Assembly (NCBI RefSeq): GCF_023146395.1
Contig: NZ_JAGLCD010000004.1
Span: 62,001-126,000 of the forward strand
Source of the DNA: Aeromicrobium sp.
Lineage (GTDB): Bacteria > Actinomycetota > Actinomycetes > Propionibacteriales > Nocardioidaceae
Reading direction: 5' to 3'
Length of the DNA stretch: 64,000 nucleotides
Position numbers and translations under genes: made by a program
Part shown: piece by piece, positions 1 through 64,000 of the stretch
Layout of the letters: the number at the start of each line of letters is the position of its first letter
Numbering within the stretch: position 1 is the first letter of the stretch
The notes under the pieces: model-generated
The model's input: the letters and a program-made list of their open reading frames with translations, nothing else
Databases searched by the model: none
What the model was told of the DNA's origin: nothing

Positions 1-553
1 TCTGCACCCCGAGTCCCATGATCAGCAGCACCGCGGCCCACACGATCAGCAGGGCGATCAGCACCCCTGCGACGAAGTCGAGCGTGACGCCCGGGTCGCT
101 GGTCTGCAGGAACTCGCCGAAGAAGAAGCCCTCGGGATCGGAGCCCCAGGCCTTGTCGATCGAGAAGAACGTGTAGCGGGCGGCGTAGGCGATGATCACC
201 GCGTAGTACACGGCGATCACGAAGCAGATGCCCACCTGCCACCACCCGAGCGGCTCGGCCTTGCGCGACTCGCGCGCCATCGACAGTGGCGCGGACCCGC
301 GGTGCTTGTGCCCGAGTGCGTAGTCCAGGAAGAGGAAGGGCAGGCCCGCGGTGAGCAGGGCGACCAGGTACGGGATGACGAAGGCGCCGCCGCCGTTCTC
401 ATAGGCCACGTAGGGGAAGCGCCAGATGTTGCCGAGACCCACGGCCGAGCCGATCGCGGCCAGGATGAAGACCTTGCGCGAGGAGAAGGCCCCGCGTCGG
501 GCCTCCTGCTGCTCGGGCGAAGCCGCGCTGCTGGAGTGTTCTGCGCTCGCCAT
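1..553 (-). CDS. NSS-family sodium-dependent transporter, partial (N-terminal part)
   Basis: This is the start of a neurotransmitter:sodium symporter family (LeuT-fold) membrane carrier, which would take up an amino acid or similar solute with Na+. The gene runs off the left edge, so only about 184 residues are visible. The translation contains the family's first-helix signature AIGSAVGLGNIWRFPYV followed by ENGGGAFVIPYL, the unwound Na+/substrate-binding helix of LeuT. Further hydrophobic helices follow (GICFVIAVYYAVIIAYAARY and a last one near the edge). The ATG at 553 is preceded by GGAG about 9 bases upstream. The substrate cannot be told from this part. Confidence 0.88.
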   Translation of the reverse strand, partial: MASAEHSSSAASPEQQEARRGAFSSRKVFILAAIGSAVGLGNIWRFPYVAYENGGGAFVIPYLVALLTAGLPFLFLDYALGHKHRGSAPLSMARESRKAEPLGWWQVGICFVIAVYYAVIIAYAARYTFFSIDKAWGSDPEGFFFGEFLQTSDPGVTLDFVAGVLIALLIVWAAVLLIMGLGVQ

Positions 554-706
554 GGTGCGTCTCCTGACGTCGTTGTCGGGCTCACGGCATCGTAGGACAG
601 GACCGCGCCGCGTGCTCACCGGCTGGCCGGGCGGTTCCTGAGCCGGCCCGGTGCGGTGGCGGTAGCGTGCGACCGACCCTGAACCTGCCTGTTGGAGGAG
701 AGCACC

Positions 707-1069
707 ATGGCCGTCGACCCCACCGGATCGGACCTCAAGCGTTACCTGGCCGAGGACGAGGGAGGCGAGGTCGTGATGCTGAACCTGCTGCGCTTCACGG
801 CCGACGGTCGCGACTCGTACGCGGCCTACGCCCGTGAGATCAAGCCCTTCCTGGCCAAGGTGGGCGGCTCGATCGTCTACGCGGGGGAGTGTGGCACCTC
901 GCTCGTGCCGGCCGGCGGCAGCGGCTGGGACGCCGTGCTGCTGGTGCGCTACCCGTCGCGGGCGGCGTTCTCGCAGATGGTGGCCGATCCGGAGTACCAG
1001 CAGATCACGCACCTGCGCACCGAGGCGTTGGAGGAAGCAGTCCTGCAGGCCACGTCGCCCTGGGGGTGA
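707..1069 (+). CDS. DUF1330 domain-containing protein
   Basis: A 120-residue soluble protein that reads as a DUF1330 (dimeric alpha/beta-barrel-like) protein. The recognisable parts are EVVMLNLLRF near the N-terminus and WDAVLLVRYPSRAAFSQMV with PEYQ in the C-terminal half, typical of this family. No enzymatic role is established for the family and none is assigned. The ATG at 707 is chosen over the upstream in-frame TTG at 692 because that TTG lies inside the ribosome-binding sequence GGAGGAGAG. A TAGCGT hexamer at 663-668 could be the -10 element, giving a leader of roughly 30 bases. Confidence 0.82.
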   Translation: MAVDPTGSDLKRYLAEDEGGEVVMLNLLRFTADGRDSYAAYAREIKPFLAKVGGSIVYAGECGTSLVPAGGSGWDAVLLVRYPSRAAFSQMVADPEYQQITHLRTEALEEAVLQATSPWG

Positions 1070-1084
1070 CCCGCCGCTGACGGC

Positions 1085-2545
1085 TCAGGTGCCGCAGTAG
1101 GTCACGTACCGGCCGAAGTCCTGCGGCGCGGGCTCGGCGTACCGCTCCAGCCCGGGCCGTTCGTCGAACGGCTGCTGGACCGCGTCCAGCAGCCGGTGGA
1201 CCGGGCCGAGGTCGCCCGCGGTCGCGGCGTCCAGAGCCTCCTCGACCAGGTGGTTGCGAGGCACGTAGACCGGGTTGCTGCGGTCCATCAGGTCGGCGTC
1301 AGGGCCCATCTCGTGCCACCGCTGCAGCCACGCGTCCAGGCCGGGCAGGTCGACGACGAGTCCGCGCAGGATCTCGGCGTCACCGCGCGCCGCGGCGGTG
1401 AGCGCCCGGAACCCGCTCGTCCAGTCGACGCGGCTCTCCTGCAGGAGCCCCCGCAGCTGCTCGCTCAGGTCGACCGCGGCGGCGTCGCCCACGGCGGACG
1501 TCAGACCGATCTTCGCCAGCAGACCGGAGGTGAAAGAGGCGCTGTAGCGTGCGCGGAACGTGCCGAGGGACTGCGTCGCGAGCTCGACGGCGCGGCCGGA
1601 GTCCTCGCTGATCAGGGGCAGGAGCGTCTCGGCGAACCGGGCGAGGTTCCACTCCGCGGCCATCGGCTGGTTGCCGTAGGCGTATCGCCCGCCGGTGTCG
1701 ATCGAGCTGTAGACCGCGGCAGGGTCGAGGGCCTCCATGAAGGCGCAGGGGCCGTAGTCGATCGTCTCGCCCGAGATCGTCATGTTGTCGGTGTTCATGA
1801 CCCCGTGCAGGAAGCCGACCAGCATCCACCGCGCGACAAGGTCGGCCTGGGCCGTGGCGACGGCCTCGAGCAGCGCGAGCGGCGGGATCGGCGCGTCAGC
1901 CGCCTCCGGGTGGTGGCGCGCGATCGCGTGGGCGGTCAGGCGACGCAGCAGCTCGACATCGCCGGACGCCGCCACGTACTGAAACGTGCCGACGCGCAGA
2001 TGGCTGCTGGCCACGCGGGCCAGCACAGCGCCGGGCAGGTCGGTCTCGCGACGGACCGGACGTCCCGTGGCCACGACCGCGAGCGATCGCGTCGTCGGCA
2101 CGCCGAGGGCGTGCATCGCCTCGCTGATGACGTACTCGCGCAGCATGGGTCCGAGGACGGCCCGGCCGTCACCGCCGCGTGAGAACGGCGTGCGGCCCGA
2201 GCCCTTGAGGTGCAGGTCGCGCAGACGGCCCGCCGGGTCGGTCAGCTCGCCGATCAGCAGTGCGCGCCCGTCCCCGAGGCGGGGCGAGTAGCCGCCGAAC
2301 TGGTGCCCGGCGTACGCCTGGGCGACGGGCGTGGCGCCCACAGGCACGACGTTTCCGGTCAGGAGGCGCGCGCCGTCCGCACTGCGCAGCGGCGCCGGAT
2401 CGAGGCCGAGCTCGGTGGCGAGCGGCTCGTTGAGCAGCACCACCCGCGGTTCGGGGGCCTCCTCGGCCTGCCAGGCCAGTGCGAGCTCGGGCAGCTCGGT
2501 CGCAAAGTCGTTCGCGACCGGCAGCAGGTCGGGCGTCGTCGTCAC
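1085..2545 (-). CDS. selO: Protein adenylyltransferase SelO (YdiU/UPF0061 family)
   Basis: A pseudokinase-fold enzyme that transfers AMP from ATP to hydroxyl side chains of proteins; in other bacteria it is linked to oxidative stress. The 486 residues match the usual family length. Visible motifs are [18 protein letters not shown], the nucleotide-binding [19 protein letters not shown], and [20 protein letters not shown] with the metal-binding Asp-Asn pair. The protein ends in YCGT; the near-terminal cysteine occupies the place where eukaryotic SelO has selenocysteine. The GTG start at 2545 follows TAGGCT (2558 down to 2553) by 7 bases, so the transcript is probably leaderless. It stands alone, with no obvious operon partner. 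Confidence 0.93.
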
Positions 2546-2682
2546 CCTCCCGAGCCTACGGACCGGGTCGTCGCCGGGGTGAGGCTACCGACGATGGCGG
2601 TCGGCGGAGCGACGCCGAGCCCCGGGCAGCGACGAGGCCCGCTCGGCGAGCGTCGAGACGCAGTTGGCCCGAAGATCTGGGC

Positions 2683-2895
2683 ATGGCCCAGCGCAACCTC
2701 ATGACCTCGAACTCCTCCCTGGCGGCCCTCGCGCTCACCTCGACGCTCTTCGGTCTGATCTCGATCGGCGAGGCCGGGCGCCGTACCGTCCAGGACCTCC
2801 GCCAGCGCGGTGGCGCGGGCCGGAGCAGCTCCGCTGATGCCGTGACAGCACGACGCCGAGGCCGCCCCCGCGACGTCGGGACGCTCGCGGCCTGA
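2683..2895 (+). CDS. Small hypothetical protein (doubtful)
   Basis: A possible 70-residue protein starting MAQRNLMTSNSSL. It has a weakly hydrophobic stretch (LAALALTSTLFGLISIG, about residues 13-29) and then a basic, arginine-rich tail. I recognise no family. It lies in the otherwise empty 380-base gap between the divergent selO and tetR genes. There is no clear Shine-Dalgarno sequence before the ATG. In DNA of this GC content an open frame of this length can arise by chance, so the call is weak. If it is not a gene, the gap holds only the two leaderless promoters at its ends. Confidence 0.28.
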   Translation: MAQRNLMTSNSSLAALALTSTLFGLISIGEAGRRTVQDLRQRGGAGRSSSADAVTARRRGRPRDVGTLAA

Positions 2896-2927
2896 GGTGC
2901 GGCCCGCCTGCTGTCTACGCTGGCGTC

Positions 2928-3560
2928 GTGACCACCAGCCCGCGACGTCGCTCGTACGACTCCACCGGTCGCCGGCTCGCAGCCGAACGCCGACGCGAGG
3001 ACGTGCTCCGGGCCGCTGCCGACCGCTTCCGTTCCGACGGCTGGCATCGCACCACGGTGGCGGCGATCGCCAGCGACGCGGGCGTCTCCGTGGACCTCGT
3101 CAGCCTCCGGGTCGGCACCAAGGTGACGCTGTTGGTGGAGTCCCTGCGCGCCACGGCCTTCACGCAGGTGCCCGACCTGCGGCAGGCCGTGGAAGCGTTG
3201 GACCTCGGTGGACCCGAGACGTCGGTCGAGGAGCGGGTGGCGCGGTTCAGCTCGTTCGCGGTCGCCACGCTGGAGCCGATCGCCGAGTTCCACGACGTGC
3301 TGCGCCAGGCGGCCGACGCCGAGCCGCCGGCGCGGGCCATGCTCGACGAGATCGAGCGGACGCGGCGCGACTCGACCCAGATCGTCCTGCGCAAGATCCT
3401 GCTCGCCGATCCCGATCCGCAGCTGGTCGACGAGCTGTTCGTGCTGACCTCCACCGCCGTCTACTGCGAGCTGACGCAGCGGTGCGGATGGTCGAGCGCG
3501 CAGGTGCAGACCTGGCTCCGTCAGGTGGTGGGGGAGGCCGTCACCCGGTCGCGGTCCTGA
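2928..3560 (+). CDS. TetR/AcrR family transcriptional regulator
   Basis: A 210-residue regulator. The N-terminal helix-turn-helix region is at about residues 18-65 (ERRREDVLRAAADRF, then TTVAAIASDAGVSVDLVSL) and an all-helical ligand-binding domain follows. The ligand is unknown. The recognition helix is unusual for TetR proteins, with VSLRVGTKVTLL where YYHFGSKEEL-like sequence is typical. The start is a GTG placed 6 bases after TACGCT (2916-2921), consistent with a leaderless mRNA. Its last 40 bases overlap the 3' end of the convergent small membrane-protein gene. It could regulate that neighbouring surface cluster, but nothing in the sequence proves it. Confidence 0.85.
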   Translation: MTTSPRRRSYDSTGRRLAAERRREDVLRAAADRFRSDGWHRTTVAAIASDAGVSVDLVSLRVGTKVTLLVESLRATAFTQVPDLRQAVEALDLGGPETSVEERVARFSSFAVATLEPIAEFHDVLRQAADAEPPARAMLDEIERTRRDSTQIVLRKILLADPDPQLVDELFVLTSTAVYCELTQRCGWSSAQVQTWLRQVVGEAVTRSRS

Positions 3561-3730
3561 CCGGCGGTGCGTGAGCGCGAGAGCAACAGCACGAGACCGG
3601 CAGCCGCCAGTCCGGCACCCAGGGCCAGGATTCCGGGCGGCAGGGCCCCCAGCTGCGGCAGGATCTGTGTGCCGGAGGACTCGACCACGACCATGACGTC
3701 CACTCCCGTCGAGCCGATCAGCCGCGTCAC
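3521..3730 (-). CDS. Small single-pass membrane protein, third gene of the surface cluster
   Basis: A 69-residue protein with one clear transmembrane helix (ILALGAGLAAAGLVLLL, about residues 34-50) followed by a basic cytoplasmic-type tail SRSRTAGQDRDR. No family is recognised. Its GTG start at 3730 overlaps the stop codon of the upstream gene (GTGA), so it is probably translated by coupling and belongs to the same operon. The stretch ILPQLGALPPG before the helix looks superficially like a sortase signal but has no LPXTG threonine. The job is unknown; the context suggests a membrane partner for the two upstream secreted or surface proteins. Confidence 0.6.
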   Translation of the reverse strand: MTRLIGSTGVDVMVVVESSGTQILPQLGALPPGILALGAGLAAAGLVLLLSRSRTAGQDRDRVTASPTT

Positions 3731-4695
3731 CGGACGACCCGCCTGAAGGTCAGGACGATCGCGACCACCAGGCCGCCGGCGAGGAGGGCGACCAGGGCGA
3801 TCCACCCGAAGGTCGGCAGCACGAGGACGCGACCGGAGACGGTGCTGACGGGCTCGCCGTCGACCAGCGCGTCGACCCGGACCTCGCACCAGCAGGCCGC
3901 AGGCAGGTCACCGAGCTCGCCCACGACGTCGCCGACCTCGTCGACACGGATGAGCGGACCGTTGAGCTGGGTCCGCGACCCGCCGCTGGCCGAGACGATC
4001 ACAGCCTGGTCGGTGGCGCCGGGGACGACGTTGACCGTGCCGTTGTTCTGCACCGAGGCCCGCACGCGCACGGCGGAGGTCGCCGCCCAGGGGAGCGAGA
4101 GCGACTCGATCCGCGCGGCGCGGCGCACCGGCCCGGTTCCCTCGACGTACACCGAGGCCGTGATGCTGGGCACGATCGAGACGCCGCCGGTGGGGGTGGA
4201 GCTGGAGGTCGTGCCGGCGTCCGAGCGCGGATCGGCAGCGAACGTGATGCCGATCCGGCGCTGGCTCGCGCCCCGGTCGTCCGGTGGGCTGATCTCGACC
4301 GAGACCGGTCGAGCCGTGCGCGCCGGGATCTCGATCGGGCCTTCCGGCACGGTGACCCAGGCGGCGGCATCGGCCGGGCCACCGGAGAGCGGCGTGCCGG
4401 TCTCGGGGTTCAGCTCGCCGGCCGTCACTCGATAGGTCGTCGTCTCGCTCGACTCGTTGGCGACGCTGAAGCTCAGTGTCGTCGTGGCCGCGTCGGCCGT
4501 CACCACGGCGCGAACCGGGGCGATCCCGAGCCCGGCGGCGCCCCCCTCGACCGGGAGCTCGCCCCCACGCGGAGGCGGCGGAGCCGCGGGACTCGTCAGC
4601 AGCCAGACCGTCGTCGCTGTGGCGACGAACGCCAGAGTCGCGAGCGCCCAGCGTCGGCCGCGCCGCCGCCCCGCGCCGGCCTCAGTAGAGGACAC
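3727..4695 (-). CDS. Membrane-anchored PapD-chaperone-like / DUF916-like surface protein
   Basis: A 322-residue exported protein with an N-terminal hydrophobic segment (LATLAFVATATTVWLL, about 18-33), an extracytoplasmic region of beta-sandwich type, and a C-terminal transmembrane helix (FGWIALVALLAGGLVVAIVL) with a short basic tail. The region around LSFSVANESSETTTYRV and the following IEIPARTARPVSVEISPP resembles the first domain of fimbrial periplasmic chaperones and DUF916 proteins. The GTG at 4695 overlaps the end of the spore-coat-U gene by 14 bases, so the two are translationally coupled. The family call is by motif feel, not alignment. It may hold or assemble the neighbouring SCPU protein at the cell surface. 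Confidence 0.6.
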   Translation of the reverse strand: MSSTEAGAGRRRGRRWALATLAFVATATTVWLLTSPAAPPPPRGGELPVEGGAAGLGIAPVRAVVTADAATTTLSFSVANESSETTTYRVTAGELNPETGTPLSGGPADAAAWVTVPEGPIEIPARTARPVSVEISPPDDRGASQRRIGITFAADPRSDAGTTSSSTPTGGVSIVPSITASVYVEGTGPVRRAARIESLSLPWAATSAVRVRASVQNNGTVNVVPGATDQAVIVSASGGSRTQLNGPLIRVDEVGDVVGELGDLPAACWCEVRVDALVDGEPVSTVSGRVLVLPTFGWIALVALLAGGLVVAIVLTFRRVVR

Positions 4696-5179
4696 CGACC
4701 TGCACGATGTCGCTGTACGTGCCCGGGGTCACCGGCTGTGGCAGGGGGATCCGCACGTACACGGGGTAGCGCTGGACCTCGCCGGTGCCCGTGCCCTGCA
4801 CCTGGTTGGTCGGGGTCGGCACGGGTGCCCACGGATTCGTGCGGGCCTCGTCGGTGTAGACGTCGTAGCGCAGGTAGTCGTCACGCGCGGAAGTGCCGCG
4901 AACGCGGCGGCCCTCCTGCGACGCATTCGATCCTGGACCGATCGCGATGGTGTACGTCGTGCCGGGGGTCGCGGTCACCTCGACGTAGTGCGTGGAGTCG
5001 ACGGGCACGGTGCTCAGCGGGTTGACCGAGCCGAGGTACCACGGCGGCGCGTACACGGAGGCGCCGTTGGTCGCCTCGGCCGCGATGGGGGCGTTGGCGG
5101 TGGACGTCTCCGCCGTGGCGCCGGCAGGGACCAGCAGCAGCGTGAGGGCGATCAGGGCGGTGCAGGAGCGGGCGATCAT
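4682..5179 (-). CDS. Secreted spore coat U (SCPU) domain protein
   Basis: A 165-residue secreted protein. A signal peptide of about 23 residues (MIARSCTALIALTLLLVPAGA) precedes a region that matches the SCPU/pilin-like domain: TPGTTYTIAIGPGSN, LRYDVYTDEARTNPW, GTGTGE and the closing strand YPVYVRIPLP...GTYSDIVQVGVLY. In Gram-negative bacteria such proteins are subunits of chaperone-usher fibres. Here the gene is first in a minus-strand operon with a chaperone-like membrane protein and a small membrane protein. No usher gene is present, as expected for a one-membrane cell. The ATG at 5179 has the ribosome-binding sequence CTGGAGGACC directly upstream. Role in a surface structure is inferred. 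Confidence 0.78.
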   Translation of the reverse strand: MIARSCTALIALTLLLVPAGATAETSTANAPIAAEATNGASVYAPPWYLGSVNPLSTVPVDSTHYVEVTATPGTTYTIAIGPGSNASQEGRRVRGTSARDDYLRYDVYTDEARTNPWAPVPTPTNQVQGTGTGEVQRYPVYVRIPLPQPVTPGTYSDIVQVGVLY

Positions 5180-5301
5180 GGGTCCTCCAGTCGGGTTCGC
5201 CTCAGAGTAATTCATTCGGGTCTGCCATGTATGAAATTGAGGAGACCGCTCCGCCTCGGTCGCAGGTCGGCGTCGTGGCCACGCGTCCGACTCGCACTTC
5301 T

Positions 5302-5338
5302 CTACAACTTGTAGTTGTTCTACAACTTGTCGTACAGT
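5302..5338 (+). promoter_or_regulatory. Tandem palindromic operators over the copper-operon promoter
   Basis: Two 13-bp palindromes, CTACAACTTGTAG (5302-5314) and CTACAACTTGTCG (5320-5332), lie 18 bp apart centre to centre. Their TACA-n3-TGTA core resembles operators of BlaI/MecI/CopY repressors, and a gene of that family lies in the downstream operon. They cover the space between a possible -35 (TTGTAG, 5309-5314) and a -10 (TACAGT, 5333-5338), so a bound repressor would block RNA polymerase. The GTG start of copC at 5346 is 7 bases after the -10, implying a leaderless transcript. Confidence 0.68.
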
Positions 5339-5345
5339 CCAGGGC

Positions 5346-5903
5346 GTGATCATCCGAACCTGGCGCACGGCAGCCGCGATGCTGCTGGCATCGGCCCTGC
5401 TGTGGCCGGTGCCGGCGTCCGCCCACGACCAGTTCATCGGCAGCGACCCGGCCGACGGATCCACGCTGACGACCTTTCCGTCCGCGGTGGACCTCGAGTT
5501 CAACAACACGCCGCTCGACATCGGCGCGACGATCGTCGTGGTCGACACCCAGGAGCGCGAGTACACCACCGACGTGACGTTCGCCGATCACGTCGTGACC
5601 GCCCATCTGGCCCCTGGCCCGAGCGACACGAACTACCAGGTGCGCTGGCGCGTGGTCTCGAGCGACGGCCACGCCATCAGCGGTGCCTTCGACTTCGCGG
5701 TCGGCGACGTCAGTGCCGCCGACCAGTTCCCGCCGCTCGAGGGGTCCGACGCCGCAGCGTCGACCTCTCGGGCGCCCGCGGGCTCCGACTCCGGGACCGG
5801 TGTCGGACGTACCGCACTCATCGCCGTGGCCGGTGCGCTCGTCGCACTCGGCCTGTGGGCCGCTCTCGCGCGCCTGCGCCGCCCCTCTCGACAGGAGAAC
5901 TGA
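5346..5903 (+). CDS. copC: CopC-domain copper-binding protein, membrane-anchored
   Basis: A 185-residue exported protein that binds copper outside the membrane. The signal peptide ends PASA at residue 26, which puts His27 (HDQF) at the mature N-terminus, as required for the CopC copper brace. The second site motif DGHAISG supplies Asp107 and His109, also conserved in CopC. A C-terminal transmembrane helix (about 156-176) anchors it. There is no CopD domain. It is first in a five-gene plus-strand operon with PCuAC, DyP peroxidase, BlaI-like repressor and M56 peptidase. No Shine-Dalgarno sequence precedes the GTG, in keeping with a leaderless start. Confidence 0.88.
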   Translation: MIIRTWRTAAAMLLASALLWPVPASAHDQFIGSDPADGSTLTTFPSAVDLEFNNTPLDIGATIVVVDTQEREYTTDVTFADHVVTAHLAPGPSDTNYQVRWRVVSSDGHAISGAFDFAVGDVSAADQFPPLEGSDAAASTSRAPAGSDSGTGVGRTALIAVAGALVALGLWAALARLRRPSRQEN

Positions 5904-5904
5904 C

Positions 5905-6405
5905 ATGACCCGACGACGCTGGACCACGGTGGCCCTGCTGGCCGCCGCCACCTTCCTGGCCGCCTGCGGATCGACCACGACGCAGACCCAGACCGGTGAC
6001 GAGGACACCTCGGGACTGGAGTTCACCGACATGTGGGTCAAGTCGGCCGACGAGGGCATGTCGGCCGCGTTCGGCACGATCGTCAACACGACCGACTCCG
6101 ACATCACGATCGTCTCCGGCACGTCCGCCGCGTCCACCATGGTCGAGCTGCACGAGACAGTCGCCGACGAGACCGGCACGATGGTCATGCGCGAGAAGGA
6201 CGGCGGATTCGTCATCCCGGCCGGCGGCGAGTACGTGCTGGCCCCCGGCGCGAACCACCTCATGCTGATGGACCTGCAGACGCCGATCCTCGCCGGCGAC
6301 GAGGTGAAGTTCTCGCTCGACCTCGACGACGGGTCGTCGGTCGAGTTCACCGCTCCGGCGAAGGACTACACCGGCGCCGACGAGCAGTACATGCCGGGGG
6401 AGTGA
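5905..6405 (+). CDS. PCu(A)C-type periplasmic/extracellular copper chaperone lipoprotein
   Basis: A 166-residue lipoprotein of the DUF461/PCuAC family, which carries Cu(I) to cuproproteins such as CuA-containing oxidase or radical-copper oxidases. The signal peptide ends in the lipobox LAAC, so Cys21 would be lipidated. The family's His/Met cluster is visible: VELHETVADE with nearby TMVM, and downstream ANHLMLM (the HxM part). The spacing of the first Met pair is slightly off the textbook motif. The ATG at 5905 has AGGAG upstream and is two bases after the copC stop. In streptomycetes an equivalent chaperone sits beside a DyP peroxidase, as here. Confidence 0.88.
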   Translation: MTRRRWTTVALLAAATFLAACGSTTTQTQTGDEDTSGLEFTDMWVKSADEGMSAAFGTIVNTTDSDITIVSGTSAASTMVELHETVADETGTMVMREKDGGFVIPAGGEYVLAPGANHLMLMDLQTPILAGDEVKFSLDLDDGSSVEFTAPAKDYTGADEQYMPGE

Positions 6406-7614
6406 GTGTCGCTCGACAAGGCCAGCCGCGGCGTCGGTCGACGCCAGCTCCTGATCGGGGGAGCCGTGGCGGCGGTGGGGGCCGCCGCCGCGGTCGGCGC
6501 CGACCGGCTGGACCTGGGCGGTGACGAGGTCCTCGTCGACGCCCATGGCCGTGAGACGGTGCGCTTCCACGGCGCCCACCAGCCCGGCATCGCCATCACG
6601 CCGCAGGCCCACCAGTCGTTGGTGGCCGTGCAGCTCGATCCCGGCACCGGGCGCGACGACGTCCGCCGCCTGTTGTCGGTCCTGACCGACGACGCCCGCG
6701 CGATGATGGCCGGAAAGCCTGCGCTGGCCGACCCCGAGCCGGAGTTCGCGCGGATCCCGGCGCGACTGACCGTGACCTTCGGGTTCGGGCCGGGGCTGGT
6801 GCGGATCGTGCGCGGTGCGCAGGACGTGCCGGCCTGGCTCGGACCGCTCCCGGCCTACCCGATCGACCGGCTGCGCGAGGAGTGGTCGGGCGGCGACCTC
6901 CTGCTCCAGGTCGCCTCCGACGACCAGGTCACGGTGGCCCACGCGGTGCGCATGCTGGTCAAGGACACCCGCAGCTTCGGCACGGTGCGGTGGCACCAGG
7001 CGGGCTTTCGTCGCGCCTACGGCTCCGAGAAGCCCGGCACGACGATGCGCAACCTGCTGGGCCAGGTCGACGGCACCGTCAACCCGCGGCCGGGCGACGC
7101 GAGCTTCGCCGACGTCGTGTGGCGCGACGACGACTGGCTCGCCGGCGGCACGACGATGGTGGTGCGGCGGATCGAGATGCTGCAGGACGACTGGGACCGT
7201 CTGGACCGGCACGGCCGCGAGCTGTCGGTGGGGCGCACCCTCGACGTCGGCGCGCCGCTGACCGGCACGCGCGAGCACGACGAGCCCGACTTCGACGCCA
7301 CGACCCCGGTCGGGTTCCCGGTGATCCCGGAGTTCTCGCACATCCGCCGGGCTCGGTCCGACGACCCGACCCAGGTCATGTTCCGCCGCGGCTACAACTA
7401 CGACCTCGGACCGCGCGGCGAGATGGCCTCGGACGCCGGCCTGATCTTCACGTGCTTCCAACGCGACCTCGAGCACCAGTACCTGCCGATCCAGGCCCGC
7501 CTCGCCGAGCTCGACCTGCTGAACCAGTGGACCGTGCCCATCGGGTCGGCCGTGTTCGCGATCCCGCCCGGTGCGGCCGAGGGCGAGTTCGTGGGTGAGA
7601 AGATGTTCGGGTGA
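6406..7614 (+). CDS. Tat-exported dye-decolorizing (DyP-type) heme peroxidase
   Basis: A 402-residue heme peroxidase of the DyP/EfeB group. The N-terminus carries a twin-arginine signal (GRRQLLIGGAVAAVGAAA, residues 11-28), so the folded holo-enzyme is exported. The family's GxxDG signature is GQVDGTVN, with the distal aspartate. SHIRRARS resembles the proximal-histidine region and FRRGYNYD follows. The GTG start directly abuts the PCuAC stop (TGAGTG), with GGGGGAG as ribosome-binding sequence. Association with CopC and PCuAC points to a role in copper-dependent enzyme maturation or peroxide defence, as described for the Streptomyces DtpA system; this assignment is inference from context. Confidence 0.92.
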   Translation: MSLDKASRGVGRRQLLIGGAVAAVGAAAAVGADRLDLGGDEVLVDAHGRETVRFHGAHQPGIAITPQAHQSLVAVQLDPGTGRDDVRRLLSVLTDDARAMMAGKPALADPEPEFARIPARLTVTFGFGPGLVRIVRGAQDVPAWLGPLPAYPIDRLREEWSGGDLLLQVASDDQVTVAHAVRMLVKDTRSFGTVRWHQAGFRRAYGSEKPGTTMRNLLGQVDGTVNPRPGDASFADVVWRDDDWLAGGTTMVVRRIEMLQDDWDRLDRHGRELSVGRTLDVGAPLTGTREHDEPDFDATTPVGFPVIPEFSHIRRARSDDPTQVMFRRGYNYDLGPRGEMASDAGLIFTCFQRDLEHQYLPIQARLAELDLLNQWTVPIGSAVFAIPPGAAEGEFVGEKMFG

Positions 7615-7970
7615 ACCCGGTCAGACGCGCGCGCGGCGAGCTCGAGGCGCAGGTGCTGCACGTCCTCTGGGGCGCTGGCGAGGGTCTCACCGCCAAGCAG
7701 ATCGGTGAGCGGCTGCCCGGCGCAGCGCCGGCCCCGACCACGGTGCTCACGGCGCTCGACCGCCTCGTGGCCAAGCAGCACGTGGTGCGCGACGACCGCC
7801 AGCGCGGCATCACCTTCCGCGCCGCGCGCACCGAGGAGCAGCACGTCAGCCAGACGATGCTCGACCAGCTCCGCACCAGCAGCAACCGGGAGGCGGCGCT
7901 GCTGCACTTCGTCGGCAACCTCGCCGACGAGGACGCCGAGCTGCTGCGCCGCAGCCTGCGCCGGAACTGA
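7611..7970 (+). CDS. BlaI/MecI/CopY family transcriptional repressor
   Basis: A 119-residue winged-helix repressor of the Penicillinase_R family. The DNA-binding part (about residues 1-70) includes LTAKQIGERLPG and the recognition helix APTTVLTALDRLVAKQHV, and a short dimerisation tail follows. The protein contains no cysteine, so unlike enterococcal CopY it cannot sense copper through a Cys pair; release by proteolysis through the M56 neighbour is the more likely route. The GTG overlaps the DyP stop (GTGA). It probably binds the palindromes at 5302-5332 and so represses its own operon. Confidence 0.87.
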   Translation: MNPVRRARGELEAQVLHVLWGAGEGLTAKQIGERLPGAAPAPTTVLTALDRLVAKQHVVRDDRQRGITFRAARTEEQHVSQTMLDQLRTSSNREAALLHFVGNLADEDAELLRRSLRRN

Positions 7971-7979
7971 CGGACTTCC

Positions 7980-8774
7980 GTGCACGGCATCGGCGTCGAG
8001 GAGGGCACCACGCTGACGCTGCTCTACGCGGGCAGCGTCACGGTGTGCGCCCCGGTGCTCCTGAAGCAGGGCGCCTGGTGGATGGCCCGTCCGCGCCTGG
8101 CGCTGTGGTGCTGGTGGGGTGCGTTCCTGTCCGGCGTCGTCGCCACGGTGGCCGCCGCGCTGCTCGGCATCATGCTGCTGGACCGACATCGCCTTGAACG
8201 ATCACACGACGTCGCCAGCAGCATCGGCCTCGAGGCCGCCGCGTGGGGCATCATCCTGCTCATCGTCGGCGCGCTGGCCGTGACGGCGGGGCGCGCCGAG
8301 CTGGTGCTGTTCGCGGGCCGTGACCGGCGGCGCGACCTCGCGACGCTGGCCTCGACCCGGGCCCTGTGGTCGCAGCAGCGTGAGCGCTTCGAGCTCGTCG
8401 TGCTCGACACCGACCTCGACGTCGCCTGCAGCCTGCCCGGACGGCGCCCCCGGGTGCTGATCTCGCGCGGGCTGCTGGCCACATTGTCCGACGCCGAGGT
8501 CGAGGCGGTGCTGTGCCACGAGGAGGCGCACCTGGTCGGACGCCACAACGAGCTGGCCCGCCTCGCCGAGATCGGCGCCGCGTGCTTCCCGTGGCTGCCG
8601 GCCTCGCGCGACCTGCGCCGCCTCACCTCGCTGCTGGTCGAGCTCGCGGCCGACGACCACGCCCGCCGCTGCGTCGGGCGCGACGCCACGGCCTCGGCTC
8701 TGGCGAAGATGGCTGGCGGTAGTGCGCAGCCGACGCTCGAGCTGCGAGCGGAACGGACCGCGCGCCGGCCCTGA
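7980..8774 (+). CDS. M56-family membrane metallopeptidase (BlaR1-like, short form)
   Basis: A 264-residue integral membrane protease. Hydrophobic segments lie near residues 8-30, 35-65 and 85-105. The zinc motif HEEAH sits in CHEEAHLVGRHNELARL, and the downstream ELAADDHA supplies the further family element. It lacks the extracellular penicillin-sensor domain of BlaR1, so its inducing signal is not obvious from sequence. It follows the BlaI-like gene by 9 bases, the usual repressor/protease pairing. The expected action is cleavage of the repressor when stimulated, here plausibly by copper or envelope stress. Confidence 0.85.
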   Translation: MHGIGVEEGTTLTLLYAGSVTVCAPVLLKQGAWWMARPRLALWCWWGAFLSGVVATVAAALLGIMLLDRHRLERSHDVASSIGLEAAAWGIILLIVGALAVTAGRAELVLFAGRDRRRDLATLASTRALWSQQRERFELVVLDTDLDVACSLPGRRPRVLISRGLLATLSDAEVEAVLCHEEAHLVGRHNELARLAEIGAACFPWLPASRDLRRLTSLLVELAADDHARRCVGRDATASALAKMAGGSAQPTLELRAERTARRP

Positions 8775-8880
8775 CGCAGTGCCATCGGTGGGCGGCTGCG
8801 AGGAAGGTGGACCGCCACCTTCGACCCGGCCCCTGCGCCGTGGCCGCCCTGCTCGCGGACCGCTCAGGGCGTGAGCAGGT

Positions 8881-9621
8881 TCAACGCTCCGGCTCGTCGT
8901 CGTAAGGGGCCCGACCGGCCAGCTGCTCGATCGCTGCGGTGAGGCGGGCGACCTCCGCGCGCAGCTCGGTCACGTCCTCCTGCGTTGCCGCCTGCGCGTC
9001 CTTGCTCTCGTCCGACACCTGGTCGATGAGCCACGTCGCGATCGATGCCGTCACCACGCCGAGCGCCGCGATCCCTGACATCATCAGCGCGACCGCGACT
9101 ACGCGGCCCGTCGTCGTCACGGGGAACACGTCTCCGTATCCGACCGTCGTCAACGTGGCGAACGCCCACCACAGGGCGTCGCCGAAGGTCTGGATCGTTC
9201 CGTCCGATCCGCGCTCGGCATCGAGGACCGCCACGGCTGACACGAACGTCAGCACGACGATCGAACCGCCGAGGTAGAGCCCCACCCTGCCGCGCAGGTT
9301 CGTGCTGGCGAACCGGTTGAGGGTCGTGATCAAGGCCAGCACCCGAAGGAGCTGAAGGGGTCGCAGCACCGGCAACGCCACCGCGAGGACGTCGATCGGG
9401 TGCTGCTTGAGCCAGCGCCGACGGTCGGTGGCGAGGCTCAGTCGCAGCAGGACGTCGAGACCGAACGCGACCCAGGTGACGACCACCACTGCATTGCACA
9501 GACCACGCAACCGGGCGTCGAGGCTCAGGTCGAGGATCGGCCAGGCGTAGGCCACGAGGAACGCGAGGGTGGCCGCGGCAAGTGGTGCCGACGAGAGACG
9601 CTCCCAGCGTGCGAGTGTCAT
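8881..9621 (-). CDS. Potassium channel family protein (voltage-gated-like)
   Basis: A 246-residue K+ channel subunit. The pore helix and selectivity filter ATLTTVGYGD are plain, flanked by TM helices (GLYLGGSIVVLTFVSAVAVL before, GRVVAVALMMSGIAALGVVTASIATWLI after). Further helices lie upstream, and the segment ALPVLRPLQLLRVLALI has arginine-rich S4-like character. The C-terminus is a charged coiled coil (TELRAEVARLTAAIEQL) that probably helps tetramer assembly. I chose ATG 9621, about 10 residues before the first helix; the longer reading frame to 9762 has a low-complexity basic N-terminus. A GACGAT hexamer ends 6 bases before this ATG, a possible leaderless start. Confidence 0.88.
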   Translation of the reverse strand: MTLARWERLSSAPLAAATLAFLVAYAWPILDLSLDARLRGLCNAVVVVTWVAFGLDVLLRLSLATDRRRWLKQHPIDVLAVALPVLRPLQLLRVLALITTLNRFASTNLRGRVGLYLGGSIVVLTFVSAVAVLDAERGSDGTIQTFGDALWWAFATLTTVGYGDVFPVTTTGRVVAVALMMSGIAALGVVTASIATWLIDQVSDESKDAQAATQEDVTELRAEVARLTAAIEQLAGRAPYDDEPER

Positions 9622-9901
9622 GGACCGATCGTCGCACGCCTCGGCTCCGCGTTCGGCAGGAGCCAAGAAGCCGGTCAGGCTCGCATCTATCACCTGTTGC
9701 CTGCACCCCGCTCGAGGCGGGCGACCATCCCTGGCCGGACTCATGACAGGACCTGGGCCCACATCTGAGTCGTCCAGACTGGGATTCGGACATCAGCCCC
9801 ACGCGGGTGTCGTGCAGCTCGGACTCGTGTCACGCCGAGCGAGGTCGGAACCGTGTCGACGATGGCATCGGCCGGTCGTCGGCGGCGCCTGGAGTGGCGA
9901 C

Positions 9902-10495
9902 ATGTCAGTCACCTATACGTGGGACGTGTTCTCGACGGTGGACGGCTGCGGCTCCTACGAGATGCCACGAGGGCGCTCGGGGTGGGGCGGGTACTGGAGC
10001 AAGCAGGGCCCGGAGCTGCTCGGGCACCGGGCCCGACAGTTCCGGCAGCCGCAGCACCTGGTCTATGGCGCGACGACGTTCCGCGAGAACGCGCAGATCT
10101 TCGCCGACGGCGCCGACGCCAACATCCTCGACGAGTGGAACCAGTTGCTGGTCGCTCTGCCGGCGACGGTCTTCTCGTCCACGCTCACCGACACGATGGA
10201 CTGGCCCAGGGCCACGATCGACCGTGGAGACGCTGTCGACTCGGTGCAGCGGCTCAAGCACGAGTCCGAGGTCCCGCTGCGCTCGCAGGCGAGCCTGTCG
10301 CTCAACTGGTCGCTGCTCGAGGCCGGCCTGGTCGACCGGATCCAGATCACCGTGTTCCCGGTCCTGTCGGGGGTGTCCGGCACCAGCCCCGTCATGGTCG
10401 GGGTACAGGACTTCGATCTGGAGCTGCTCGAGTCGCACGTGCTCGATGGCCGGGTCCTCGAGACCACGTACCGCCCCCACGCCCGGCTGACCTAG
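9902..10495 (+). CDS. Dihydrofolate reductase-fold (RibD C-terminal domain) protein
   Basis: A 197-residue protein with the DHFR/RibD-C fold seen in many actinobacterial uncharacterised reductases. Visible hallmarks are TWDVFSTVDGCG at the N-terminus, HLVYGATTFRENAQI in the middle, and ITVFPVLSG with DFDLELLESHVLDGRVLETTY at the end. The usual substrate (NADPH-dependent reduction of a pterin-like ring) is not known for this subgroup. The ATG follows GGAG at a spacing of about 9 bases. It converges on the ancestral glnA terminator just downstream. Confidence 0.8.
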   Translation: MSVTYTWDVFSTVDGCGSYEMPRGRSGWGGYWSKQGPELLGHRARQFRQPQHLVYGATTFRENAQIFADGADANILDEWNQLLVALPATVFSSTLTDTMDWPRATIDRGDAVDSVQRLKHESEVPLRSQASLSLNWSLLEAGLVDRIQITVFPVLSGVSGTSPVMVGVQDFDLELLESHVLDGRVLETTYRPHARLT

Positions 10496-10507
10496 CGCCC
10501 AGCGACG

Positions 10508-10547
10508 ACGAACGCCCCTACCGACCGAGGTCGGCGAGGGCGTTCGT
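10508..10547. terminator. Strong hairpin, probable bidirectional terminator (ancestral glnA terminator)
   Basis: ACGAACGCCC (10508-10517) pairs perfectly with GGGCGTTCGT (10538-10547), and CCGACC/GGTCGG extends the stem inside. It lies between the DHFR-fold gene and the left copy of the glnA tail. Before the element inserted, it would have stood about 20 bases downstream of the glnA stop, so it is best read as the original glnA terminator, shared with the convergent gene. Confidence 0.75.
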
Positions 10548-10564
10548 GCTGGGCCTGGGGTGGC

Positions 10565-10584
10565 TCAGATGTCGTAGTACAGCT
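10565..10584 (-). repeat. Left attachment-site repeat (stranded glnA tail)
   Basis: A 20-bp segment identical to 15455-15474. On the minus strand it reads as the codons for LYYDI plus stop, the C-terminus of glutamine synthetase. The flanking bases on both sides differ between the two copies, so the match is exactly 20 bp. Confidence 0.8.
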
Positions 10585-10797
10585 GTTCCCTTACTGCACT
10601 GTCGCGCTCACCTGCAGGGATGTCCGCCCGTGCTGTCAGCCGGCGCACCGGGGGCGCACGGGATCCTGAGTGTTGCCCTCCGCGACAGCTCGAGCGGGCG
10701 TCCAGGCTGTGAACATCTTCGCGTCGGGGCGGCCACCCGACCGGCTCGGTCCTGACACCCTGAACGGCGTCGAACACCGGTGCGGGGGTGGGGCGCT

Positions 10798-10826
10798 AGC
10801 ATGGCTGCCCACTGCGTATTGGGGAG
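10798..10826 (+). promoter_or_regulatory. Possible -10 and ribosome-binding site of the AAA+ ATPase gene
   Basis: TAGCAT (10798-10803) fits the -10 consensus seen elsewhere in the window. GGGGAG (10821-10826) lies 4 bases before ATG 10831 and decides that start over the ATG at 10801, which overlaps the -10. Confidence 0.45.
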
Positions 10827-10830
10827 CCTC

Positions 10831-12045
10831 ATGGGGAAGTCTGCGTCGGAGATGTCAATCGGGGACCGTCTTCTAGCGATGAATCACGCGTTTCTTCCCT
10901 CGGCCCCCGTGCATCGACAGGAGTTGCTGTCTGGACGCCAGGAGAAGCTGTTCTCGCTGCTCGAGACCTCTCAGACCCCCGGGGGCCACGCAGCCATCTT
11001 CGGTGAGCGGGGAGTTGGCAAGACAAGCGTCGCAGCGGTCTTTGAAACCGATCTGAGGGAGCGCGGCGTCCGCGCGATCCGGATCAACTGCAGTTCGCTC
11101 AGTAGCTTTCGTAGCCTTATCGAAGACGTGGCGACGGAATGGATTTCGCACTCTCCTGAAGACATCGCGGCTGAGCATTTGCCGCATCTTCTTGGCGGCA
11201 ACTTCGGGCAGGCTGACATTGTGCGCACGCTTGACGGCATCGCCAAGGTAGTGCCCTCCGTCATCATCCTCGACGAGTTTGACGTTGTCGCAGATGCAGG
11301 CGTGGGCGAGGATTTCGCGAACCTCATGAAGGCACTGGCAGACAAGCAGGTGGACAGCCATTTGGTGGTGGTCGGTGTCGCCGAAGATGTCGATGCGATT
11401 TTGAAGGGCCATGCCTCCATCGCTAGGGGTTTGAGTCAAGTTCCGATGCCGCGCCTGGAACCGGAAGAGCTCGCCGCGATTCTTCGGAACGGGTTCGGCG
11501 AACTGTCGATGTCGATTCCTGAAGCTCTCGAGCTGCGGGTCATCCGTCTCTCACAGGGTCTTCCCCACTACACGCATCTGCTAGGTAAAGAGTTGGCTCG
11601 CCGGTCCATCTTGGCGGAGCGTGACGAAGTCATCGCGGACGATTGGCCCGCTGCGCTCGAAGGGGCGCTGGAAAAGGCGGAGCAGCAAATCGTTGACCTT
11701 TACGGCGACGCAACTACGACGGCGAAGCCCAGCATGTTCCCGGACCTCCTGCTGGCCTGCGCGCTTGCAAAAAAGGACCAGCAAGGATTCTTCCGCCCGG
11801 CCGACGTGCATGGACCGTTGAATAAGGTGAGCGGCAAGACCTACGCTATGGCGGCGTTCACGGGCAATCTTGCGAGCTTGTCGGCTGCCGATCGCGGTCC
11901 TGCTCTTCAGCAGCGAGAGTTCGCGGATCGTCGAAAGCGGTACCGCTTCGCGAATCCACTCCTTCAACCGTACGTTCTGCTCAAAGCGGTATCCGACGGC
12001 ACCTTGGACTACCACGAGATCGACGACGATGAAATCTGGTCGTAG
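10831..12045 (+). CDS. ORC1/CDC6-like AAA+ ATPase of the integrated element
   Basis: A 404-residue P-loop ATPase. Walker A is GERGVGKTS (about residues 57-65), Walker B is VIILDEFD (about 142-149), and GLPHYTHLLGKELARR has the position of a sensor-2/lid helix. The region after residue 290 may hold a winged-helix domain. The architecture resembles ORC1/CDC6- or TniB-like NTPases used by mobile and defence modules. It contains lower-GC codons than the chromosome. A separate promoter-like hexamer precedes the next gene, so the two may not be strictly one operon, but they sit 114 bases apart on the same strand. Function is unknown; it may be a regulator or loader for the OLD-like protein. Confidence 0.75.
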   Translation: MGKSASEMSIGDRLLAMNHAFLPSAPVHRQELLSGRQEKLFSLLETSQTPGGHAAIFGERGVGKTSVAAVFETDLRERGVRAIRINCSSLSSFRSLIEDVATEWISHSPEDIAAEHLPHLLGGNFGQADIVRTLDGIAKVVPSVIILDEFDVVADAGVGEDFANLMKALADKQVDSHLVVVGVAEDVDAILKGHASIARGLSQVPMPRLEPEELAAILRNGFGELSMSIPEALELRVIRLSQGLPHYTHLLGKELARRSILAERDEVIADDWPAALEGALEKAEQQIVDLYGDATTTAKPSMFPDLLLACALAKKDQQGFFRPADVHGPLNKVSGKTYAMAAFTGNLASLSAADRGPALQQREFADRRKRYRFANPLLQPYVLLKAVSDGTLDYHEIDDDEIWS

Positions 12046-12159
12046 ACGTGCGTCGTGACTCGCAGGCATGCCGTGCTGAGGGTGCGCGTCGTGTAACACA
12101 GCACCCGCAAACTGCGGGAGCCTAGATCTCTGACGGCTTCAGCGCCCTACGATGAGCAC

Positions 12160-13929
12160 GTGTCCGCGCCCTTCAGAATCACTCGCTTGAACTTCAACGG
12201 TGGCGAGAGCGTCGACACGGGTGACGCGGATGTCATCGTGCTTGTTGGGCCGAACAACACCGGCAAGTCCCGCACGTTAGTTGAACTCCAACAGTGGTTG
12301 TCGCTCGAGCACTACGTGGAGCCGCCCGCTAACGCATTCTTCGTCCTTGACGAGCCAGGGGTTGAGCAACTCCTAGACGGTTCCCAAACACGAGATTGGT
12401 TGCTCGAGAGGCGCTACTCATGGGTGAATGATCACGACCATGTGGCGAGATTCCGGACGATCAACTCCGGCGAGCAGACCGTCGAGTCCGTGGCGCACAG
12501 CTGGCCGCCAGCTGAACGCTCGTCGAGGTTGGGCAGTCTCGGCAGCCATCTTGTGCGCGGCCTTTGGTGCGGGGAACGACTCCAACACCTCGGCGCGCCA
12601 AATCGACTCGACCATGACGGGCACCCCGATCATCCAGTTCATTGGCTAGTCCGAGACAAGGCACTTCTACAGGCTTTTGATAGTGCAATCTGGACGGCAT
12701 TCGGGATGCACGTGATTGTCGACGCCTGGGGCACGTCGATCCTCCTGCGCGTCAGTCGCAATCAGACGCAGTCGGATTTCGTCGGCACCTCCGAAGATGG
12801 CCTGCCCGACGCGGACCTCGTGCGAAGGCTTCGACAGCTGCCGACCCTCGAATCGCAAAGCGATGGCGTACGTAGCTTCGCAGGCATGGTCCTTACTCTT
12901 TTGACGGCGCAGTTTCCAACAGTCCTTCTTGACGAGCCCGAGGCATTTCTCCACCCGCCACAAGCTCGCTTGCTCGGTCGAAGCCTTGCCGAGTTCCAAC
13001 GTGATGGGCAGCTGCTGGTCGCCACTCACAGTTTGGATGTCCTGCTCGGACTAGTTGAGTCCCGGCCAGAGAAGGTCCTTATCGTGCGACTCACTCGTGA
13101 CGGCGAGCGAACCTCATGCAGGACCCTGCCCCCAGATCAACTTGCGGGTCTGTGGCGTGATCCGTTGCTGAGGTTCTCAAGAGCCCTTGACGGTCTCTTT
13201 CACGACGGTGTCGTCGTCTGCGAAGGCGATACTGACTCACAGTTCTACAGCGCCATTGCTGCCAGAGCTGATCCCGACGCCACGCCTACTCCGGGCCGGC
13301 ATGTGATGTTCACTTACGCCGGAAGCAAACACCGGATTCCGCTGATTGTTCGGGCGCTCCGTGCTCTCGACGTTCCGGTTCGAGCAGCTGTCGATTTTGA
13401 CATTCTCAGTAGTGAGAGCGAACTACGGACGCTTGTCGAGGCCACTGGATCGGGCATGACTGGTGAGATGAGTTCGGACCTGAAGTTGGTGAACTCTCAC
13501 ATTCGAGGTGGCGCGGTGGCTCCGAAGGTCGGCCCAGTCGCGGACGCTATTGAAGAGGCGCTCAGCGGCTCAAGGGGGCGCGAACTCGATGCCAGCGACG
13601 TGAGAGGGATCAGGCAGATAATCGAGCCGCCGACTGGTTGGCGAGATGCAAAACGTCGGGGACTCGCTGCAGTTCCGCCAGCAGAGGCAACTGTGGCGGC
13701 AAAACGGTTGCTCGCGACACTGCGAGCGGCCGGGATCTTCGTCGTCCCAAGCGGCGAAGTTGAATCCTTCGTCCCCGAAGTAGGCGGCAAGGGCCCCCGC
13801 TGGGTCGTGCAGGTAGTCGAGGAAGGACATCTGGACGCTGCGGATGAAGCCACAAAGTTCGTGGGCGAGATCCTGGCGTCGATTCCGAACGGCCGTTCCG
13901 AGATCGATCACGAGCAACCAAGTCGCTAG
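12160..13929 (+). CDS. OLD-like ATPase with C-terminal TOPRIM nuclease domain
   Basis: A 589-residue protein. The N-terminal half is an ABC-type ATPase: Walker A GPNNTGKS (about residues 31-38), signature-like SDGVRSFAG, Walker B TVLLDEPEAFLHP (about 253-265) and the H-loop ATHSLD. The C-terminal half looks like a TOPRIM domain: VVVCEGDTDSQFY (Glu near 351) and AAVDFDIL (DxD near 411). This is the layout of OLD-family and fused PARIS-like anti-phage effectors, which cut DNA or RNA when triggered. The GTG start lies 6 bases after TACGAT (12148-12153), suggesting a leaderless mRNA. The subfamily is not recognised, so a defence role is inference. Confidence 0.78.
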   Translation: MSAPFRITRLNFNGGESVDTGDADVIVLVGPNNTGKSRTLVELQQWLSLEHYVEPPANAFFVLDEPGVEQLLDGSQTRDWLLERRYSWVNDHDHVARFRTINSGEQTVESVAHSWPPAERSSRLGSLGSHLVRGLWCGERLQHLGAPNRLDHDGHPDHPVHWLVRDKALLQAFDSAIWTAFGMHVIVDAWGTSILLRVSRNQTQSDFVGTSEDGLPDADLVRRLRQLPTLESQSDGVRSFAGMVLTLLTAQFPTVLLDEPEAFLHPPQARLLGRSLAEFQRDGQLLVATHSLDVLLGLVESRPEKVLIVRLTRDGERTSCRTLPPDQLAGLWRDPLLRFSRALDGLFHDGVVVCEGDTDSQFYSAIAARADPDATPTPGRHVMFTYAGSKHRIPLIVRALRALDVPVRAAVDFDILSSESELRTLVEATGSGMTGEMSSDLKLVNSHIRGGAVAPKVGPVADAIEEALSGSRGRELDASDVRGIRQIIEPPTGWRDAKRRGLAAVPPAEATVAAKRLLATLRAAGIFVVPSGEVESFVPEVGGKGPRWVVQVVEEGHLDAADEATKFVGEILASIPNGRSEIDHEQPSR

Positions 13930-13938
13930 GGTGAGACT

Positions 13939-14313
13939 ATGAGTGACTTTCGATCTGACCGAATGCCATCAGCCGAGGGGCACGGCATCGCGAGGCAGGC
14001 ATGGGAGTCCTACGAGCGCCGGGCTCACAAGATCCTCGATCCTGGTGTGCGGGTCCTATTCGGGAGCTATGCCGCGAACAAGGTCGCTGACCTGATCGGA
14101 TTTGCAGTGCTGTGGCGGCTCGAAGGCGGGTTCGAGGGCCTCGAAAAACTCGGCATGAGTCGAGCCTCCATCTATCGGAAGATCGCGGCTTGTCGGAAGT
14201 ACTTGAAGATGCACCCCGACGAGTTTGAGCTCCCTGGCGTCACGATCGACTTCGAGGCGTACCGGGACCATGTCGAGTCGATGAGGGCGAAACCTACGCC
14301 TGCCAACGACTGA
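13939..14313 (+). CDS. Small helix-turn-helix protein of the integrated element
   Basis: A 124-residue protein. FEGLEKLGMSRASIYRKIAA is a good helix-turn-helix; the RKYLKMHPDEFELPG segment that follows resembles a C-terminal motif I associate with small regulators of actinobacterial integrative elements. No catalytic domain is seen. The ATG at 13939 is 6 bases after TAGGGT (13927-13932), again a leaderless pattern, and overlaps nothing. It could control the two upstream ATPase genes or excision functions now lost. Confidence 0.6.
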   Translation: MSDFRSDRMPSAEGHGIARQAWESYERRAHKILDPGVRVLFGSYAANKVADLIGFAVLWRLEGGFEGLEKLGMSRASIYRKIAACRKYLKMHPDEFELPGVTIDFEAYRDHVESMRAKPTPAND

Positions 14314-14352
14314 AGTCGCAAAACGTAGACAACCTACGAGCGAGTCGCTAGC

Positions 14353-14368
14353 GTCTCAATTGTGAGAC
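14353..14368. promoter_or_regulatory. Inverted repeat upstream of a truncated frame
   Basis: GTCTCA (14353-14358) and TGAGAC (14363-14368) form a perfect inverted repeat around a 4-base centre. The right arm, GTGAGACT, also occurs at the start of the HTH gene (13931-13938), where AGTCGCTAG again stands just before. The shared text suggests a common operator for the two transcription starts. Confidence 0.4.
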
Positions 14369-14412
14369 TTAATGCGTTCGTGGAGTTGGCGTCCGGAGTG
14401 GACTCCTTGTGA
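14362..14412 (+). pseudogene. N-terminal stub of a gene cut by the IS3 insertion
   Basis: A GTG codon at 14362 lies 7 bases after TAGCGT (14349-14354), the same leaderless arrangement as the preceding gene. It opens the frame VRLNAFVELASGVDSL, which stops at the TGA at 14410. That TGA is the first three bases of the putative IS left end. The frame is best read as the first 16 codons of a fourth element gene whose remainder was displaced by the insertion and later deletion. Identity is unknown. Confidence 0.35.
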
Positions 14413-14477
14413 CTGCTGCACCGATAGGTGACATCTGATCTGTGGTGTCGAGAGGTGCCGCTGGAAGGATGTGGACC

Positions 14478-14786
14478 ATGCCCAAGCCCTATCCCCGCGA
14501 GTTCCGTGAGGACGTCGTCCGGGTTGCTCGTGGTCGTGAGCCCGGGACTCGTCTGGCCGACATCGCTGCCGACTTCGGGATCAGCGAGACCTGCCTGTCG
14601 AACTGGATGCAGGCCGCTGACGTCGAGGACGGCCTCAAGCCCGGCGCCACCGCCGCCGACAACGCCGAGCTGCGTGAAGCGAAGAAACGAATCCGCCTGT
14701 TGGGGCAGGAGAACGAGATCCTGCGCCGCGCGACGGCCTATCTGTCCCAGGCGAACCTGCCGGGAAAAGGCTCTTCCCACTCGTGA
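14478..14786 (+). CDS. IS3-family transposase OrfA
   Basis: A 102-residue DNA-binding subunit of an IS3-type transposase. The helix-turn-helix is YPREFREDVVRVARG ... TRLADIAADFGISETCLSNWMQ, and a leucine-zipper-like helix follows (AELREAKKRIRLLGQENEIL). This is the standard OrfA layout. GGAAGGA precedes the ATG by 7 bases. It overlaps the start of orfB by four bases; in intact relatives a programmed frameshift joins the two. Since orfB is broken, the protein has no active partner here. Confidence 0.85.
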   Translation: MPKPYPREFREDVVRVARGREPGTRLADIAADFGISETCLSNWMQAADVEDGLKPGATAADNAELREAKKRIRLLGQENEILRRATAYLSQANLPGKGSSHS

Positions 14787-14957
14787 GAGAGCTGGCCGGC
14801 GACGACGTCCCCGTCACGGTCAGCTGCCGGGTGCTCGGGTTGTGCCGTCAGCAGTACTACCGCTGGCGCGCCAACCCGATCACCGACTCCGAGTGGGACA
14901 ACGCCCACCTGTCCAACGCGATCCTCGCCGCTCATGACGAGGACCCCCAGTACGGGT
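14783..14957 (+). pseudogene. IS3-family transposase OrfB, truncated
   Basis: The N-terminal 58 or so residues of an IS3 OrfB integrase: LCRQQYYRWRANP and ILAAHDEDPQYG are typical. In family members the sequence after DP(Q/E)xG continues with a YRFIADEL-like segment, but here it switches to unrelated residues near 14957. The whole DDE catalytic domain (about 230 residues) is absent. The exact junction is uncertain by a few bases. Confidence 0.8.
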
Positions 14958-15351
14958 CGGAGTCGTTCGCCCACAGCATGAGCGCGGTGTCGATGCCGAT
15001 GGTGTCGAGTCGAGCGGCGAAGTTCTGGAGGACTCGATCCGCTTCTTCGCGGTTCGCTGTGACGCAGACGATGCCCACGCTGGCTCCTGGCCGGGCGTAG
15101 CGGCCGAGAGGGGAGCGGATGGCCTCCCAGGCCAAGTCGTGGTCTCGCGGAGTGGTCGGAAGGCCGATGCGAGCGATGGGTAGGTCGGCGCTCATCGGCA
15201 CGAACACGACCGACTCCTCGGGCTTGAACCCGAGCAGGTGGGGGAGTGCCGCAGTCAGCTCGTCGGGGGAGTGAGCGGAGAGCCTCGTGCCCCCGAGGTG
15301 AGCCGCCCGGACCTGCGATGTCCGCCGGTTACGTTGACACACTGGTGACAC
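14958..15351 (-). pseudogene. DUF4192-family gene, truncated at the IS3 junction
   Basis: The minus strand encodes the N-terminal part of a DUF4192 protein: SPDELTAALPHLLGFKPEES, VVFVPMSADLPIARIGLPTTP and VGIVCVTANREEADRVL are typical of the family, whose function is unknown. The frame runs into the IS3 remnant near 14957, so the C-terminal part is lost. The start is uncertain; GTG codons at 15351 and 15342 are possible. It lies inside the repeat-bounded element, so it was either cargo or was brought in by an IS-mediated deletion. Confidence 0.7.
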
Positions 15352-15358
15352 ACGCCAA

Positions 15359-15422
15359 CGAAAACGGCGGCTGACTCTGGAAGACGTCGGACGACGTCTC
15401 CGCAGGTCAGCCGCCGTTTTCG
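15359..15422. terminator. Long hairpin with T-runs, bidirectional terminator
   Basis: CGAAAACGGCGGCTGAC (15359-15375) pairs perfectly with its complement at 15406-15422, and AGACGTC/GACGTCT forms an inner stem. Each strand ends the stem in a TTTT run. It lies 32 bases past the glnA stop and so replaces the original terminator left at 10508-10547. It also insulates the DUF4192 remnant. Confidence 0.85.
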
Positions 15423-15454
15423 GCAACTAGCGACAGAGGGTGAAAACCCTCAGA

Positions 15455-15474
15455 TCAGATGTCGTAGTACAGCT
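15455..15474 (-). repeat. Right attachment-site repeat (inside intact glnA)
   Basis: The last 20 bases of glnA, identical to 10565-10584. Recombination here keeps the glnA reading frame complete, as usual for elements that use a gene's 3' end. Confidence 0.8.
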
Positions 15475-16876
15475 CGAACTCGTGCGGGTGCGGCCGCAGC
15501 TGCACCGGGAGGATCTCCTCGGTGCGCTTGTAGTCGATCCACGTCTCGATCAGGTCGGGGGTGAAGACACCGCCGGCCGTCAGGAACTCGTGGTCCTGCT
15601 CGAGGTTGTCGAGCACCGCGTTGAGCGAGGTCGGGACCATGTCGATGGCCTCGTACTCCTCGGCGGGGAGCTCGTAGATGTTCTTGTCGATCGGGGCCGC
15701 CGGCTCGATCTTGTTCTTGATGCCGTCCAGGCCGGCGAGCAGCAGCGCCGAGAACGCCAGGTACGGGTTGCTCGACGGATCGGGGCAACGGAACTCGATG
15801 CGCTTGGCCTTCGGGTTCGAGCCGGTGATCGGGATGCGGACACAGGCCGAGCGGTTGCGGGCCGAGTACACGAGCGCGATCGGGGCCTCGAAGCCCGGGA
15901 CCAGGCGGTGGTAGGAGTTGACCGAGGGGTTCGTGAACGCCAGCAGGCTCGGGGCGTGCTTCAGGATGCCGCCGATGTAGTAGCGGGCGGTGTCCGAGAG
16001 TCCGCCGTAGCCGGCCTCGTCGTAGAACAGCGGCTCGCCGTTGTTCCAGATCGACTGGTGCACGTGCATGCCCGAGCCGTTGTCGCCGAAGATCGGCTTC
16101 GGCATGAAGGTGGCCGTCTTGTCGTTCGCCCACGCCGTGTTGCGCACGATGTACTTGAACTTCATGACGTCGTCGGCGGCCTTGAGCAGCGTGTCGAACT
16201 TGTAGTTGATCTCCGCCTGGCCCGACGTGCCGACCTCGTGGTGACCGCGCTCGAGCACCAGGCCCGCCTCGGCGAGGTTGCTCATCATGTCGTTGCGCAG
16301 GTCGGCCGTTTTGTCGGTCGGCGCGACGGGGAAGTAGCCGCCCTTGTAGCGGACCTTGTAGCCACGGTTGTCGGCGATGTCGTCGCCGGTGGACCAGGCG
16401 GCCTCGGCCGAGGTGATCTCGTAGAACGACTTGTTGGCGCTCGTGCCGTAGGCGACGCGGTCGAAGATGTAGAACTCGGCCTCGGGGGCGAAGAAGGCGG
16501 TGTCGCCGATGCCCGTCGTGGCCAGGTACGCCTCGGCCTTGCGGGCCACGTTGCGCGGGTCGCGCGAGTAGGCCTCACCCGTGATCGGGTCGTGGACGAA
16601 GAAGTCCATCGCGATCGTCTTGCGGCGCTTGAACGGGTCGACGTACGCCGTGCCGAAGTCGGGGAACAGGACCATGTCGGACTGGTCGATGCTCTGGAAG
16701 CCGCGGATCGACGAACCGTCGAAGGCGACGCCGTTCTCGGCAGCGTCGGCGTCGAACGTCCACGCCGGCAGGGTCACCTGCTGCTGGATGCCGGGAAGAT
16801 CGGTGAATCGGACGTCGAGGTACTCGACGCCCTCGTCCTTGACGAACTTGAAGAACTCGTCGGCATTGCCGAACAT
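15455..16876 (-). CDS. glnA: Glutamine synthetase, type I
   Basis: The 473-residue ATP-dependent enzyme that makes glutamine from glutamate and ammonia, acting as a cytoplasmic dodecamer. Recognisable parts are [11 protein letters not shown] near the N-terminus, [47 protein letters not shown], and the adenylylation-loop sequence [10 protein letters not shown] whose tyrosine is the GlnE target in beta-subtype enzymes. ATG 16876 is preceded by GAGGAGG, so the longer frame to 16984 is not used. The promoter carries two GlnR-type boxes. The last 20 bases serve as the attachment site of the adjoining element. Confidence 0.97.
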
Positions 16877-16952
16877 TGGGCCTCCTCGGCCGCGCAGCGG
16901 CACAGGTAGTCGGGTTTCCACGTCACAGGCGCGGGGGCCTGCGTCGCCCCTG

Positions 16953-17006
16953 AATGTAGGCGGAGGCAGTTTCCCGACCGTCAACGAATTGTTTCGGCCA
17001 AGTTAC
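16953..17006 (-). promoter_or_regulatory. glnA promoter with paired GlnR boxes
   Basis: On the minus strand, GTAAC-n6-GAAAC (17006-16991) is followed after 6 bases by TTGAC-n6-GAAAC (16984-16969). This is the consensus gTnAC-n6-GaAAC repeated at the 22-bp period known for GlnR sites in streptomycetes. A TACATT hexamer (16958-16953) downstream could be the -10, giving a leader of roughly 70 bases before the glnA ATG. Confidence 0.8.
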
Positions 17007-17061
17007 ATGTGCCAGTCCTGCCGTGCTCAGGGCGCATCGTCGCGCTCGCTAGGCTCAGTCC

Positions 17062-17427
17062 GTGGACGACACCGAACCGTCGCTGGGCCGGCGCCTGGCC
17101 GCCCTGTTCATCGACTGGATCATCGCGGCGCTGGCCGCGGCTCTCTTCTTCGGGGTGACGTACCCGCCGAAGGACATTCCTCAGAACCTCGTGATCACCG
17201 GGATCTTCGTGGGTCAGGTCGCCATCCTGACCGGGCTGCTCGGGGTGTCGATCGGCAAGCGGATCATGCGCCTGCGCGTCGAGAACCCGGCCGGCCGGCC
17301 CATCGGGATCCCGCGGGCCCTGGTGCGCACCGTGCTGCTGACGTTCGTGATCCCCGCGATCGTCATGACCGACGACAAGCGTGGACTGCACGACCTGGCC
17401 GCCGGGTCTCGCGTCGTGCGGTTCTGA
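17062..17427 (+). CDS. RDD-family membrane protein
   Basis: A 121-residue integral membrane protein of the RDD family. It has hydrophobic segments at about residues 14-31, 42-60 and 88-103. Characteristic positions are SLGRRLAALFIDWII at the N-terminus, SIGKRIMRLRV in the loop, and DDKRGLHDLAAGSRVV at the C-terminus. The family's role is unclear, though transport has been proposed. The GTG follows TAGGCT (17050-17055) by 6 bases, a leaderless pattern. It diverges from glnA and converges on the lipoprotein gene. RDD next to DUF4191 and glnA is a conserved actinobacterial arrangement. Confidence 0.88.
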   Translation: MDDTEPSLGRRLAALFIDWIIAALAAALFFGVTYPPKDIPQNLVITGIFVGQVAILTGLLGVSIGKRIMRLRVENPAGRPIGIPRALVRTVLLTFVIPAIVMTDDKRGLHDLAAGSRVVRF

Positions 17428-17433
17428 TCGTCC

Positions 17434-17802
17434 TCAGCCGGCCGGCTCGTCCGGCGCGTCGACGCGGTGGCGCTCGATGCTGACCGAGCGTCCCTGCGCG
17501 TCGAAGCAGAACCGGGCCGTGCCGCGGTACTGGTGCTCCTCGGCGGTGCGCAGGTGCAGCGTGCGCGCGTACCGGCACCGGGCGACGTCGCGGGCGGGGT
17601 ATCCGCCTTCGTCGACGAACGTGCGCTCGAGATCCTCTGAGACGATCGCGCCCGCGGCCTCGACGTCGGCGATCGTGAGGTCGTCCTGCACGACGAGGCT
17701 GCGGTAGGTCTGCGAGCTCATCTCGCCCGGCGTGGGCTCGGAGGCGCCGCAGGCGGCGAGCGCGGCGGTGCAGATCACGAGCACCGCCGCCCGGCGGAGC
17801 AT
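17434..17802 (-). CDS. Small hypothetical lipoprotein
   Basis: A 122-residue exported lipoprotein. The signal peptide MLRRAAVLVICTAALAAC ends in the lipobox ALAAC, so Cys18 would be lipidated. The mature part contains two further cysteines (in VARCRYART and ARFCFDAQ) that could pair. No domain is recognised. It starts two bases after the stop of the DUF4191 gene, so the two form an operon. Confidence 0.7.
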   Translation of the reverse strand: MLRRAAVLVICTAALAACGASEPTPGEMSSQTYRSLVVQDDLTIADVEAAGAIVSEDLERTFVDEGGYPARDVARCRYARTLHLRTAEEHQYRGTARFCFDAQGRSVSIERHRVDAPDEPAG

Positions 17803-17804
17803 CG

Positions 17805-18512
17805 TCAGCCGCGCATCATCTTGCGCGCCGACTTCATCGAGGTCGGCACGGGTCCGCGCGGCATGGGCGCGGCCGGACGCATCGCGTCGAGCGCCTTGAG
17901 CTTGTTGACGATCGCGGTCTGCTCGGCCGGCTTGACGGCCTTCTTCATCTTCTGCAGGTGCCGGTTGAGCTTGGGCAGGGGGACCTGGCCCTCGTCGCGG
18001 CCCACGACGACCTCGACGATCGGCACGCTCTCGCCGACGATGCGCGCGTGCTTGCGCTTCTCGGACGCCATGAGCGACTTCACGCGGTTGGGGTTGCCCT
18101 CGCCGACCAGGATGACGCCGGGCTTGCCGACGACGCGGTGGACGATGTCCTGGTTCTTGGTGAACGCCACGACCGGCTTGACGATCCAGCCGCGGCGCAG
18201 CATCTGCAGCGCGCTGGCGGCGGCGCCGGGCTGACCCTCGACCTGGGCGTAGGCGGCCCGCTCGGCGCGACGGCCGAAGACGATCAGCGCCGCGAGGATG
18301 CCGGTGAGGATGCCGAAGACGACCGCCAGGATGATCCCGAGCACGCCGCGGTCGAACAGCAGCAGCATCGCGACGGCGAACACGCCGCCGACGACCAGGA
18401 ACCACAGCAGCAGGAGCAGCCCGATGTTCGGATCGGAGTTCTTGGTGATGCGGTAGGCCTGGCGCATCTGGGCGATGCGACCCGTGGCCGGGGCGGGAGT
18501 ACCTGCAGACAT
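17805..18512 (-). CDS. DUF4191 family membrane protein
   Basis: A 235-residue protein with two adjacent transmembrane helices (about residues 29-51 and 57-80), then a soluble region with VVAFTKNQDIVHRVVGKPGVILVGEG and a basic, Lys-rich tail (LNRHLQKMKKAVKPAEQ). These features fit DUF4191, found next to lipA in many actinobacteria; its function is not known. Here lipA lies 5.9 kb away because of inserted genes. The ATG follows TAGACT (18524 down to 18519) by 6 bases, implying leaderless translation. Confidence 0.85.
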   Translation of the reverse strand: MSAGTPAPATGRIAQMRQAYRITKNSDPNIGLLLLLWFLVVGGVFAVAMLLLFDRGVLGIILAVVFGILTGILAALIVFGRRAERAAYAQVEGQPGAAASALQMLRRGWIVKPVVAFTKNQDIVHRVVGKPGVILVGEGNPNRVKSLMASEKRKHARIVGESVPIVEVVVGRDEGQVPLPKLNRHLQKMKKAVKPAEQTAIVNKLKALDAMRPAAPMPRGPVPTSMKSARKMMRG

Positions 18513-18600
18513 GGGGTCAGTCTAGGGGCAGATCACCCAACCCCAAGCCGGTGCCACCTGCTCGTCGAACGGGGGAGGCGCAACCACGCCGGGCCGCGCC

Positions 18601-18650
18601 ACCGGGTCGTCGAGTGGGGGCGAGCTCGGCGAGCGCCCGTATCGAGACGT
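18601..18650 (-). repeat. Copy of a dispersed intergenic repeat
   Basis: Read on the minus strand, this is GTCTCGATACGGGCGCTCGC followed by a short variable part and CACTCGACGACCCGG. The same GTCTCGATACG...CTCGACCAGCGG pattern recurs in intergenic DNA near 31.7, 43.2 and 49.1-49.4 kb. It lies in the 286-base gap between DUF4191 and the RTX block, which otherwise holds the first palindrome unit. Confidence 0.55.
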
Positions 18651-18718
18651 GGCCAGGGGAGGGCGTCCGGCGCGCGGGCGATGGAGTGGGCCCCGGTGGC
18701 GCCGTGGGTCGCAACGCC

Positions 18719-18734
18719 TACGCAGAACGGCGTA
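18719..18734 (+). promoter_or_regulatory. Shared 16-bp palindrome, copy 1 (upstream of the decayed unit)
   Basis: TACGCAGAACGGCGTA, with arms TACGC and GCGTA. Near-identical copies lie at 19584-19599 and 21227-21242. Each is 63-64 bases upstream of an ATG preceded by GATGAGGATCC, so a common operator or promoter element is likely. Confidence 0.65.
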
Positions 18735-18798
18735 TGTCGAGCTGAGCTGGAACTCGACAGCCTAGGGGTTCTCCCGAGCTCTCTTCCGATGAGGATCC

Positions 18799-18930
18799 AT
18801 GAAGTTGCTTCGCATGCCCTTGCCCCGTGTCGTCTCCGTGCTCGGCCGCCCGGCCACCCGGGTCACGGTCTGTCGTGACCGTGACGTGACAGCCGACCTG
18901 TTCGCGCACGATTGGATCCACCGTGGTTGA
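18799..18930 (+). pseudogene. Decayed copy of the RTX surface-protein gene (signal-peptide stub)
   Basis: A 43-codon frame beginning MKLLRMPLPRVVSVLG. It has the same palindrome, leader and GATGAGGATCC-ATGAAG start as the two intact RTX genes, whose proteins begin [16 protein letters not shown] and MKLSRPAFSRLVAVLG. After about 16 residues the similarity stops and no hydrophobic signal or RTX repeat follows. The stop at 18930 overlaps the GTG of the next gene. It is either a deletion remnant or a short leader peptide now driving that gene. Confidence 0.5.
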
Positions 18931-19567
18931 TCCAGGGCGACGGATCGCCGCGTTGCTCGGGACCGTGCTGCTCCTGGCCGGCGGCACAGCGTGCTCCGGG
19001 CACGTCGACGTCTCGGTGGGTGGTCCGGCCGGGATCAGCGGGCCCAGCCTGGAGGACGACTTGGCCGACCTGGTCACTGAGCTCAGTGAGGTCACTCCGG
19101 AGTCCATGGACTGTCCCGACGGTCTCGACGCCGAGATCGGTGCGACGACGACGTGCGAGATGGTTCACGACGACGTGCGCAGCACTGTGGCTGTGGAGGC
19201 CACCGGCTTGCGGGAGGACGAGGAGACGCTCGAGTTCGTCTGGAAGGTCGAGCCGGGCTCCCAACGGCTCCTGACCGACCGCGTCGGTGACATCATCGCC
19301 GATGACTTCGCCGAGGCCACGGGCCTGACGCTCACTGAGCTGACCTGTCCCGAGCCGGAGCTCGCCGGTACGTCGACGGTGGAGATGAGCTGTGACGCCG
19401 TCACAGCCGAAGGCCGCTCAGGACCGGTCGTCCTGAGCGCCAAGGGTGCCGAAGGGTTGCAGGTCGACTTCTCCTGGCGTCTGGGTGACCAGACACGTCC
19501 GAGCGGGAGCAGCGCGTCGTGCGGGGAAGCTGCCGGTGGTCAGCGGTGCGGCGACCGGAACGACTGA
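18923..19567 (+). CDS. Probable DUF4333-type lipoprotein
   Basis: A 214-residue exported lipoprotein. The signal peptide ends in the lipobox-like GGTAC (residues 21-25). The mature region has two similar segments, each with a buried-cysteine pattern (MDCPDGLDAEIGATTTCEM and LTCPEPELAG ... VEMSCDAVTAEG). This is the spacing of tandem DUF4333 domains in actinobacteria, whose function is unknown. The GTG at 18923 overlaps the end of the decayed RTX stub, so transcription and perhaps translation come from the shared upstream unit. The C-terminus is polar and glycine-rich. Confidence 0.65.
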   Translation: MVDPGRRIAALLGTVLLLAGGTACSGHVDVSVGGPAGISGPSLEDDLADLVTELSEVTPESMDCPDGLDAEIGATTTCEMVHDDVRSTVAVEATGLREDEETLEFVWKVEPGSQRLLTDRVGDIIADDFAEATGLTLTELTCPEPELAGTSTVEMSCDAVTAEGRSGPVVLSAKGAEGLQVDFSWRLGDQTRPSGSSASCGEAAGGQRCGDRND

Positions 19568-19583
19568 CGTGGTCGACGGCGTC

Positions 19584-19599
19584 TACGCACAACGGCGTA
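19584..19599 (+). promoter_or_regulatory. Shared 16-bp palindrome, copy 2 (first RTX gene)
   Basis: TACGCACAACGGCGTA, one base different from copy 1, ending 63 bases before the ATG at 19663. CGACAGGCTGGG lies midway, as in the other two units. Confidence 0.65.
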
Positions 19600-19662
19600 T
19601 TCCGTCGCGCCGCACGAGTCGACAGGCTGGGTGCGCCCTAGTCACTCTTCTGATGAGGATCC

Positions 19663-20703
19663 ATGAAGCCGCTTCGTCCCGCCGTGACCCGCCCGATCGC
19701 CGTTCTCGGCCTGACCTGCGTCGTGCTGCTCGCACCCGTCCCCGCGCACGCCGACGTGATCGACGGGACTCCCGGGGATGACGTCCTGACCGGCACCCCC
19801 GGCGACGACACCATCAGTGCCGGCGACGGTGACGACGAGGTCGACGGCCGTGCCGGTGACGACATCCTGGTCGGTGGTGCTGGCGATGACGTGCTGTTCG
19901 GCGGCGACGGCAGCGACGAGGTCGACGGCGGCGATGGCGACGACTACCTCAGCGGCGGCGAGCTCGACGACCAGCTCGACGGTGGCGCTGGCGCGGACGA
20001 GCTCTACGGCGGCGACGGCAGTGACTTTCTCGTCGGCAGGGATGGTGACGACTACCTCAGTGGCGGCGACGGCGATGACTACCTCAGTGGCGGCGACGGC
20101 GATGACTACCTCAGTGGCGGCGACGGTGACGATCTCCTGTGCGGTGGCAGCGGGGTCGACGTCCTCTTCGGTGGGTCCGGGTCCGACCTGGCCTGTGCGG
20201 TCGACGACGTGGCAGTGGCTCCGTTGGACACGCCGACCGTGGTCGACGTGAGGGCCAACGACGAGCAGCTGAGTGACGAGGCCGACGAGACCGATCCAGT
20301 GCGCTACCAGATCGTGGGCGTGCCCGCGGGCGTGACGGCGACGATCGACGAGCTGACGGGGCTGGTCGCCTTCGAGATCACCGATCCGACGTTCACGAGC
20401 GGTGACCTGGTGTACCTGGTCAGCCGGCTGACCGACACCGGCACGATCGCGTCCACGGCGTTCTTGACGATCACGTTGACGGCCGACGAGGGCGGGGTGC
20501 CAGCCACGCCCGACCAGGATGAGGACCGTGGCGTGGTGTTGGCCGCCTCGCCGGTCCTCCCGACGTCCGACGACAGCGACGTCGTGCTCCCGGAGACGGG
20601 CGCTCCGGAGGACCTCCAGGGCCTCGTGGCACTGGCGAGCGTCCTGATCCTGGCTGGTGGAGCGCTCGTGGCCGGCACGCGCCGTCGCCCCCACCGTGCC
20701 TGA
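19663..20703 (+). CDS. RTX-repeat, LPXTG-anchored surface protein 1
   Basis: A 346-residue secreted protein. A signal peptide (to about residue 30, cleaved after AHA) precedes some 15 nonapeptide repeats of the RTX type (GGxGxDxUx; for example GGDGDDYLS) at about 34-175, which fold as Ca2+-binding beta-rolls. A beta-domain follows ([11 protein letters not shown] ... [15 protein letters not shown]). The end is a sortase signal: LPETG at about 310, a hydrophobic segment and TRRRPHRA. It should be covalently wall-anchored. It shares operator, leader, signal peptide and C-terminal domain with the gene at 21306, so the two are paralogues. No sortase gene is in the window. Confidence 0.85.
20047..20127 (+). 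repeat. Three tandem 27-bp coding repeats in RTX gene 1
   Basis: Units 20047-20073, 20074-20100 and 20101-20127 encode (D)DYLSGGDG and differ at one or two bases only. Recent in-frame expansion of the RTX array is likely. Confidence 0.85.
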
Positions 20704-20778
20704 CGATCGTCACGGGCGCCGCCCGGTGCGACGCCAAGGACCGTCCGAATGCTGTCGAACCGCAGATGGAGGCAGGCC

Positions 20779-21201
20779 GTGGGACTCTTCGGAACCAAGG
20801 ACCCGATGGCGAAATGGCGCAGGCGCCACTCGGCGATGGCCGAGCTCGTCGATCGAACCGGGTGGAAGGTCGATCTGCAGCTCGGCATCGTGACGACCGT
20901 CAGGGGAGGGATCCCGGTGACGGTGATCCTGATGCCGCCGATGACCGCGAGCGCGGCCGGGACCGGGACGAGCGTCGTGATCGAGGCTGGCCGACAGGCC
21001 GAGGCGACCCTGGCTAACCGGGTCGACAACGACGTCCACGGGCTCTCCTTCGAGGTGCGTGGCTGGCAGGGGGTGGCCGAGTCGGGCAACGGGCTCATCG
21101 ACGGTCACTTCAGTGGACCCGATCACGAGCTGGTCGCGGCCGTGGTCGCCGCCGTGGACGAGCTGGTGGGGCGCGTGGGGAGCCGCAGCCCCGGCAGCTG
21201 A
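20779..21201 (+). CDS. Hypothetical protein between the RTX genes
   Basis: A 140-residue protein without signal peptide or clear membrane helix. It begins VGLFGTKDPMAKWRRRH and has an alpha/beta look (GIVTTVRGGIPVTVILMPP, then VVIEAGRQAEATLA). I do not recognise the family. GTG 20779 is chosen because GGAGG lies 6 bases upstream; the ATG at 20749 lacks a ribosome-binding sequence. Its position between two RTX paralogues suggests it was carried along in the duplication region or serves the same system. It lacks the shared palindrome. Confidence 0.6.
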   Translation: MGLFGTKDPMAKWRRRHSAMAELVDRTGWKVDLQLGIVTTVRGGIPVTVILMPPMTASAAGTGTSVVIEAGRQAEATLANRVDNDVHGLSFEVRGWQGVAESGNGLIDGHFSGPDHELVAAVVAAVDELVGRVGSRSPGS

Positions 21202-21226
21202 GTTCAGGTGAGGTCCCGTCCGGCCC

Positions 21227-21242
21227 TACGTAGAACGGCGTA
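21227..21242 (+). promoter_or_regulatory. Shared 16-bp palindrome, copy 3 (second RTX gene)
   Basis: TACGTAGAACGGCGTA, ending 63 bases before the ATG at 21306. The core AACGGCGTA is invariant in the three copies. Confidence 0.65.
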
Positions 21243-21305
21243 TTTTGCTCTGGTTCGAGGGTTGCGAGGCTGGGAGCAACAGCCGTCACTCGTCGATGAG
21301 GATCC

Positions 21306-22364
21306 ATGAAACTGTCTCGTCCTGCCTTCTCACGCCTGGTCGCCGTTCTCGGCCTGATGTCCGTCGTGGTGCTCGCACCCTCTGGTGCCGATGCCGATGT
21401 CATCGAAGGGACCAGCGGTGACGACGTCCTCAGCGGAACTCCGGGCGACGACTCCGTCGGCGGCGGTGACGGCGACGACCTCCTCGACGGTGGCGCGGGC
21501 TACGACTACCTCGACGGTGGCGCGGGAGACGATCAGGTCCGTGGTGGTGAAGGAGACGACATCCTTCTCGGCCGTGACGGCGACGATGACCTCGACGGAG
21601 AGGGCGACAACGACGACCTGGTCGGCGGGCCCGGCGACGACGACCTCGACGGAGGTGACGGTGACGACTACCTCTACGCCGGCGACGGCAACGATCAGCT
21701 GTTCGGTGGTGACGGCGATGACCTCCTCAGCGGTGGAGACGGCGACGACGAGCTCCACGGAGACGACGGGAACGACCTGCTCTGCGGTGGCGGTGGGAAT
21801 GACCTGCTCCAGGGCGGCGCTGGCGCCGACCTGGCGTGCGCCGTGGACGACGCAGCTTCGGCGCCGGTGGGTGTCTCGACGGTGGTGGACGTGCGGGCCA
21901 ACGACGAGCAGCTCACTGATGAGGCCGATGAGGCCGATCCAGTGCGGTACTCGATCCTGGGTGTGCCGGCGGGCGTGACGGCCTCGATCGACGAGCTGAC
22001 GGGCCTGGTGACGTTCGAGATCACTGATCCGACATTCACGACTGGTGACCTGTTCTACGTGGTGAGCCGGCCGACCGGCACGGGCGCGATCGAGTCGACC
22101 GCTCTCCTGACGATCAGGCTCACCGCGGCTGAAGAGGAGGATGCGGACACGATGCCGGGAACGGTCGCGCCTGACGATGACGGATCCCGCGGCGCGGGCG
22201 TGGCCCAGGTCGCGTCACCTGCTGCTCTTGCCGCCGGCGACATCGGCGTGCTTCCCGCGACTGGGGCTCCCGAGGACCTCGTCGGTGTCCTGGTTCTGGG
22301 AGGTCTGCTGCTTGCTGGCGGCGCCCTCACGATCACGGTGGCACGCCGCGCTCAGCGCGGCTGA
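21306..22364 (+). CDS. RTX-repeat, LPXTG-anchored surface protein 2
   Basis: A 352-residue paralogue of the protein at 19663. It has a signal peptide (about 1-30), RTX nonapeptides at about 34-175 ([18 protein letters not shown] and others), the shared domain with [13 protein letters not shown] and [15 protein letters not shown], and a sorting signal LPATG near residue 316 with a hydrophobic helix and ARRAQRG tail. The repeats bind Ca2+ outside the cell, where they order the protein. The two paralogues differ mostly in the repeat array and in the low-complexity stalk before LPXTG. Role in adhesion or wall structure is inferred. Confidence 0.85.
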   Translation: MKLSRPAFSRLVAVLGLMSVVVLAPSGADADVIEGTSGDDVLSGTPGDDSVGGGDGDDLLDGGAGYDYLDGGAGDDQVRGGEGDDILLGRDGDDDLDGEGDNDDLVGGPGDDDLDGGDGDDYLYAGDGNDQLFGGDGDDLLSGGDGDDELHGDDGNDLLCGGGGNDLLQGGAGADLACAVDDAASAPVGVSTVVDVRANDEQLTDEADEADPVRYSILGVPAGVTASIDELTGLVTFEITDPTFTTGDLFYVVSRPTGTGAIESTALLTIRLTAAEEEDADTMPGTVAPDDDGSRGAGVAQVASPAALAAGDIGVLPATGAPEDLVGVLVLGGLLLAGGALTITVARRAQRG

Positions 22365-22376
22365 GCCACGCCCTCG

Positions 22377-24329
22377 TCAGCGGCTGCGCATCACGGCGAC
22401 TGCCGCGGCCGCCCGTGAGGGCACGCCCAGCACGGCCAGCACCGCCTCGACGTGCTTGCGGGCCGTGCCCGGCGAGATGCCGAGGCGTCGCGCGATCTGC
22501 ACGTTCGTCGCCCCGTCAACGATCAGCAGGGCCACCTCGGCCTGACGCCGCGTCAAGCCGAGGTGCATCGCCGACTCGACCGTCGCGGTGTGCGCCGGCC
22601 TGAGCAGCAGGACGTGCGGTCCGACCGGGTTGACCGTGAGCGACGCGTCGAAGGCATCGTCCTCGACCTCGAGACTCGTGGCTGGGACCCGCTTGACCGA
22701 CCACCACTGCTCGCCGGGTTCCGGCTGCTCCCAGAGTGCTGTACCACGCAGCGAGTCGCCCACTCGGAGTCCCGTGCCGATCCGACGCCCGACCTCCTCG
22801 GCCGTCGGCGTCGACTCGATCACGGTTCCGTCATCAGCGATGAGGATCGTCTCCCAGCCGTCGCTCTCGACCGCAGTCGACATGCCGCGTGAGCGCTCGT
22901 AGGCCGCCACCATCCGGTAGATGTTGGAAAGGTGGAGGCGCAGCTCCTCCATGACCCGCCGGTCACGGCGGGTGAACTCGGCGCCGTCGCGGTTGACGAC
23001 GAGTGCGATCACGACGCCTGACGGTGCCGGGAGTCCGAAAGCGGCCTGGCTCCGCACCCCGAGCGGGGCGTAGTACTCGCGATACAGGTCTGTCTGCTCG
23101 AACGCGTGGTCGGGGTCGAGCTCGAGCAAGGTCCGGACGTCGGACTCGCCCTCGTCAGAGATGTGGCGCACGAGAGGGCTCTGGTCGGCAAATCGGGCGA
23201 AGGTGCGGACATTCTGGTCGAACCATTCGGGATCACGCTCAGGCCAGACGTAGGCCGCCGTTCGCGCGGTCAGCAGGTTCGTCTCGTTGTACGACGCCCA
23301 GATGCCCGGCACGAGTCGATGCAGCTCGCGGCACGCGGCCCGTGCGAACTCCTCCAAGGTCTCCGCCCGGCCGATGGAACCAATGGCCTCCAGCACGGAC
23401 TCCTGGTCCTCCACCGACAGACCGACGATGTCGGTGGCGCTCGGGCGGTCGGGGATCGACGCATGGTGCGCCACCGGCCTCATCAGCAGGCGCCACCGGC
23501 CCAGGTGGTCCTCGCGCGCCTGGGCGTCGACGCCGCCATAGGCACTCTCGATCCGGTACACGTCGTCGCTTCCGCGGTTCGCCGTCACGTGTGACCAGAG
23601 CCGCGTGCCGGCCAGGGAGCGACCGGGACGGATGGTTGCTCCGATGCTGTCTCCGATCAGCGAGGCCGCCGCCGTCGCGGCCAGCACGAGACCTGAGTCG
23701 TCCACGACCGCGGCCTTCCACCCGACGCCCAGCTCCGCCAGAGCGCTGGCGACGTGTGCTCGCTCGCGCCAGGCGAAGAGCTCGCGCAGGTTGGCCACTT
23801 GGGGACGCCACAGTTCCGCGACCTGGCGGTCGGACGCGTCGAAGGTGGAACCACCGCGGCACACGGTCATGGTCGCGACGACCCCGGTGGCGGACGGGAG
23901 ACGGATCGCCAGCTGATCGGTGATGCCGTGCTGGGCGTAGAACTCGGTGTAGAGCGTCGTCGACGTGAACTGGTCGATCATCCCGACGTCGCCCCACGTC
24001 ACCACCTGACCGGCGTCGCCGTCGAACATCCGACGCATCATCGGGTGCTCGGCGCCATGCCGGCCGTGCAGGTCGACGTAGGACTCGTGCCACGTCGGGG
24101 ACTGGGCGGGCCAGGTTGTGACGGTCGATCGTCCCGTGTCGAGCTCGAGCTCCTCGAATCCGGTCCAGCGGCCCGGCACGAGCTCGTACAGCTCGCGACA
24201 AGCTGCTTCGGTGAACTCGGTGCGCGTCGAGGCCGTTCCCACGCGTGCCACGGCCTCCAGGACGCGGCTGTGCGGACCGAGGTCGACCGTGTCGTCTCGG
24301 TCCGACTGCTGCACGCGCTTCACCACCAA
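22377..24329 (-). CDS. LuxR-family regulator with duplicated sensor domains
   Basis: A 650-residue regulator. The C-terminal 65 residues are a LuxR helix-turn-helix ([40 protein letters not shown]). The rest is an internal tandem duplication of an about 280-residue module: copy 1 has [17 protein letters not shown] and [16 protein letters not shown], copy 2 has [17 protein letters not shown] and [16 protein letters not shown]. Each copy probably contains a GAF-like fold. Ligand is unknown. The GTG start is supported by GGAGA upstream. It converges on the second RTX gene and could regulate that block, but this is unproven. Confidence 0.8.
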
Positions 24330-24399
24330 GTCTCCGGATTCGGCATCTTATCGAGCCAGGCGCGTACCCCGGGCTCTGCGGGAGCGTGACACGGACGGC

Positions 24400-25338
24400 T
24401 CAGCGGACCCGGGCGGCCTCGCGGGCCTCGATGGCCTGCTGGTAGAGGCGGCCGGCGCGGTAGGAGGAGCGCACGAGGGGACCGGACATGACCCCGGCGA
24501 AGCCGATCTCGGTGGCCTCGTCGGAGAGCTCGACGAACTCCTCGGGCTTGACCCACCGCTCGACGGGGTGGTGGCGCTTGGAGGGGCGCAGGTACTGCGT
24601 GATCGTGATGAGGTCGCAGCCGGCCTCGTGCAGGTCGCGCAGGGACTCGGAGACCTCGTCACGGGTCTCGCCCATGCCCAGGATCAGGTTCGACTTCGTG
24701 ACCAGCCCGAAGTCGCGGGCCTGGGTGATGACGTCGAGCGAACGCTCGTAGCGGAACGCCGGACGGATGCGCTTGAAGATGCGCGGCACGGTCTCGAGGT
24801 TGTGGGCCAGCACCTCGGGGCGCGACTCGAACACCTCGGTCAGCAGCTCGGGGATGCCGTTGAAGTCCGGGATCAGGTTCTCGACGCCCGTGTCGGGGTT
24901 GAGCTCGTGGATCTGGCGCACGGTCTCGGCGTACAGCCAGGCACCGCCGTCGGGCAGGTCGTCGCGGGCGACGCCGGTGATCGTGGAGTACCGCAGCTGC
25001 ATCTTCTGCACGCTCTCGGCGACGCGCCGTGGCTCGTCGCGATCCAGCGCAGCGGGCTTGCCGGTGTCGATCTGACAGAAGTCGCAGCGACGCGTGCACT
25101 GCTCGCCACCGATCAGGAACGTGGCCTCACGGTCTTCCCAGCACTCGTAGATGTTGGGACAACCGGCCTCCTGACACACCGTGTGCAGGCCCTCGCCCTT
25201 GACCAGGCCCATGAGTTCGTTGTACTCCGGGCCCATCTTCGCGCGGGTCTTGATCCACTCGGGCTTCTTCTCGATCGGGGTCTCCGCGTTGCGGACCTCG
25301 AGTCGCAGCATCTTGCGTCCGTCAGGTGCGATGGTCAC
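24400..25338 (-). CDS. lipA: Lipoyl synthase
   Basis: A 312-residue radical-SAM enzyme that inserts two sulfur atoms into octanoyl groups on lipoyl domains. Both cluster motifs are present: the auxiliary [12 protein letters not shown] and the radical-SAM [35 protein letters not shown] and the C-terminal [11 protein letters not shown] (cluster-ligating serine region) are typical. I use GTG 25338, giving [21 protein letters not shown], because TACAGT ends 7 bases upstream and the in-frame GTG at 25347 lies inside that hexamer. It works with LipB at 33909 on SucB and the glycine-cleavage H protein. Confidence 0.96.
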
Positions 25339-25390
25339 GCGGTCCACTGTACGCCTGCGGCCCAGGCCGGCGCCGTCGGCTGCAAGCCCA

Positions 25391-26392
25391 TCACAACTCG
25401 ATGTGGACGACCCCTCTGGTCCGCCCGTGGTGGTCCAGAAGGCACCCTCCGCGCTTGAAGGAGCGCACCGTCAGCGCACGATCCAGCAGGGTCGCCTCCG
25501 GCAGGCGCGTCGTGAGCTCGCTCTCCACGTTCCGCATGCCCGCGAGGTCGCGGACCCAAGACCCGGTGACCAGGTTGGCGTGCCCGGTGGCCAGCGACGC
25601 GCACAGGCGGGTGCTCCGCAGCTGTGAGGCAGCGGTGCCCGCCGACGTGATCTGGTCGGTCGGGACCCGCCACCACGAGGTGAAGGTCAGGGGGAAACCG
25701 GTGGCCGGCTGCGCGAGGTCGACGCGGAGGCGGAGCGCACCAGTCCCGAGCACCTGGTCGAGCTTGCGCCGTGCCGTGCTCTCGGACCATCCGCACGTGC
25801 GAGCCAGGGTCGCGATCGGCATCCGGACGTCGTCGCGCAGACACTGCGTGATCGCGGCGAGCGAGGAGGGCGTGGGGCGGCGGCGCGCGCCGCTGGACGG
25901 TGAGATCTGCAGCAGTCGTGCCCTCTGGGCCGGTGAGATCGCGTCCAGTCGCCAGGCGCCACCTTCCCCGAAGAGCTCCGCCACCGGGTAGACCATGACG
26001 CGGGCCACGCCGTCGACACGTCCGATCTCGGCCTGGGCTCGTCGGGCCAACGCCGTCGTCTCGAGCCCGACGACCTCGAGCAGCAGGCTCGACCGGTTCG
26101 ACACCTGCTCCACGGTCAGGATCCACGGGACCTCCGCGAGCTGACCGCCGACTCGCTCGAGGTCGACCGCGGCACACTCCACCTCGACCGCGGCCCCGAT
26201 CGGTGCGTCGTGGGCCGACTCCACCGACGGCATGACGGTCGCCCAGACGAGTCGTTCATCGACCAGTCGGCGCCAGCGTCGTGCCGCCGCGCCGGCATCC
26301 AGACCGATCACCTGGCCCACGGCGCTCCACGGTGCGCGGGGCGCCGTCTGCAGGGCGTGCACGAGTGCCAGGTCGAGCTCGTCCACGTCCAT
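25391..26392 (-). CDS. Lrp/AsnC-type regulator with duplicated domains
   Basis: A 333-residue regulator that looks like two Lrp/AsnC units in tandem. The first begins [21 protein letters not shown] with an HTH ([21 protein letters not shown]) and an RAM-like sensor part. The second starts near residue 178 ([22 protein letters not shown]) and has its own HTH ([15 protein letters not shown]) and sensor part. A ligand is not predictable. The ATG at 26392 lies 6 bases after CATACT, a leaderless layout. It diverges from the giant secreted-enzyme gene, with a short space between them, and may control it. Confidence 0.8.
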
Positions 26393-26558
26393 CGTCACAG
26401 TATGACGGAATCGATGGCGTTCCTTCTCCACTCCGGAGGATTCGTGACCGAAGGCGCGCTCAGATGACCAGATTGTGGGTGTGGGCGGTGCTGGACGGGG
26501 TGGCTCGGCATACCGTCCGGGTGTCTGTGGGAGGGAGACCCACACGAGAGGACAGCCC

Positions 26559-29692
<3,134 letters not shown>

Positions 29693-29696
<4 letters not shown>

Positions 29697-30949
29697 CCTG
29701 GCTGACCCGCGACTGGCAGCGTCCCCTACCCACCGCCCGTCTCCTGCGCAACGACCTGGTCCTCGGCGCGGTCCTGGCGCTCCTCGCGGTCGCCTCGCTG
29801 GCGGTGTTCCGCAGTGCGGCAGGGGTGGCCGCGCCCGAGCACGGCAACGAGTCGTACCTCTGGTTCGCGCTCGCCGGGGCACTCCTCGGGCTGCGGCGCC
29901 GGCTCCCGCTCGCGGTGCTGCTGCTCGAGTCGGTCATCTTCGTCGTGATCGGGGAGCGGTTCGCCGACCTCGCGGTGGTCTTCACGATCCAGATGGTCCT
30001 GTTCGCGGCGCTGTACGCGGCCTGGGCCTGGTCGCGCACCCCGAAGGCCCTGTACGTCACGACCGCCGTGGTCCTGGTCGGCATGTTCGGCTGGCTCGCC
30101 TGGAGCTTCACCCGTCCGGGGATGCTGCCGGGCGACGGCGACGCCGGCTTCCTCCTGCCGCGCGACACCGCCGCGATCATCTACACCCTGGCCATCAACG
30201 TCGTGTACTTCTTCGGCGCGATCGCGTGGGGGCAGGCCGCGTGGATGAGCGCCCGGCGACGAGCACTGCTGGAGGCGCAGTTCGAGCGCGAGCGCGGTCA
30301 CCAGGCCGTCGAGCGCCGGCAGGCCGTGCAGGCCGAGCGGGTCCGCATCGCACGCGACCTGCACGACGTCGTGGCGCACCACGTGAGCAGCATCGGCATC
30401 CAGGCCACGGGCGCGCGCCGCATCCTCGACCGCGACCCCGCCCGCGCCGCAGACGCCCTCGCCACGATCGAGGCGTCGTCGCGCCAGGCCGTCGCGCAGA
30501 TGCACCAGCTCGTGGGCCTGCTCCGCGAAGGCGACGAGGACGCCACCCGCGAGCCGCAGCCCGGCCTGTGCGAGGTGCTGAGTCTCGCCGATCCCCACGG
30601 CAGGCCGCGGGTCGAGGTCGAGGTCGTGGGCGAGCGCACCGACGTCGACGCCACGGTGTCGCTGAACCTGTTCCGCATCGCGCAGGAGGCCGTCACCAAC
30701 GCGCGCCGGCACGCACAGGCCACGCGTGTCCTCGTGACGCTGCGGTACCTCGACGACGCGGTCGAGGTCGAGATCGTCGACGACGGCCACGGCTCCCCGG
30801 AGGACCCGCCCGTCCGCTCGGACGACGGCGGGTTCGGCCTGGCCGGAATCCGCGAGCGCGTGGCGATGCTCGGCGCGCACCACGAGATCGGCAACCGTCC
30901 GAACGGGGGCTTCCGCGTCCGCGTCCGGGCGCCCCGAGCCGCCGGCTGA
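29693..30949 (+). CDS. Sensor histidine kinase (NarL/HisKA_3 type)
   Basis: A 418-residue membrane kinase. The N-terminal half has several transmembrane helices (about residues 22-175). The phosphoacceptor motif is ARDLHDVVAHHVSSIG, the N-box is EAVTNARRHAQA and the G-box is GGFGLAGIRERVAMLG, as in HisKA_3 kinases of the NarL group. It phosphorylates the response regulator encoded next. Its GTG overlaps the stop of the giant surface-protein gene (GTGA), so these are one operon. The signal is unknown; a link to the wall or to lipid substrates is suggested only by context. Confidence 0.93.
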
Positions 30950-30972
30950 ACCACATCACCCGAGGAGACACC

Positions 30973-31611
30973 ATGACGACGGTCCTGCTGGTCGACGACC
31001 AGGACCTCATCCGCACAGGGTTCACGATGATCCTCGACGCCGAGGACGACATCGACGTGGTCGGGGAGGCCCGCGACGGGGCGGAGGCGCTCCAGCAGGT
31101 CGCCACGTTGCGGCCCGATGTCGTGCTGATGGACGTGCAGATGCCCGGGGTCGACGGCATCGAGGCCACCCGCTCGATCGTCGAGGCCCATCCGGACACG
31201 CGGGTCGTGATCCTGACGACCTTCGACGACGACCAGTACCTCTTCGACGCGCTCAACGCCGGGGCGAGCGGCTTCCTGCTCAAGAACTGTCCGGCCGACG
31301 ACCTCGTCAACGCGATCCGGCTCGCGGCGGGCGGTCACTCCCTGCTCGCCCCCGAGGTCACCGAACGCGTCATCGCCCGGTCCGCGCGCGGCGCTCGCAC
31401 GGCCGATCCGCGCCTCGACCAGCTCACCGAACGGGAACGGGACGTCCTGGTCGCGATGGCCCAGGGCCTGAGCAACGCCGAGATCGCGGCGTCGTTGTTC
31501 GTCAGCCCCGCCACGGTCAAGTCGCACGTCTCGCACGTGCTGGCCAAGCTCGACGCCCGCGACCGCGTGCAGGCCGTCATCAGGGCCTACGAGTCGGGAC
31601 TCATGGAGTAG
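30973..31611 (+). CDS. NarL/LuxR-type response regulator
   Basis: A 212-residue two-domain regulator. The receiver has the acidic pair in VDDQDLIRTGF, the phosphoacceptor Asp in VVLMDVQMPGVDGIEA, and the Thr/Lys positions in ILTTFDDD and FLLKNCPADDL. The C-terminal LuxR HTH is LTERERDVLVAMAQGLSNAEIAASLFVSPATVKSHVSHVLAKL. It is the cognate partner of the kinase 23 bases upstream. GGAGA precedes the ATG. It may control the ABC exporter that follows, a common arrangement, but no operator was recognised. Confidence 0.95.
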   Translation: MTTVLLVDDQDLIRTGFTMILDAEDDIDVVGEARDGAEALQQVATLRPDVVLMDVQMPGVDGIEATRSIVEAHPDTRVVILTTFDDDQYLFDALNAGASGFLLKNCPADDLVNAIRLAAGGHSLLAPEVTERVIARSARGARTADPRLDQLTERERDVLVAMAQGLSNAEIAASLFVSPATVKSHVSHVLAKLDARDRVQAVIRAYESGLME

Positions 31612-31674
31612 TGGCCTTCGCCGTCCGATCGTCGAGCGGGACCGGCTGGTGGGTGGGGCCCTGGTGAGCCGACC

Positions 31675-31725
31675 GGGTCTCGGTACACCGGCTCGCTGGC
31701 GCTCGCCGAGTACTCGACCAGCGGT
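31675..31725 (+). repeat. Copy of the dispersed intergenic repeat
   Basis: The segment GGGTCTCGGTACACCGGCTC ... TACTCGACCAGCGG in the 230-base gap after the response regulator. It is a variant of the GTCTCGATACG...CTCGACCAGCGG family found elsewhere in the window. Confidence 0.6.
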
Positions 31726-31841
31726 CCCCTGCGGCCACCGGCCTCCACCGGAGGGATGAGGTAACTCGGCGTCACGGGTGAGCCCCGGAACCGGTCCTGC
31801 GGGCGATGTGGGACGCGGGGGTGGGGAACTAGGTTCGAAGC

Positions 31842-32720
31842 ATGATCGACGTCCGCAACCTCAGCCGTCAGTTCGGCGACCACCTCGCCGTCGACGACGT
31901 GAGCTTCTCTGTCCGGCCTGGCCGCATGACCGGTTTCGTCGGCGCCAACGGTGCCGGCAAGACCACGACGATGCGCATGATCATGGGCGTCCTCGCGCCC
32001 ACGGCGGGGGAGGTGCGGTGGAACGGGGAGCCGATCACGGCCGACACCCGGCGCACGTTCGGCTACATGCCCGAGGAGCGCGGGCTGTACCCGCGGATGA
32101 AGATCCGCGATCAGCTGGTCTACTTCGCGCGGCTGCACGGCTTCAGCCGCACCGACGCGAGCAGCCGTGCCGACGACCTGCTCGAGCACTTCGGCCTCGT
32201 CGATCGGGCGGACGACCTGCTCGACGAGCTCTCGCTCGGCAACCAGCAGCGCATCCAGATCGCCGCGGCGCTGATCCACCGTCCCTCGGCCCTCGTGCTC
32301 GACGAGCCGTTCAGCGGCCTGGACCCGCTCGCGGTCGACGCCATGGTCGACCTGCTGCGCCGCGAGGCGAAGGACCTGCCGCTCCTGTTCTCGAGCCACC
32401 AGCTCGACCTGGTCGAGCGGCTGTGTGACGACCTCGTGATCCTCTCCGGCGGCCGGCTCGTGGCCTACGGCCCGGTCGACGAGCTGCGCGGTCAGGGCGC
32501 CGAGCGCTACCGCGTCGTCATGGACGGCAGCGACGCCGCCTGGCTCCGCGACGTGCGCGGTCTCGAGGTCCGCGACGTGGACGGCGCGACCGCCCTGGTC
32601 GACCTCGACGGCATCAGCCCCACCGACCTCACCCGCGCAGCCCTCGACCACGGTCCCGTCGTCGAGGTCAGCCGCGCCCGCCAACCCCTGTCCGAGATCT
32701 TCCGGGAGGTCATCCGATGA
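31842..32720 (+). CDS. ABC transporter ATP-binding protein
   Basis: A 292-residue ATPase of the NatA/DrrA exporter type. Walker A is GANGAGKTTT, the signature is LSLGNQQRIQ, and Walker B is LVLDEPFSGLDP, followed by SSHQLDLVERLCDD as the H-loop. A C-terminal DUF4162-like extension (RYRVVMDGSDAAWL) is present. It energises the permease encoded next. The ATG lies 6 bases after TAGGTT (31830-31835), so the mRNA is probably leaderless. The substrate (drug, lipid or sodium) is not predictable. Confidence 0.92.
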   Translation: MIDVRNLSRQFGDHLAVDDVSFSVRPGRMTGFVGANGAGKTTTMRMIMGVLAPTAGEVRWNGEPITADTRRTFGYMPEERGLYPRMKIRDQLVYFARLHGFSRTDASSRADDLLEHFGLVDRADDLLDELSLGNQQRIQIAAALIHRPSALVLDEPFSGLDPLAVDAMVDLLRREAKDLPLLFSSHQLDLVERLCDDLVILSGGRLVAYGPVDELRGQGAERYRVVMDGSDAAWLRDVRGLEVRDVDGATALVDLDGISPTDLTRAALDHGPVVEVSRARQPLSEIFREVIR

Positions 32721-33907
32721 GCACCTCGACCCCAGCCCGCGGCGCCTGGCGTCTCGTCGCCGAGCGCGAGATCACGACGCGCGTCCGTGAGAAGGCCTTC
32801 CTGATCGGTGTGGCGGTCACGGTCGTGCTCGTGGCCGGTGCGGTCGTGGCGGCCTCGCTGCTGTCCGGACGCTCCAGCACCGAGGACATCGCGGTCGTCG
32901 GGCCCGAGGCGGCGGCGATCGTCCAGTCTGCGGACGACGGGCCCATCGCGCAGGGCGGCGACACGTCCTTCGAGGCGGTCGAAGTCGCGTCACTCACGGA
33001 GGCCGAGCGTGCGCTCCAGGACGAGCGGGTCGACGCAGCCCTCGTGCCCGGCGACGACGGTGGATTCCGCATCATCGGACTGAGCTCGGTCGACAGCACG
33101 ACCGAGCAGGCGCTGACCGCGGCCGTGTCGCAGACCGTGCTGCAGGCCAACGCCGCGGCCCAGGACGTCGATCTCGACGCACTCAGTGCCGGCACGACCA
33201 CCACGACGAGCGTGCTCGAGAAGTCGCCGGAGAACGAGGGGGCGCGCACGGCGGTCGCCACCGTCATGGTCATCCTCTTCCTGCTGACGGTCATGATCTT
33301 CGGTCTGCAGATCGCCCAGAGCGTGACGCAGGAGAAGGAGAGCCGCGTCGTCGAGATCCTGGCCGCGGCCGTGCCGATCCGGGCGCTGCTCTGGGGCAAG
33401 ATCGCCGGCAACACGGTGCTCGCCCTGGGCCAGGTCGTGCTGGTCGTGGTGGCCGGTGTCGGGGCGGCCCTGGCGGTGGGGGAGCTCCCGTTCGTCCGCG
33501 ACGTCGGGTGGTCGCTCGTGTGGTTCCTCGTCCTGTTCCTGCTGGGCTTCGTCGCGATGGCGACCCTGTGGGCCGTCGCCGGCTCCCTGGCGTCGCGCGT
33601 GCAGGACATCAACTCGACGACGCTGCCGATCCAGGGCCTGCTGTTCGTGCCGTACTTCGCGGTGTTCGCCGGCAACGACTCGCTCACCGAGGTCGTCTCG
33701 ATGGTGCCGATCGCGGCCACGATGGTCATGCCGATGCGCCTGGCCACCGAGACCGTCCCGGCGTGGCAGCTGGGGGTCGCGATCGGCGGCACGATCCTGG
33801 CGGCGGTCCTGCTGGTCAGGCTCGGCGTGCGGATCTACGAGCGCTCGCTCCTGCGCACCGGCACCAAGCTCGGCTACCGCGAGGCGCTCAGCCTCGCCGC
33901 GGACTGA
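32717..33907 (+). CDS. ABC-2 type transporter permease (NatB-like)
   Basis: A 396-residue membrane subunit. One N-terminal helix (FLIGVAVTVVLVAGAVVAASL), a large extracytoplasmic domain (about 50-180), and a cluster of C-terminal helices from residue 190 give the YhaP/NatB layout. The sequence QSVTQEKESRVVEILAAAVP is the conserved ABC-2 coupling segment. The ATG overlaps the stop of the ATPase gene (ATGA), so the pair is co-translated. The gene converges on lipB. Confidence 0.9.
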   Translation: MSTSTPARGAWRLVAEREITTRVREKAFLIGVAVTVVLVAGAVVAASLLSGRSSTEDIAVVGPEAAAIVQSADDGPIAQGGDTSFEAVEVASLTEAERALQDERVDAALVPGDDGGFRIIGLSSVDSTTEQALTAAVSQTVLQANAAAQDVDLDALSAGTTTTTSVLEKSPENEGARTAVATVMVILFLLTVMIFGLQIAQSVTQEKESRVVEILAAAVPIRALLWGKIAGNTVLALGQVVLVVVAGVGAALAVGELPFVRDVGWSLVWFLVLFLLGFVAMATLWAVAGSLASRVQDINSTTLPIQGLLFVPYFAVFAGNDSLTEVVSMVPIAATMVMPMRLATETVPAWQLGVAIGGTILAAVLLVRLGVRIYERSLLRTGTKLGYREALSLAAD

Positions 33908-33908
33908 G

Positions 33909-34634
33909 TCAGCCGCGCGGACGCGGCGACGTGAGCACGGGCACCGACGGGTGCTCGTGCTCACGCGTCACGTCGGGGCTCGGGACGTACGGCTCCCAGC
34001 GCAGCAGCTCCACCAGGTGGGGACGAACGACGGCCGCTGCCTCCGCCACCGTCACGTCGCGGCCGAGCTCGGCCGAGAGCGTCGTGACCCCGGCGTCGGC
34101 GATGCCGCACGGCACGAAGCGGTCGTACCACGCCAGGTCGACGTCGGCGTTGAGGCTGAACCCGTGCATCGTGACGCCGCGCGACACGCGGATGCCGATC
34201 GCGGCGATCTTGCGCTCCGGCCGGCCCGCGGCTGCCGCGAGCCACACGCCGGACCGGCCCTCGACCCGTCCCGCCGCGACGCCGAGGTCGCCGACCGCGC
34301 GGATCAGGGCCTCCTCGACCCGGCGGACGTAGTCGACCACGAGGACGTGCGACGGAAGCTTGGTGATGGGATACCCGACGAGCTGGCCGGGGCCGTGGAA
34401 CGTGATCTTCCCGCCGCGGTCGACGTCGATCACGGGGGTGCCGTCCTGCGGGCGCTCGAACGGCTCGGTGCGCCGGCCGGCCGTGTAGGTCGGCGGGTGC
34501 TCCAGGAACAGGGCGGTGTCGCCGATCTGGTCGTCCGCCCGTTGCGCCAGCAGCTGGCGCTGGAGCTCCCAGGCCTCGGTGTACTCGAGGGCGTGGTCCC
34601 CGAACCAGTCGTCGCGCACCTGCAGATCGCTCAC
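33909..34634 (-). CDS. lipB: Octanoyl-[acyl-carrier-protein]:protein octanoyltransferase
   Basis: A 241-residue enzyme that moves octanoate from acyl-carrier protein to lipoyl domains, the step before LipA. Motifs are [31 protein letters not shown], the catalytic-lysine segment [20 protein letters not shown] and the catalytic-cysteine segment FVPCGI. The length fits the family. The GTG start lies 6 bases after TACCCT on the minus strand, a leaderless arrangement. Targets in the window include SucB at 36077. In many actinobacteria lipA is adjacent; here 8.6 kb of other genes separates them. Confidence 0.96.
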
Positions 34635-34714
34635 GCGATCAGGGTACGCCCGGTCCCGAGCCGGCTGTGGACGGCCATTTGGCCGAAGGCGCCCCGCCGC
34701 GCACGCTGGGGACC

Positions 34715-35152
34715 ATGGACGTGTGGGGCTTCACCGTGGTCGGGTACCTGATGTCGTTGCTCGGCGCGGCCTCGGGAGGCCCGCCGTGCGTCGCGCTGGT
34801 CGGACTCGACCTGCAGCGCAGCGTCGGATGGTCCACGGGCTCGGTCGCCGCGGTCCAGGCGCTCTACGCCGACCCGGCGTCGGCCGCCACGGACGTCGCG
34901 GCGCTGCAGCAGTGGGTCGACCGCGGAGTGCGGCCCGCGTCGGCGATGCTCGTGACCGGGTCGTGCCAGGTGGCGAGCGGGGAGGGCGCCGTCGTGCGGC
35001 TCGAGGTCGTCGACCGGCTCGCTCCCACGATCGCGGTCGACGCCCTGGGGCAGGCGACGTCGCTGCCCGTCGACTCCTGGTCGGGGCGCCAGGTCGTGCT
35101 GCAGCAGGTCGACGGCGCGTGGCGCTATGCCGAGGTCACCACCCGGCCGTGA
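34715..35152 (+). CDS. Hypothetical protein with N-terminal hydrophobic segment
   Basis: A 145-residue protein beginning [22 protein letters not shown], a weak membrane-anchor or signal-like segment, followed by a mixed alpha/beta region ([47 protein letters not shown]). No family is recognised. The ATG at 34715 has GGGGACC in front. The stretch before it has no ribosome-binding sequence for the upstream in-frame GTG. It diverges from lipB and converges on the epimerase gene. Confidence 0.55.
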
Positions 35153-35170
35153 CGCCCGCGGCGGCTCGGG

Positions 35171-36073
35171 TCAGGAGCGGAGGCCGAGCTCCAGGGTCGA
35201 GGCGATGTCGGGCGCCTCGAAGCGAAAGCCCGACTGCGACAGCGCCATCGGCTCCAGGCGCAGCGAGCCGAGCAGCTCGTCGGAGAGCCCGCCGAGGGCG
35301 AGCCGCAGCACGGGCGCGGGGGCCTTCAGGAACGCCTTGGCGTCGACCGCCTCGGCGAGCGCCATCGTGAACTGGCGGTTGGTGACGGGGTCAGCGGTGG
35401 CCAGGTTGACCGGACCGGAGACCGTGCCCTCGGCCAGGTGCACGACCGCGCGGACCCAGTCCCGGCGCGCGATGTACGACATGTACTGCTCGCCCGAGCC
35501 GAGCACGGCCCCGCCGTAGCGGCGGAACGGGATGGCCATGAGCTTGAGGGCCCCGCCGGACTCGTCGAGCACGAGTGACGTGCGCAGGAAGCACACGCGA
35601 GACCCGGCGCCGAGCGCCGGGCGGGCGGCGGCCTCCCACTGCTGCGAGACGGTGGCCAGGAAGCCCTCGCCTGCCGAGGCGGACTCCTGCAGCACGGTGT
35701 CGCCCCGGTCGGCGCCGTAGTACGACATGCCCGAGGCTGACAGCAGGGCGGCCGGACGCTTCGAGCGGGCGACGGCGCGAGCCAAGGTCGACGTGGCGGC
35801 GAGACGCGAGCTCAGGATCTTCTCGCGGTACGAGGCGGTGCGCGGCCAGCGCGAGATCGGCGCCCCGCTCAGGTTGACGACGACATCGGCATCGTCGATC
35901 AGGCGCTGGTCGAGGTCGCCCGAGTACGGGTCCCAGTGCGAGGCGTCGGCGTCGTCGGCGCCGCCGCGGACGAGCCGCGTGACCGCGTGCCCGCGGTCAC
36001 GCAGCTCGTCGACGAGGGGCACGCCGAGGAACCCGGAGGCTCCTCCGACGACGACCCGCAACGCTTCAGCCAT
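35171..36073 (-). CDS. TIGR01777-family NAD(P)-binding epimerase-like protein
   Basis: A 300-residue short-chain dehydrogenase-like protein of the SulA/YfcH (TIGR01777) group. The nucleotide-binding motif is VVVGGASGFLGVPLVDEL. VVNLSGAPISRWPRT, ALLSASGMSYYGADRGD and the YxxxR-type region are typical, and the C-terminal DUF1731 segment is APAPVLRLALGGLSDELLGS. The substrate is unknown. It starts 3 bases after the sucB stop, so it is the last gene of a sucB-led operon. The same neighbour pair is found in mycobacteria. Confidence 0.9.
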   Translation of the reverse strand: MAEALRVVVGGASGFLGVPLVDELRDRGHAVTRLVRGGADDADASHWDPYSGDLDQRLIDDADVVVNLSGAPISRWPRTASYREKILSSRLAATSTLARAVARSKRPAALLSASGMSYYGADRGDTVLQESASAGEGFLATVSQQWEAAARPALGAGSRVCFLRTSLVLDESGGALKLMAIPFRRYGGAVLGSGEQYMSYIARRDWVRAVVHLAEGTVSGPVNLATADPVTNRQFTMALAEAVDAKAFLKAPAPVLRLALGGLSDELLGSLRLEPMALSQSGFRFEAPDIASTLELGLRS

Positions 36074-36076
36074 GGA

Positions 36077-37885
36077 TCAGGATCCGAGCTCGGCCTCGAA
36101 CTGGCCCTCCTGCAGGCGCTGCTTGACCGCCGTGAGGAACCGGCCTGCGTCGGCACCATCGATGATGCGGTGGTCGTACGTCAGCGCCAGGTACGCCATG
36201 CTGCGCACCGAGATGCTGTCGTTGCCCTGCTCGTCGGTGGTGACGACCGGACGCTTGACGACCGCGCCGACTCCCAGGATGGCGACCTGAGGCTGGTTGA
36301 TGATCGGCGTGTCGAACAGGGCGCCGTTGCTGCCGAGGTTCGTGATCGAGAACGTGCCCCCGGACAGCTCGTCGGGCTTGATCTTGTTGGTGCGCGTGCG
36401 CTCGGCGACATCGGCGATCTTGCGTGCCAGCCCGGCGATCGACAGGTCACCGGCATCGCGGATGGTCGGCGCCAGCAGGCCCCGCTCGGTGTCGACCGCG
36501 ATCGAGAGGTGCTCGCCGTCGGGGTAGGTGACGGTCCCGGCCTCGATGTCGAGGGCGGCGTTGAGCTGCGGGTACGCCTTGAGCGCCTCGACGGCGGCCT
36601 TGGCGAAGAACGGCAGGAACGTGAGCTTGACGCCCTCACGCTCGCCGAAGGCCGTCTTGTGCTTGGCGCGCAGGCGTGCCACCTCGGTCACGTCGACCTC
36701 GTGGACCTGCGTGAGCTGCGCCGAGATCTGGAGGGACTCGACCATGCGCGAGGCGATGACCTTGCGCAGGCGCGAGATGTTCTCGGTCTTGCCGCGCAGG
36801 GCGGAGGGCTCCGGTGCCGATGCGGCGGGAGCCTTCGCGGCCGGGGCCGTGTCGGCCGGAGCGGAGTCCTCGGCGGACGCCTTCTGCTTCTCGGCGGCCT
36901 CGAGCACGTCGGCCTTGCGGATCCGCCCGCCGACACCGGAACCGGTGACGGTGGACAGGTCGACCCCGTGCTCCTTGGCGAGCTTGCGGACGATCGGCGT
37001 GACGTAGCCCTCGCCGTCGTGCGAGGAGGACTCGTTGCTGGTGGACTCCTGGGCCGGCGGCTCAGGCTTCTTCTCGGGCTCCGGCTTCTTCTCCGGCTCG
37101 GGGGCCTTCTCCTCAGCCTGCGGCTCGGGCTCGGGCTCCGGCTCGGGCTGGGTCTCCTCGGGCTCGGGCTCGGGGGCCTTCTCCTCCGACGTGTCCTCAG
37201 CGGGCTGAGCGTCGCCCGAGCCGATGATCGCGAGCTCGGCACCCACCTCCACGGTCTCGTCCTCATCGACCTTGATCTCCAGCAGGGTGCCGGCGACGGG
37301 GGAGGGGATCTCGGTGTCGACCTTGTCGGTGGAGATCTCGAGCAGGGGCTCGTCGATCTCGACGGTGTCGCCGACGGACTTGAGCCACTGCGTGACGGTT
37401 CCCTCGGTGACGCTTTCGCCGAGGGCGGGCAGGGTGACCGAGGTGCCCTCGGCCTTGCCGGAGGCGGGCTTGGTCTCGGCCTGGGGGGCCTCGGCCGGCT
37501 CGTCGGTCTCCGTGGAGGGTGCCTCGGGCTCGTCCGAGGAGTCCTCGGCGGGCTTCTCGACCTCAGCGTCCTCGGTCTCCTCCGGCTCGGCCGGCTCCTC
37601 GGCCTCGGCGGGCTCGTCCGAGGCGGAGTCGTCGCTGCCGCTCTCGTCGGCGTCACCGATGATCGCCAGGATCGCGCCCACCTCGACCGTGTCGTCCTCC
37701 TCGGCCTTGATCTCCAGCAGGGTGCCGGCGACGGGGGAGGGGATCTCGGTGTCGACCTTGTCGGTGGAGATCTCGAGCAGGGGCTCGTCGATCTCGACGG
37801 TGTCGCCGACGGACTTGAGCCACTGCGTGACGGTTCCCTCGGTGACGCTCTCGCCGAGGGCGGGCAGGGTGACTTCGGTAGCCAT
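36077..37885 (-). CDS. sucB: 2-oxoglutarate dehydrogenase E2 (dihydrolipoamide succinyltransferase) with two lipoyl domains
   Basis: A 602-residue E2 that carries succinyl groups from the E1 component to CoA. Two lipoyl domains (about residues 2-76 and 145-222) each contain the lipoylation motif [12 protein letters not shown]. Acidic Glu/Pro/Ser-rich linkers follow each. A peripheral-subunit-binding domain ([17 protein letters not shown] ... [10 protein letters not shown]) lies near 290-330, then the catalytic core with [18 protein letters not shown] (HxxxDG). The two lipoyl coding segments are almost identical at base level. It partners with LpdA encoded next to it and needs LipB and LipA. 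Confidence 0.95.
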
Positions 37886-37907
37886 GTTCTGTGTTCCTTC
37901 CGCCGGC

Positions 37908-39314
37908 TCAGGCGTGGGAGTGGAGGGGCTTGCCGGCCAGGGCCAGAGCGGCCTCGCCGAGGGACTCGTTCTGGGTGGGGTGTGCGTGGATGAACTGGGC
38001 GACGTCCTCGGGGTAGGCCTCCCAGTTGACCATGAGCGAGGCCTCGCCGACCTGCTCGCCGAAGCGGGTGCCGATCATGTGCACCCCCACGATCGGGCCG
38101 TCCTTCTCGCGCACGAGCTTGACGCTGCCCGCGGTCTGGAGGATCTGGGACTTGCCGTTGCCGCCGAGGTTGTACTCGACGATCTCGACGTTCTCGTCGC
38201 CGAACTTCTCCTTGGCCTGCGGCTCGGTGATGCCGACGCTGGCGATCTCGGGGTCGCAGTAGGTCACGCGCGGGATGCCCGCGTCGATGACCGGCTGCGG
38301 GTTGAGCCCCGCGATCTCCTCGGCCACGAAGATGCCGTGCGCGAAGCCGCGGTGGGCCAGCTGCAGGCCCGGGACCAGGTCGCCGACCGCGAAGACGCCC
38401 TTGACGTTGGTGCGGAGTCGCTCGTCGGTGGGGACCCAGCCGCGGTCGACCTCGACGCCGGCCTCCTCGTAGCCCATGCCCTCGCTGCGCGGGCCACGGC
38501 CCACGGCCACCAGCACGAGGTCGGTCTCGATCGTGTCGCCGTTCTCGAGGGTGACGACCGCGCCGGTGTCGTTCTGCTCGACGCTCTTGAACTTCACGCC
38601 GGTCTTGAAGGCGATCTTGCGCTTGCGGAAGGCCCGCTCGAGCTGCTTGCTCAGGGCCGGGTCCTCCAGCGGCACGAGCGAGGGCAGGCCCTCGATGATC
38701 GTGACGTCGGCCCCGAAGGACTTCCAGACGCTCGCGAACTCGACACCGATGACCGAGCCGCCGATGATGATGACGCGCTCGGGCACCTCGCTCATCTCCA
38801 GGGCCTCGTCGGAGGTGACGATGCGCCCGCCGATCTCCAGACCCAGCGTGCGGGCGGTCGAGCCGGTGGCCAGGATCACGTTCTTGCCCGTGTACTGCTC
38901 ACCGCCCACCTCGACGACGCCGCCGCCGTCTGAGCTGGTCGAGGCGAGCTTGCCCTCGCCCTCGACGACCGTGATGTTCTTGGAGGACTTGATCAGGCCC
39001 TGCAGGCCCTTGTAGAGCTTCTCGACGACGCCCGCCTTGAAGGTGTTGACGCCCTTCATGTCGATGCCGTCGAACGACGCCTGGACGCCGAACGTCTCGG
39101 ACTCCCGCGCCGCGTCGGCGACCTCGGCGGAGTGCAGCAGCGCCTTGGTCGGGATGCACCCGTTGTGCAGGCACGTGCCGCCGAGCTTGCCCTTCTCGAC
39201 CAGGGCCACCGACAGGCCCAGCTGGCTGGCGCGCAGCGCTGCGGCGTACCCGCCGCTCCCGCCGCCCAGGATCACGATGTCGTAGGTGCCAGGGCCGTTC
39301 GGGGCGTCCGCCAC
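37908..39314 (-). CDS. lpdA: Dihydrolipoyl dehydrogenase (E3)
   Basis: A 468-residue FAD enzyme that reoxidises dihydrolipoyl groups, passing electrons to NAD+. The FAD motif [19 protein letters not shown] and the redox-active disulfide in [16 protein letters not shown] are present, as are the NAD motif [13 protein letters not shown], the second FAD motif [20 protein letters not shown] and the C-terminal [13 protein letters not shown] with the catalytic His-Glu. The GTG start has GGAGGAC upstream. It lies 22 bases from sucB in the same direction, forming an E3-E2 operon. A palindrome sits just beyond the promoter. Confidence 0.97.
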
Positions 39315-39337
39315 GATGTCCTCCGTTGAAGCGTCGT

Positions 39338-39359
39338 CGTCAAGGGTGAGTCACTCACC
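39338..39359 (-). promoter_or_regulatory. Operator-like palindrome next to the lpdA -35
   Basis: GGTGAGTCACTCACC (39345-39359) is a perfect 15-base palindrome. On the minus strand it is followed immediately by TTGACG (39343 down to 39338), a good -35 for lpdA-sucB. A GntR- or TetR-type regulator is likely to bind there; which one cannot be told. Confidence 0.5.
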
Positions 39360-39467
39360 TGACAGCCATCTTTGCACCACGCAGGTGACCGCGCGCAGCG
39401 GGGCTGGAGGGGTGTCAGACCTACTCCGGAGTCACTTCTCGACCGCTCGTCCGGCACACTGTCTGCC

Positions 39468-40040
39468 ATGGGTTGGTGGAGCAGACGCAGGGGCTCGCGC
39501 ACGGCATCAGGTGCTGCGGTGTCAGACCGTGACGCGAGTCGCGCGGACCTGGAGCACCTGCGCGAGTTCGCGCGGTCGCGGTCCGGTGTCGAGGCGTTCG
39601 TGGAGCCGGCGACGTCGGTCACGCAGACGACCGTCGTGTTCGTCGCCGGTGACGGGGAGTGGACCCGCCGCCGCGTCGCCTCGCCGAAGATCGCCGGCGA
39701 CCTCGCCCGCAAGCTCGGCGTGCCGATCTACGACACCAACCTCGTGGGCTACCCGCAGCGCATGCGCGACTTCGACCAGCGTCAGCGGCTCAACCCCACG
39801 GCCCGCGGCACGGTCAACCCCTCACCCGCGCCGTCGCAGACACCGCAGGAGCAGGCGGCGATGATGACCCTCGAGGTGCTGGCCGAGGTCGACCCGCTGC
39901 CCGACGACCCCACCCGGGACGAGCTCGTCCACCTCTGGCGCCAGGCGCGTGCCAAGGCTCATCCGGATCGCCGCGGTGGCAAGCGCGACGCGTGGGACAA
40001 GGTCGAGAACGCCGCCCGGGTGCTGGGCCTGGACAGCTAG
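39468..40040 (+). CDS. Hypothetical protein with J-domain-like C-terminus
   Basis: A 190-residue protein without signal peptide. The first two-thirds has [20 protein letters not shown] and [27 protein letters not shown], typical of a conserved actinobacterial family I cannot name. The C-terminus, [38 protein letters not shown], resembles a short J domain with its HPD motif. It could therefore contact DnaK, though this is inference. The ATG at 39468 lies 7 bases after CACACT, a weak -10. It diverges from lpdA. Confidence 0.6.
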
Positions 40041-40207
40041 ACCGCAGCTCCCCGCCTCCGTCCGTTCCCGTGACCGCACGGGGGACCGGCACGGGGGGAC
40101 CGAAAGTGAGGGATCGCGGTTGCTGGGGCAGCCGTCGACCCTCAGATTGCGTCCCACCCGGGGGACGGGGGTGCAGCGGCACGGGACGGGGGAGGTGGGC
40201 GGTCGGG

Positions 40208-41704
40208 CTACGCGGTCAGGTCGCGGGCGAGCTGGACGAGGGTGCGGACGGCGACGCCGGTGCCGCCGTTGGGGATCTCGCCGTACGGGGCGCCGTCGTT
40301 GAACGAGGGTCCCGCGATGTCGAGGTGCGCCCACGGCACCTCGCCGACGAACTCGCGCAGGAAGGCCGCGGCGAACAGGGTGCCGCCGTAGGGCTTGGGG
40401 TTGTGCTGGCGCAGGTCGGCGATCTTCGAGGTCTTGACCGCCGCGGTGATCTCGGTCGGGATCGGCAGGGGCCACATCGGCTCGCCCGCCGTCGTGGACG
40501 CCGAGGCGAGGCGTTCGACCGTCGCGTCGTCGCTGCCCAGGATGCCGCTGGTGCGCTCGCCGAGCGCGACGACGCAGGCACCCGTGAGGGTCGCGACGTC
40601 GACGATCAGGTCAGGCGTGGTCTCGGTCGCCAGCGCGAGCCCGTCGCCGAGCACGAGGCGGCCCTCGGCGTCGGTGTTGAGCACCTCGACCGTCGACCCG
40701 TTGCGCATCGTCAGGACGTCGCCCGGCCGCGTCGCGGTGCCGCTGGGCATGTTCTCGGCCAGGCACGCGTACGCCGTGACCTTGATCGGCAGGCCCAGCT
40801 TCGCGATCGCGAGCATCGCCGTGACGACCGCTGCTGCGCCAGCCATGTCGATCTTCATGGTCGACATGCCCGGCCCGGTCTTGATCGAGAGTCCGCCGGA
40901 GTCGAACGTGATGCCCTTGCCGACGAGCGCGAGGTGCTGCTTCGCGCCACGGGGCGCGTAGGTCAGGGTCACGAGCCGTGGCGGCGTCTCGGAGCCGCGG
41001 CCGACGGCCAGGATGCCGCCGCAGCCCTCCTTGCCGAGCCGCTTCTCGTCCCACACCTCGACCTTGACCTTCGCGCCGGCGACGTCGGCGGCGAGCGCGC
41101 TGATCGCGTCGGCGAACGTCGGCGGACGCAGGTCGCCGGGCGGGGTGTTGACCCAGTCACGGGCCTGCGCCACGGCATCGGTCACGGTCTGGGCGTCCTC
41201 GACGGCGCGGGCGGCCGCCGACTGGCGGGCGAACGAGCTCAGCACGACGTGCTCGGCCGGCGCGGCCGGCTCGTCGGACGCCGACGACTGGTAGGCCGTG
41301 AAGCGGTACCGGCCGAGCCGCACGCCCTCGGCGATCGCGACGGTGTCCTCGATGCTGGCCGGGTGCAGCGCGACGGCGACCGATCCCTTCGGCGCGCGGC
41401 GCACGCCCCGGGCCGCGGCGGCGCGCAGGTCGGAGCCGGAGGGCTCGGCGGGGAGCGCGACGGCGACGATCACCCCGGCTGCGGCGCGGTCACCCGCGGG
41501 GAAGACGACGACCTCGTCGTCCTTGCCCGTGAAGCCCAGGAGGTCGAGGGCGTCGGCGACGCCCTCGCGGTCGCCGTTGCCGGCGCTCGCGCCGCGGATC
41601 CCGAGGACCAGGACGTCGGCCTTCGCGGTGAGCGGCTGGGCCGTGCTCAGGGACACGGTGGGGAGGTCGGGACGGACGGTGCTGTTTCCGGTCGGGGCAG
41701 CCAT
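40208..41704 (-). CDS. pepA: Leucyl aminopeptidase (M17)
   Basis: A 498-residue cytosolic dizinc peptidase that removes N-terminal residues, mostly leucine. The signature [14 protein letters not shown] is intact, and [15 protein letters not shown] (catalytic lysine and zinc ligand Asp) precedes it. The length matches the family. The ATG at 41704 lies 6 bases after TAGGTT (41716 down to 41711), so it is likely leaderless, and its promoter abuts that of gcvT on the other strand. The gene stands alone before a 167-base gap in which I see nothing. Confidence 0.96.
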
Positions 41705-41710
41705 GACCTC

Positions 41711-41733
41711 AACCTAGCGTGGGCCGCTAGGTT
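41711..41733. promoter_or_regulatory. Divergent leaderless promoters of pepA and gcvT
   Basis: TAGGTT occurs on both strands: minus at 41716-41711 for pepA and plus at 41728-41733 for gcvT. Each ends 6-7 bases before its start codon. The two promoters overlap, so polymerase binding at one should interfere with the other. Confidence 0.55.
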
Positions 41734-41740
41734 GTCCGCC

Positions 41741-42832
41741 ATGGATCTGCTGCACTCGCCCCTGCACGATCGTCACGTCGCGCTCGGCGCGAAGTTCGCC
41801 GAGTTCGGCGGCTGGGAGATGCCCCTGGAGTACTCGGGCGTCGTCAGCGAGCACACCGCCGTTCGCGACGCGGTGGGGGTCTTCGACGTCAGCCACCTCG
41901 GCAAGGCCGTGGTGCGGGGCACGGGGGCGGCCGACTTCGTCAACCGGTGCCTCACGAACGACCTCGACCGGATCACCCCCGGCAAGGCGCAGTACACGCT
42001 GTGCTGCGACGAGGACGGGGGCACGGTCGACGACCTGATCGTCTACCTGCGCAGCGCCTTCGAGGTCTTTCTGATCCCCAACGCCGCGAACACCGCCGCG
42101 GTCGTCGCCCGTCTGCAGGCGGCGGCGCCCGAGGGCATCGAGGTCGTCGACCAGCACCGTGAGCTCGCGGTCATCGCGGTCCAGGGCCCGAAGAGTGACG
42201 AGGTGCTCACGGCCCTCGGCCTCCCGATCGACCACGAGTACATGTCGTTCGAGACCGGCGCGATCGACGGGCACGAGTTCACGGTCTGCCGCACGGGCTA
42301 CACGGGGGAGCGCGGCTACGAGCTCGTCGTCCCCGCCGCCGGGGCGCCCGCGGTGTGGGACGCCGTGCTCGCCGCGGGGGAGCCGCACGGCATCGCGCCG
42401 GCCGGTCTCGGCGCCCGCGACACCCTCCGTACCGAGATGGGCTACCCGCTCCACGGCCACGAGCTGTCGAGCGAGATCAGCCCCGTCATGGCCCGCTCGG
42501 GCTGGGCCGTCGGCTGGAGCAAGCCCGAGTTCTGGGGCAAGGCCGCCCTCGAGCGGCAGCGGAGCGAGAAGACCGTGCGCACCCTGCGGGCCCTGCGCGC
42601 CGACGGCCGCGGCATCCCGCGCCCGGGCATGGTCGTGCGTGACGGCGACGGATCGGTCATCGGCGAGATCACCTCCGGTACCTTCTCGCCCACCCTGCGC
42701 CAGGGGATCGGCCTCGCCCTGCTCGAGCCGGGCGTGCCGGAGGGAGCGTCCGTCACGGTCGACGTGCGCAAGCGCTCCGAGCCGTTCACGGTGGTCAAGG
42801 CGCCGTTCGTGAGTCCGTCCACGAGCAGCTGA
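41741..42832 (+). CDS. gcvT: Aminomethyltransferase (glycine cleavage T protein)
   Basis: A 363-residue tetrahydrofolate-dependent enzyme of glycine breakdown. Family features are [34 protein letters not shown], the catalytic-aspartate segment [33 protein letters not shown], and the C-terminal [21 protein letters not shown]. It acts with the P, L and H proteins; the L component is probably LpdA encoded nearby. H and P are not in the window. The ATG is 7 bases after TAGGTT. Confidence 0.95.
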
Positions 42833-42870
42833 CCCCCACCCGACCGTTCCACCGACGTCAGGAGACCGAC

Positions 42871-43071
42871 ATGACCTGGACCTGGAAGTACGAGGACGCC
42901 GACGGCACCGAGGTCGGCACGTCGGCACCGTTCGAGGCACGCGGCGACGCGGAGTCCTGGATCGGCGAGGCGTTCGCCGACCTGGCCGACGACGGCGTCG
43001 CCCAGGTGCGACTCTTCGAGGGAGAGACGCAGGTCTACGGACCGATGTCGCTCAGCCCCGGGGAGGAGTGA
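42871..43071 (+). CDS. Small acidic hypothetical protein
   Basis: A 66-residue soluble, acidic protein beginning MTWTWKYEDADGTEVG, with an alpha/beta character (ESWIGEAFADLADDGVAQVRLF). It resembles the family of small conserved actinobacterial proteins with no known role. AGGAG lies 7 bases before the ATG. It is 38 bases after gcvT on the same strand and is likely co-transcribed. Confidence 0.65.
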   Translation: MTWTWKYEDADGTEVGTSAPFEARGDAESWIGEAFADLADDGVAQVRLFEGETQVYGPMSLSPGEE

Positions 43072-43084
43072 CCACGCCGGGCCG

Positions 43085-43290
43085 AACCACCCAGTGGTCG
43101 AGTGGTTGCGAGCTCTGCGAGCGGCCGTGGGGGCACCTCCCACGACGAAGTCGTAGGGGGAGCGAGACCCGGTCAGGTGACGGGTTCCTCAGCCACCGGT
43201 CGCTCCGACCGAGGGAGTCAACCCGACTGGGCCTTGATCTCGATACGTTCGCTCGTTCCTCGCGAACACTCGATCAGCGGGTCGGGTGCC
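43085..43290. repeat. Intergenic repeat pair in inverted arrangement
   Basis: The left part (43089-43172) contains GGTCGAGTGG ... GAGACC and the right part (43231-43288) TCTCGATACGTTCGCTCG ... CACTCGATCAGCGGG. These are inverted copies of the dispersed family with GTCTCGATACG and CTCGACCAGCGG ends. They fill the gap between the small acidic protein gene and DUF3043. No gene is seen here. Confidence 0.6.
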
Positions 43291-43304
43291 GGCAGGGCTG
43301 AACT

Positions 43305-43874
43305 TCAGTAGCGTGTCTTGAAGTCCTCGCCGCGCTGGATCGCCGGCTTGGGCAGACGCAGGCGACGGATCTGGCTGCTGCGCAGGACCGCGTACGACGT
43401 CGTGCCCTTGAACGGCGCGGCGTCCGGGAACCGCTCACGCAGACCCTTCTTGAGGCTGCGCACGAGCAGGATCTCGTCGAACAGCGTCGCCACGATCGTG
43501 AACGACCAGAGCAGGCTGACGACCGTGGCGGTGGCGCGGGCGTTCAGGAACTGCGGACCGAAGATGTTGAACAGCAGCATGAAGACGAGGATCGGCAGCA
43601 GGAACTCGGCGATGTTGTGCCGGCGGTCGACGTGATCGCGCACGTACGCCTTGACGGGTCCCTGGTCGCGGGGCGGCAGGTACTCGCCCCGGCCCGAGCT
43701 GAGTGCCTCGCGCTGCTTCGCGCGGATCTCCTGACGACGGCGCCGGTCCTGCTCGGCGCGCTGCTTGCGGGTCAGCGCCGGACGACGCTCCTGTCGACGG
43801 GCTGCCTCGGCCTCCTTGCGGCTCGGCGTGGGCCGGTTCTTGCGCGCGGGCTCGGAAGTCTGCTCGTCGGTCAC
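43305..43874 (-). CDS. DUF3043 family membrane protein
   Basis: A 189-residue protein. The N-terminal third is strongly basic and charged (SRKEAEAARRQERRPALTRKQRAEQDRRRRQEI), with a conserved PRDQGPVKAYVRDHVDRRHN segment. Two transmembrane helices follow (about 93-111 and 118-138). These are the marks of DUF3043, whose function is unknown. The GTG start lies 6 bases after TAGGGT on the minus strand. It diverges from the pspA operon. Confidence 0.88.
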   Translation of the reverse strand: MTDEQTSEPARKNRPTPSRKEAEAARRQERRPALTRKQRAEQDRRRRQEIRAKQREALSSGRGEYLPPRDQGPVKAYVRDHVDRRHNIAEFLLPILVFMLLFNIFGPQFLNARATATVVSLLWSFTIVATLFDEILLVRSLKKGLRERFPDAAPFKGTTSYAVLRSSQIRRLRLPKPAIQRGEDFKTRY

Positions 43875-43954
43875 GGCGTCACCCTATCGACCGGGCCCCA
43901 CCGGCCGGTCGAGGTGTCGGCCGCGGGCTTCCGCGGGCCCCGTACGCTGCTGCC

Positions 43955-44611
43955 ATGGGGCTGTGGGACCGGATGCGGGGCATCGCCCGCTCACGTCGGC
44001 ACGCGGACGACGCGGGCTGGAGCGAGCGCATGGACGCGACCGTGCGCGACCAGCAGGCCACGCTTGCGCAGCTGCGCCGGGCCCTGGCCGACCTCGCCAC
44101 GAACCGCCGCCGCGTCGAGCTCCAGCTGAACAAGCTGCAGCAGCAGGCCGCCCAGGTCGACGCCGCGGCCCAGGAGCGGGTGGCAGCCGGCGACGACGAC
44201 GGCGCCCGGTCCGCGTTGACCCGCAAGGTCACGATGGAGAAGGCGATCGCCGACCTCACCGAGCGTCACGCCACGCTGCAGGCCGACGAGCGGCGTCTCA
44301 CCGACACGGCCGACCAGGTGCAGACCCAGATCGAGGACTTCCGCATCCGCAAGGACACCCTCGTCGCCCGCGAGTCGGCGGCGACCGCCAAGACCGAGAT
44401 GCATCGCATCAACCGCGACAACGGTGCGATCGCCGGCGACCTCGACGACGTCGAGCGCCACACCCGCGAGGCCGAGGCCACCGCGGCGGCCTACGACGAG
44501 CTCGCCGACCCCACCGACACCGCCAGCTGGGACCGGCTCTTCGCGTCCGGCGATCCGCAGCAGACCCTCGAGGAAGGGGGCCGTCATGGCCCGAAGCCGC
44601 TTCCGGAGTGA
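43955..44611 (+). CDS. pspA: PspA/IM30-family envelope-stress protein
   Basis: A 218-residue, almost wholly helical coiled-coil protein of the PspA/IM30 family that coats and stabilises stressed membranes. The amphipathic N-terminus MGLWDRMRGIARSR and the long coiled coil (ATLAQLRRALADLATNRRR onwards to about residue 180) are clear. The ATG lies 6 bases after TACGCT (43943-43948). It leads the operon pspA-htpX-pspAB, which is also known from other actinobacteria. The C-terminal tail is short. Confidence 0.85.
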   Translation: MGLWDRMRGIARSRRHADDAGWSERMDATVRDQQATLAQLRRALADLATNRRRVELQLNKLQQQAAQVDAAAQERVAAGDDDGARSALTRKVTMEKAIADLTERHATLQADERRLTDTADQVQTQIEDFRIRKDTLVARESAATAKTEMHRINRDNGAIAGDLDDVERHTREAEATAAAYDELADPTDTASWDRLFASGDPQQTLEEGGRHGPKPLPE

Positions 44612-45497
44612 CCCCGGCCTGACCTGGCGGATGGGCGGGGTCAGCTTCGCGCTGGGCCTGCTCTACGTCGTCTTCGGCGCCGTGCTCATCACCGTCTTCT
44701 TCAACGGCGGCGGCGTCGGCGGTGGTGTCATCGCGCTGGCCATCGTGCTCACGATGGCGTGGAGCCAGTGGTACTTCTCCGACACGCTCGCGCTCAAGTC
44801 GATGCGGGCGACGGTCGTCGAGCCGCACCAGGCGCCGGAGCTGCACGCCATGATCGACCGTCTCTGCGCCCTGGCCGACATGCCGAAGCCGCGCGTCGCC
44901 GTGGCCCAGACCGACATCCCCAACGCCTTCGCCACGGGGCGCACGCCGAACCACTCGGCCGTCTGCGTCACGACCGGGATCCTGAACCGGCTCACGGCAG
45001 AGGAGCTCGAGGGCGTCCTGGCGCACGAGCTGGCGCACGTGGCCAACCGCGACGTCACGGTCATGACCGTGGCCTCGACGCTGGGGCTGCTCGCCGGCTT
45101 CATCACCCGGTGGGGCATGTACCTGGGCATGGGCCGGTCCCGCAACCGCAACGGGGCGATCGGCTTCCTGATCGTGATCCTGGTCAGCGTCGTGGTCTAC
45201 GCCATCAGCTTCCTGCTGACCCGGTCCCTGTCGCGGTACCGCGAGCTCAGTGCCGATCGCTCCGGTGCCTACATCACGGGCCAGCCGTCGCAGCTCGCCT
45301 CGGCCCTCAGCAAGATCTCCGGCGACATGGCCCGCATCCCGTCGCGCGACCTGCGCGACACCGGAGCCGTCAGCGCCTTCTTCTTCGCTCCGGCGCTCAA
45401 CCGGGAGTCGGTGTCGGCGATGTTCTCGACCCACCCGCCGCTGGAGCAGCGCCTCGCGCAGCTGCAGCAGATCAGCCGCGAGCTGGGGGAGCACTGA
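44586..45497 (+). CDS. htpX: M48-family membrane protease HtpX
   Basis: A 303-residue membrane-bound zinc protease for quality control of membrane proteins. Two helices near the N-terminus (about 17-37 and 45-58) precede the zinc motif HELAH in LEGVLAHELAHVANRDV; two more helices follow, and the third zinc ligand is in YRELSADRSGAY. The start overlaps pspA by 26 bases, with GAGGAAGGGGG upstream of the ATG. Placed between PspA and PspAB, it probably answers the same membrane stress. Confidence 0.93.
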   Translation: MARSRFRSDPGLTWRMGGVSFALGLLYVVFGAVLITVFFNGGGVGGGVIALAIVLTMAWSQWYFSDTLALKSMRATVVEPHQAPELHAMIDRLCALADMPKPRVAVAQTDIPNAFATGRTPNHSAVCVTTGILNRLTAEELEGVLAHELAHVANRDVTVMTVASTLGLLAGFITRWGMYLGMGRSRNRNGAIGFLIVILVSVVVYAISFLLTRSLSRYRELSADRSGAYITGQPSQLASALSKISGDMARIPSRDLRDTGAVSAFFFAPALNRESVSAMFSTHPPLEQRLAQLQQISRELGEH

Positions 45498-45498
45498 C

Positions 45499-47362
<1,864 letters not shown>

Positions 47363-47388
47363 CCCGGCTCGTCTGACGTGGCCGCACG

Positions 47389-48513
47389 GTGAGGGTCCTG
47401 GTCGCGCCGGACAAGTTCGCCGGCACGTTGAGTGCCGCGCAGGCCGCCTCGGCGATCGCCGACGGATGGGCGCGTCAGGCGCCCGCGGACGTCCTCACGT
47501 GCCTGCCGGTGGCCGACGGGGGCCCCGGGTTCTCCGGCGTCCTGGCCGACGCGCTCGGCGGCCAGGTCGAGACGGTCACGGTGCGCGGCCCGCTGGGCAC
47601 GCCGGTGCCCGTCGACCTCGTGGCGACCGAGTCCGCCGGCGGCGGGGTCACGGTGCACCTGGAGTCGGCCCAGGCGTGCGGGCACGATCTCGAACCGCGC
47701 GCCGAGCCGATGCGGGCGTCCACGAGCGGGGTCGGCCAGGCTCTCGTCGCCGCGCTCGCCCTGCGGCCCCGACGGATCGTCGTGGGGCTCGGCGGGTCGG
47801 TCACGTCGGATGGAGGCGCCGGCCTGCTCGCGGCGCTGGGAGCCACGGCCGACGTCGACCTCACGGAGGGGCCCGAAGGCCTCGACGGCGTCACGCGGGT
47901 CGATCTCACGGCGGTCCGCGCGCAGCTCGCCGGCGTCGACCTCGTGGCCGCGATCGACGTCCGGGCCCCGCTCCTGGGGATGTTCGGGGCCGCGCGCACG
48001 TTCGGCCCGCAGAAGGGGCTGGACGATGAGCAGATCTGGCGCGTCGACCGGGTGCTGGACGGTTTCGTCGACGCGGTCTGTGGCACCGCCCCGTCACAGC
48101 GACGCATCGCCGAGATCGAGGGCGCCGGCGCGGCCGGGGGCCTGGGCTTCGCGCTCGCCGTGCTGGGGGCCGAGCTCGTACCGGGCACCCAGGTCGTGCT
48201 CGACGCGATCGGCATCGACGCGCACATCGCCGCCGCCGACCTCGTGGTCACGGGGGAGGGCGCCTACGACATCTCGTCGCGGTCAGGCAAGGCCGTCTTC
48301 GGGGTCGCGGAGGCGGCCGCGCGGCACGCCCGGCCGTGCATCGTCCTCGCAGGTCGTGTCGACGTCGGGGCCCGCGAGATGCGGGCGATGGGCGTGGAGT
48401 CCGCGTACGCCGTGGTCGATCTCGCGGGGGAGGCGGCCGCTCTGGCGGACCCGGCGACGCACCTGGCCGCCCTCGCCGAGCGCGTCGCGCGCACGTGGTC
48501 GCCCTCGGCGTGA
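47389..48513 (+). CDS. glxK: Glycerate kinase (GK-II / GlxK family)
   Basis: A 374-residue kinase that phosphorylates glycerate with ATP. Motifs are LVAPDKFAGTLSAAQAA at the N-terminus, the phosphate-binding region IVVGLGGSVTSDGGAGLL, and GAGAAGGLGFAL near the middle, followed by LVVTGEGAYDISSRSGKAVFGV. The length fits the family. The GTG start overlaps nothing and is preceded by a 26-base gap from the aminotransferase gene. Confidence 0.93.
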   Translation: MRVLVAPDKFAGTLSAAQAASAIADGWARQAPADVLTCLPVADGGPGFSGVLADALGGQVETVTVRGPLGTPVPVDLVATESAGGGVTVHLESAQACGHDLEPRAEPMRASTSGVGQALVAALALRPRRIVVGLGGSVTSDGGAGLLAALGATADVDLTEGPEGLDGVTRVDLTAVRAQLAGVDLVAAIDVRAPLLGMFGAARTFGPQKGLDDEQIWRVDRVLDGFVDAVCGTAPSQRRIAEIEGAGAAGGLGFALAVLGAELVPGTQVVLDAIGIDAHIAAADLVVTGEGAYDISSRSGKAVFGVAEAAARHARPCIVLAGRVDVGAREMRAMGVESAYAVVDLAGEAAALADPATHLAALAERVARTWSPSA

Positions 48514-48606
48514 GGTTCGGCGCGTACGATGGAGATGACCGGGAACAGAATCGTGCCGGGCACGGTTGACCCGTTCGACACCTCGCACCCGACCGCAGGA
48601 GATGAC

Positions 48607-48981
48607 ATGACCGTCGAGAGCAGCACCGACGTCGAGATCCAGTCCAGCCCGCCGGCCGACGGCATCACGCTCTCGTCCGTCGCGGCCGCCAAGGTCAAGA
48701 GCCTCCTCGAGCAGGAGGGTCGTGACGACCTCGCCCTGCGCATCGCCGTCCAGCCGGGTGGCTGCTCGGGCCTGCGCTACCAGCTCTTCTTCGACGAGCG
48801 CACGCTCGACGGCGACGAGATCCGCGACTTCGACGGCGTCAACGTCGTCGTCGACCGCATGAGCCTGCCGTACCTGCACGGCGCCACGATCGACTTCGTC
48901 GACACGATCGAGAAGCAGGGCTTCACGATCGACAACCCGATGGCCACCGGTTCCTGCGCCTGCGGCGACTCCTTCCACTAA
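48607..48981 (+). CDS. erpA: Iron-sulfur cluster carrier/insertion protein (ErpA/HesB family)
   Basis: A 124-residue A-type carrier that delivers Fe-S clusters to target proteins. The three cluster-binding cysteines are present: GGCSGLRY and the C-terminal GSCACGDSF. ATG 48607 is chosen over an upstream in-frame ATG (48529) because GCAGGAGATG precedes it. The product may serve the Rieske protein and lipoyl synthase encoded in this region. The gene is followed by a repeat cluster with two hairpins. Confidence 0.92.
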   Translation: MTVESSTDVEIQSSPPADGITLSSVAAAKVKSLLEQEGRDDLALRIAVQPGGCSGLRYQLFFDERTLDGDEIRDFDGVNVVVDRMSLPYLHGATIDFVDTIEKQGFTIDNPMATGSCACGDSFH

Positions 48982-49088
48982 CCACCCCAGGTCGAGCGAT
49001 CTCGCGAGCCCTGCGAGCGACGATCGCGAGAGGTCGAGTCGTCCACCGGCGAAGCCGGTCGGCTGTATCGAGACCCTGGTGAGCTGAC

Positions 49089-49124
49089 GGCTCCCTGCAC
49101 CACCCGCCGGTGGTGCGGGGAGCT
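49089..49124 (+). terminator. Hairpin after erpA (first copy)
   Basis: GGCTCCCTGCACCACC and an imperfect complement, followed by TTTGTCTTG, about 110 bases past the erpA stop. It is an earlier or decayed duplicate of the next hairpin. Confidence 0.6.
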
Positions 49125-49205
49125 GTTTGTCTTGCTGGGTCTCGATACGTTCCGGGCGCTGGGCGCCCTGCACACTCGACCAGCGGATGGTGGGGGTGAG
49201 CTGAC

Positions 49206-49241
49206 GGCTCCCTGCACCACCCGCCGGTGGTGCAGGGAGCC
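49206..49241 (+). terminator. Hairpin after erpA (second copy, perfect stem)
   Basis: GGCTCCCTGCACCACC (49206-49221) and GGTGGTGCAGGGAGCC (49226-49241) form a perfect 16-bp stem with a 4-base loop, followed by GTTGGTGTT. It would terminate transcription from erpA. Confidence 0.7.
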
Positions 49242-49451
49242 GTTGGTGTTGCGGGGTCTCGATACGGGCCTCGTTCCTCGGCCCACTCGACCAGCGGGTG
49301 GGGGGCGGCCTCGGCCGTCGGCCCACTCGACCAGCGGGTGGGGGGCGGCCTCGGCCGTCGGCCCACTCGACCGGCAGGTGGTGGGGGTGAGGGTCACGAC
49401 ATTCCGCGGGTACTCGCCTGCGGCACCCGCCGGACCGTCTAGGCTCGCCCC

Positions 49452-50447
49452 ATGCATCTCGCCATCGCCGGCTCCATCGCCGCCGACCACCTGCAGACGT
49501 TCGCCGGGCGCTTCTCGGACTCGCTCGTGCCCGATCAGCTCGACAAGCTGTCGGTCTCGTTCCTGGTGCAGGATCTCGACATCCGCCGCGGTGGCTGCGC
49601 GGGCAACATCACCTTCGCGTTGGCCAACCTGGGCCAGCGGCCCACCCTCGTGGCTGCCGTCGGCCGCGACTTCGCCGACCAGGGCTACCAGGCCTGGCTC
49701 GAGAAGGCGGGGGTCGACTGCTCGCGCGTGCACGTCTCGCCGTCGCTGCACACCGCGCTGTGCACCATCACGACCGACGAGGCTCACGCCCAGATCGTCA
49801 CGTTCTACCCCGGGGCCATGGCCGAGGCCGGCTCGATCGATGTCGCCGCCCTGCACGGCGAGAGCCCCATCGACCTGCTCCTGATCGGCCCCGACGATCC
49901 GGGTGCGATGCTGCGCCACACCCAGGCAGCGCGCGAGATCGGCCTGCCCTTCGCCGCCGATCCGTCGCAGCAGCTCGCCTGGGCCGACGGCGACCTGATC
50001 CGCCAGCTCATCGACGGTGCCGCCTACCTGTTCACCAACGACTACGAGGCGGCCCTCGTCCAGCAGAAGACCGGATGGACCGCCGACGAGGTCAAGGCCG
50101 CAGTGGGCGTGCAGGTCATCACGCGCGGCAAGGACGGCGTCACCGTGATCGACACCGACGGCACCCGCCTCGAGGTCCACGCGATCCCCGGCGTCACGGC
50201 GGTCGACCCCACAGGCGTCGGCGACAGCTTCCGCGGTGGATTCCTCGCCGGCCTGGCCGCGGGCCTGGACCTCACGACGTGTGCGCAGATCGGCAGCACG
50301 ATCGCCGCCAGCGTCGTCGAGACCACCGGTACCCAGGAGTACACGCTCGAGCGGGACGCCTTCCTGGCGCGCCTGGCGGGTGCGTACGGTGATCCTGCTG
50401 CCGAGCGTGTCGGCGGGGCCCTGACGATCTCCGGCAGCCACCCCTAG
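49452..50447 (+). CDS. PfkB-family carbohydrate/nucleoside kinase (adenosine kinase-like)
   Basis: A 331-residue ribokinase-fold kinase. The N-terminal MHLAIAGSIAADHL, the glycine pair motif RRGGCAGNITFALANLG and the catalytic DPTGVGDSFRGGF (Asp as base) are intact. It resembles the adenosine-kinase-type PfkB proteins that sit next to ctaC in actinobacteria, but the substrate is not certain. The ATG lies 6 bases after TAGGCT (49440-49445), a leaderless arrangement. Confidence 0.9.
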   Translation: MHLAIAGSIAADHLQTFAGRFSDSLVPDQLDKLSVSFLVQDLDIRRGGCAGNITFALANLGQRPTLVAAVGRDFADQGYQAWLEKAGVDCSRVHVSPSLHTALCTITTDEAHAQIVTFYPGAMAEAGSIDVAALHGESPIDLLLIGPDDPGAMLRHTQAAREIGLPFAADPSQQLAWADGDLIRQLIDGAAYLFTNDYEAALVQQKTGWTADEVKAAVGVQVITRGKDGVTVIDTDGTRLEVHAIPGVTAVDPTGVGDSFRGGFLAGLAAGLDLTTCAQIGSTIAASVVETTGTQEYTLERDAFLARLAGAYGDPAAERVGGALTISGSHP

Positions 50448-50488
50448 GCGTCTCCGACACTCTGTCGTAGATAGGGTGTCCTTATCTC

Positions 50489-50516
50489 CTGACAGGCGAT
50501 GCGCTGGTAGTACTGT
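50489..50516 (+). promoter_or_regulatory. Probable promoter of ctaC-ctaD-ctaF
   Basis: CTGACA (50489-50494) and TACTGT (50511-50516) are separated by 16 bases and resemble a housekeeping sigma promoter. Transcription would begin about 35-40 bases before the ctaC start. Confidence 0.4.
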
Positions 50517-50559
50517 GCACCTGTCATCACGCGACGATCTTGAACCAGAAAGGCGCCCC

Positions 50560-51387
50560 GTGGGTCGATTGAAGTTGGCGGTTCTCGCCCTCGCAGCGGT
50601 CGTGTTGAGCGGCTGCTCTCCTGTCGACGACTCCGACATCAAGCGCCTGGCGCTCCCGGTGGCCGGAAGCGATCGAACCGATCACGTCTGGAACCTCTGG
50701 CTCGGCGCCTGGATCGCGACCGCGGTCATCTTCGCGCTGGTCTTCGGCCTGCTCGTGTGGTGCATGGTGCGGTACCGCCGTCGCAGCGACGACGAGGTTC
50801 CCGTCCAGATCCGCTACAACCTGCCGATCGAGGCGCTGTACACCTTCGCGCCGGTCATCATCGTCGCGGTCTTCTTCTTCCACACCGTGACCGCGCAGAA
50901 CGCGATCCTGGAGAAGGTCGACGAGCCCGACCACACGATCGAGGTCATCGGCTCGAAGTGGCAGTGGGCCTTCAACTACCTCGACGAGGACGCCACCGGC
51001 GGCGTCGACGTGTACGACTTCGGCACGCCCGAGGCCCCGGCCGAGCTGTGGCTGGCCGTCGACGAGTCGGTGCGCTTCGACCTCAAGTCGCCCGACGTGA
51101 TCCACTCGTTCTGGATCCCGGAGTTCTACTTCAAGATGGACGTCGTCCCGGGCAAGGTGAACTCCTTCGACGTCACCCCGACGCGTGAGGGCACCTTCAC
51201 GGGTCGCTGCGCGGAGCTGTGCGGCCTCTACCACTCGCGGATGATCTTCAAGGTCAACGTGGTCTCTCGCGCCGAGTACGACGCGCACCTGGAGTCGCTC
51301 CAGAGCGACGGCAACGTCGGTCGCCCGACCGGCGCCGACGAAGCTGACAAGATCGCCGGTCTCGATCCCGAAGGAGCCGAGGACTGA
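50560..51387 (+). CDS. ctaC: Cytochrome c oxidase subunit II
   Basis: A 275-residue lipoprotein subunit that takes electrons into the aa3 oxidase. The signal peptide ends in LSGC, so the N-terminal Cys is lipidated. Two transmembrane helices follow (about 50-73 and 93-113). The CuA site is complete: [17 protein letters not shown], and [12 protein letters not shown] with both cysteines, His and Met. The aromatic segment SKWQWAFNY passes electrons inward. GTG 50560 is chosen as start because the hydrophobic signal begins directly after it. The stop overlaps the ctaD ATG. Confidence 0.96.
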
Positions 51388-53150
51388 TGGCCACCACCAC
51401 CGCCGCGTTCGACACCGGTGAGGCCCACGACGGGCCGGCGCCGCTGGTCGCGGGCCGGACGCTGCCGCAGAAGATCGTGACCTGTCTGACGACGACCGAT
51501 CACAAGGTCATCGGCAACATGTACCTGGTCACGTCGTTCGCGTTCTTCATCATCGGCGGCATCATGGCCCTGGTGATCCGCGCCGAGCTGGCGCGACCGG
51601 GCACGACGTTCGTCGACGACGAGACGTACAACCAGCTCTTCACGATGCACGGCACGATCATGCTGCTGATGTTCGCGACGCCGCTGTTCTTCGGCTTCGC
51701 CAACGTCATCATGCCGTTGCAGATCGGTGCTCCGGACGTCGCGTTCCCACGCCTGAACATGTTCAGCTACTGGCTGTACCTGTTCGGCTCGCTGATCGCG
51801 GTCTCGGGCTTCTTCACTCCCAGCGGTGCGGCCAGCTTCGGCTGGTTCGCCTACGCCCCCCTCTCGGACGGCATCAACTCGCCCGGTGTCGGCGGCGACC
51901 TGTGGGTCATGGGCCTGTACCTCTCGGGCATCGGCACGATCCTCGGTGCGGTGAACTTCACCACCACGATCTTCTGCATGCGTGCACCCGGCATGACGAT
52001 GTTCCGCATGCCGATCTTCGTGTGGAACGCGCTCGTCACGAGCCTGCTCGCGCTGATCGCCTTCCCGATCTTCGGCGCGGCGCTCCTGGCGCTGGGGGCC
52101 GACCGCATGTTCGGCGCCCACGTGTTCGACGCCGCCAACGGCGGGCCGATCATGTGGCAGCACCTGTTCTGGTTCTTCGGCCACCCCGAGGTCTACATCC
52201 TCGCCCTGCCGTTCTTCGGCATCGTGACCGAGATCCTGCCGGTCTTCGCCCGCAAGCCGATCTTCGGCTACGTCGGACTCGTCGGCGCCACGCTGATGAT
52301 CGCGGCGCTGTCGGTCGCGGTGTGGGCCCACCACATGTACGTCACGGGCTCGGTCGACCTGGCCTTCTTCAGCTTCATGACGTTCTTGATCGCGGTGCCC
52401 ACCGGAGTCAAGTTCTTCAACTGGATCGGCACACTATGGGGGGGATCTCTGTCCTTCGACACCCCCCTGATCTTCTCGCTGGGCTTCCTCACGACCTTCC
52501 TCTTCGGTGGTCTGACGGGCGTCATCCTGGCCTCGCCGGCCCTCGACTTCCAGCTGTCGGACTCCTACTTCGTCGTGGCGCACTTCCACTACGTGGTCTT
52601 CGGCACCGTCGTGTTCGCGATGTTCGCCGGCTTCTACTTCTGGTGGCCGAAGATCACCGGGCGCATGCTCGACGAGAAGCTCGGCAAGATCCACTTCTGG
52701 CTGCTGTTCATCGGCTTCCACCTGACCTTCCTGGTCCAGCACTGGCTGGGCATCGAGGGCATGCCGCGGCGGTACGTCGACTATGCGCCGAGCGACGGCT
52801 TCACGACGCTCAACGAGATCTCCTCGGTGGGTGCCTTCCTGCTGGGTGCCTCGATGATCCCGTTCTTCCTGAACGTCTGGAAGTCGCGCAAGAACCCGCC
52901 GGTCGGCCTGGACGACCCGTGGGGCTGGGGCCGTTCGCTGGAGTGGGCCACGAGCTCGCCCCCGCCGCGGCACAACTTCCACTCGCTGCCGCGCATCCGG
53001 TCCGAGAGCCCCGCCTTCGATCTGCACCACCCCGAGATCGCGGCGCTCGAGCTGCAGGACAACCCCGACGAGCACTCGGCCTTCGCCGATGCGCCGGACG
53101 TGTCCGGGAAGCCCGGGTCCGAGCACCTCAACGACGGCAAGGAGTCCTGA
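51387..53150 (+). CDS. ctaD: Cytochrome c oxidase subunit I (aa3)
   Basis: The 587-residue catalytic subunit, with twelve transmembrane helices. Heme and copper ligands are visible: the low-spin heme His in [12 protein letters not shown], the CuB His-Tyr crosslink in [20 protein letters not shown], and the heme a3/a pair in [11 protein letters not shown]. The D- and K-channel residues lie in the usual places. The ATG overlaps the ctaC stop (TGATG). It reduces O2 to water with electrons from the bc1 complex. Confidence 0.98.
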
Positions 53151-53153
53151 CCC

Positions 53154-53549
53154 ATGAAGGCTGAGCTCTGGACGATCGCGTCGTGCGGCATCTTCTTCGC
53201 GCTCATCACCCCGATCTACTGGGTGCTCACGAGCGATCCCACGGGGTCGGTGGCGCTGCTCATGACCACGCTGCTGTGCGTGTTGATCGGGTTCTACCTG
53301 GCCGTCGTCGCCCGTCAGATCCCCGAGCGCCCCGAGGACCGCAGCGACGCGGAGATCATCGACGGTGCCGGTGAGCTCGGGTTCTTCCCGGCCTCCAGCT
53401 GGTGGCCGCTGTGGGCCGCGATGTCCTTCGCGACGGTCGTGCTCGGCGTCGTGTTCGGCTGGTGGCTGTTCATCATCGGCGTCGCGGTGGGCGCCGTGGC
53501 GCTCGTCGGCTGGGTGTTCGAGTTCTACCGAGGCGTGCACAAGCACTGA
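53154..53549 (+). CDS. ctaF: Cytochrome c oxidase subunit IV, actinobacterial type
   Basis: A 131-residue subunit of the actinobacterial aa3 oxidase. Four hydrophobic segments (about residues 7-25, 34-53, 83-99 and 102-121) and the conserved ERPEDRSDAEIIDGAGELGFFPASSWWP segment (given in part) identify it. It starts 3 bases after the ctaD stop. It is the last gene of the ctaC-D-F operon. Confidence 0.93.
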   Translation: MKAELWTIASCGIFFALITPIYWVLTSDPTGSVALLMTTLLCVLIGFYLAVVARQIPERPEDRSDAEIIDGAGELGFFPASSWWPLWAAMSFATVVLGVVFGWWLFIIGVAVGAVALVGWVFEFYRGVHKH

Positions 53550-53580
53550 CTCGGTAGAGGGCCCGCGCTCCTCGCCGACA

Positions 53581-53618
53581 CCGCCCGTCCTGCCGTCTGT
53601 GCGGGGCGGGCGGTTCTT
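53581..53618 (+). terminator. Rho-independent-type terminator of the ctaC-D-F operon
   Basis: CCGCCCGTCC (53581-53590) pairs with GGGCGGGCGG (53604-53613, one G-T pair), and TTCTT follows. It is 32 bases after the ctaF stop. Confidence 0.75.
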
Positions 53619-53641
53619 GGTTGGCGCGTAGCATGGTTCGG

Positions 53642-54892
53642 GTGAAGAAGCTCCTGTTCCTCGCCCTCCTGACCGTCCTCGCGCTGGCCGGGTGCACCGG
53701 TGGAGGCTCGTCGACGCCGAAGGCCGACCAGGAGCGGGCCGCCGAGCTGGGGGCCAACGTCGACGACGCCGCGGTCGACGTCGACATCTCGACGGTCGTG
53801 GAGGTCACGCTGCAGCACGGGACGTTCGAGGCGGTCACGCTCACGGCGGCCGACGGAACCGCGATCGAGGGCGCCCCGGTCACCGAGTCGGCGGAGGGGC
53901 CGAGCAGCACGGACGGCCCTGCCAGCGAGGCCGAGCCCGCCAGCTCGACCGATCCCGCTGGTGACCACGCCACGACCTGGGCGGCGTCGGACCGATTGGA
54001 GCCGGGCACGAGCTACACCCTCGCGGCCACGGCCGTCGGTGACGACGGCGAGACCACCGAGCTCAGCCGGTCGTTCACCTCGATGGCGGTGGCCGACGAT
54101 GACGAGATCTTCCCGTCGGTGGCCCCGCTCGCGGGCGAGACGGTGGGTGTCGGCATGCCGGTCGTGGTGCTCTTCGACCACCCGGTGACCGATCACGCCT
54201 CGTTCGAGCAGCACATGGCCGTGGCCAGTACGCCGGCCCAGACGGGCGGCTGGTACTGGCTCAGCGACACCGAGGCGCACTGGCGTCCCCAGGAGTACTG
54301 GCAGGCCGGCACGTCCGTGCAGGTCCAGCTCGACCTCAACAGCGTTCCCGGCGGTGACGGGCGCTACGGCCAGGAGAGCCGCGTGATCGACTTCCAGGTC
54401 GGCAGCTCCCACGTGATCACGGTCGACATCGCCGGTCACACGATGTCGGTCGAGCGGGACGGCCAGCCGGCAGGCACCTACCCCGTCACGACCGGCGACT
54501 CCAGCCACCAGACGCGCATCGGCACCAAGATCATCATGGAGAAGCACGAGTCGATCGACATGGATGCGGCCACGACCGGCGTCGACAGCAGCGACCCCAA
54601 CTACTACCGCGTCGAAGGCGTCCGGTGGGCCATGCGGCTGACCTACTCGGGGGAGTTCATCCACGCGGCGCCCTGGTCGGTCGGTCAGCAGGGTCACGCG
54701 AACGTGAGCCACGGCTGCGTCGGCATGAGCACCGAGAACGCGGGCAAGGTCTTCTCCGAGTCCTTGCGCGGCGACGTCGTCAACTTCGTCAACGGGTCCC
54801 GTCGTCTCGAGCCGGGTAACGGCTGGACCGACTGGAACGTGCCGTGGGAGGAGTACCAGAAGGGCTCCGCGCTGTACCAGGAGCCCGCCTGA
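53642..54892 (+). CDS. L,D-transpeptidase lipoprotein
   Basis: A 416-residue exported enzyme that crosslinks peptidoglycan stem peptides (3-3 links). The signal peptide ends in the lipobox LAGC. Two Ig-like domains (about 45-140 and 150-250) lead to a YkuD catalytic domain with SGEFIHAAPWS and the nucleophile motif NVSHGCVGMS. I chose GTG 53642 as start: TAGCAT (53629-53634) ends 7 bases earlier, a leaderless pattern. The ATG at 53633 overlaps that hexamer. The position next to the oxidase genes is also seen in mycobacterial relatives. Confidence 0.92.
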   Translation: MKKLLFLALLTVLALAGCTGGGSSTPKADQERAAELGANVDDAAVDVDISTVVEVTLQHGTFEAVTLTAADGTAIEGAPVTESAEGPSSTDGPASEAEPASSTDPAGDHATTWAASDRLEPGTSYTLAATAVGDDGETTELSRSFTSMAVADDDEIFPSVAPLAGETVGVGMPVVVLFDHPVTDHASFEQHMAVASTPAQTGGWYWLSDTEAHWRPQEYWQAGTSVQVQLDLNSVPGGDGRYGQESRVIDFQVGSSHVITVDIAGHTMSVERDGQPAGTYPVTTGDSSHQTRIGTKIIMEKHESIDMDAATTGVDSSDPNYYRVEGVRWAMRLTYSGEFIHAAPWSVGQQGHANVSHGCVGMSTENAGKVFSESLRGDVVNFVNGSRRLEPGNGWTDWNVPWEEYQKGSALYQEPA

Positions 54893-55103
54893 CCCCCCTC
54901 CTCTGGTGTCGCGGGGGAGCGCTGAGCGAGAGGCCGTGTCCCGGTGGGGGCGGTGAGCCTGGCGCGGCACGGCACAGGAGATCTGGACCTGGACCACCGC
55001 GCAGGGCCGTGGATCGGACCAGAGTCACCCGCCCGCCGTCCCGCCCACCTGCCTGCTGCGCGAGTCAGCGCCGACCAGACGGCCCCGGGCGCAGGGGGCG
55101 AGA

Positions 55104-55147
55104 ACGCCGAAGGCCGGCTCCCCCGCGGGGGAGCCGGCCTTCGGCGT
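55104..55147. terminator. Long perfect hairpin between the L,D-transpeptidase gene and qcrB
   Basis: The 44 bases are a perfect palindrome (arms 55104-55125 and 55126-55147) with ACGCCGAAGGCCGGCTCCC as outer arm. It lies between convergent genes and should stop transcription in both directions. No T-run follows, as usual in high-GC actinobacteria. Confidence 0.85.
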
Positions 55148-55167
55148 GGTGAGGTGGTGCTGAAGCG

Positions 55168-56871
55168 TCAGTGCTGCTTCGGGACACCCGCGTCGGACAC
55201 GCCGCCGAAGTCGTCGCCGTGGCTGTTCGGGTGACCCTCGAAGTGCGACAGGTGCTCCTCGGCATGGTGCACCTCGTCGACCGTGGGCTTGTCGAGCACG
55301 CCCTGGTAGTAGAAGTGCCGCAGGCGAGCCCGCAGACGCTCCTTGCGACCGGCCTGGTTCTCGACACCGTTGGCGTCGACGACCACGGCAGCCTCCAGCT
55401 GTGGGAGGCGCTGGCGCGCCGTGAGCTCGTACTGCGTGCTGGCCGGCAGGGGAGCGTGACGCTCGGTGTAGCCGCCCGAGGGCGACCGCTCGATGACGCC
55501 GGTCTCGTAGCCGTGCAGCACGTTGTCGTGGTCACGGTGCTGCAGACCGATGCAGATGCGGCGCACGATCAGGAACGCGATGACCGGGAACAGGAAGAAC
55601 CCGATCCGGAAGATCCACGTCAGCGTGTAGATGTCGAGGTGGAAGTGCGTCGCGATGATGTCGTTGCCGCCCGCGGCCCAGCCGACGCCGTACGCCGTCA
55701 TGCCGGCCACGCCGAGCGCCGTGCGCGTCGGAGCGTCACGGGGACGCTCGAGCAGGTGGTGCTCACGGTCGTCCTGGGTGATCCAGCGCTCGATGAACGG
55801 CCACAGGGCGAGCGAGGTGAACAGCAGACCCAGGCCACCCATGCCCGGGATGACCACGTTCCAGCTGAACGTCCAGCCGAAGATCGTGCTCTCCCAGCCC
55901 GGCATGAGGCGCACGAGGCCCTCGGAGAAGCCCATGTACCAGTCAGGCTGGGAACCGGCCGTGACCTCGGCCGGGTTGTACGGACCGTACGCCCAGACCG
56001 GGTTGATCTGGATGATCGCGCTGAAGAGGGCCGTGAAGCCGAACACGATGAAGAAGAAGCCGCCCGCCTTGGCCGCGTAGACCGGGAGCATCGGGTAGCC
56101 GACGACGTTCTCGTTGGTGCGTCCGGGCCCAGGCCACTGCGTGTGCTTGTGGTAGACGAGCAGCAGCATGTGGGCCGCGATGAGCCCCAGCAGCAGCGCC
56201 GGGATCAGCAGGATGTGTGCCATGTAGAGGCGCGGGATGATGATGTCGCCGGGGAACTCGCCTCCGAAGATGAAGAACTCGAGGTACGAGCCCACGAACG
56301 GGATCGACCGGATCAGTCCGTCGACGAAGCGGAGGCCCGTGCCCGACAGAAGGTCGTCGGGAAGCGAGTAGCCCGCGAAGCCCTCGACCATGCCGAGCGC
56401 GATCAGGCCGACGCCGATGAGCCAGTTGACCTCACGCGGCTTGCGGTAGGCACCGGTGAAGAACACGCGCAGCATGTGCACGATCATCGAGGCCACGAAC
56501 AGCGCCGCGGCCCAGTGGTGGATCTGCCGCATCAGCAGGCCACCGCGGATGTCGAAGGAGATGTCGATCGTCGAGGCGTAGGCCTGCGACATCTCGATGC
56601 CCTTGAGCGGCTCGTAGGACCCGTTGTAGACCGTCTCGGCCATGCTGGGCTGGAACCACAGGGTCAGGAAGGTGCCGGTGATCAGCAGGATCACGAAGCT
56701 CCACAGGGCGATCTCGCCGAGCATGAACGACCAGTGCTCGGGGAAGATCTTGCGCATGTTCTTGCGCGCGATGCCGGCGACGCCGAGGCGGTCGTCGATC
56801 CAGCCCACGGGACCCGCGGCCTTCTTGCCGCCCTTGGTGTCCTGGATGGGGGTGTAGGTGTCCGTCGCCAT
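55168..56871 (-). CDS. qcrB: Ubiquinol/menaquinol-cytochrome c reductase cytochrome b subunit
   Basis: A 567-residue membrane subunit holding both b hemes and the quinol sites. The heme-binding segment GLLMRQIHHWAAALFVASMIVHMLRVF (given in part as GLLMRQIHHWAAAL) and FAGYSLPDDLLSGTGLR are typical, and the C-terminal part carries the actinobacterial extension with FHLDIYTLTW and HHAEEHLSHFEGHP. The ATG overlaps the qcrA stop (TGATG). It makes a supercomplex with the aa3 oxidase in actinobacteria. Confidence 0.96.
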   Translation of the reverse strand: MATDTYTPIQDTKGGKKAAGPVGWIDDRLGVAGIARKNMRKIFPEHWSFMLGEIALWSFVILLITGTFLTLWFQPSMAETVYNGSYEPLKGIEMSQAYASTIDISFDIRGGLLMRQIHHWAAALFVASMIVHMLRVFFTGAYRKPREVNWLIGVGLIALGMVEGFAGYSLPDDLLSGTGLRFVDGLIRSIPFVGSYLEFFIFGGEFPGDIIIPRLYMAHILLIPALLLGLIAAHMLLLVYHKHTQWPGPGRTNENVVGYPMLPVYAAKAGGFFFIVFGFTALFSAIIQINPVWAYGPYNPAEVTAGSQPDWYMGFSEGLVRLMPGWESTIFGWTFSWNVVIPGMGGLGLLFTSLALWPFIERWITQDDREHHLLERPRDAPTRTALGVAGMTAYGVGWAAGGNDIIATHFHLDIYTLTWIFRIGFFLFPVIAFLIVRRICIGLQHRDHDNVLHGYETGVIERSPSGGYTERHAPLPASTQYELTARQRLPQLEAAVVVDANGVENQAGRKERLRARLRHFYYQGVLDKPTVDEVHHAEEHLSHFEGHPNSHGDDFGGVSDAGVPKQH

Positions 56872-57944
56872 CACGCACCGTCCCGGTTGTTCTCGTCGTC
56901 GAGCCGCTTCTGGTCACGAGCCAGCTCGGGGTAGCTCGGGGCCACGATGTCGGGGAAGTCGCTCATCGCGATGATGTAGCCCTGCGCGTCCAGTCCCAGC
57001 GGAAGCTGAGGGAGCGGACGATGGGCGGGGCCGAAGATGACCTTGCCGTTGTCGGCCAGGTCGAACGTCGACTGGTGGCACGGGCACAGCAGGTGGTGGG
57101 TCTGCTGCTCCCACAGCGAGATCGGGCAACCGACGTGGGTGCAGATCTTGGAGTAGCAGAGGATGCCGTCGATGCCCCAGTTGGCCTTCTCGGCATCAGG
57201 GGTGATGTCGTCCGGGCGCATGCGCACCACGACGACCGCGGCCTTGGCCTTGGCGGCGAGGAGCTCGTGCCCGTGGATCTCGGCCTCCTCCTCGCCCTCG
57301 GCGGGGAAGAACACGGCCGGCTCACCGTTGATGAGCTGACCGACCTCGATGTCGGAGGGCCGCAGCGGCAGTCCGGAGATGTCGTTGACGACCCGCATGC
57401 CCTTCTTCCAGACCGTGTGCGCCTGGCTGTGGGGGAGCGGACCGAGGTCGCGCAGCAGGAAGACGCCCGGCAGCGCCAGGGCGCCGACGGCGCCCAGCAG
57501 GGAGTTGCGGATGAGCGGTCGACGACCGATCTGCGACTCCTTGATGCCGGCGTTCAGATCGGCGAGCACGGCCACGCGGTCGTCGTCGGACGACTTCGCC
57601 GGGTGCCGCATCTCGATCATCTCGTGGTCCTGCATGATCTTCTTGGCCCACTGGATGATGCCGACGCCGATCAGCAGCAGAGCGCCGCCGAGGGTCATGC
57701 CCAGCGCGAAGTTCTGCGCCGACCAGCCCAGGAACGTGGTCTCGAAGTCGACGGTGACGTAGGCGACGCAGAAGCCGATCGCGAGCAGCGTCGCGATCCC
57801 GAACATCAGCGAGATCTGGCGCTCGGTGCGGCGGGCCTGCGACTCGTCGACGTCGGTGACGCGGTACTGGTGCTCCGGCAGACCCGGGTCGGGGATCGGC
57901 TCCGCGACCGGGAGGTTGGAACCGTGCTTGTCCAGCTCGCTCAC
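56871..57944 (-). CDS. qcrA: Rieske iron-sulfur subunit of the bc1 complex
   Basis: A 357-residue protein. It has three transmembrane helices (two adjacent near 50-95 and one near 155-175), as in actinobacterial QcrA, and a C-terminal Rieske domain with CTHVGCPISLWE and CPCHQSTFDLADNG binding the [2Fe-2S] cluster. The GTG start overlaps the qcrC stop (GTGA). It passes electrons from quinol to the QcrC hemes. Confidence 0.96.
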   Translation of the reverse strand: MSELDKHGSNLPVAEPIPDPGLPEHQYRVTDVDESQARRTERQISLMFGIATLLAIGFCVAYVTVDFETTFLGWSAQNFALGMTLGGALLLIGVGIIQWAKKIMQDHEMIEMRHPAKSSDDDRVAVLADLNAGIKESQIGRRPLIRNSLLGAVGALALPGVFLLRDLGPLPHSQAHTVWKKGMRVVNDISGLPLRPSDIEVGQLINGEPAVFFPAEGEEEAEIHGHELLAAKAKAAVVVVRMRPDDITPDAEKANWGIDGILCYSKICTHVGCPISLWEQQTHHLLCPCHQSTFDLADNGKVIFGPAHRPLPQLPLGLDAQGYIIAMSDFPDIVAPSYPELARDQKRLDDENNRDGA

Positions 57945-58795
57945 TGCTGGGCTCCCTTCGGCTTCTTGGTGGATCGGGTTCCGTGGGCCGCGATCCAGAT
58001 CGCGAAGCCGACGAGACCGCCGATACCGAAGAGCCAGACCCAGATGCCGTCGGCCACGGGGCCGATGCCCCCGCCGCCGAAGCCGCCGTAGTTGGGCTCG
58101 TCCTGGATGGCCTTGATGTAGGCGATGATCGCGCGCTTGTCCTCGGGCGTGATGACGTCGTCGGAGAAGACGGGCATCTGCTGCGGCCCGGTCTGCATGG
58201 CCTCGTAGATGTGCTTGGCGCTGACGCCCTTCAGCGTGGGCGCGTAGCGACCGTCGGGCAGGGCGCCGCCGGCGCCGACGGAGTTGTGGCACGCGGTGCA
58301 GTTGGTGCGGAAGAACTCGCCTCCGAGGCTGATCTCCTCGGCCGAGGCGTTCTCGACGTCGAGGTACTCCTCCTCGGGGATGGCCGGGCCGGGGCCCAGC
58401 GAGGCGATGTAGGCCGCGAGCTGCTTGGTCTCCTCGGCCGTGTACTCCGGAGTCTTGCGCGGCGCCTGCGGGGCGGTCTGGGCCATCGGCATGCGGCCCG
58501 TGCCGACCTGGAAGTCGACGGCGGCCGCGCCGACACCGATCAGCGAGGGGCCGTAGTTGCCGCCGCTGGCGGTGACGATGCCCTCGGCGTTCTGGCCGTG
58601 GCAGCTCGCGCATCCGATGACGAACAGCTCGCGTCCGGCCTCGATGTCGTCGAGTGAGGACGTGTCGGCCGTGGCTCCCTTGGGGGCGAACGCCATGTAG
58701 AGCACGGCGGCGATGCCCAGTGCCCCCAAGATCACGAAGACGCCGGCCAGGGGATGCCGTCGCCGGGTCGACAAGGTGCGCACCGGGTACCTCAC
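57941..58795 (-). CDS. qcrC: Diheme cytochrome c subunit of the bc1 complex
   Basis: A 284-residue membrane-bound cytochrome cc. An N-terminal helix (about 18-36) precedes two c-type heme sites, CASCHGQ and CTACHNS, with distal Met in GRMPMAQ and PQQMPVF. A C-terminal helix (WVWLFGIGGLVGFAIWIA) anchors the domain. The diheme form replaces a soluble cytochrome c in actinobacteria. It lies 84 bases after ctaE on the same strand. Confidence 0.96.
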   Translation of the reverse strand: MRYPVRTLSTRRRHPLAGVFVILGALGIAAVLYMAFAPKGATADTSSLDDIEAGRELFVIGCASCHGQNAEGIVTASGGNYGPSLIGVGAAAVDFQVGTGRMPMAQTAPQAPRKTPEYTAEETKQLAAYIASLGPGPAIPEEEYLDVENASAEEISLGGEFFRTNCTACHNSVGAGGALPDGRYAPTLKGVSAKHIYEAMQTGPQQMPVFSDDVITPEDKRAIIAYIKAIQDEPNYGGFGGGGIGPVADGIWVWLFGIGGLVGFAIWIAAHGTRSTKKPKGAQQ

Positions 58796-58879
58796 TTCGA
58801 TGTCGTGACTACTACAGGATGTCGTTGGCTACAGCGTAACCGCGCGCGAGCGCGGATGAGTGGGTTAGGTGAGCCTTGC

Positions 58880-59518
58880 TCACTGCAAGATGTAGATGGA
58901 GGCGAACAGCGCCACCCAGACGACGTCCACGAAGTGCCAGTAGTACGACACGACGATCGCGCTGATCGCCTGTTCGTGGGTGAACTTGCGCGTCACGAAC
59001 GTGCGCCCGATGACGAGCAGGAAGGCCATGAGGCCCGCCACGACGTGGATGCCGTGGAAGCCCGTGGCGAGGTAGAAGAGGCTGCCGTAGGCCGACGACG
59101 AGAGGGTCAGGCCGTGCTCGATGAGCTCGGCGTACTCGGTGGCCTGGCCGCCGACGAAGATCGCGCCCATGACGAACGACAGGCCGAACCACTCGCGCAT
59201 GCCCCACTGACGGACGTTGAAGAGGCCCGCGCTGCGGCCGGCCTTGCCCCGTGCCGCGGCGAAGACGCCGAGCTGGCAGGTGACCGAGGAGGCCACCAGG
59301 ATCGAGGTGTTGGTCGCCGCGAACGGGAAGTTCAGCAGCTCGGTCTCCTGGGCCCAGAGCTCCGGGGTGACGTTGCGGACCGTGAAGTACGCGGCGAACA
59401 ACGCCGCGAAGAACAACAGGTCGCTGGCCAACCAGATGATCGTGCCGACCGTCACCATGGACGGGCGGCCCTCCTGGCCGTGAAGTCGGGACGCGGGGAT
59501 CGCGGAAGTAGTCGCCAC
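58880..59518 (-). CDS. ctaE: Cytochrome c oxidase subunit III
   Basis: A 212-residue subunit with five to six transmembrane helices. [25 protein letters not shown] and [14 protein letters not shown] are the family signatures. It stabilises the aa3 oxidase. The GTG start at 59518 lies 6 bases after CATAAT on the minus strand, and the longer frame to 59962 is not used. It leads the ctaE-qcrC-qcrA-qcrB unit, the usual actinobacterial order. Confidence 0.95.
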
Positions 59519-59524
59519 GGCATC

Positions 59525-59536
59525 ATTATGTACGAT
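59525..59536. promoter_or_regulatory. Back-to-back -10 elements of ctaE and the receiver-like gene
   Basis: CATAAT on the minus strand (59530 down to 59525) and TACGAT on the plus strand (59531-59536) touch each other. Each ends 6 bases before a GTG start (59518 and 59543). Two polymerases cannot bind at once, so the two genes should be mutually exclusive at initiation. Confidence 0.6.
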
Positions 59537-59542
59537 CCGAAC

Positions 59543-59959
59543 GTGTCCAGTGACCGCCCCCTGCGTGTCCTCGTCTACAGCGACGACCGCGACGTCCGTC
59601 AAGCCGTGCTGCGCGCCCTGGGACCCCGGCCGCATCCGGATCTGCCTCCGCTGGAATTCGTGGAGGTCGCGACCCATGCGGTCGTGCTCGAGCACCTCGA
59701 CGAGTCGCGTGCGTCCCACCGGATCGATCTGGTGATCCTCGACGGCGAGTCGGTGCCGGTCGGTGGTCTCGGCATCGCCCGACAGATCAAGGACGAGATC
59801 TTCCAGGCCCCGCCGGTCGTGGTCGTGACGGGCCGACCGGGCGACACCTGGCTCGCGCACTGGTCGCGCGCCGATGCCGTCGCGAGCCACCCGATCGACC
59901 CGCTGACGTTCGCGGAGACGGTCCTCGGCGTCGTGCGCGACGTCGTGGCCCAGCGCTGA
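59543..59959 (+). CDS. Degenerate stand-alone receiver-domain protein
   Basis: A 138-residue protein with the fold of a response-regulator receiver and no output domain. [20 protein letters not shown] holds the acidic pair, [21 protein letters not shown] the phosphoacceptor Asp region and [10 protein letters not shown] the Thr. The usual invariant lysine before proline is a histidine (ASHPIDPL). It may be unable to switch normally, or act as a scaffold. GTG 59543 is used because the ATG at 59528 lies before the -10. It diverges from ctaE. Confidence 0.7.
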
Positions 59960-60006
59960 CACCGGCGCTGACTCCGAGCACGGCGCTGATACGGCAGGCT
60001 GGTCGC

Positions 60007-61044
60007 ATGACCCACACCTGGCCCGACGTCCTGTCGACCTTGACCTCCCGTCGCGACCTCGAGCCCGAGGCCGTCCGATGGGCGATGGGCGAGATCCTCG
60101 ACGGCCAGGCGTCCGACCCGCAGATCGCCGCCTTCGCGGTGGCCCTGCGCACCAAGGGTGAGACCCGGGGCGAGCTGCAGGCGCTGGCCGACCAGATGCT
60201 CGCGTCGGCGGTCCGGCTCACCGTGACCGACCGTGTCCTGGACATCGTCGGCACGGGCGGCGACCTCGCCAACACCGTCAACATCTCCTCGATGTCGGCG
60301 GTCGTGGCGGCCGGTGCTGGCGCCGGGGTGGTCAAGCACGGCAACCGTTCCGCCTCGAGCTCGAGCGGCTCGGCGGACGTGCTGGAGGCCCTGGGGGTGC
60401 GGCTGGACGTGCCGGCCGAGCGCATCCTCGACGTGTACGAGCGGGCGGGGATCACCTTCTGCTTCGCCCGGGTGTTCCATCCCTCCTTCCGACACGTGGG
60501 CCCCGCGCGCTCCGCGATCGGCATCCCCACGACGTTCAACTTCCTGGGCCCCTTGACGAACCCCGCCGCGCCCCCCGCCATCGCGATCGGCTGCGCTGAC
60601 GCACGCATGGCCCCCCTGATGGCCGGGGTGCTCGCGGAGCGTGGCAACGACGGCCTGGTGTTCCGCGGCGACGACGGCCTGGACGAGCTCACGATCACGA
60701 CGTCCTCGCGCGTGTGGGTCGTGGCCGGCGGTGCGGTCGTGGAGGAGACTCTTGACCCGGTCGACCTCGGGCTCGATCTCGCGCCGGCCCAGGCGCTCGC
60801 GGGTGGCGACGTCGCGCACAATGCCGACGTCTTCCGCCGGGTGCTCGACGGCGAGTCCGGGGCCCCGCGCGATGCGGTGCTGCTCAATGCCGGCGCGGGC
60901 ATCGCCGCGCACGCGGCGCAGCCCGGCACGCTCGTGGAGCGGCTGGCCGCTGGCGTCGAGCAGGCCCGGGGCTCGATCGACTCCGGTCGGGCCCGCGACG
61001 TGCTGGCCCGCTGGGCCGCCGCGACCGAGGCGCTCGTCGACTAG
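60007..61044 (+). CDS. trpD: Anthranilate phosphoribosyltransferase
   Basis: A 345-residue enzyme that joins anthranilate with PRPP in tryptophan synthesis. The PRPP-binding [13 protein letters not shown] and [21 protein letters not shown] are intact, as is [16 protein letters not shown] with the anthranilate-site residues. The length fits the family. CAGGCT ends 6 bases before the ATG, a possible -10. The other trp genes are not nearby, as in other actinobacteria. Confidence 0.95.
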
Positions 61045-61078
61045 CCCCACGGCCGGGTCCTCGGCGTAGGGTGAGCAC

Positions 61079-61354
61079 GTGATCACCGCGATCGTCTTCA
61101 TCCAGGCCGACGTCGCCCGTCTCTCGGGCATCGCCGACGAGATCTCGCAGGTTCCCGGAGTCAGCGAGGTCTACTCGGTCACGGGCGACCTCGATCTCGT
61201 CGCGATGGTGCGGGTGCGCTCGATCGACGACGTCGCGACGACGGTGACCGATGGCATCAACACGGTCGAGGGCGTCGTGGCGACCCAGACGCAGATCGCG
61301 TTCCGGACCGTGAGCCAGCACGACCTCGACGCCGCCTTCAGCCTCGGTCTCTGA
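61079..61354 (+). CDS. Stand-alone Lrp/AsnC ligand-binding (RAM) domain protein
   Basis: A 91-residue protein that is only the sensor half of an Lrp/AsnC regulator: ITAIVFIQADVARLSGIADEI, VSEVYSVTGDLDLVAMVRV and VVATQTQIAFRTVS. It has no helix-turn-helix. Such proteins form dimers that bind amino acids and may modulate other Lrp proteins. The GTG lies 6 bases after TAGGGT (61067-61072). It is adjacent to trpD on the same strand, an arrangement conserved in actinobacteria. Confidence 0.85.
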   Translation: MITAIVFIQADVARLSGIADEISQVPGVSEVYSVTGDLDLVAMVRVRSIDDVATTVTDGINTVEGVVATQTQIAFRTVSQHDLDAAFSLGL

Positions 61355-61357
61355 GCC

Positions 61358-63022
61358 TCACCGCACGTGACGCGCCGCGCCCGGAAAGCCGGAGCGCCAC
61401 GTGCCGGCGACGAGGCGCACGCCCGGGGACGTCAACCAGCGGCGGACGGTCTCGACCTCCTCGACGCTGCAGGCCGGCGCCGGCCCGGCGCCGGGCTCGA
61501 CCGTCTCGGCGGTCGCCAGGAGCTGGGCCAGCCACGGCGCATAGGGGCGGCCGTGAGGGAGCACGCCTGCGGCGGCCAGCCGTCCGTGGCGCACGACGTG
61601 CATCTCCCAGCCCCGGTCGACGCGTGAGGCCGCGACGATCTCCGGCTCGCGCGTGAGCTCGAGGAGTCGCTGCGTCCGGGTCACCCCCCGCACGAGTGAG
61701 TCGAGCCGGTCGCGGACGACCGCGGCCTCCTCGTAGCGTTCCTGCCCGGCGAGCGCGGTCATGCGCCGGCCCAGCACCTCGACGACGGCGTGCGGGTCCG
61801 ACTCCAGCGCCGCGCGAAGTCGCCCGACCTCCTCGGCGTACCGGTCGGCGGTGACCGCCTGGTCGCACGGGGACAGGCAGCGACCCATCGCGGCGAGGAC
61901 GCACGGCGAGGAGCGGGGGGCGCGGCCGAGCCGCTGGGTGCACTGACGGATCCGGAAGACCTCGTGCAGGGCGTCGAGGGCTGCGACGGCGTCGGCGCGC
62001 CCGCGGAAGGGCCCGACGTGGAGCGCCTCAGGAGCCACGGCGGTGACGATCGAGAGCCGCGGCCAGGGCTCGACGGTGAGGCGCAGCCAGGTCGTGCGCT
62101 CGGGAAACTTGGAGCGGCGGTTGTACGGCGGTCGGTGCCGGGCGATCAGGCGCAGCTCGCGCACCTGGGCCTCCAGGCGCGTCGCACAGGACACGGCCTC
62201 GACCCGCTCGGCCAGGCCGACCATCTCGCCCATGCGGGTGCGGGTCTCGGCCCGCGTGAAGTAGGAGCGCACGCGGGTGCGGACGTCGCCGGAGGTGCCG
62301 ACGTAGAGGACCTCGTCGCGACGGTCGCGGAACAGGTAGACGCCCGGGGTGTGGGGCAGGGTGTCGGCGAGGTGGCGCTTGCGGCGCTGCGCGGCGGTGA
62401 CGGTGGAGGTGAACTCGCGGGTCTCCTCCAGCGAGTGGACGCCGAACGTGCCCAGACGCCCGATCAGGTGGTGGAGCACGTCGACCGTGGCCCGGGCGTC
62501 GGCCAGGGCGCGGTGGTTGGGCGTCGTGGTGGCACCGACGTGCGCGGCCAAGGTGGAGAGCTTGACGTTGCGGACCTCGTCCTTGAGCAGCACGCGGCGC
62601 GCGAGCACCACGGTGTCGAGCACCTCGAACTTCGGCCACGGGATCTCGAGCTCGCGGGCGCCGTGCTTGAGGAAGCCGATGTCGAACGGGGCGTTGTGCG
62701 CCACGAGCACCGTGCCGCGCGCGAACTCCAGGAAGCTCGGGAGGACCTCGGCGATGCGCGGTGCGGCGACGACCATCGCGTCGGTGATCCCGGTCAGCAC
62801 CGTGATGAAGGCGGGGATCTGTTCATCGGGGTTGACGAGGGTCTGGAACTCTCCTACGACCTCGCCGCCGCGCACCTTGACCGCACCGATCTCGGTGATG
62901 CGCGAGCCCTTGGCCGGCGAGCCGCCCGTGGTCTCGAGGTCGACGACGCAGAACGTGACGTCCGAGAGCTGGCGGCCCAGGTCGTCCAGGGAGTCCTGGC
63001 TCCAGCGTGCGTGCGTGGCCAT
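61358..63022 (-). CDS. DEDD exonuclease fused to a GIY-YIG (UvrC/Cho-like) nuclease
   Basis: A 554-residue fusion. The N-terminal 180 residues are a DnaQ-like 3'-5' exonuclease (VVDLETTGGSP, VAHNAPFDIGFL, HRALADARATVDVL giving the DEDDh residues). A GIY-YIG domain follows (GVYLFRDRRDEVLYVGTSGDVRTRV) with the UvrC-type cysteine/UVR region (PCVLAAMGRCLSPCDQ, YEEAAVVRDRLDSL). It should act in DNA repair. ATG 63022 gives MATHARWSQDS; TACCGT lies 8 bases before it. The same fusion occurs in mycobacteria next to trpD. Confidence 0.9.
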   Translation of the reverse strand: MATHARWSQDSLDDLGRQLSDVTFCVVDLETTGGSPAKGSRITEIGAVKVRGGEVVGEFQTLVNPDEQIPAFITVLTGITDAMVVAAPRIAEVLPSFLEFARGTVLVAHNAPFDIGFLKHGARELEIPWPKFEVLDTVVLARRVLLKDEVRNVKLSTLAAHVGATTTPNHRALADARATVDVLHHLIGRLGTFGVHSLEETREFTSTVTAAQRRKRHLADTLPHTPGVYLFRDRRDEVLYVGTSGDVRTRVRSYFTRAETRTRMGEMVGLAERVEAVSCATRLEAQVRELRLIARHRPPYNRRSKFPERTTWLRLTVEPWPRLSIVTAVAPEALHVGPFRGRADAVAALDALHEVFRIRQCTQRLGRAPRSSPCVLAAMGRCLSPCDQAVTADRYAEEVGRLRAALESDPHAVVEVLGRRMTALAGQERYEEAAVVRDRLDSLVRGVTRTQRLLELTREPEIVAASRVDRGWEMHVVRHGRLAAAGVLPHGRPYAPWLAQLLATAETVEPGAGPAPACSVEEVETVRRWLTSPGVRLVAGTWRSGFPGAARHVR

Positions 63023-63148
63023 GGACGCCCACGGTAGGCGCGGGGTCCGACACTCCCGCCGGACCTGCGGGCTCGCGGACCCCGACCGGCGCCGCCAGCC
63101 GGCAGCATCGAGCGAAAACTGTCCGGGGGCGGGCCTAGCGTCCACGAC

Positions 63149-63379
63149 ATGAACACCGAACCCCACGATCCCGTCGTCGTCGACTGCGACTCGTGCGTCG
63201 TGCGCAGCCCGGCCGCCTGCGGCGACTGCGTCGTCACGTTCCTGCTGGGGGCACCGCCCGCCGGCATCGAGATCGCTGCCGATGAGCAGACGGCCCTGGA
63301 CGCGCTGGCCGAGGGCGGTCTCGTGCCGCCCCTTCGCCTCGTCACGGCCACGCCGCACCGCCACTCCGACACCGCGTGA
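63149..63379 (+). CDS. Small protein with two CxxC motifs
   Basis: A 76-residue acidic protein. DCDSCVVRSPAACGDCVV holds two CxxC pairs 9 residues apart, which could bind zinc or an iron-sulfur cluster or form a disulfide. The rest is predicted helix (ADEQTALDALAEGG). The family is unknown to me. The ATG lies 7 bases after TAGCGT (63136-63141). It lies between the nuclease gene (divergent) and the NlpC/P60-type gene. Confidence 0.7.
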   Translation: MNTEPHDPVVVDCDSCVVRSPAACGDCVVTFLLGAPPAGIEIAADEQTALDALAEGGLVPPLRLVTATPHRHSDTA

Positions 63380-63406
63380 GATTTGAAGGCGCTACCCACC
63401 CCCGCG

Positions 63407-63531
63407 TAAGGTGACTCCTTGTGCGTCCGGAGAACGCCGATCCCCCCGATCGGCGTCGGACGCTCCGCCGAGATGGTCAGTCGTGGGGAAGACGCCTGAA
63501 CGCCTCGGTGTCCGATCGTCTGGAGAAGTGC
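63407..63531 (+). promoter_or_regulatory. Promoter and structured leader of the NlpC/P60-type gene
   Basis: TAAGGT (63407-63412) fits a -10. The leader that would follow contains a perfect hairpin CGCCGATC-CCCC-GATCGGCG near 63428-63450. GGAGAAG (63522-63528) is the ribosome-binding sequence for GTG 63532. An in-frame GTG at 63421 would add 37 residues in a leaderless reading. Confidence 0.4.
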
Positions 63532-64000
63532 GTGGCCTCCACACACCACCCTGCCCGAGCTGTTTCTCATCGCGTTGCCGTCGCCGTCACGGCGGTCGTC
63601 CTCGGTGCTGGCCTCGTCGCCGGCTCCGCCCAGGCCGAGCCTGAGCGCGCCGACGCCGTCGCACAGGTCGAGCAGGCGTTCAACGCCGCCGCCGCAGTGA
63701 ACGAAGAGGTCAACCAGCTCACGAGCGACATCGCCGCGGCGCAGGCCTCGATCGCCGCGCTCGACACCGAGATCGCCGACATCCAGGCCCGGTACGACGA
63801 GCAGCGCTCGGCTCTGGGCTCGGTCATCGCCCAGCAGCAGATCGACTCGCCGCTCGGCGCCACCGCCAGCCTCCTCGGCAGCGAGGACCCGTCGAGCTTC
63901 CTCGAGGGGCTCAGCGCCGTCCAGGCCTTCAACGCCTCCCAGGCCGAGGCGCTCGACGCCGCCTCGGAGACGGCCGACGACCTGGCCAGCCGCCAGGCCC
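63532..64000 (+). CDS. Secreted NlpC/P60-type endopeptidase or coiled-coil protein, partial
   Basis: The first 156 residues of an exported protein that runs off the right edge. A signal peptide (about 1-38, VAVAVTAVVLGAGLVAGSAQA) precedes a long coiled coil (VEQAFNAAAAVNEEVNQLTSDIAAAQASI in part, then IQARYDEQRSALGSVIAQQQI) and the SPLGATASLLGSEDPSSFLEGLSA segment that I associate with the N-terminal hairpin of RipA-like peptidoglycan hydrolases. The catalytic domain is beyond the window, so the enzymatic call rests on the N-terminus and the conserved position next to the exonuclease fusion and trpD. Confidence 0.75.
   Translation, partial: MASTHHPARAVSHRVAVAVTAVVLGAGLVAGSAQAEPERADAVAQVEQAFNAAAAVNEEVNQLTSDIAAAQASIAALDTEIADIQARYDEQRSALGSVIAQQQIDSPLGATASLLGSEDPSSFLEGLSAVQAFNASQAEALDAASETADDLASRQA

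Follow-up and report, generated by a model that had tools for sequence, protein, structure and literature searches.

The three genes described here are best read as two apparently independent candidate defence genes, P0001 and P0002, carried as cargo of a decayed small mobile element that inserted at the end of glnA, the glutamine synthetase gene, together with one gene of the element's backbone, P0003; we assign this reading a probability of about 0.68. They lie in a window of 64,000 nucleotides, i.e., the whole stretch of DNA that was analysed. The initial annotation had proposed a single anti-phage system of an ORC-like ATPase, an OLD-like protein and an HTH regulator within a mobile element. 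All three of its open reading frames are present on the forward strand, among the following features.

10565-10584, no strand: distal att-like copy at the left element edge, TCAGATGTCGTAGTACAGCT, an exact 20-base direct repeat of 15455-15474
10831-12045, + strand: P0001, first cargo gene, AAA+ ATPase, 404 aa from ATG (a longer frame has a GTG start at 10780)
12148-12153, + strand: TACGAT, read in the sequence, 6 bases upstream of the GTG of P0002
12160-13929, + strand: P0002, second cargo gene, OLD-type ATPase-TOPRIM protein, 589 aa, GTG start
13939-14313, + strand: P0003, small HTH protein of the element backbone, 124 aa
14362-14408, + strand: start of a Rep-like gene (about 47 bases), interrupted at an IS3-type insertion
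14409-14975 (ends approximate), + strand: IS3-type insertion remnant with orfA (14442-14786) and a presumed truncated orfB
15455-15474, no strand: glnA-proximal att copy, at the glnA 3' end
15455-16984, - strand: glnA, named from the ORF translation

The claim of a mobile element is borne out, and its site can be named by the 20-base repeat of the glnA 3' end, the first 15 bases of which occur only at these two sites in the 64 kb window. G+C content is 0.58-0.63 across about 10.75-14.5 kb, flanked by values of 0.66-0.75 (left) and 0.65-0.72 (right). Positions 13923-14408, which run through P0003 and reach the beginning of rep, are 81.5% identical to the sister locus G600. At the insertion, orfA matches HTH_Tnp_1 over cut-off, and the 105 aa frame that follows, with no family over cut-off, is presumably the truncated IS3 orfB. 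No integrase was found in the window's element after the remnant. Since rep is cut by the IS3-type insertion and the integrase is gone, the element is probably immobile. Between the remnant and glnA lie a fragment of DUF4192 and a terminator-like repeat; the latter resembles one adjoining glnA in other genomes, and the two do not fit a simple element end.

An interrupted rep and an absent integrase would also be expected if both cargo genes were dead passengers and the island passive debris. P0001 and P0002 have, however, intact frames of full length in which the active-site residues are conserved, and we consider the debris reading very unlikely.

The original state of the element can be approached via relatives of P0003, which were found in 7 sister loci. 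P0003 itself shows no Pfam family over cut-off and no match among plasmids, and the viral scan with it was uninformative. In 6 of the 7 sisters, the P0003 relative is followed by a Rep-like gene of one single family and a tyrosine integrase, while the remaining one shows a G2P-type Rep and a serine recombinase at this place. Like the element of the window, four sisters adjoin the 3' end of glnA and show an att-like repeat. For G600 and G603, the att copies are imperfect (17 and 18 of 24 bases, with the next best places at 16 and 17) and were assigned because the first 15 bases are exact.

Four of the 7 sisters carry recognisable defence-type genes in the slot ahead of P0003, i.e., Septu plus a type IV restriction endonuclease in G825 (PtuA 6.3e-115, PtuB 5.4e-59, mREase_IV 3.8e-16), a GmrSD/NsnA-like gene in G695 (NsnA 6e-42), an SRA-HNH gene without PADLOC match in G603 (SAD_SRA 1.8e-47, HNH_2 1.4e-08) and a SIR2 gene in G079 (ThsA 4.9e-25). 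The slot does not serve defence only, since the cargo of G600 and G676 consists of proteins without family and none was identified in G575. We propose that the window holds the remnant of a small integrative element (4.9 kb) with the glnA 3' end as attachment site, whose original backbone would have comprised P0003, the Rep-like gene and a tyrosine integrase. Its cargo slot upstream of P0003 would vary in content among genomes, often with defence-type genes, and is here filled by P0001 and P0002, which most likely act independently. From this context, a defence role of the island is likely.

The idea of a dedicated two- or three-gene system, with the ORC-like ATPase as sensor, the OLD protein as effector and the HTH protein as regulator, draws on the shared strand, the short gaps (114 bases between P0001 and P0002, 9 between P0002 and P0003) and the shared low G+C. 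Within the flanks fetched, however, none of 138 loci with P0002 relatives showed a P0001 relative as neighbour, and none of 58 loci with P0001 relatives showed a P0002 relative. The pair is also absent from the 7 sister stretches. On the other side, three loci (L178, L183, L204) gave weak cross-hits between the profiles. We reject the joint system because a second pairing was not found in the flanks fetched, which is the outcome that the initial annotation itself had named as speaking against it. Likewise, P0003 is rejected as regulator of the defence genes because its relatives are linked to Rep-like and integrase genes and accompany different cargo. A further point against a joint system is the TACGAT hexamer, a possible though weak candidate for a leaderless promoter of P0002's own; a TANNNT at spacings 5-7 is found before 0.9% of the 1915 ATG/GTG triplets of the 64 kb window. 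The scan for sigma-70 promoters and terminators found no promoter and did not rise above shuffled sequences. Taken together, we regard a dedicated system as highly improbable; P0001 and P0002 could still cooperate in the source strain.

For P0002, the OLD-type architecture that had been read from its motifs (GPNNTGKS, LLDEPEAFLHP, CEGDTDS and DFD, all located in the protein) is confirmed by AAA_21 (5.3e-14) and OLD-like_TOPRIM (PF20469, 7.4e-06, 26.8 bits vs. a cut-off of 23.2), both over curated cut-offs, and by a profile match to 6p74 (TsOLD, 3.1e-15). In a 45-sequence alignment, the ATPase residues G30, G35, K36, D258, E259 and P260 as well as the TOPRIM residues E355, D359, D412 and D414 are invariant. 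Judged from its sequence, P0002 fits best among the standalone (class 1) OLD proteins, i.e., it shows Walker A and the D-E-P signature, an OLD-type TOPRIM with E and DxD, and window neighbours that are neither helicase nor reverse transcriptase. Among its relatives, neighbour families recur in 9 of 124 representatives at most; judged by translation rather than by helicase or reverse transcriptase profiles, these comprise recombinases and integrases as well as shared prophage genes. A helicase-like ORF lies 1.7 kb upstream of one relative, L023. A comparison of P0002 with phages gave no match.

We suggest that the ABC-type ATPase half of P0002 would sense or bind phage-altered DNA or a nucleotide state, while the TOPRIM half is predicted to cut nucleic acid by a two-metal-ion mechanism. 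The protein might instead serve DNA repair or another cell process outside defence; the archaeal OLD-type protein Cran1, for instance, acts in cell-cycle progression according to an extract of PMC12796447. Against this stand the patchy distribution of P0002 relatives (2 other genomes among 246), their presence at 53 viral-contig loci (of which the final 11 are weak partial tblastn matches) and the cargo position, which holds defence-type genes in sisters, so that we consider a role of this kind quite unlikely. As a candidate defence gene, P0002 and its relatives bear on a question posed in a section of a review (PMC10568477), i.e., whether class 1 OLD proteins broadly provide stand-alone defence.

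P0001 matches AAA_16 of Pfam over the curated cut-off (2.5e-12) and phrog_6841 with 8.3e-47. Positions G58-G61, G63, K64, S66, D148 and E149 are invariant in a 27-sequence alignment of its family, the clade of which we take to be the STAND/ORC superclade. Of the ORC1/CDC6-like features ascribed to it, a distant resemblance stands, but the similarity to TIGR02928 (36.2 bits vs. a cut-off of 181.3) is too weak for an ORC1/Cdc6 initiator, which we thus discard. The match to nSTAND1 NTPase (21.8 bits) is below the Pfam cut-off of 27.1. RefSeq labels three E. coli relatives as nSTAND1 NTPase. Comparisons with solved structures and viral scans with P0001 alone were uninformative.

In prophages, relatives of P0001 occur singly. 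Those at the P2 A-Q hotspot lie between the P2-type replication gene and the portal gene, those of lambdoid prophages between Q and holin. Further relatives were seen in mycobacteriophage Kevin1 (in its variable region), in Cashline (between the tail genes and the integrase) and in 15 plasmid records. There is no recurrent neighbour family (at most 3 of 45 representatives). On viral contigs, surveyed for 20 of 30 representatives with at least 2.5 kb on each side and rough gene calling, the 80 neighbouring ORFs belong to scattered phage families, none of them seen in more than two.

We propose that P0001 belongs to a family of one-gene ATPases borne singly by prophages at accessory-gene positions. 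P0001 most likely stops superinfecting phages via ATP-dependent sensing or DNA binding, for which the AAA+ core and a probable C-terminal winged helix would provide the basis, and phage replication would be halted or the cell shut down. The plasmid records and the distant ORC1/Cdc6 likeness would also suit an ATPase that maintains plasmids or elements, through replication or partition at a DNA target of its own, and has no part in defence. This appears unlikely, given that the relatives are solitary at prophage accessory-gene positions, that P2-like prophages already carry an annotated replication gene beside them, and that the P0001 profile has no match in the 7 sister stretches.

What is new here are the unnamed P0001 family and the family of glnA HTH-Rep-Int elements. 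The apparent three-gene system turns into a map with a constant backbone and a slot of changing content, and more defence genes in these genomes are to be sought from the distal att copy of glnA up to the P0003 relative. Tentatively, at slightly below even odds, P0001 would represent the actinomycete branch of a broad unnamed family of one-gene anti-phage ATPases (about 400 aa, an AAA+ core of the STAND/ORC superclade, a probable C-terminal winged helix and no separate effector domain), acquired independently at defence hotspots by unrelated temperate phages and small integrative elements, and the glnA elements would form a new family of minimal defence carriers in actinomycetes. Since the P0001 family reaches E. 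coli prophages and a cultured mycobacteriophage, quick functional tests are feasible.

Concerning known systems, P0002 shares with class 1 OLD proteins (P2 Old, T. scotoductus OLD 6P74) the ABC-type ATPase-TOPRIM fusion, the single gene and the frequent location on mobile elements. Its identity to its own subfamily alignment is 26-39% for 43 of the 44 other members and 55% for one. Class 1 OLD genes are reportedly absent near other candidate defence genes, as stated in part of the same review (PMC10568477), whereas P0002 adjoins P0001. GajA of Gabija consists of the same two halves but is matched more weakly than Old (41.2 vs. 70.9 bits), and Gabija is ruled out, as had been noted, by the missing UvrD-type GajB helicase next to P0002. 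The ABC-type ATPase with a TOPRIM-type nuclease is also shared with AriA/AriB of PARIS; a PARIS-like fusion, as had been suggested, does not hold, since P0002 carries PF20469 in place of DUF4435 (PF14491), which was not reported at E 0.1. A retron with OLD effector was rejected as well (no reverse transcriptase in the genes adjoining P0002, no Rfam match in the window).

For P0001, the PADLOC AAA+ ATPases PDC-S59 and mad8 (MADS) are weakly similar to its relatives, i.e., 14 and 19 of 27 family members, respectively, match at E <= 0.001. P0001 itself reaches 12.8 and 20.8 bits over short stretches, with no PADLOC cut-off applied, and the scanned E. coli relatives up to 28.6 bits for PDC-S59. 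The MADS gene set was not seen beside P0001. A literature search with strict terms for an ORC/AAA one-gene system gave nothing on the subject, and one for PDC-S59 returned no paper printing the name, where papers with that name alone would escape the search. Among the matches listed, Kevin1 is named in PMC6544188 and otherwise only in PMC10700106.

The element itself resembles the actinomycete AICEs (pSAM2 type), which are likewise integrative elements with Rep and integrase. AICEs use RepSA, RepAM or Prim-Pol together with an FtsK-type Tra, as given in an excerpt of PMC3218068. A site-specific integrase and att repeats, as in AICEs, are present in the sister elements, while the window's element is without integrase. 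The glnA elements differ in their target and perhaps in their Rep, for which no clear match to a known type was seen: among four of these Reps scanned, one reaches 13.7 bits for Rep_trans (cut-off 29.6) and three match nothing. No FtsK-type Tra was found in the 3 ORFs scanned out of the 5 of G600 (the 94 aa ORF not among them) or in P0003, covered through its copy in the window; the other sisters were scanned in part. A literature search for a glnA-targeting element found no paper that prints glnA. Finally, P2/P4 hotspots likewise place a variable defence slot within a mobile backbone, as described in a segment of PMC9122126; in contrast, the glnA elements offer this slot on a backbone of HTH, Rep and integrase genes, and the sister stretches that were read showed no phage structural gene.

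The three ORFs proposed by the initial annotation hold with their coordinates, and all the motifs that it quoted were found, i.e.,

10831..12045, plus strand: AAA+ ATPase (P0001)
12160..13929, plus strand: OLD-type ATPase-TOPRIM protein (P0002)
13939..14313, plus strand: small HTH protein (P0003)

P0001 probably starts at the ATG at 10831, which is preceded by GGGGAG and near which the alignment of its relatives begins. A TACGAT box 6 bases before the GTG of P0002 may give this gene its own leaderless transcript; a TANNNT box at spacings of 5-7 occurs for 0.9% of the window's 1915 ATG/GTG triplets. The patch shows a G+C content of 58-63% vs 65-75% in its flanks, within an assembly of 2.82 Mb (21 contigs, 83% complete) that, judging by G+C and by which organisms gave the nearest hits, is actinomycete.

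For pairing, we used tblastn at 1e-3 over 195 loci as well as both family profiles over six-frame ORFs. The suggested pairing of an ORC-like ATPase with an OLD protein was not seen again in the loci compared, i.e., both families were found together only at the window's own loci. None of 138 P0002 relatives (98 with 2 kb on each side) has a P0001 relative in the fetched flank, nor has any of 58 P0001 relatives (42 with 2 kb) a P0002 relative. These counts are without the own loci (L001, L014, L196) and short duplicates (L002, L003, L015-L021), and the plasmid hits H5, H7, H12 and H14-H22 were left out of the comparison. Weak cross-hits are observed for the P0001 profile in L178 (6e-4) and L183 (1.4e-3) and for the P0002 profile in L204 (3e-4). 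Two further Streptomyces plasmid loci show no such partner gene in their annotation.

Relatives of P0003, a backbone gene of the element, are present in one other genome among 296 of the class (G079) and in six others among 294 of the family, which gives seven sister loci. In genomes G600 and G603 the att copy comes first, then the cargo, the P0003 relative, a Rep-like gene, a tyrosine integrase and finally glnA. In 6/7 sisters a Rep-like gene and an integrase come after the P0003 relative, the Rep-like genes all being of one family; G079 has a serine recombinase and a REP_ORF2-G2P protein instead. Compared with the G600 gene, the Rep-like genes are 49-61% identical; the integrases have 52-74% identity save that of G575 (27%). 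The Rep label is weak: of four sister Reps scanned, one matches PF02486, at 13.7 bits. Four of the seven sisters lie at glnA (G600, G603, G695, G825; glnA of the latter two was named from translation), G575 and G079 are sited elsewhere, and G676 carries the 15-mer TCAGATGTCGTAGTA on a contig that ends inside the integrase. The G695 and G825 copies look broken: rep matches are split into two pieces that lie in different frames, and the integrase of G695 (locus L290) is interrupted by a transposase, IS256-type by its translation. After the window's element, G695 is the second with a disabled backbone.

Defence-type genes are recognisable upstream of the P0003 relative in 4/7 sisters: G825 has a type IV REase match and a Septu pair, G695 a GmrSD_N/NsnA-like gene, G603 an SRA-HNH gene by Pfam with no PADLOC match and G079 a SIR2 of ThsA type. 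The cargo of G600 and G676 consists of proteins without family match, membrane-type by eye; for G575 no cargo was seen, only a large chromosomal-type ORF. Run over the stretches of all seven sisters, the P0001 profile gave no match and the P0002 profile only the PtuA of G825 (weak, 22 bits). In the G825 locus (L291, 8594-13873), a 402 aa protein without family lies further out than the type IV restriction-like gene and the Septu pair, inside or outside the element depending on the att candidate chosen. Instead of forming one system as initially proposed, P0001 and P0002 are best read as two more such inserts of this cargo slot. The architecture is ordinary: solo cargo in a defence slot.

At 10565 the window repeats 20 bases of the glnA 3' end, 4890 bases away from glnA's own copy. 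In a 24-base att comparison, the window reaches 20 matches vs 15 at the next best place, whereas G600 and G603 with 17 and 18 barely exceed theirs (16 and 17). TCAGATGTCGTAGTA, the first 15 bases, is exact in G600 and G603; in the window it is confined to 10565 and 15455, and G695, G825 and G676 each have it once, upstream of the P0003 relative. Among 40 oriented stretches (532 kb), TCAGATGTCGTAGTA lies outside glnA only in G600, G603, G605 and G581 (in the last at one further place) and never on the opposite strand. Within the genus, the glnA query matched in 48/49 genomes, several with a second short copy some kilobases off. In 7 of the 39 genomes whose glnA flanks were compared, an integrase-like match (once a 91 aa piece) lies at most 2.2 kb from the glnA stop. 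The copies are 8.5 kb from glnA in G584 (L261), 12.7 kb in G605 (L262), 24.4 kb in G581 (L263/L264) and 6.5 kb in G576 (L258), those of G584 and G576 with 2 mismatches in 20; they mark further insertions at the glnA site within the genus. L262 and L263 also show distant integrase matches (26-30% identity) close to glnA.

The window matches G600 with 81.5% identity over 13923-14408, i.e., through P0003 as far as the very start of rep, and the likeness ends at the start of the IS3-type sequence. A Rep search of the own genome at 1e-10 gave no match. Towards glnA follow

within 14932-15454, minus strand: DUF4192 N-terminal fragment, after the truncated IS3-type remnant and before glnA
15359-15422: terminator-like inverted repeat

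The stretch 14932-15454 is at odds with a simple right end for the element. By eye, sequence like the repeat adjoins glnA in several relatives and, in G584, the distal att copy too. Elsewhere in the window, adjacent secreted proteins (19663-20703 and 21306-22364), rich in GGDGDD-type repeats with an RTX-like look and alike at both ends, form a tandem paralogue pair.

The P0001 family is found in 8/296 phylum genomes (own genome counted), 15 plasmid records, three phage records from two phages and 41 viral loci. Invariant among 27 aligned sequences are G58-G61, G63, K64, S66, D148, E149 and R199; T65 is kept in 93%, and 96% have a G-x-P motif, typical of STAND-type ATPases, at 243-245. P0001 matches phrog_6841 (8.3e-47), which has no functional annotation. 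Its sequence found no relative among solved structures, and the family profile only generic AAA+ chains (ClpC, RuvB, p97 and others), with archaeal Cdc6 further down (6e-4). A C-terminal winged helix is probable. P0001 would act by ATP-driven sensing or DNA binding, which may lead to a replication block or to cell shutdown.

In a P2-like Salmonella phage-plasmid and an E. coli P2-like prophage, the P0001 relative lies between replication and portal genes, and this interval between A and Q is described as a defence hotspot in PMC9122126. In mycobacteriophage Kevin1 it sits between lysis genes and integrase in a variable region; PMC6544188 notes gene 30 of this region as an orpham AAA-ATPase with a possible bearing on immunity. 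Two lambdoid prophages of E. coli carry a P0001 relative between a Q-type antiterminator and holin, and Gordonia phage Cashline between tail genes and integrase. Similar DNA is present in 9/5426 E. coli genomes (3 of the 9 places read), and 5 of 15 plasmid loci were read. The commonest neighbour family is seen in at most 3 of 45 representatives, 34 of these with 2 kb on each side. One of the two most frequent, though with 3/45, is a gene we take to be SRAP-like (MCTNYRP), which follows the P0001 relative in the viral contigs L102, L104 and L105. Such placement, with no recurrent neighbour, is the pattern of a one-gene accessory function. The interest in detail lies in this unnamed prophage-borne ATPase family and the glnA-targeting carrier family, for neither of which a paper was found in the open-licence literature with strict term sets.

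P0002 is scarce, with relatives in 3/246 class genomes (own genome counted). At least 255 relatives came from genome contigs, and the analysis used the best 80 of these 255; the nearest among the matches listed has 55% identity (Actinomadura, L022). From viral contigs, 53 loci were kept, the last 11 being weak partial tblastn matches, and 53/53 pass the P0002-family profile at 1e-10.

The initially noted OLD layout of P0002 is borne out: Old is its top PADLOC model (2.3e-20, spanning only about 1/3 of the Old profile), and for the profile of its subfamily (45 sequences) the top solved structure is 6p74 (TsOLD, 3.1e-15), with AriA and GajA behind. Old is matched by 45/45 subfamily members, as are AriA, AriAB, NsnB and one GajA model; P0002 itself exceeds the Pfam cut-offs of AAA_21, AAA_15 and OLD-like_TOPRIM. 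All 45 sequences share E355, D359, D412, D414, K36, D258 and E259. TsOLD is a class 1 OLD according to PMC10568477, which also states that killing of recBC cells by P2 Old requires both halves. By analogy, the P0002 ATPase would gate two-metal TOPRIM cleavage of nucleic acid. Cleavage as its working step is not certain because the TOPRIM of E. coli ybjD is reported dispensable in PMC13261556. In nine loci (L144, L146, L148-L152, L156, L090), an ORF that reads in translation as a tyrosine integrase is directly followed by a P0002 relative on the same strand, and prophage genes are common to 8 of these 9. The old gene of P2 is placed otherwise than these integrase-adjacent relatives.
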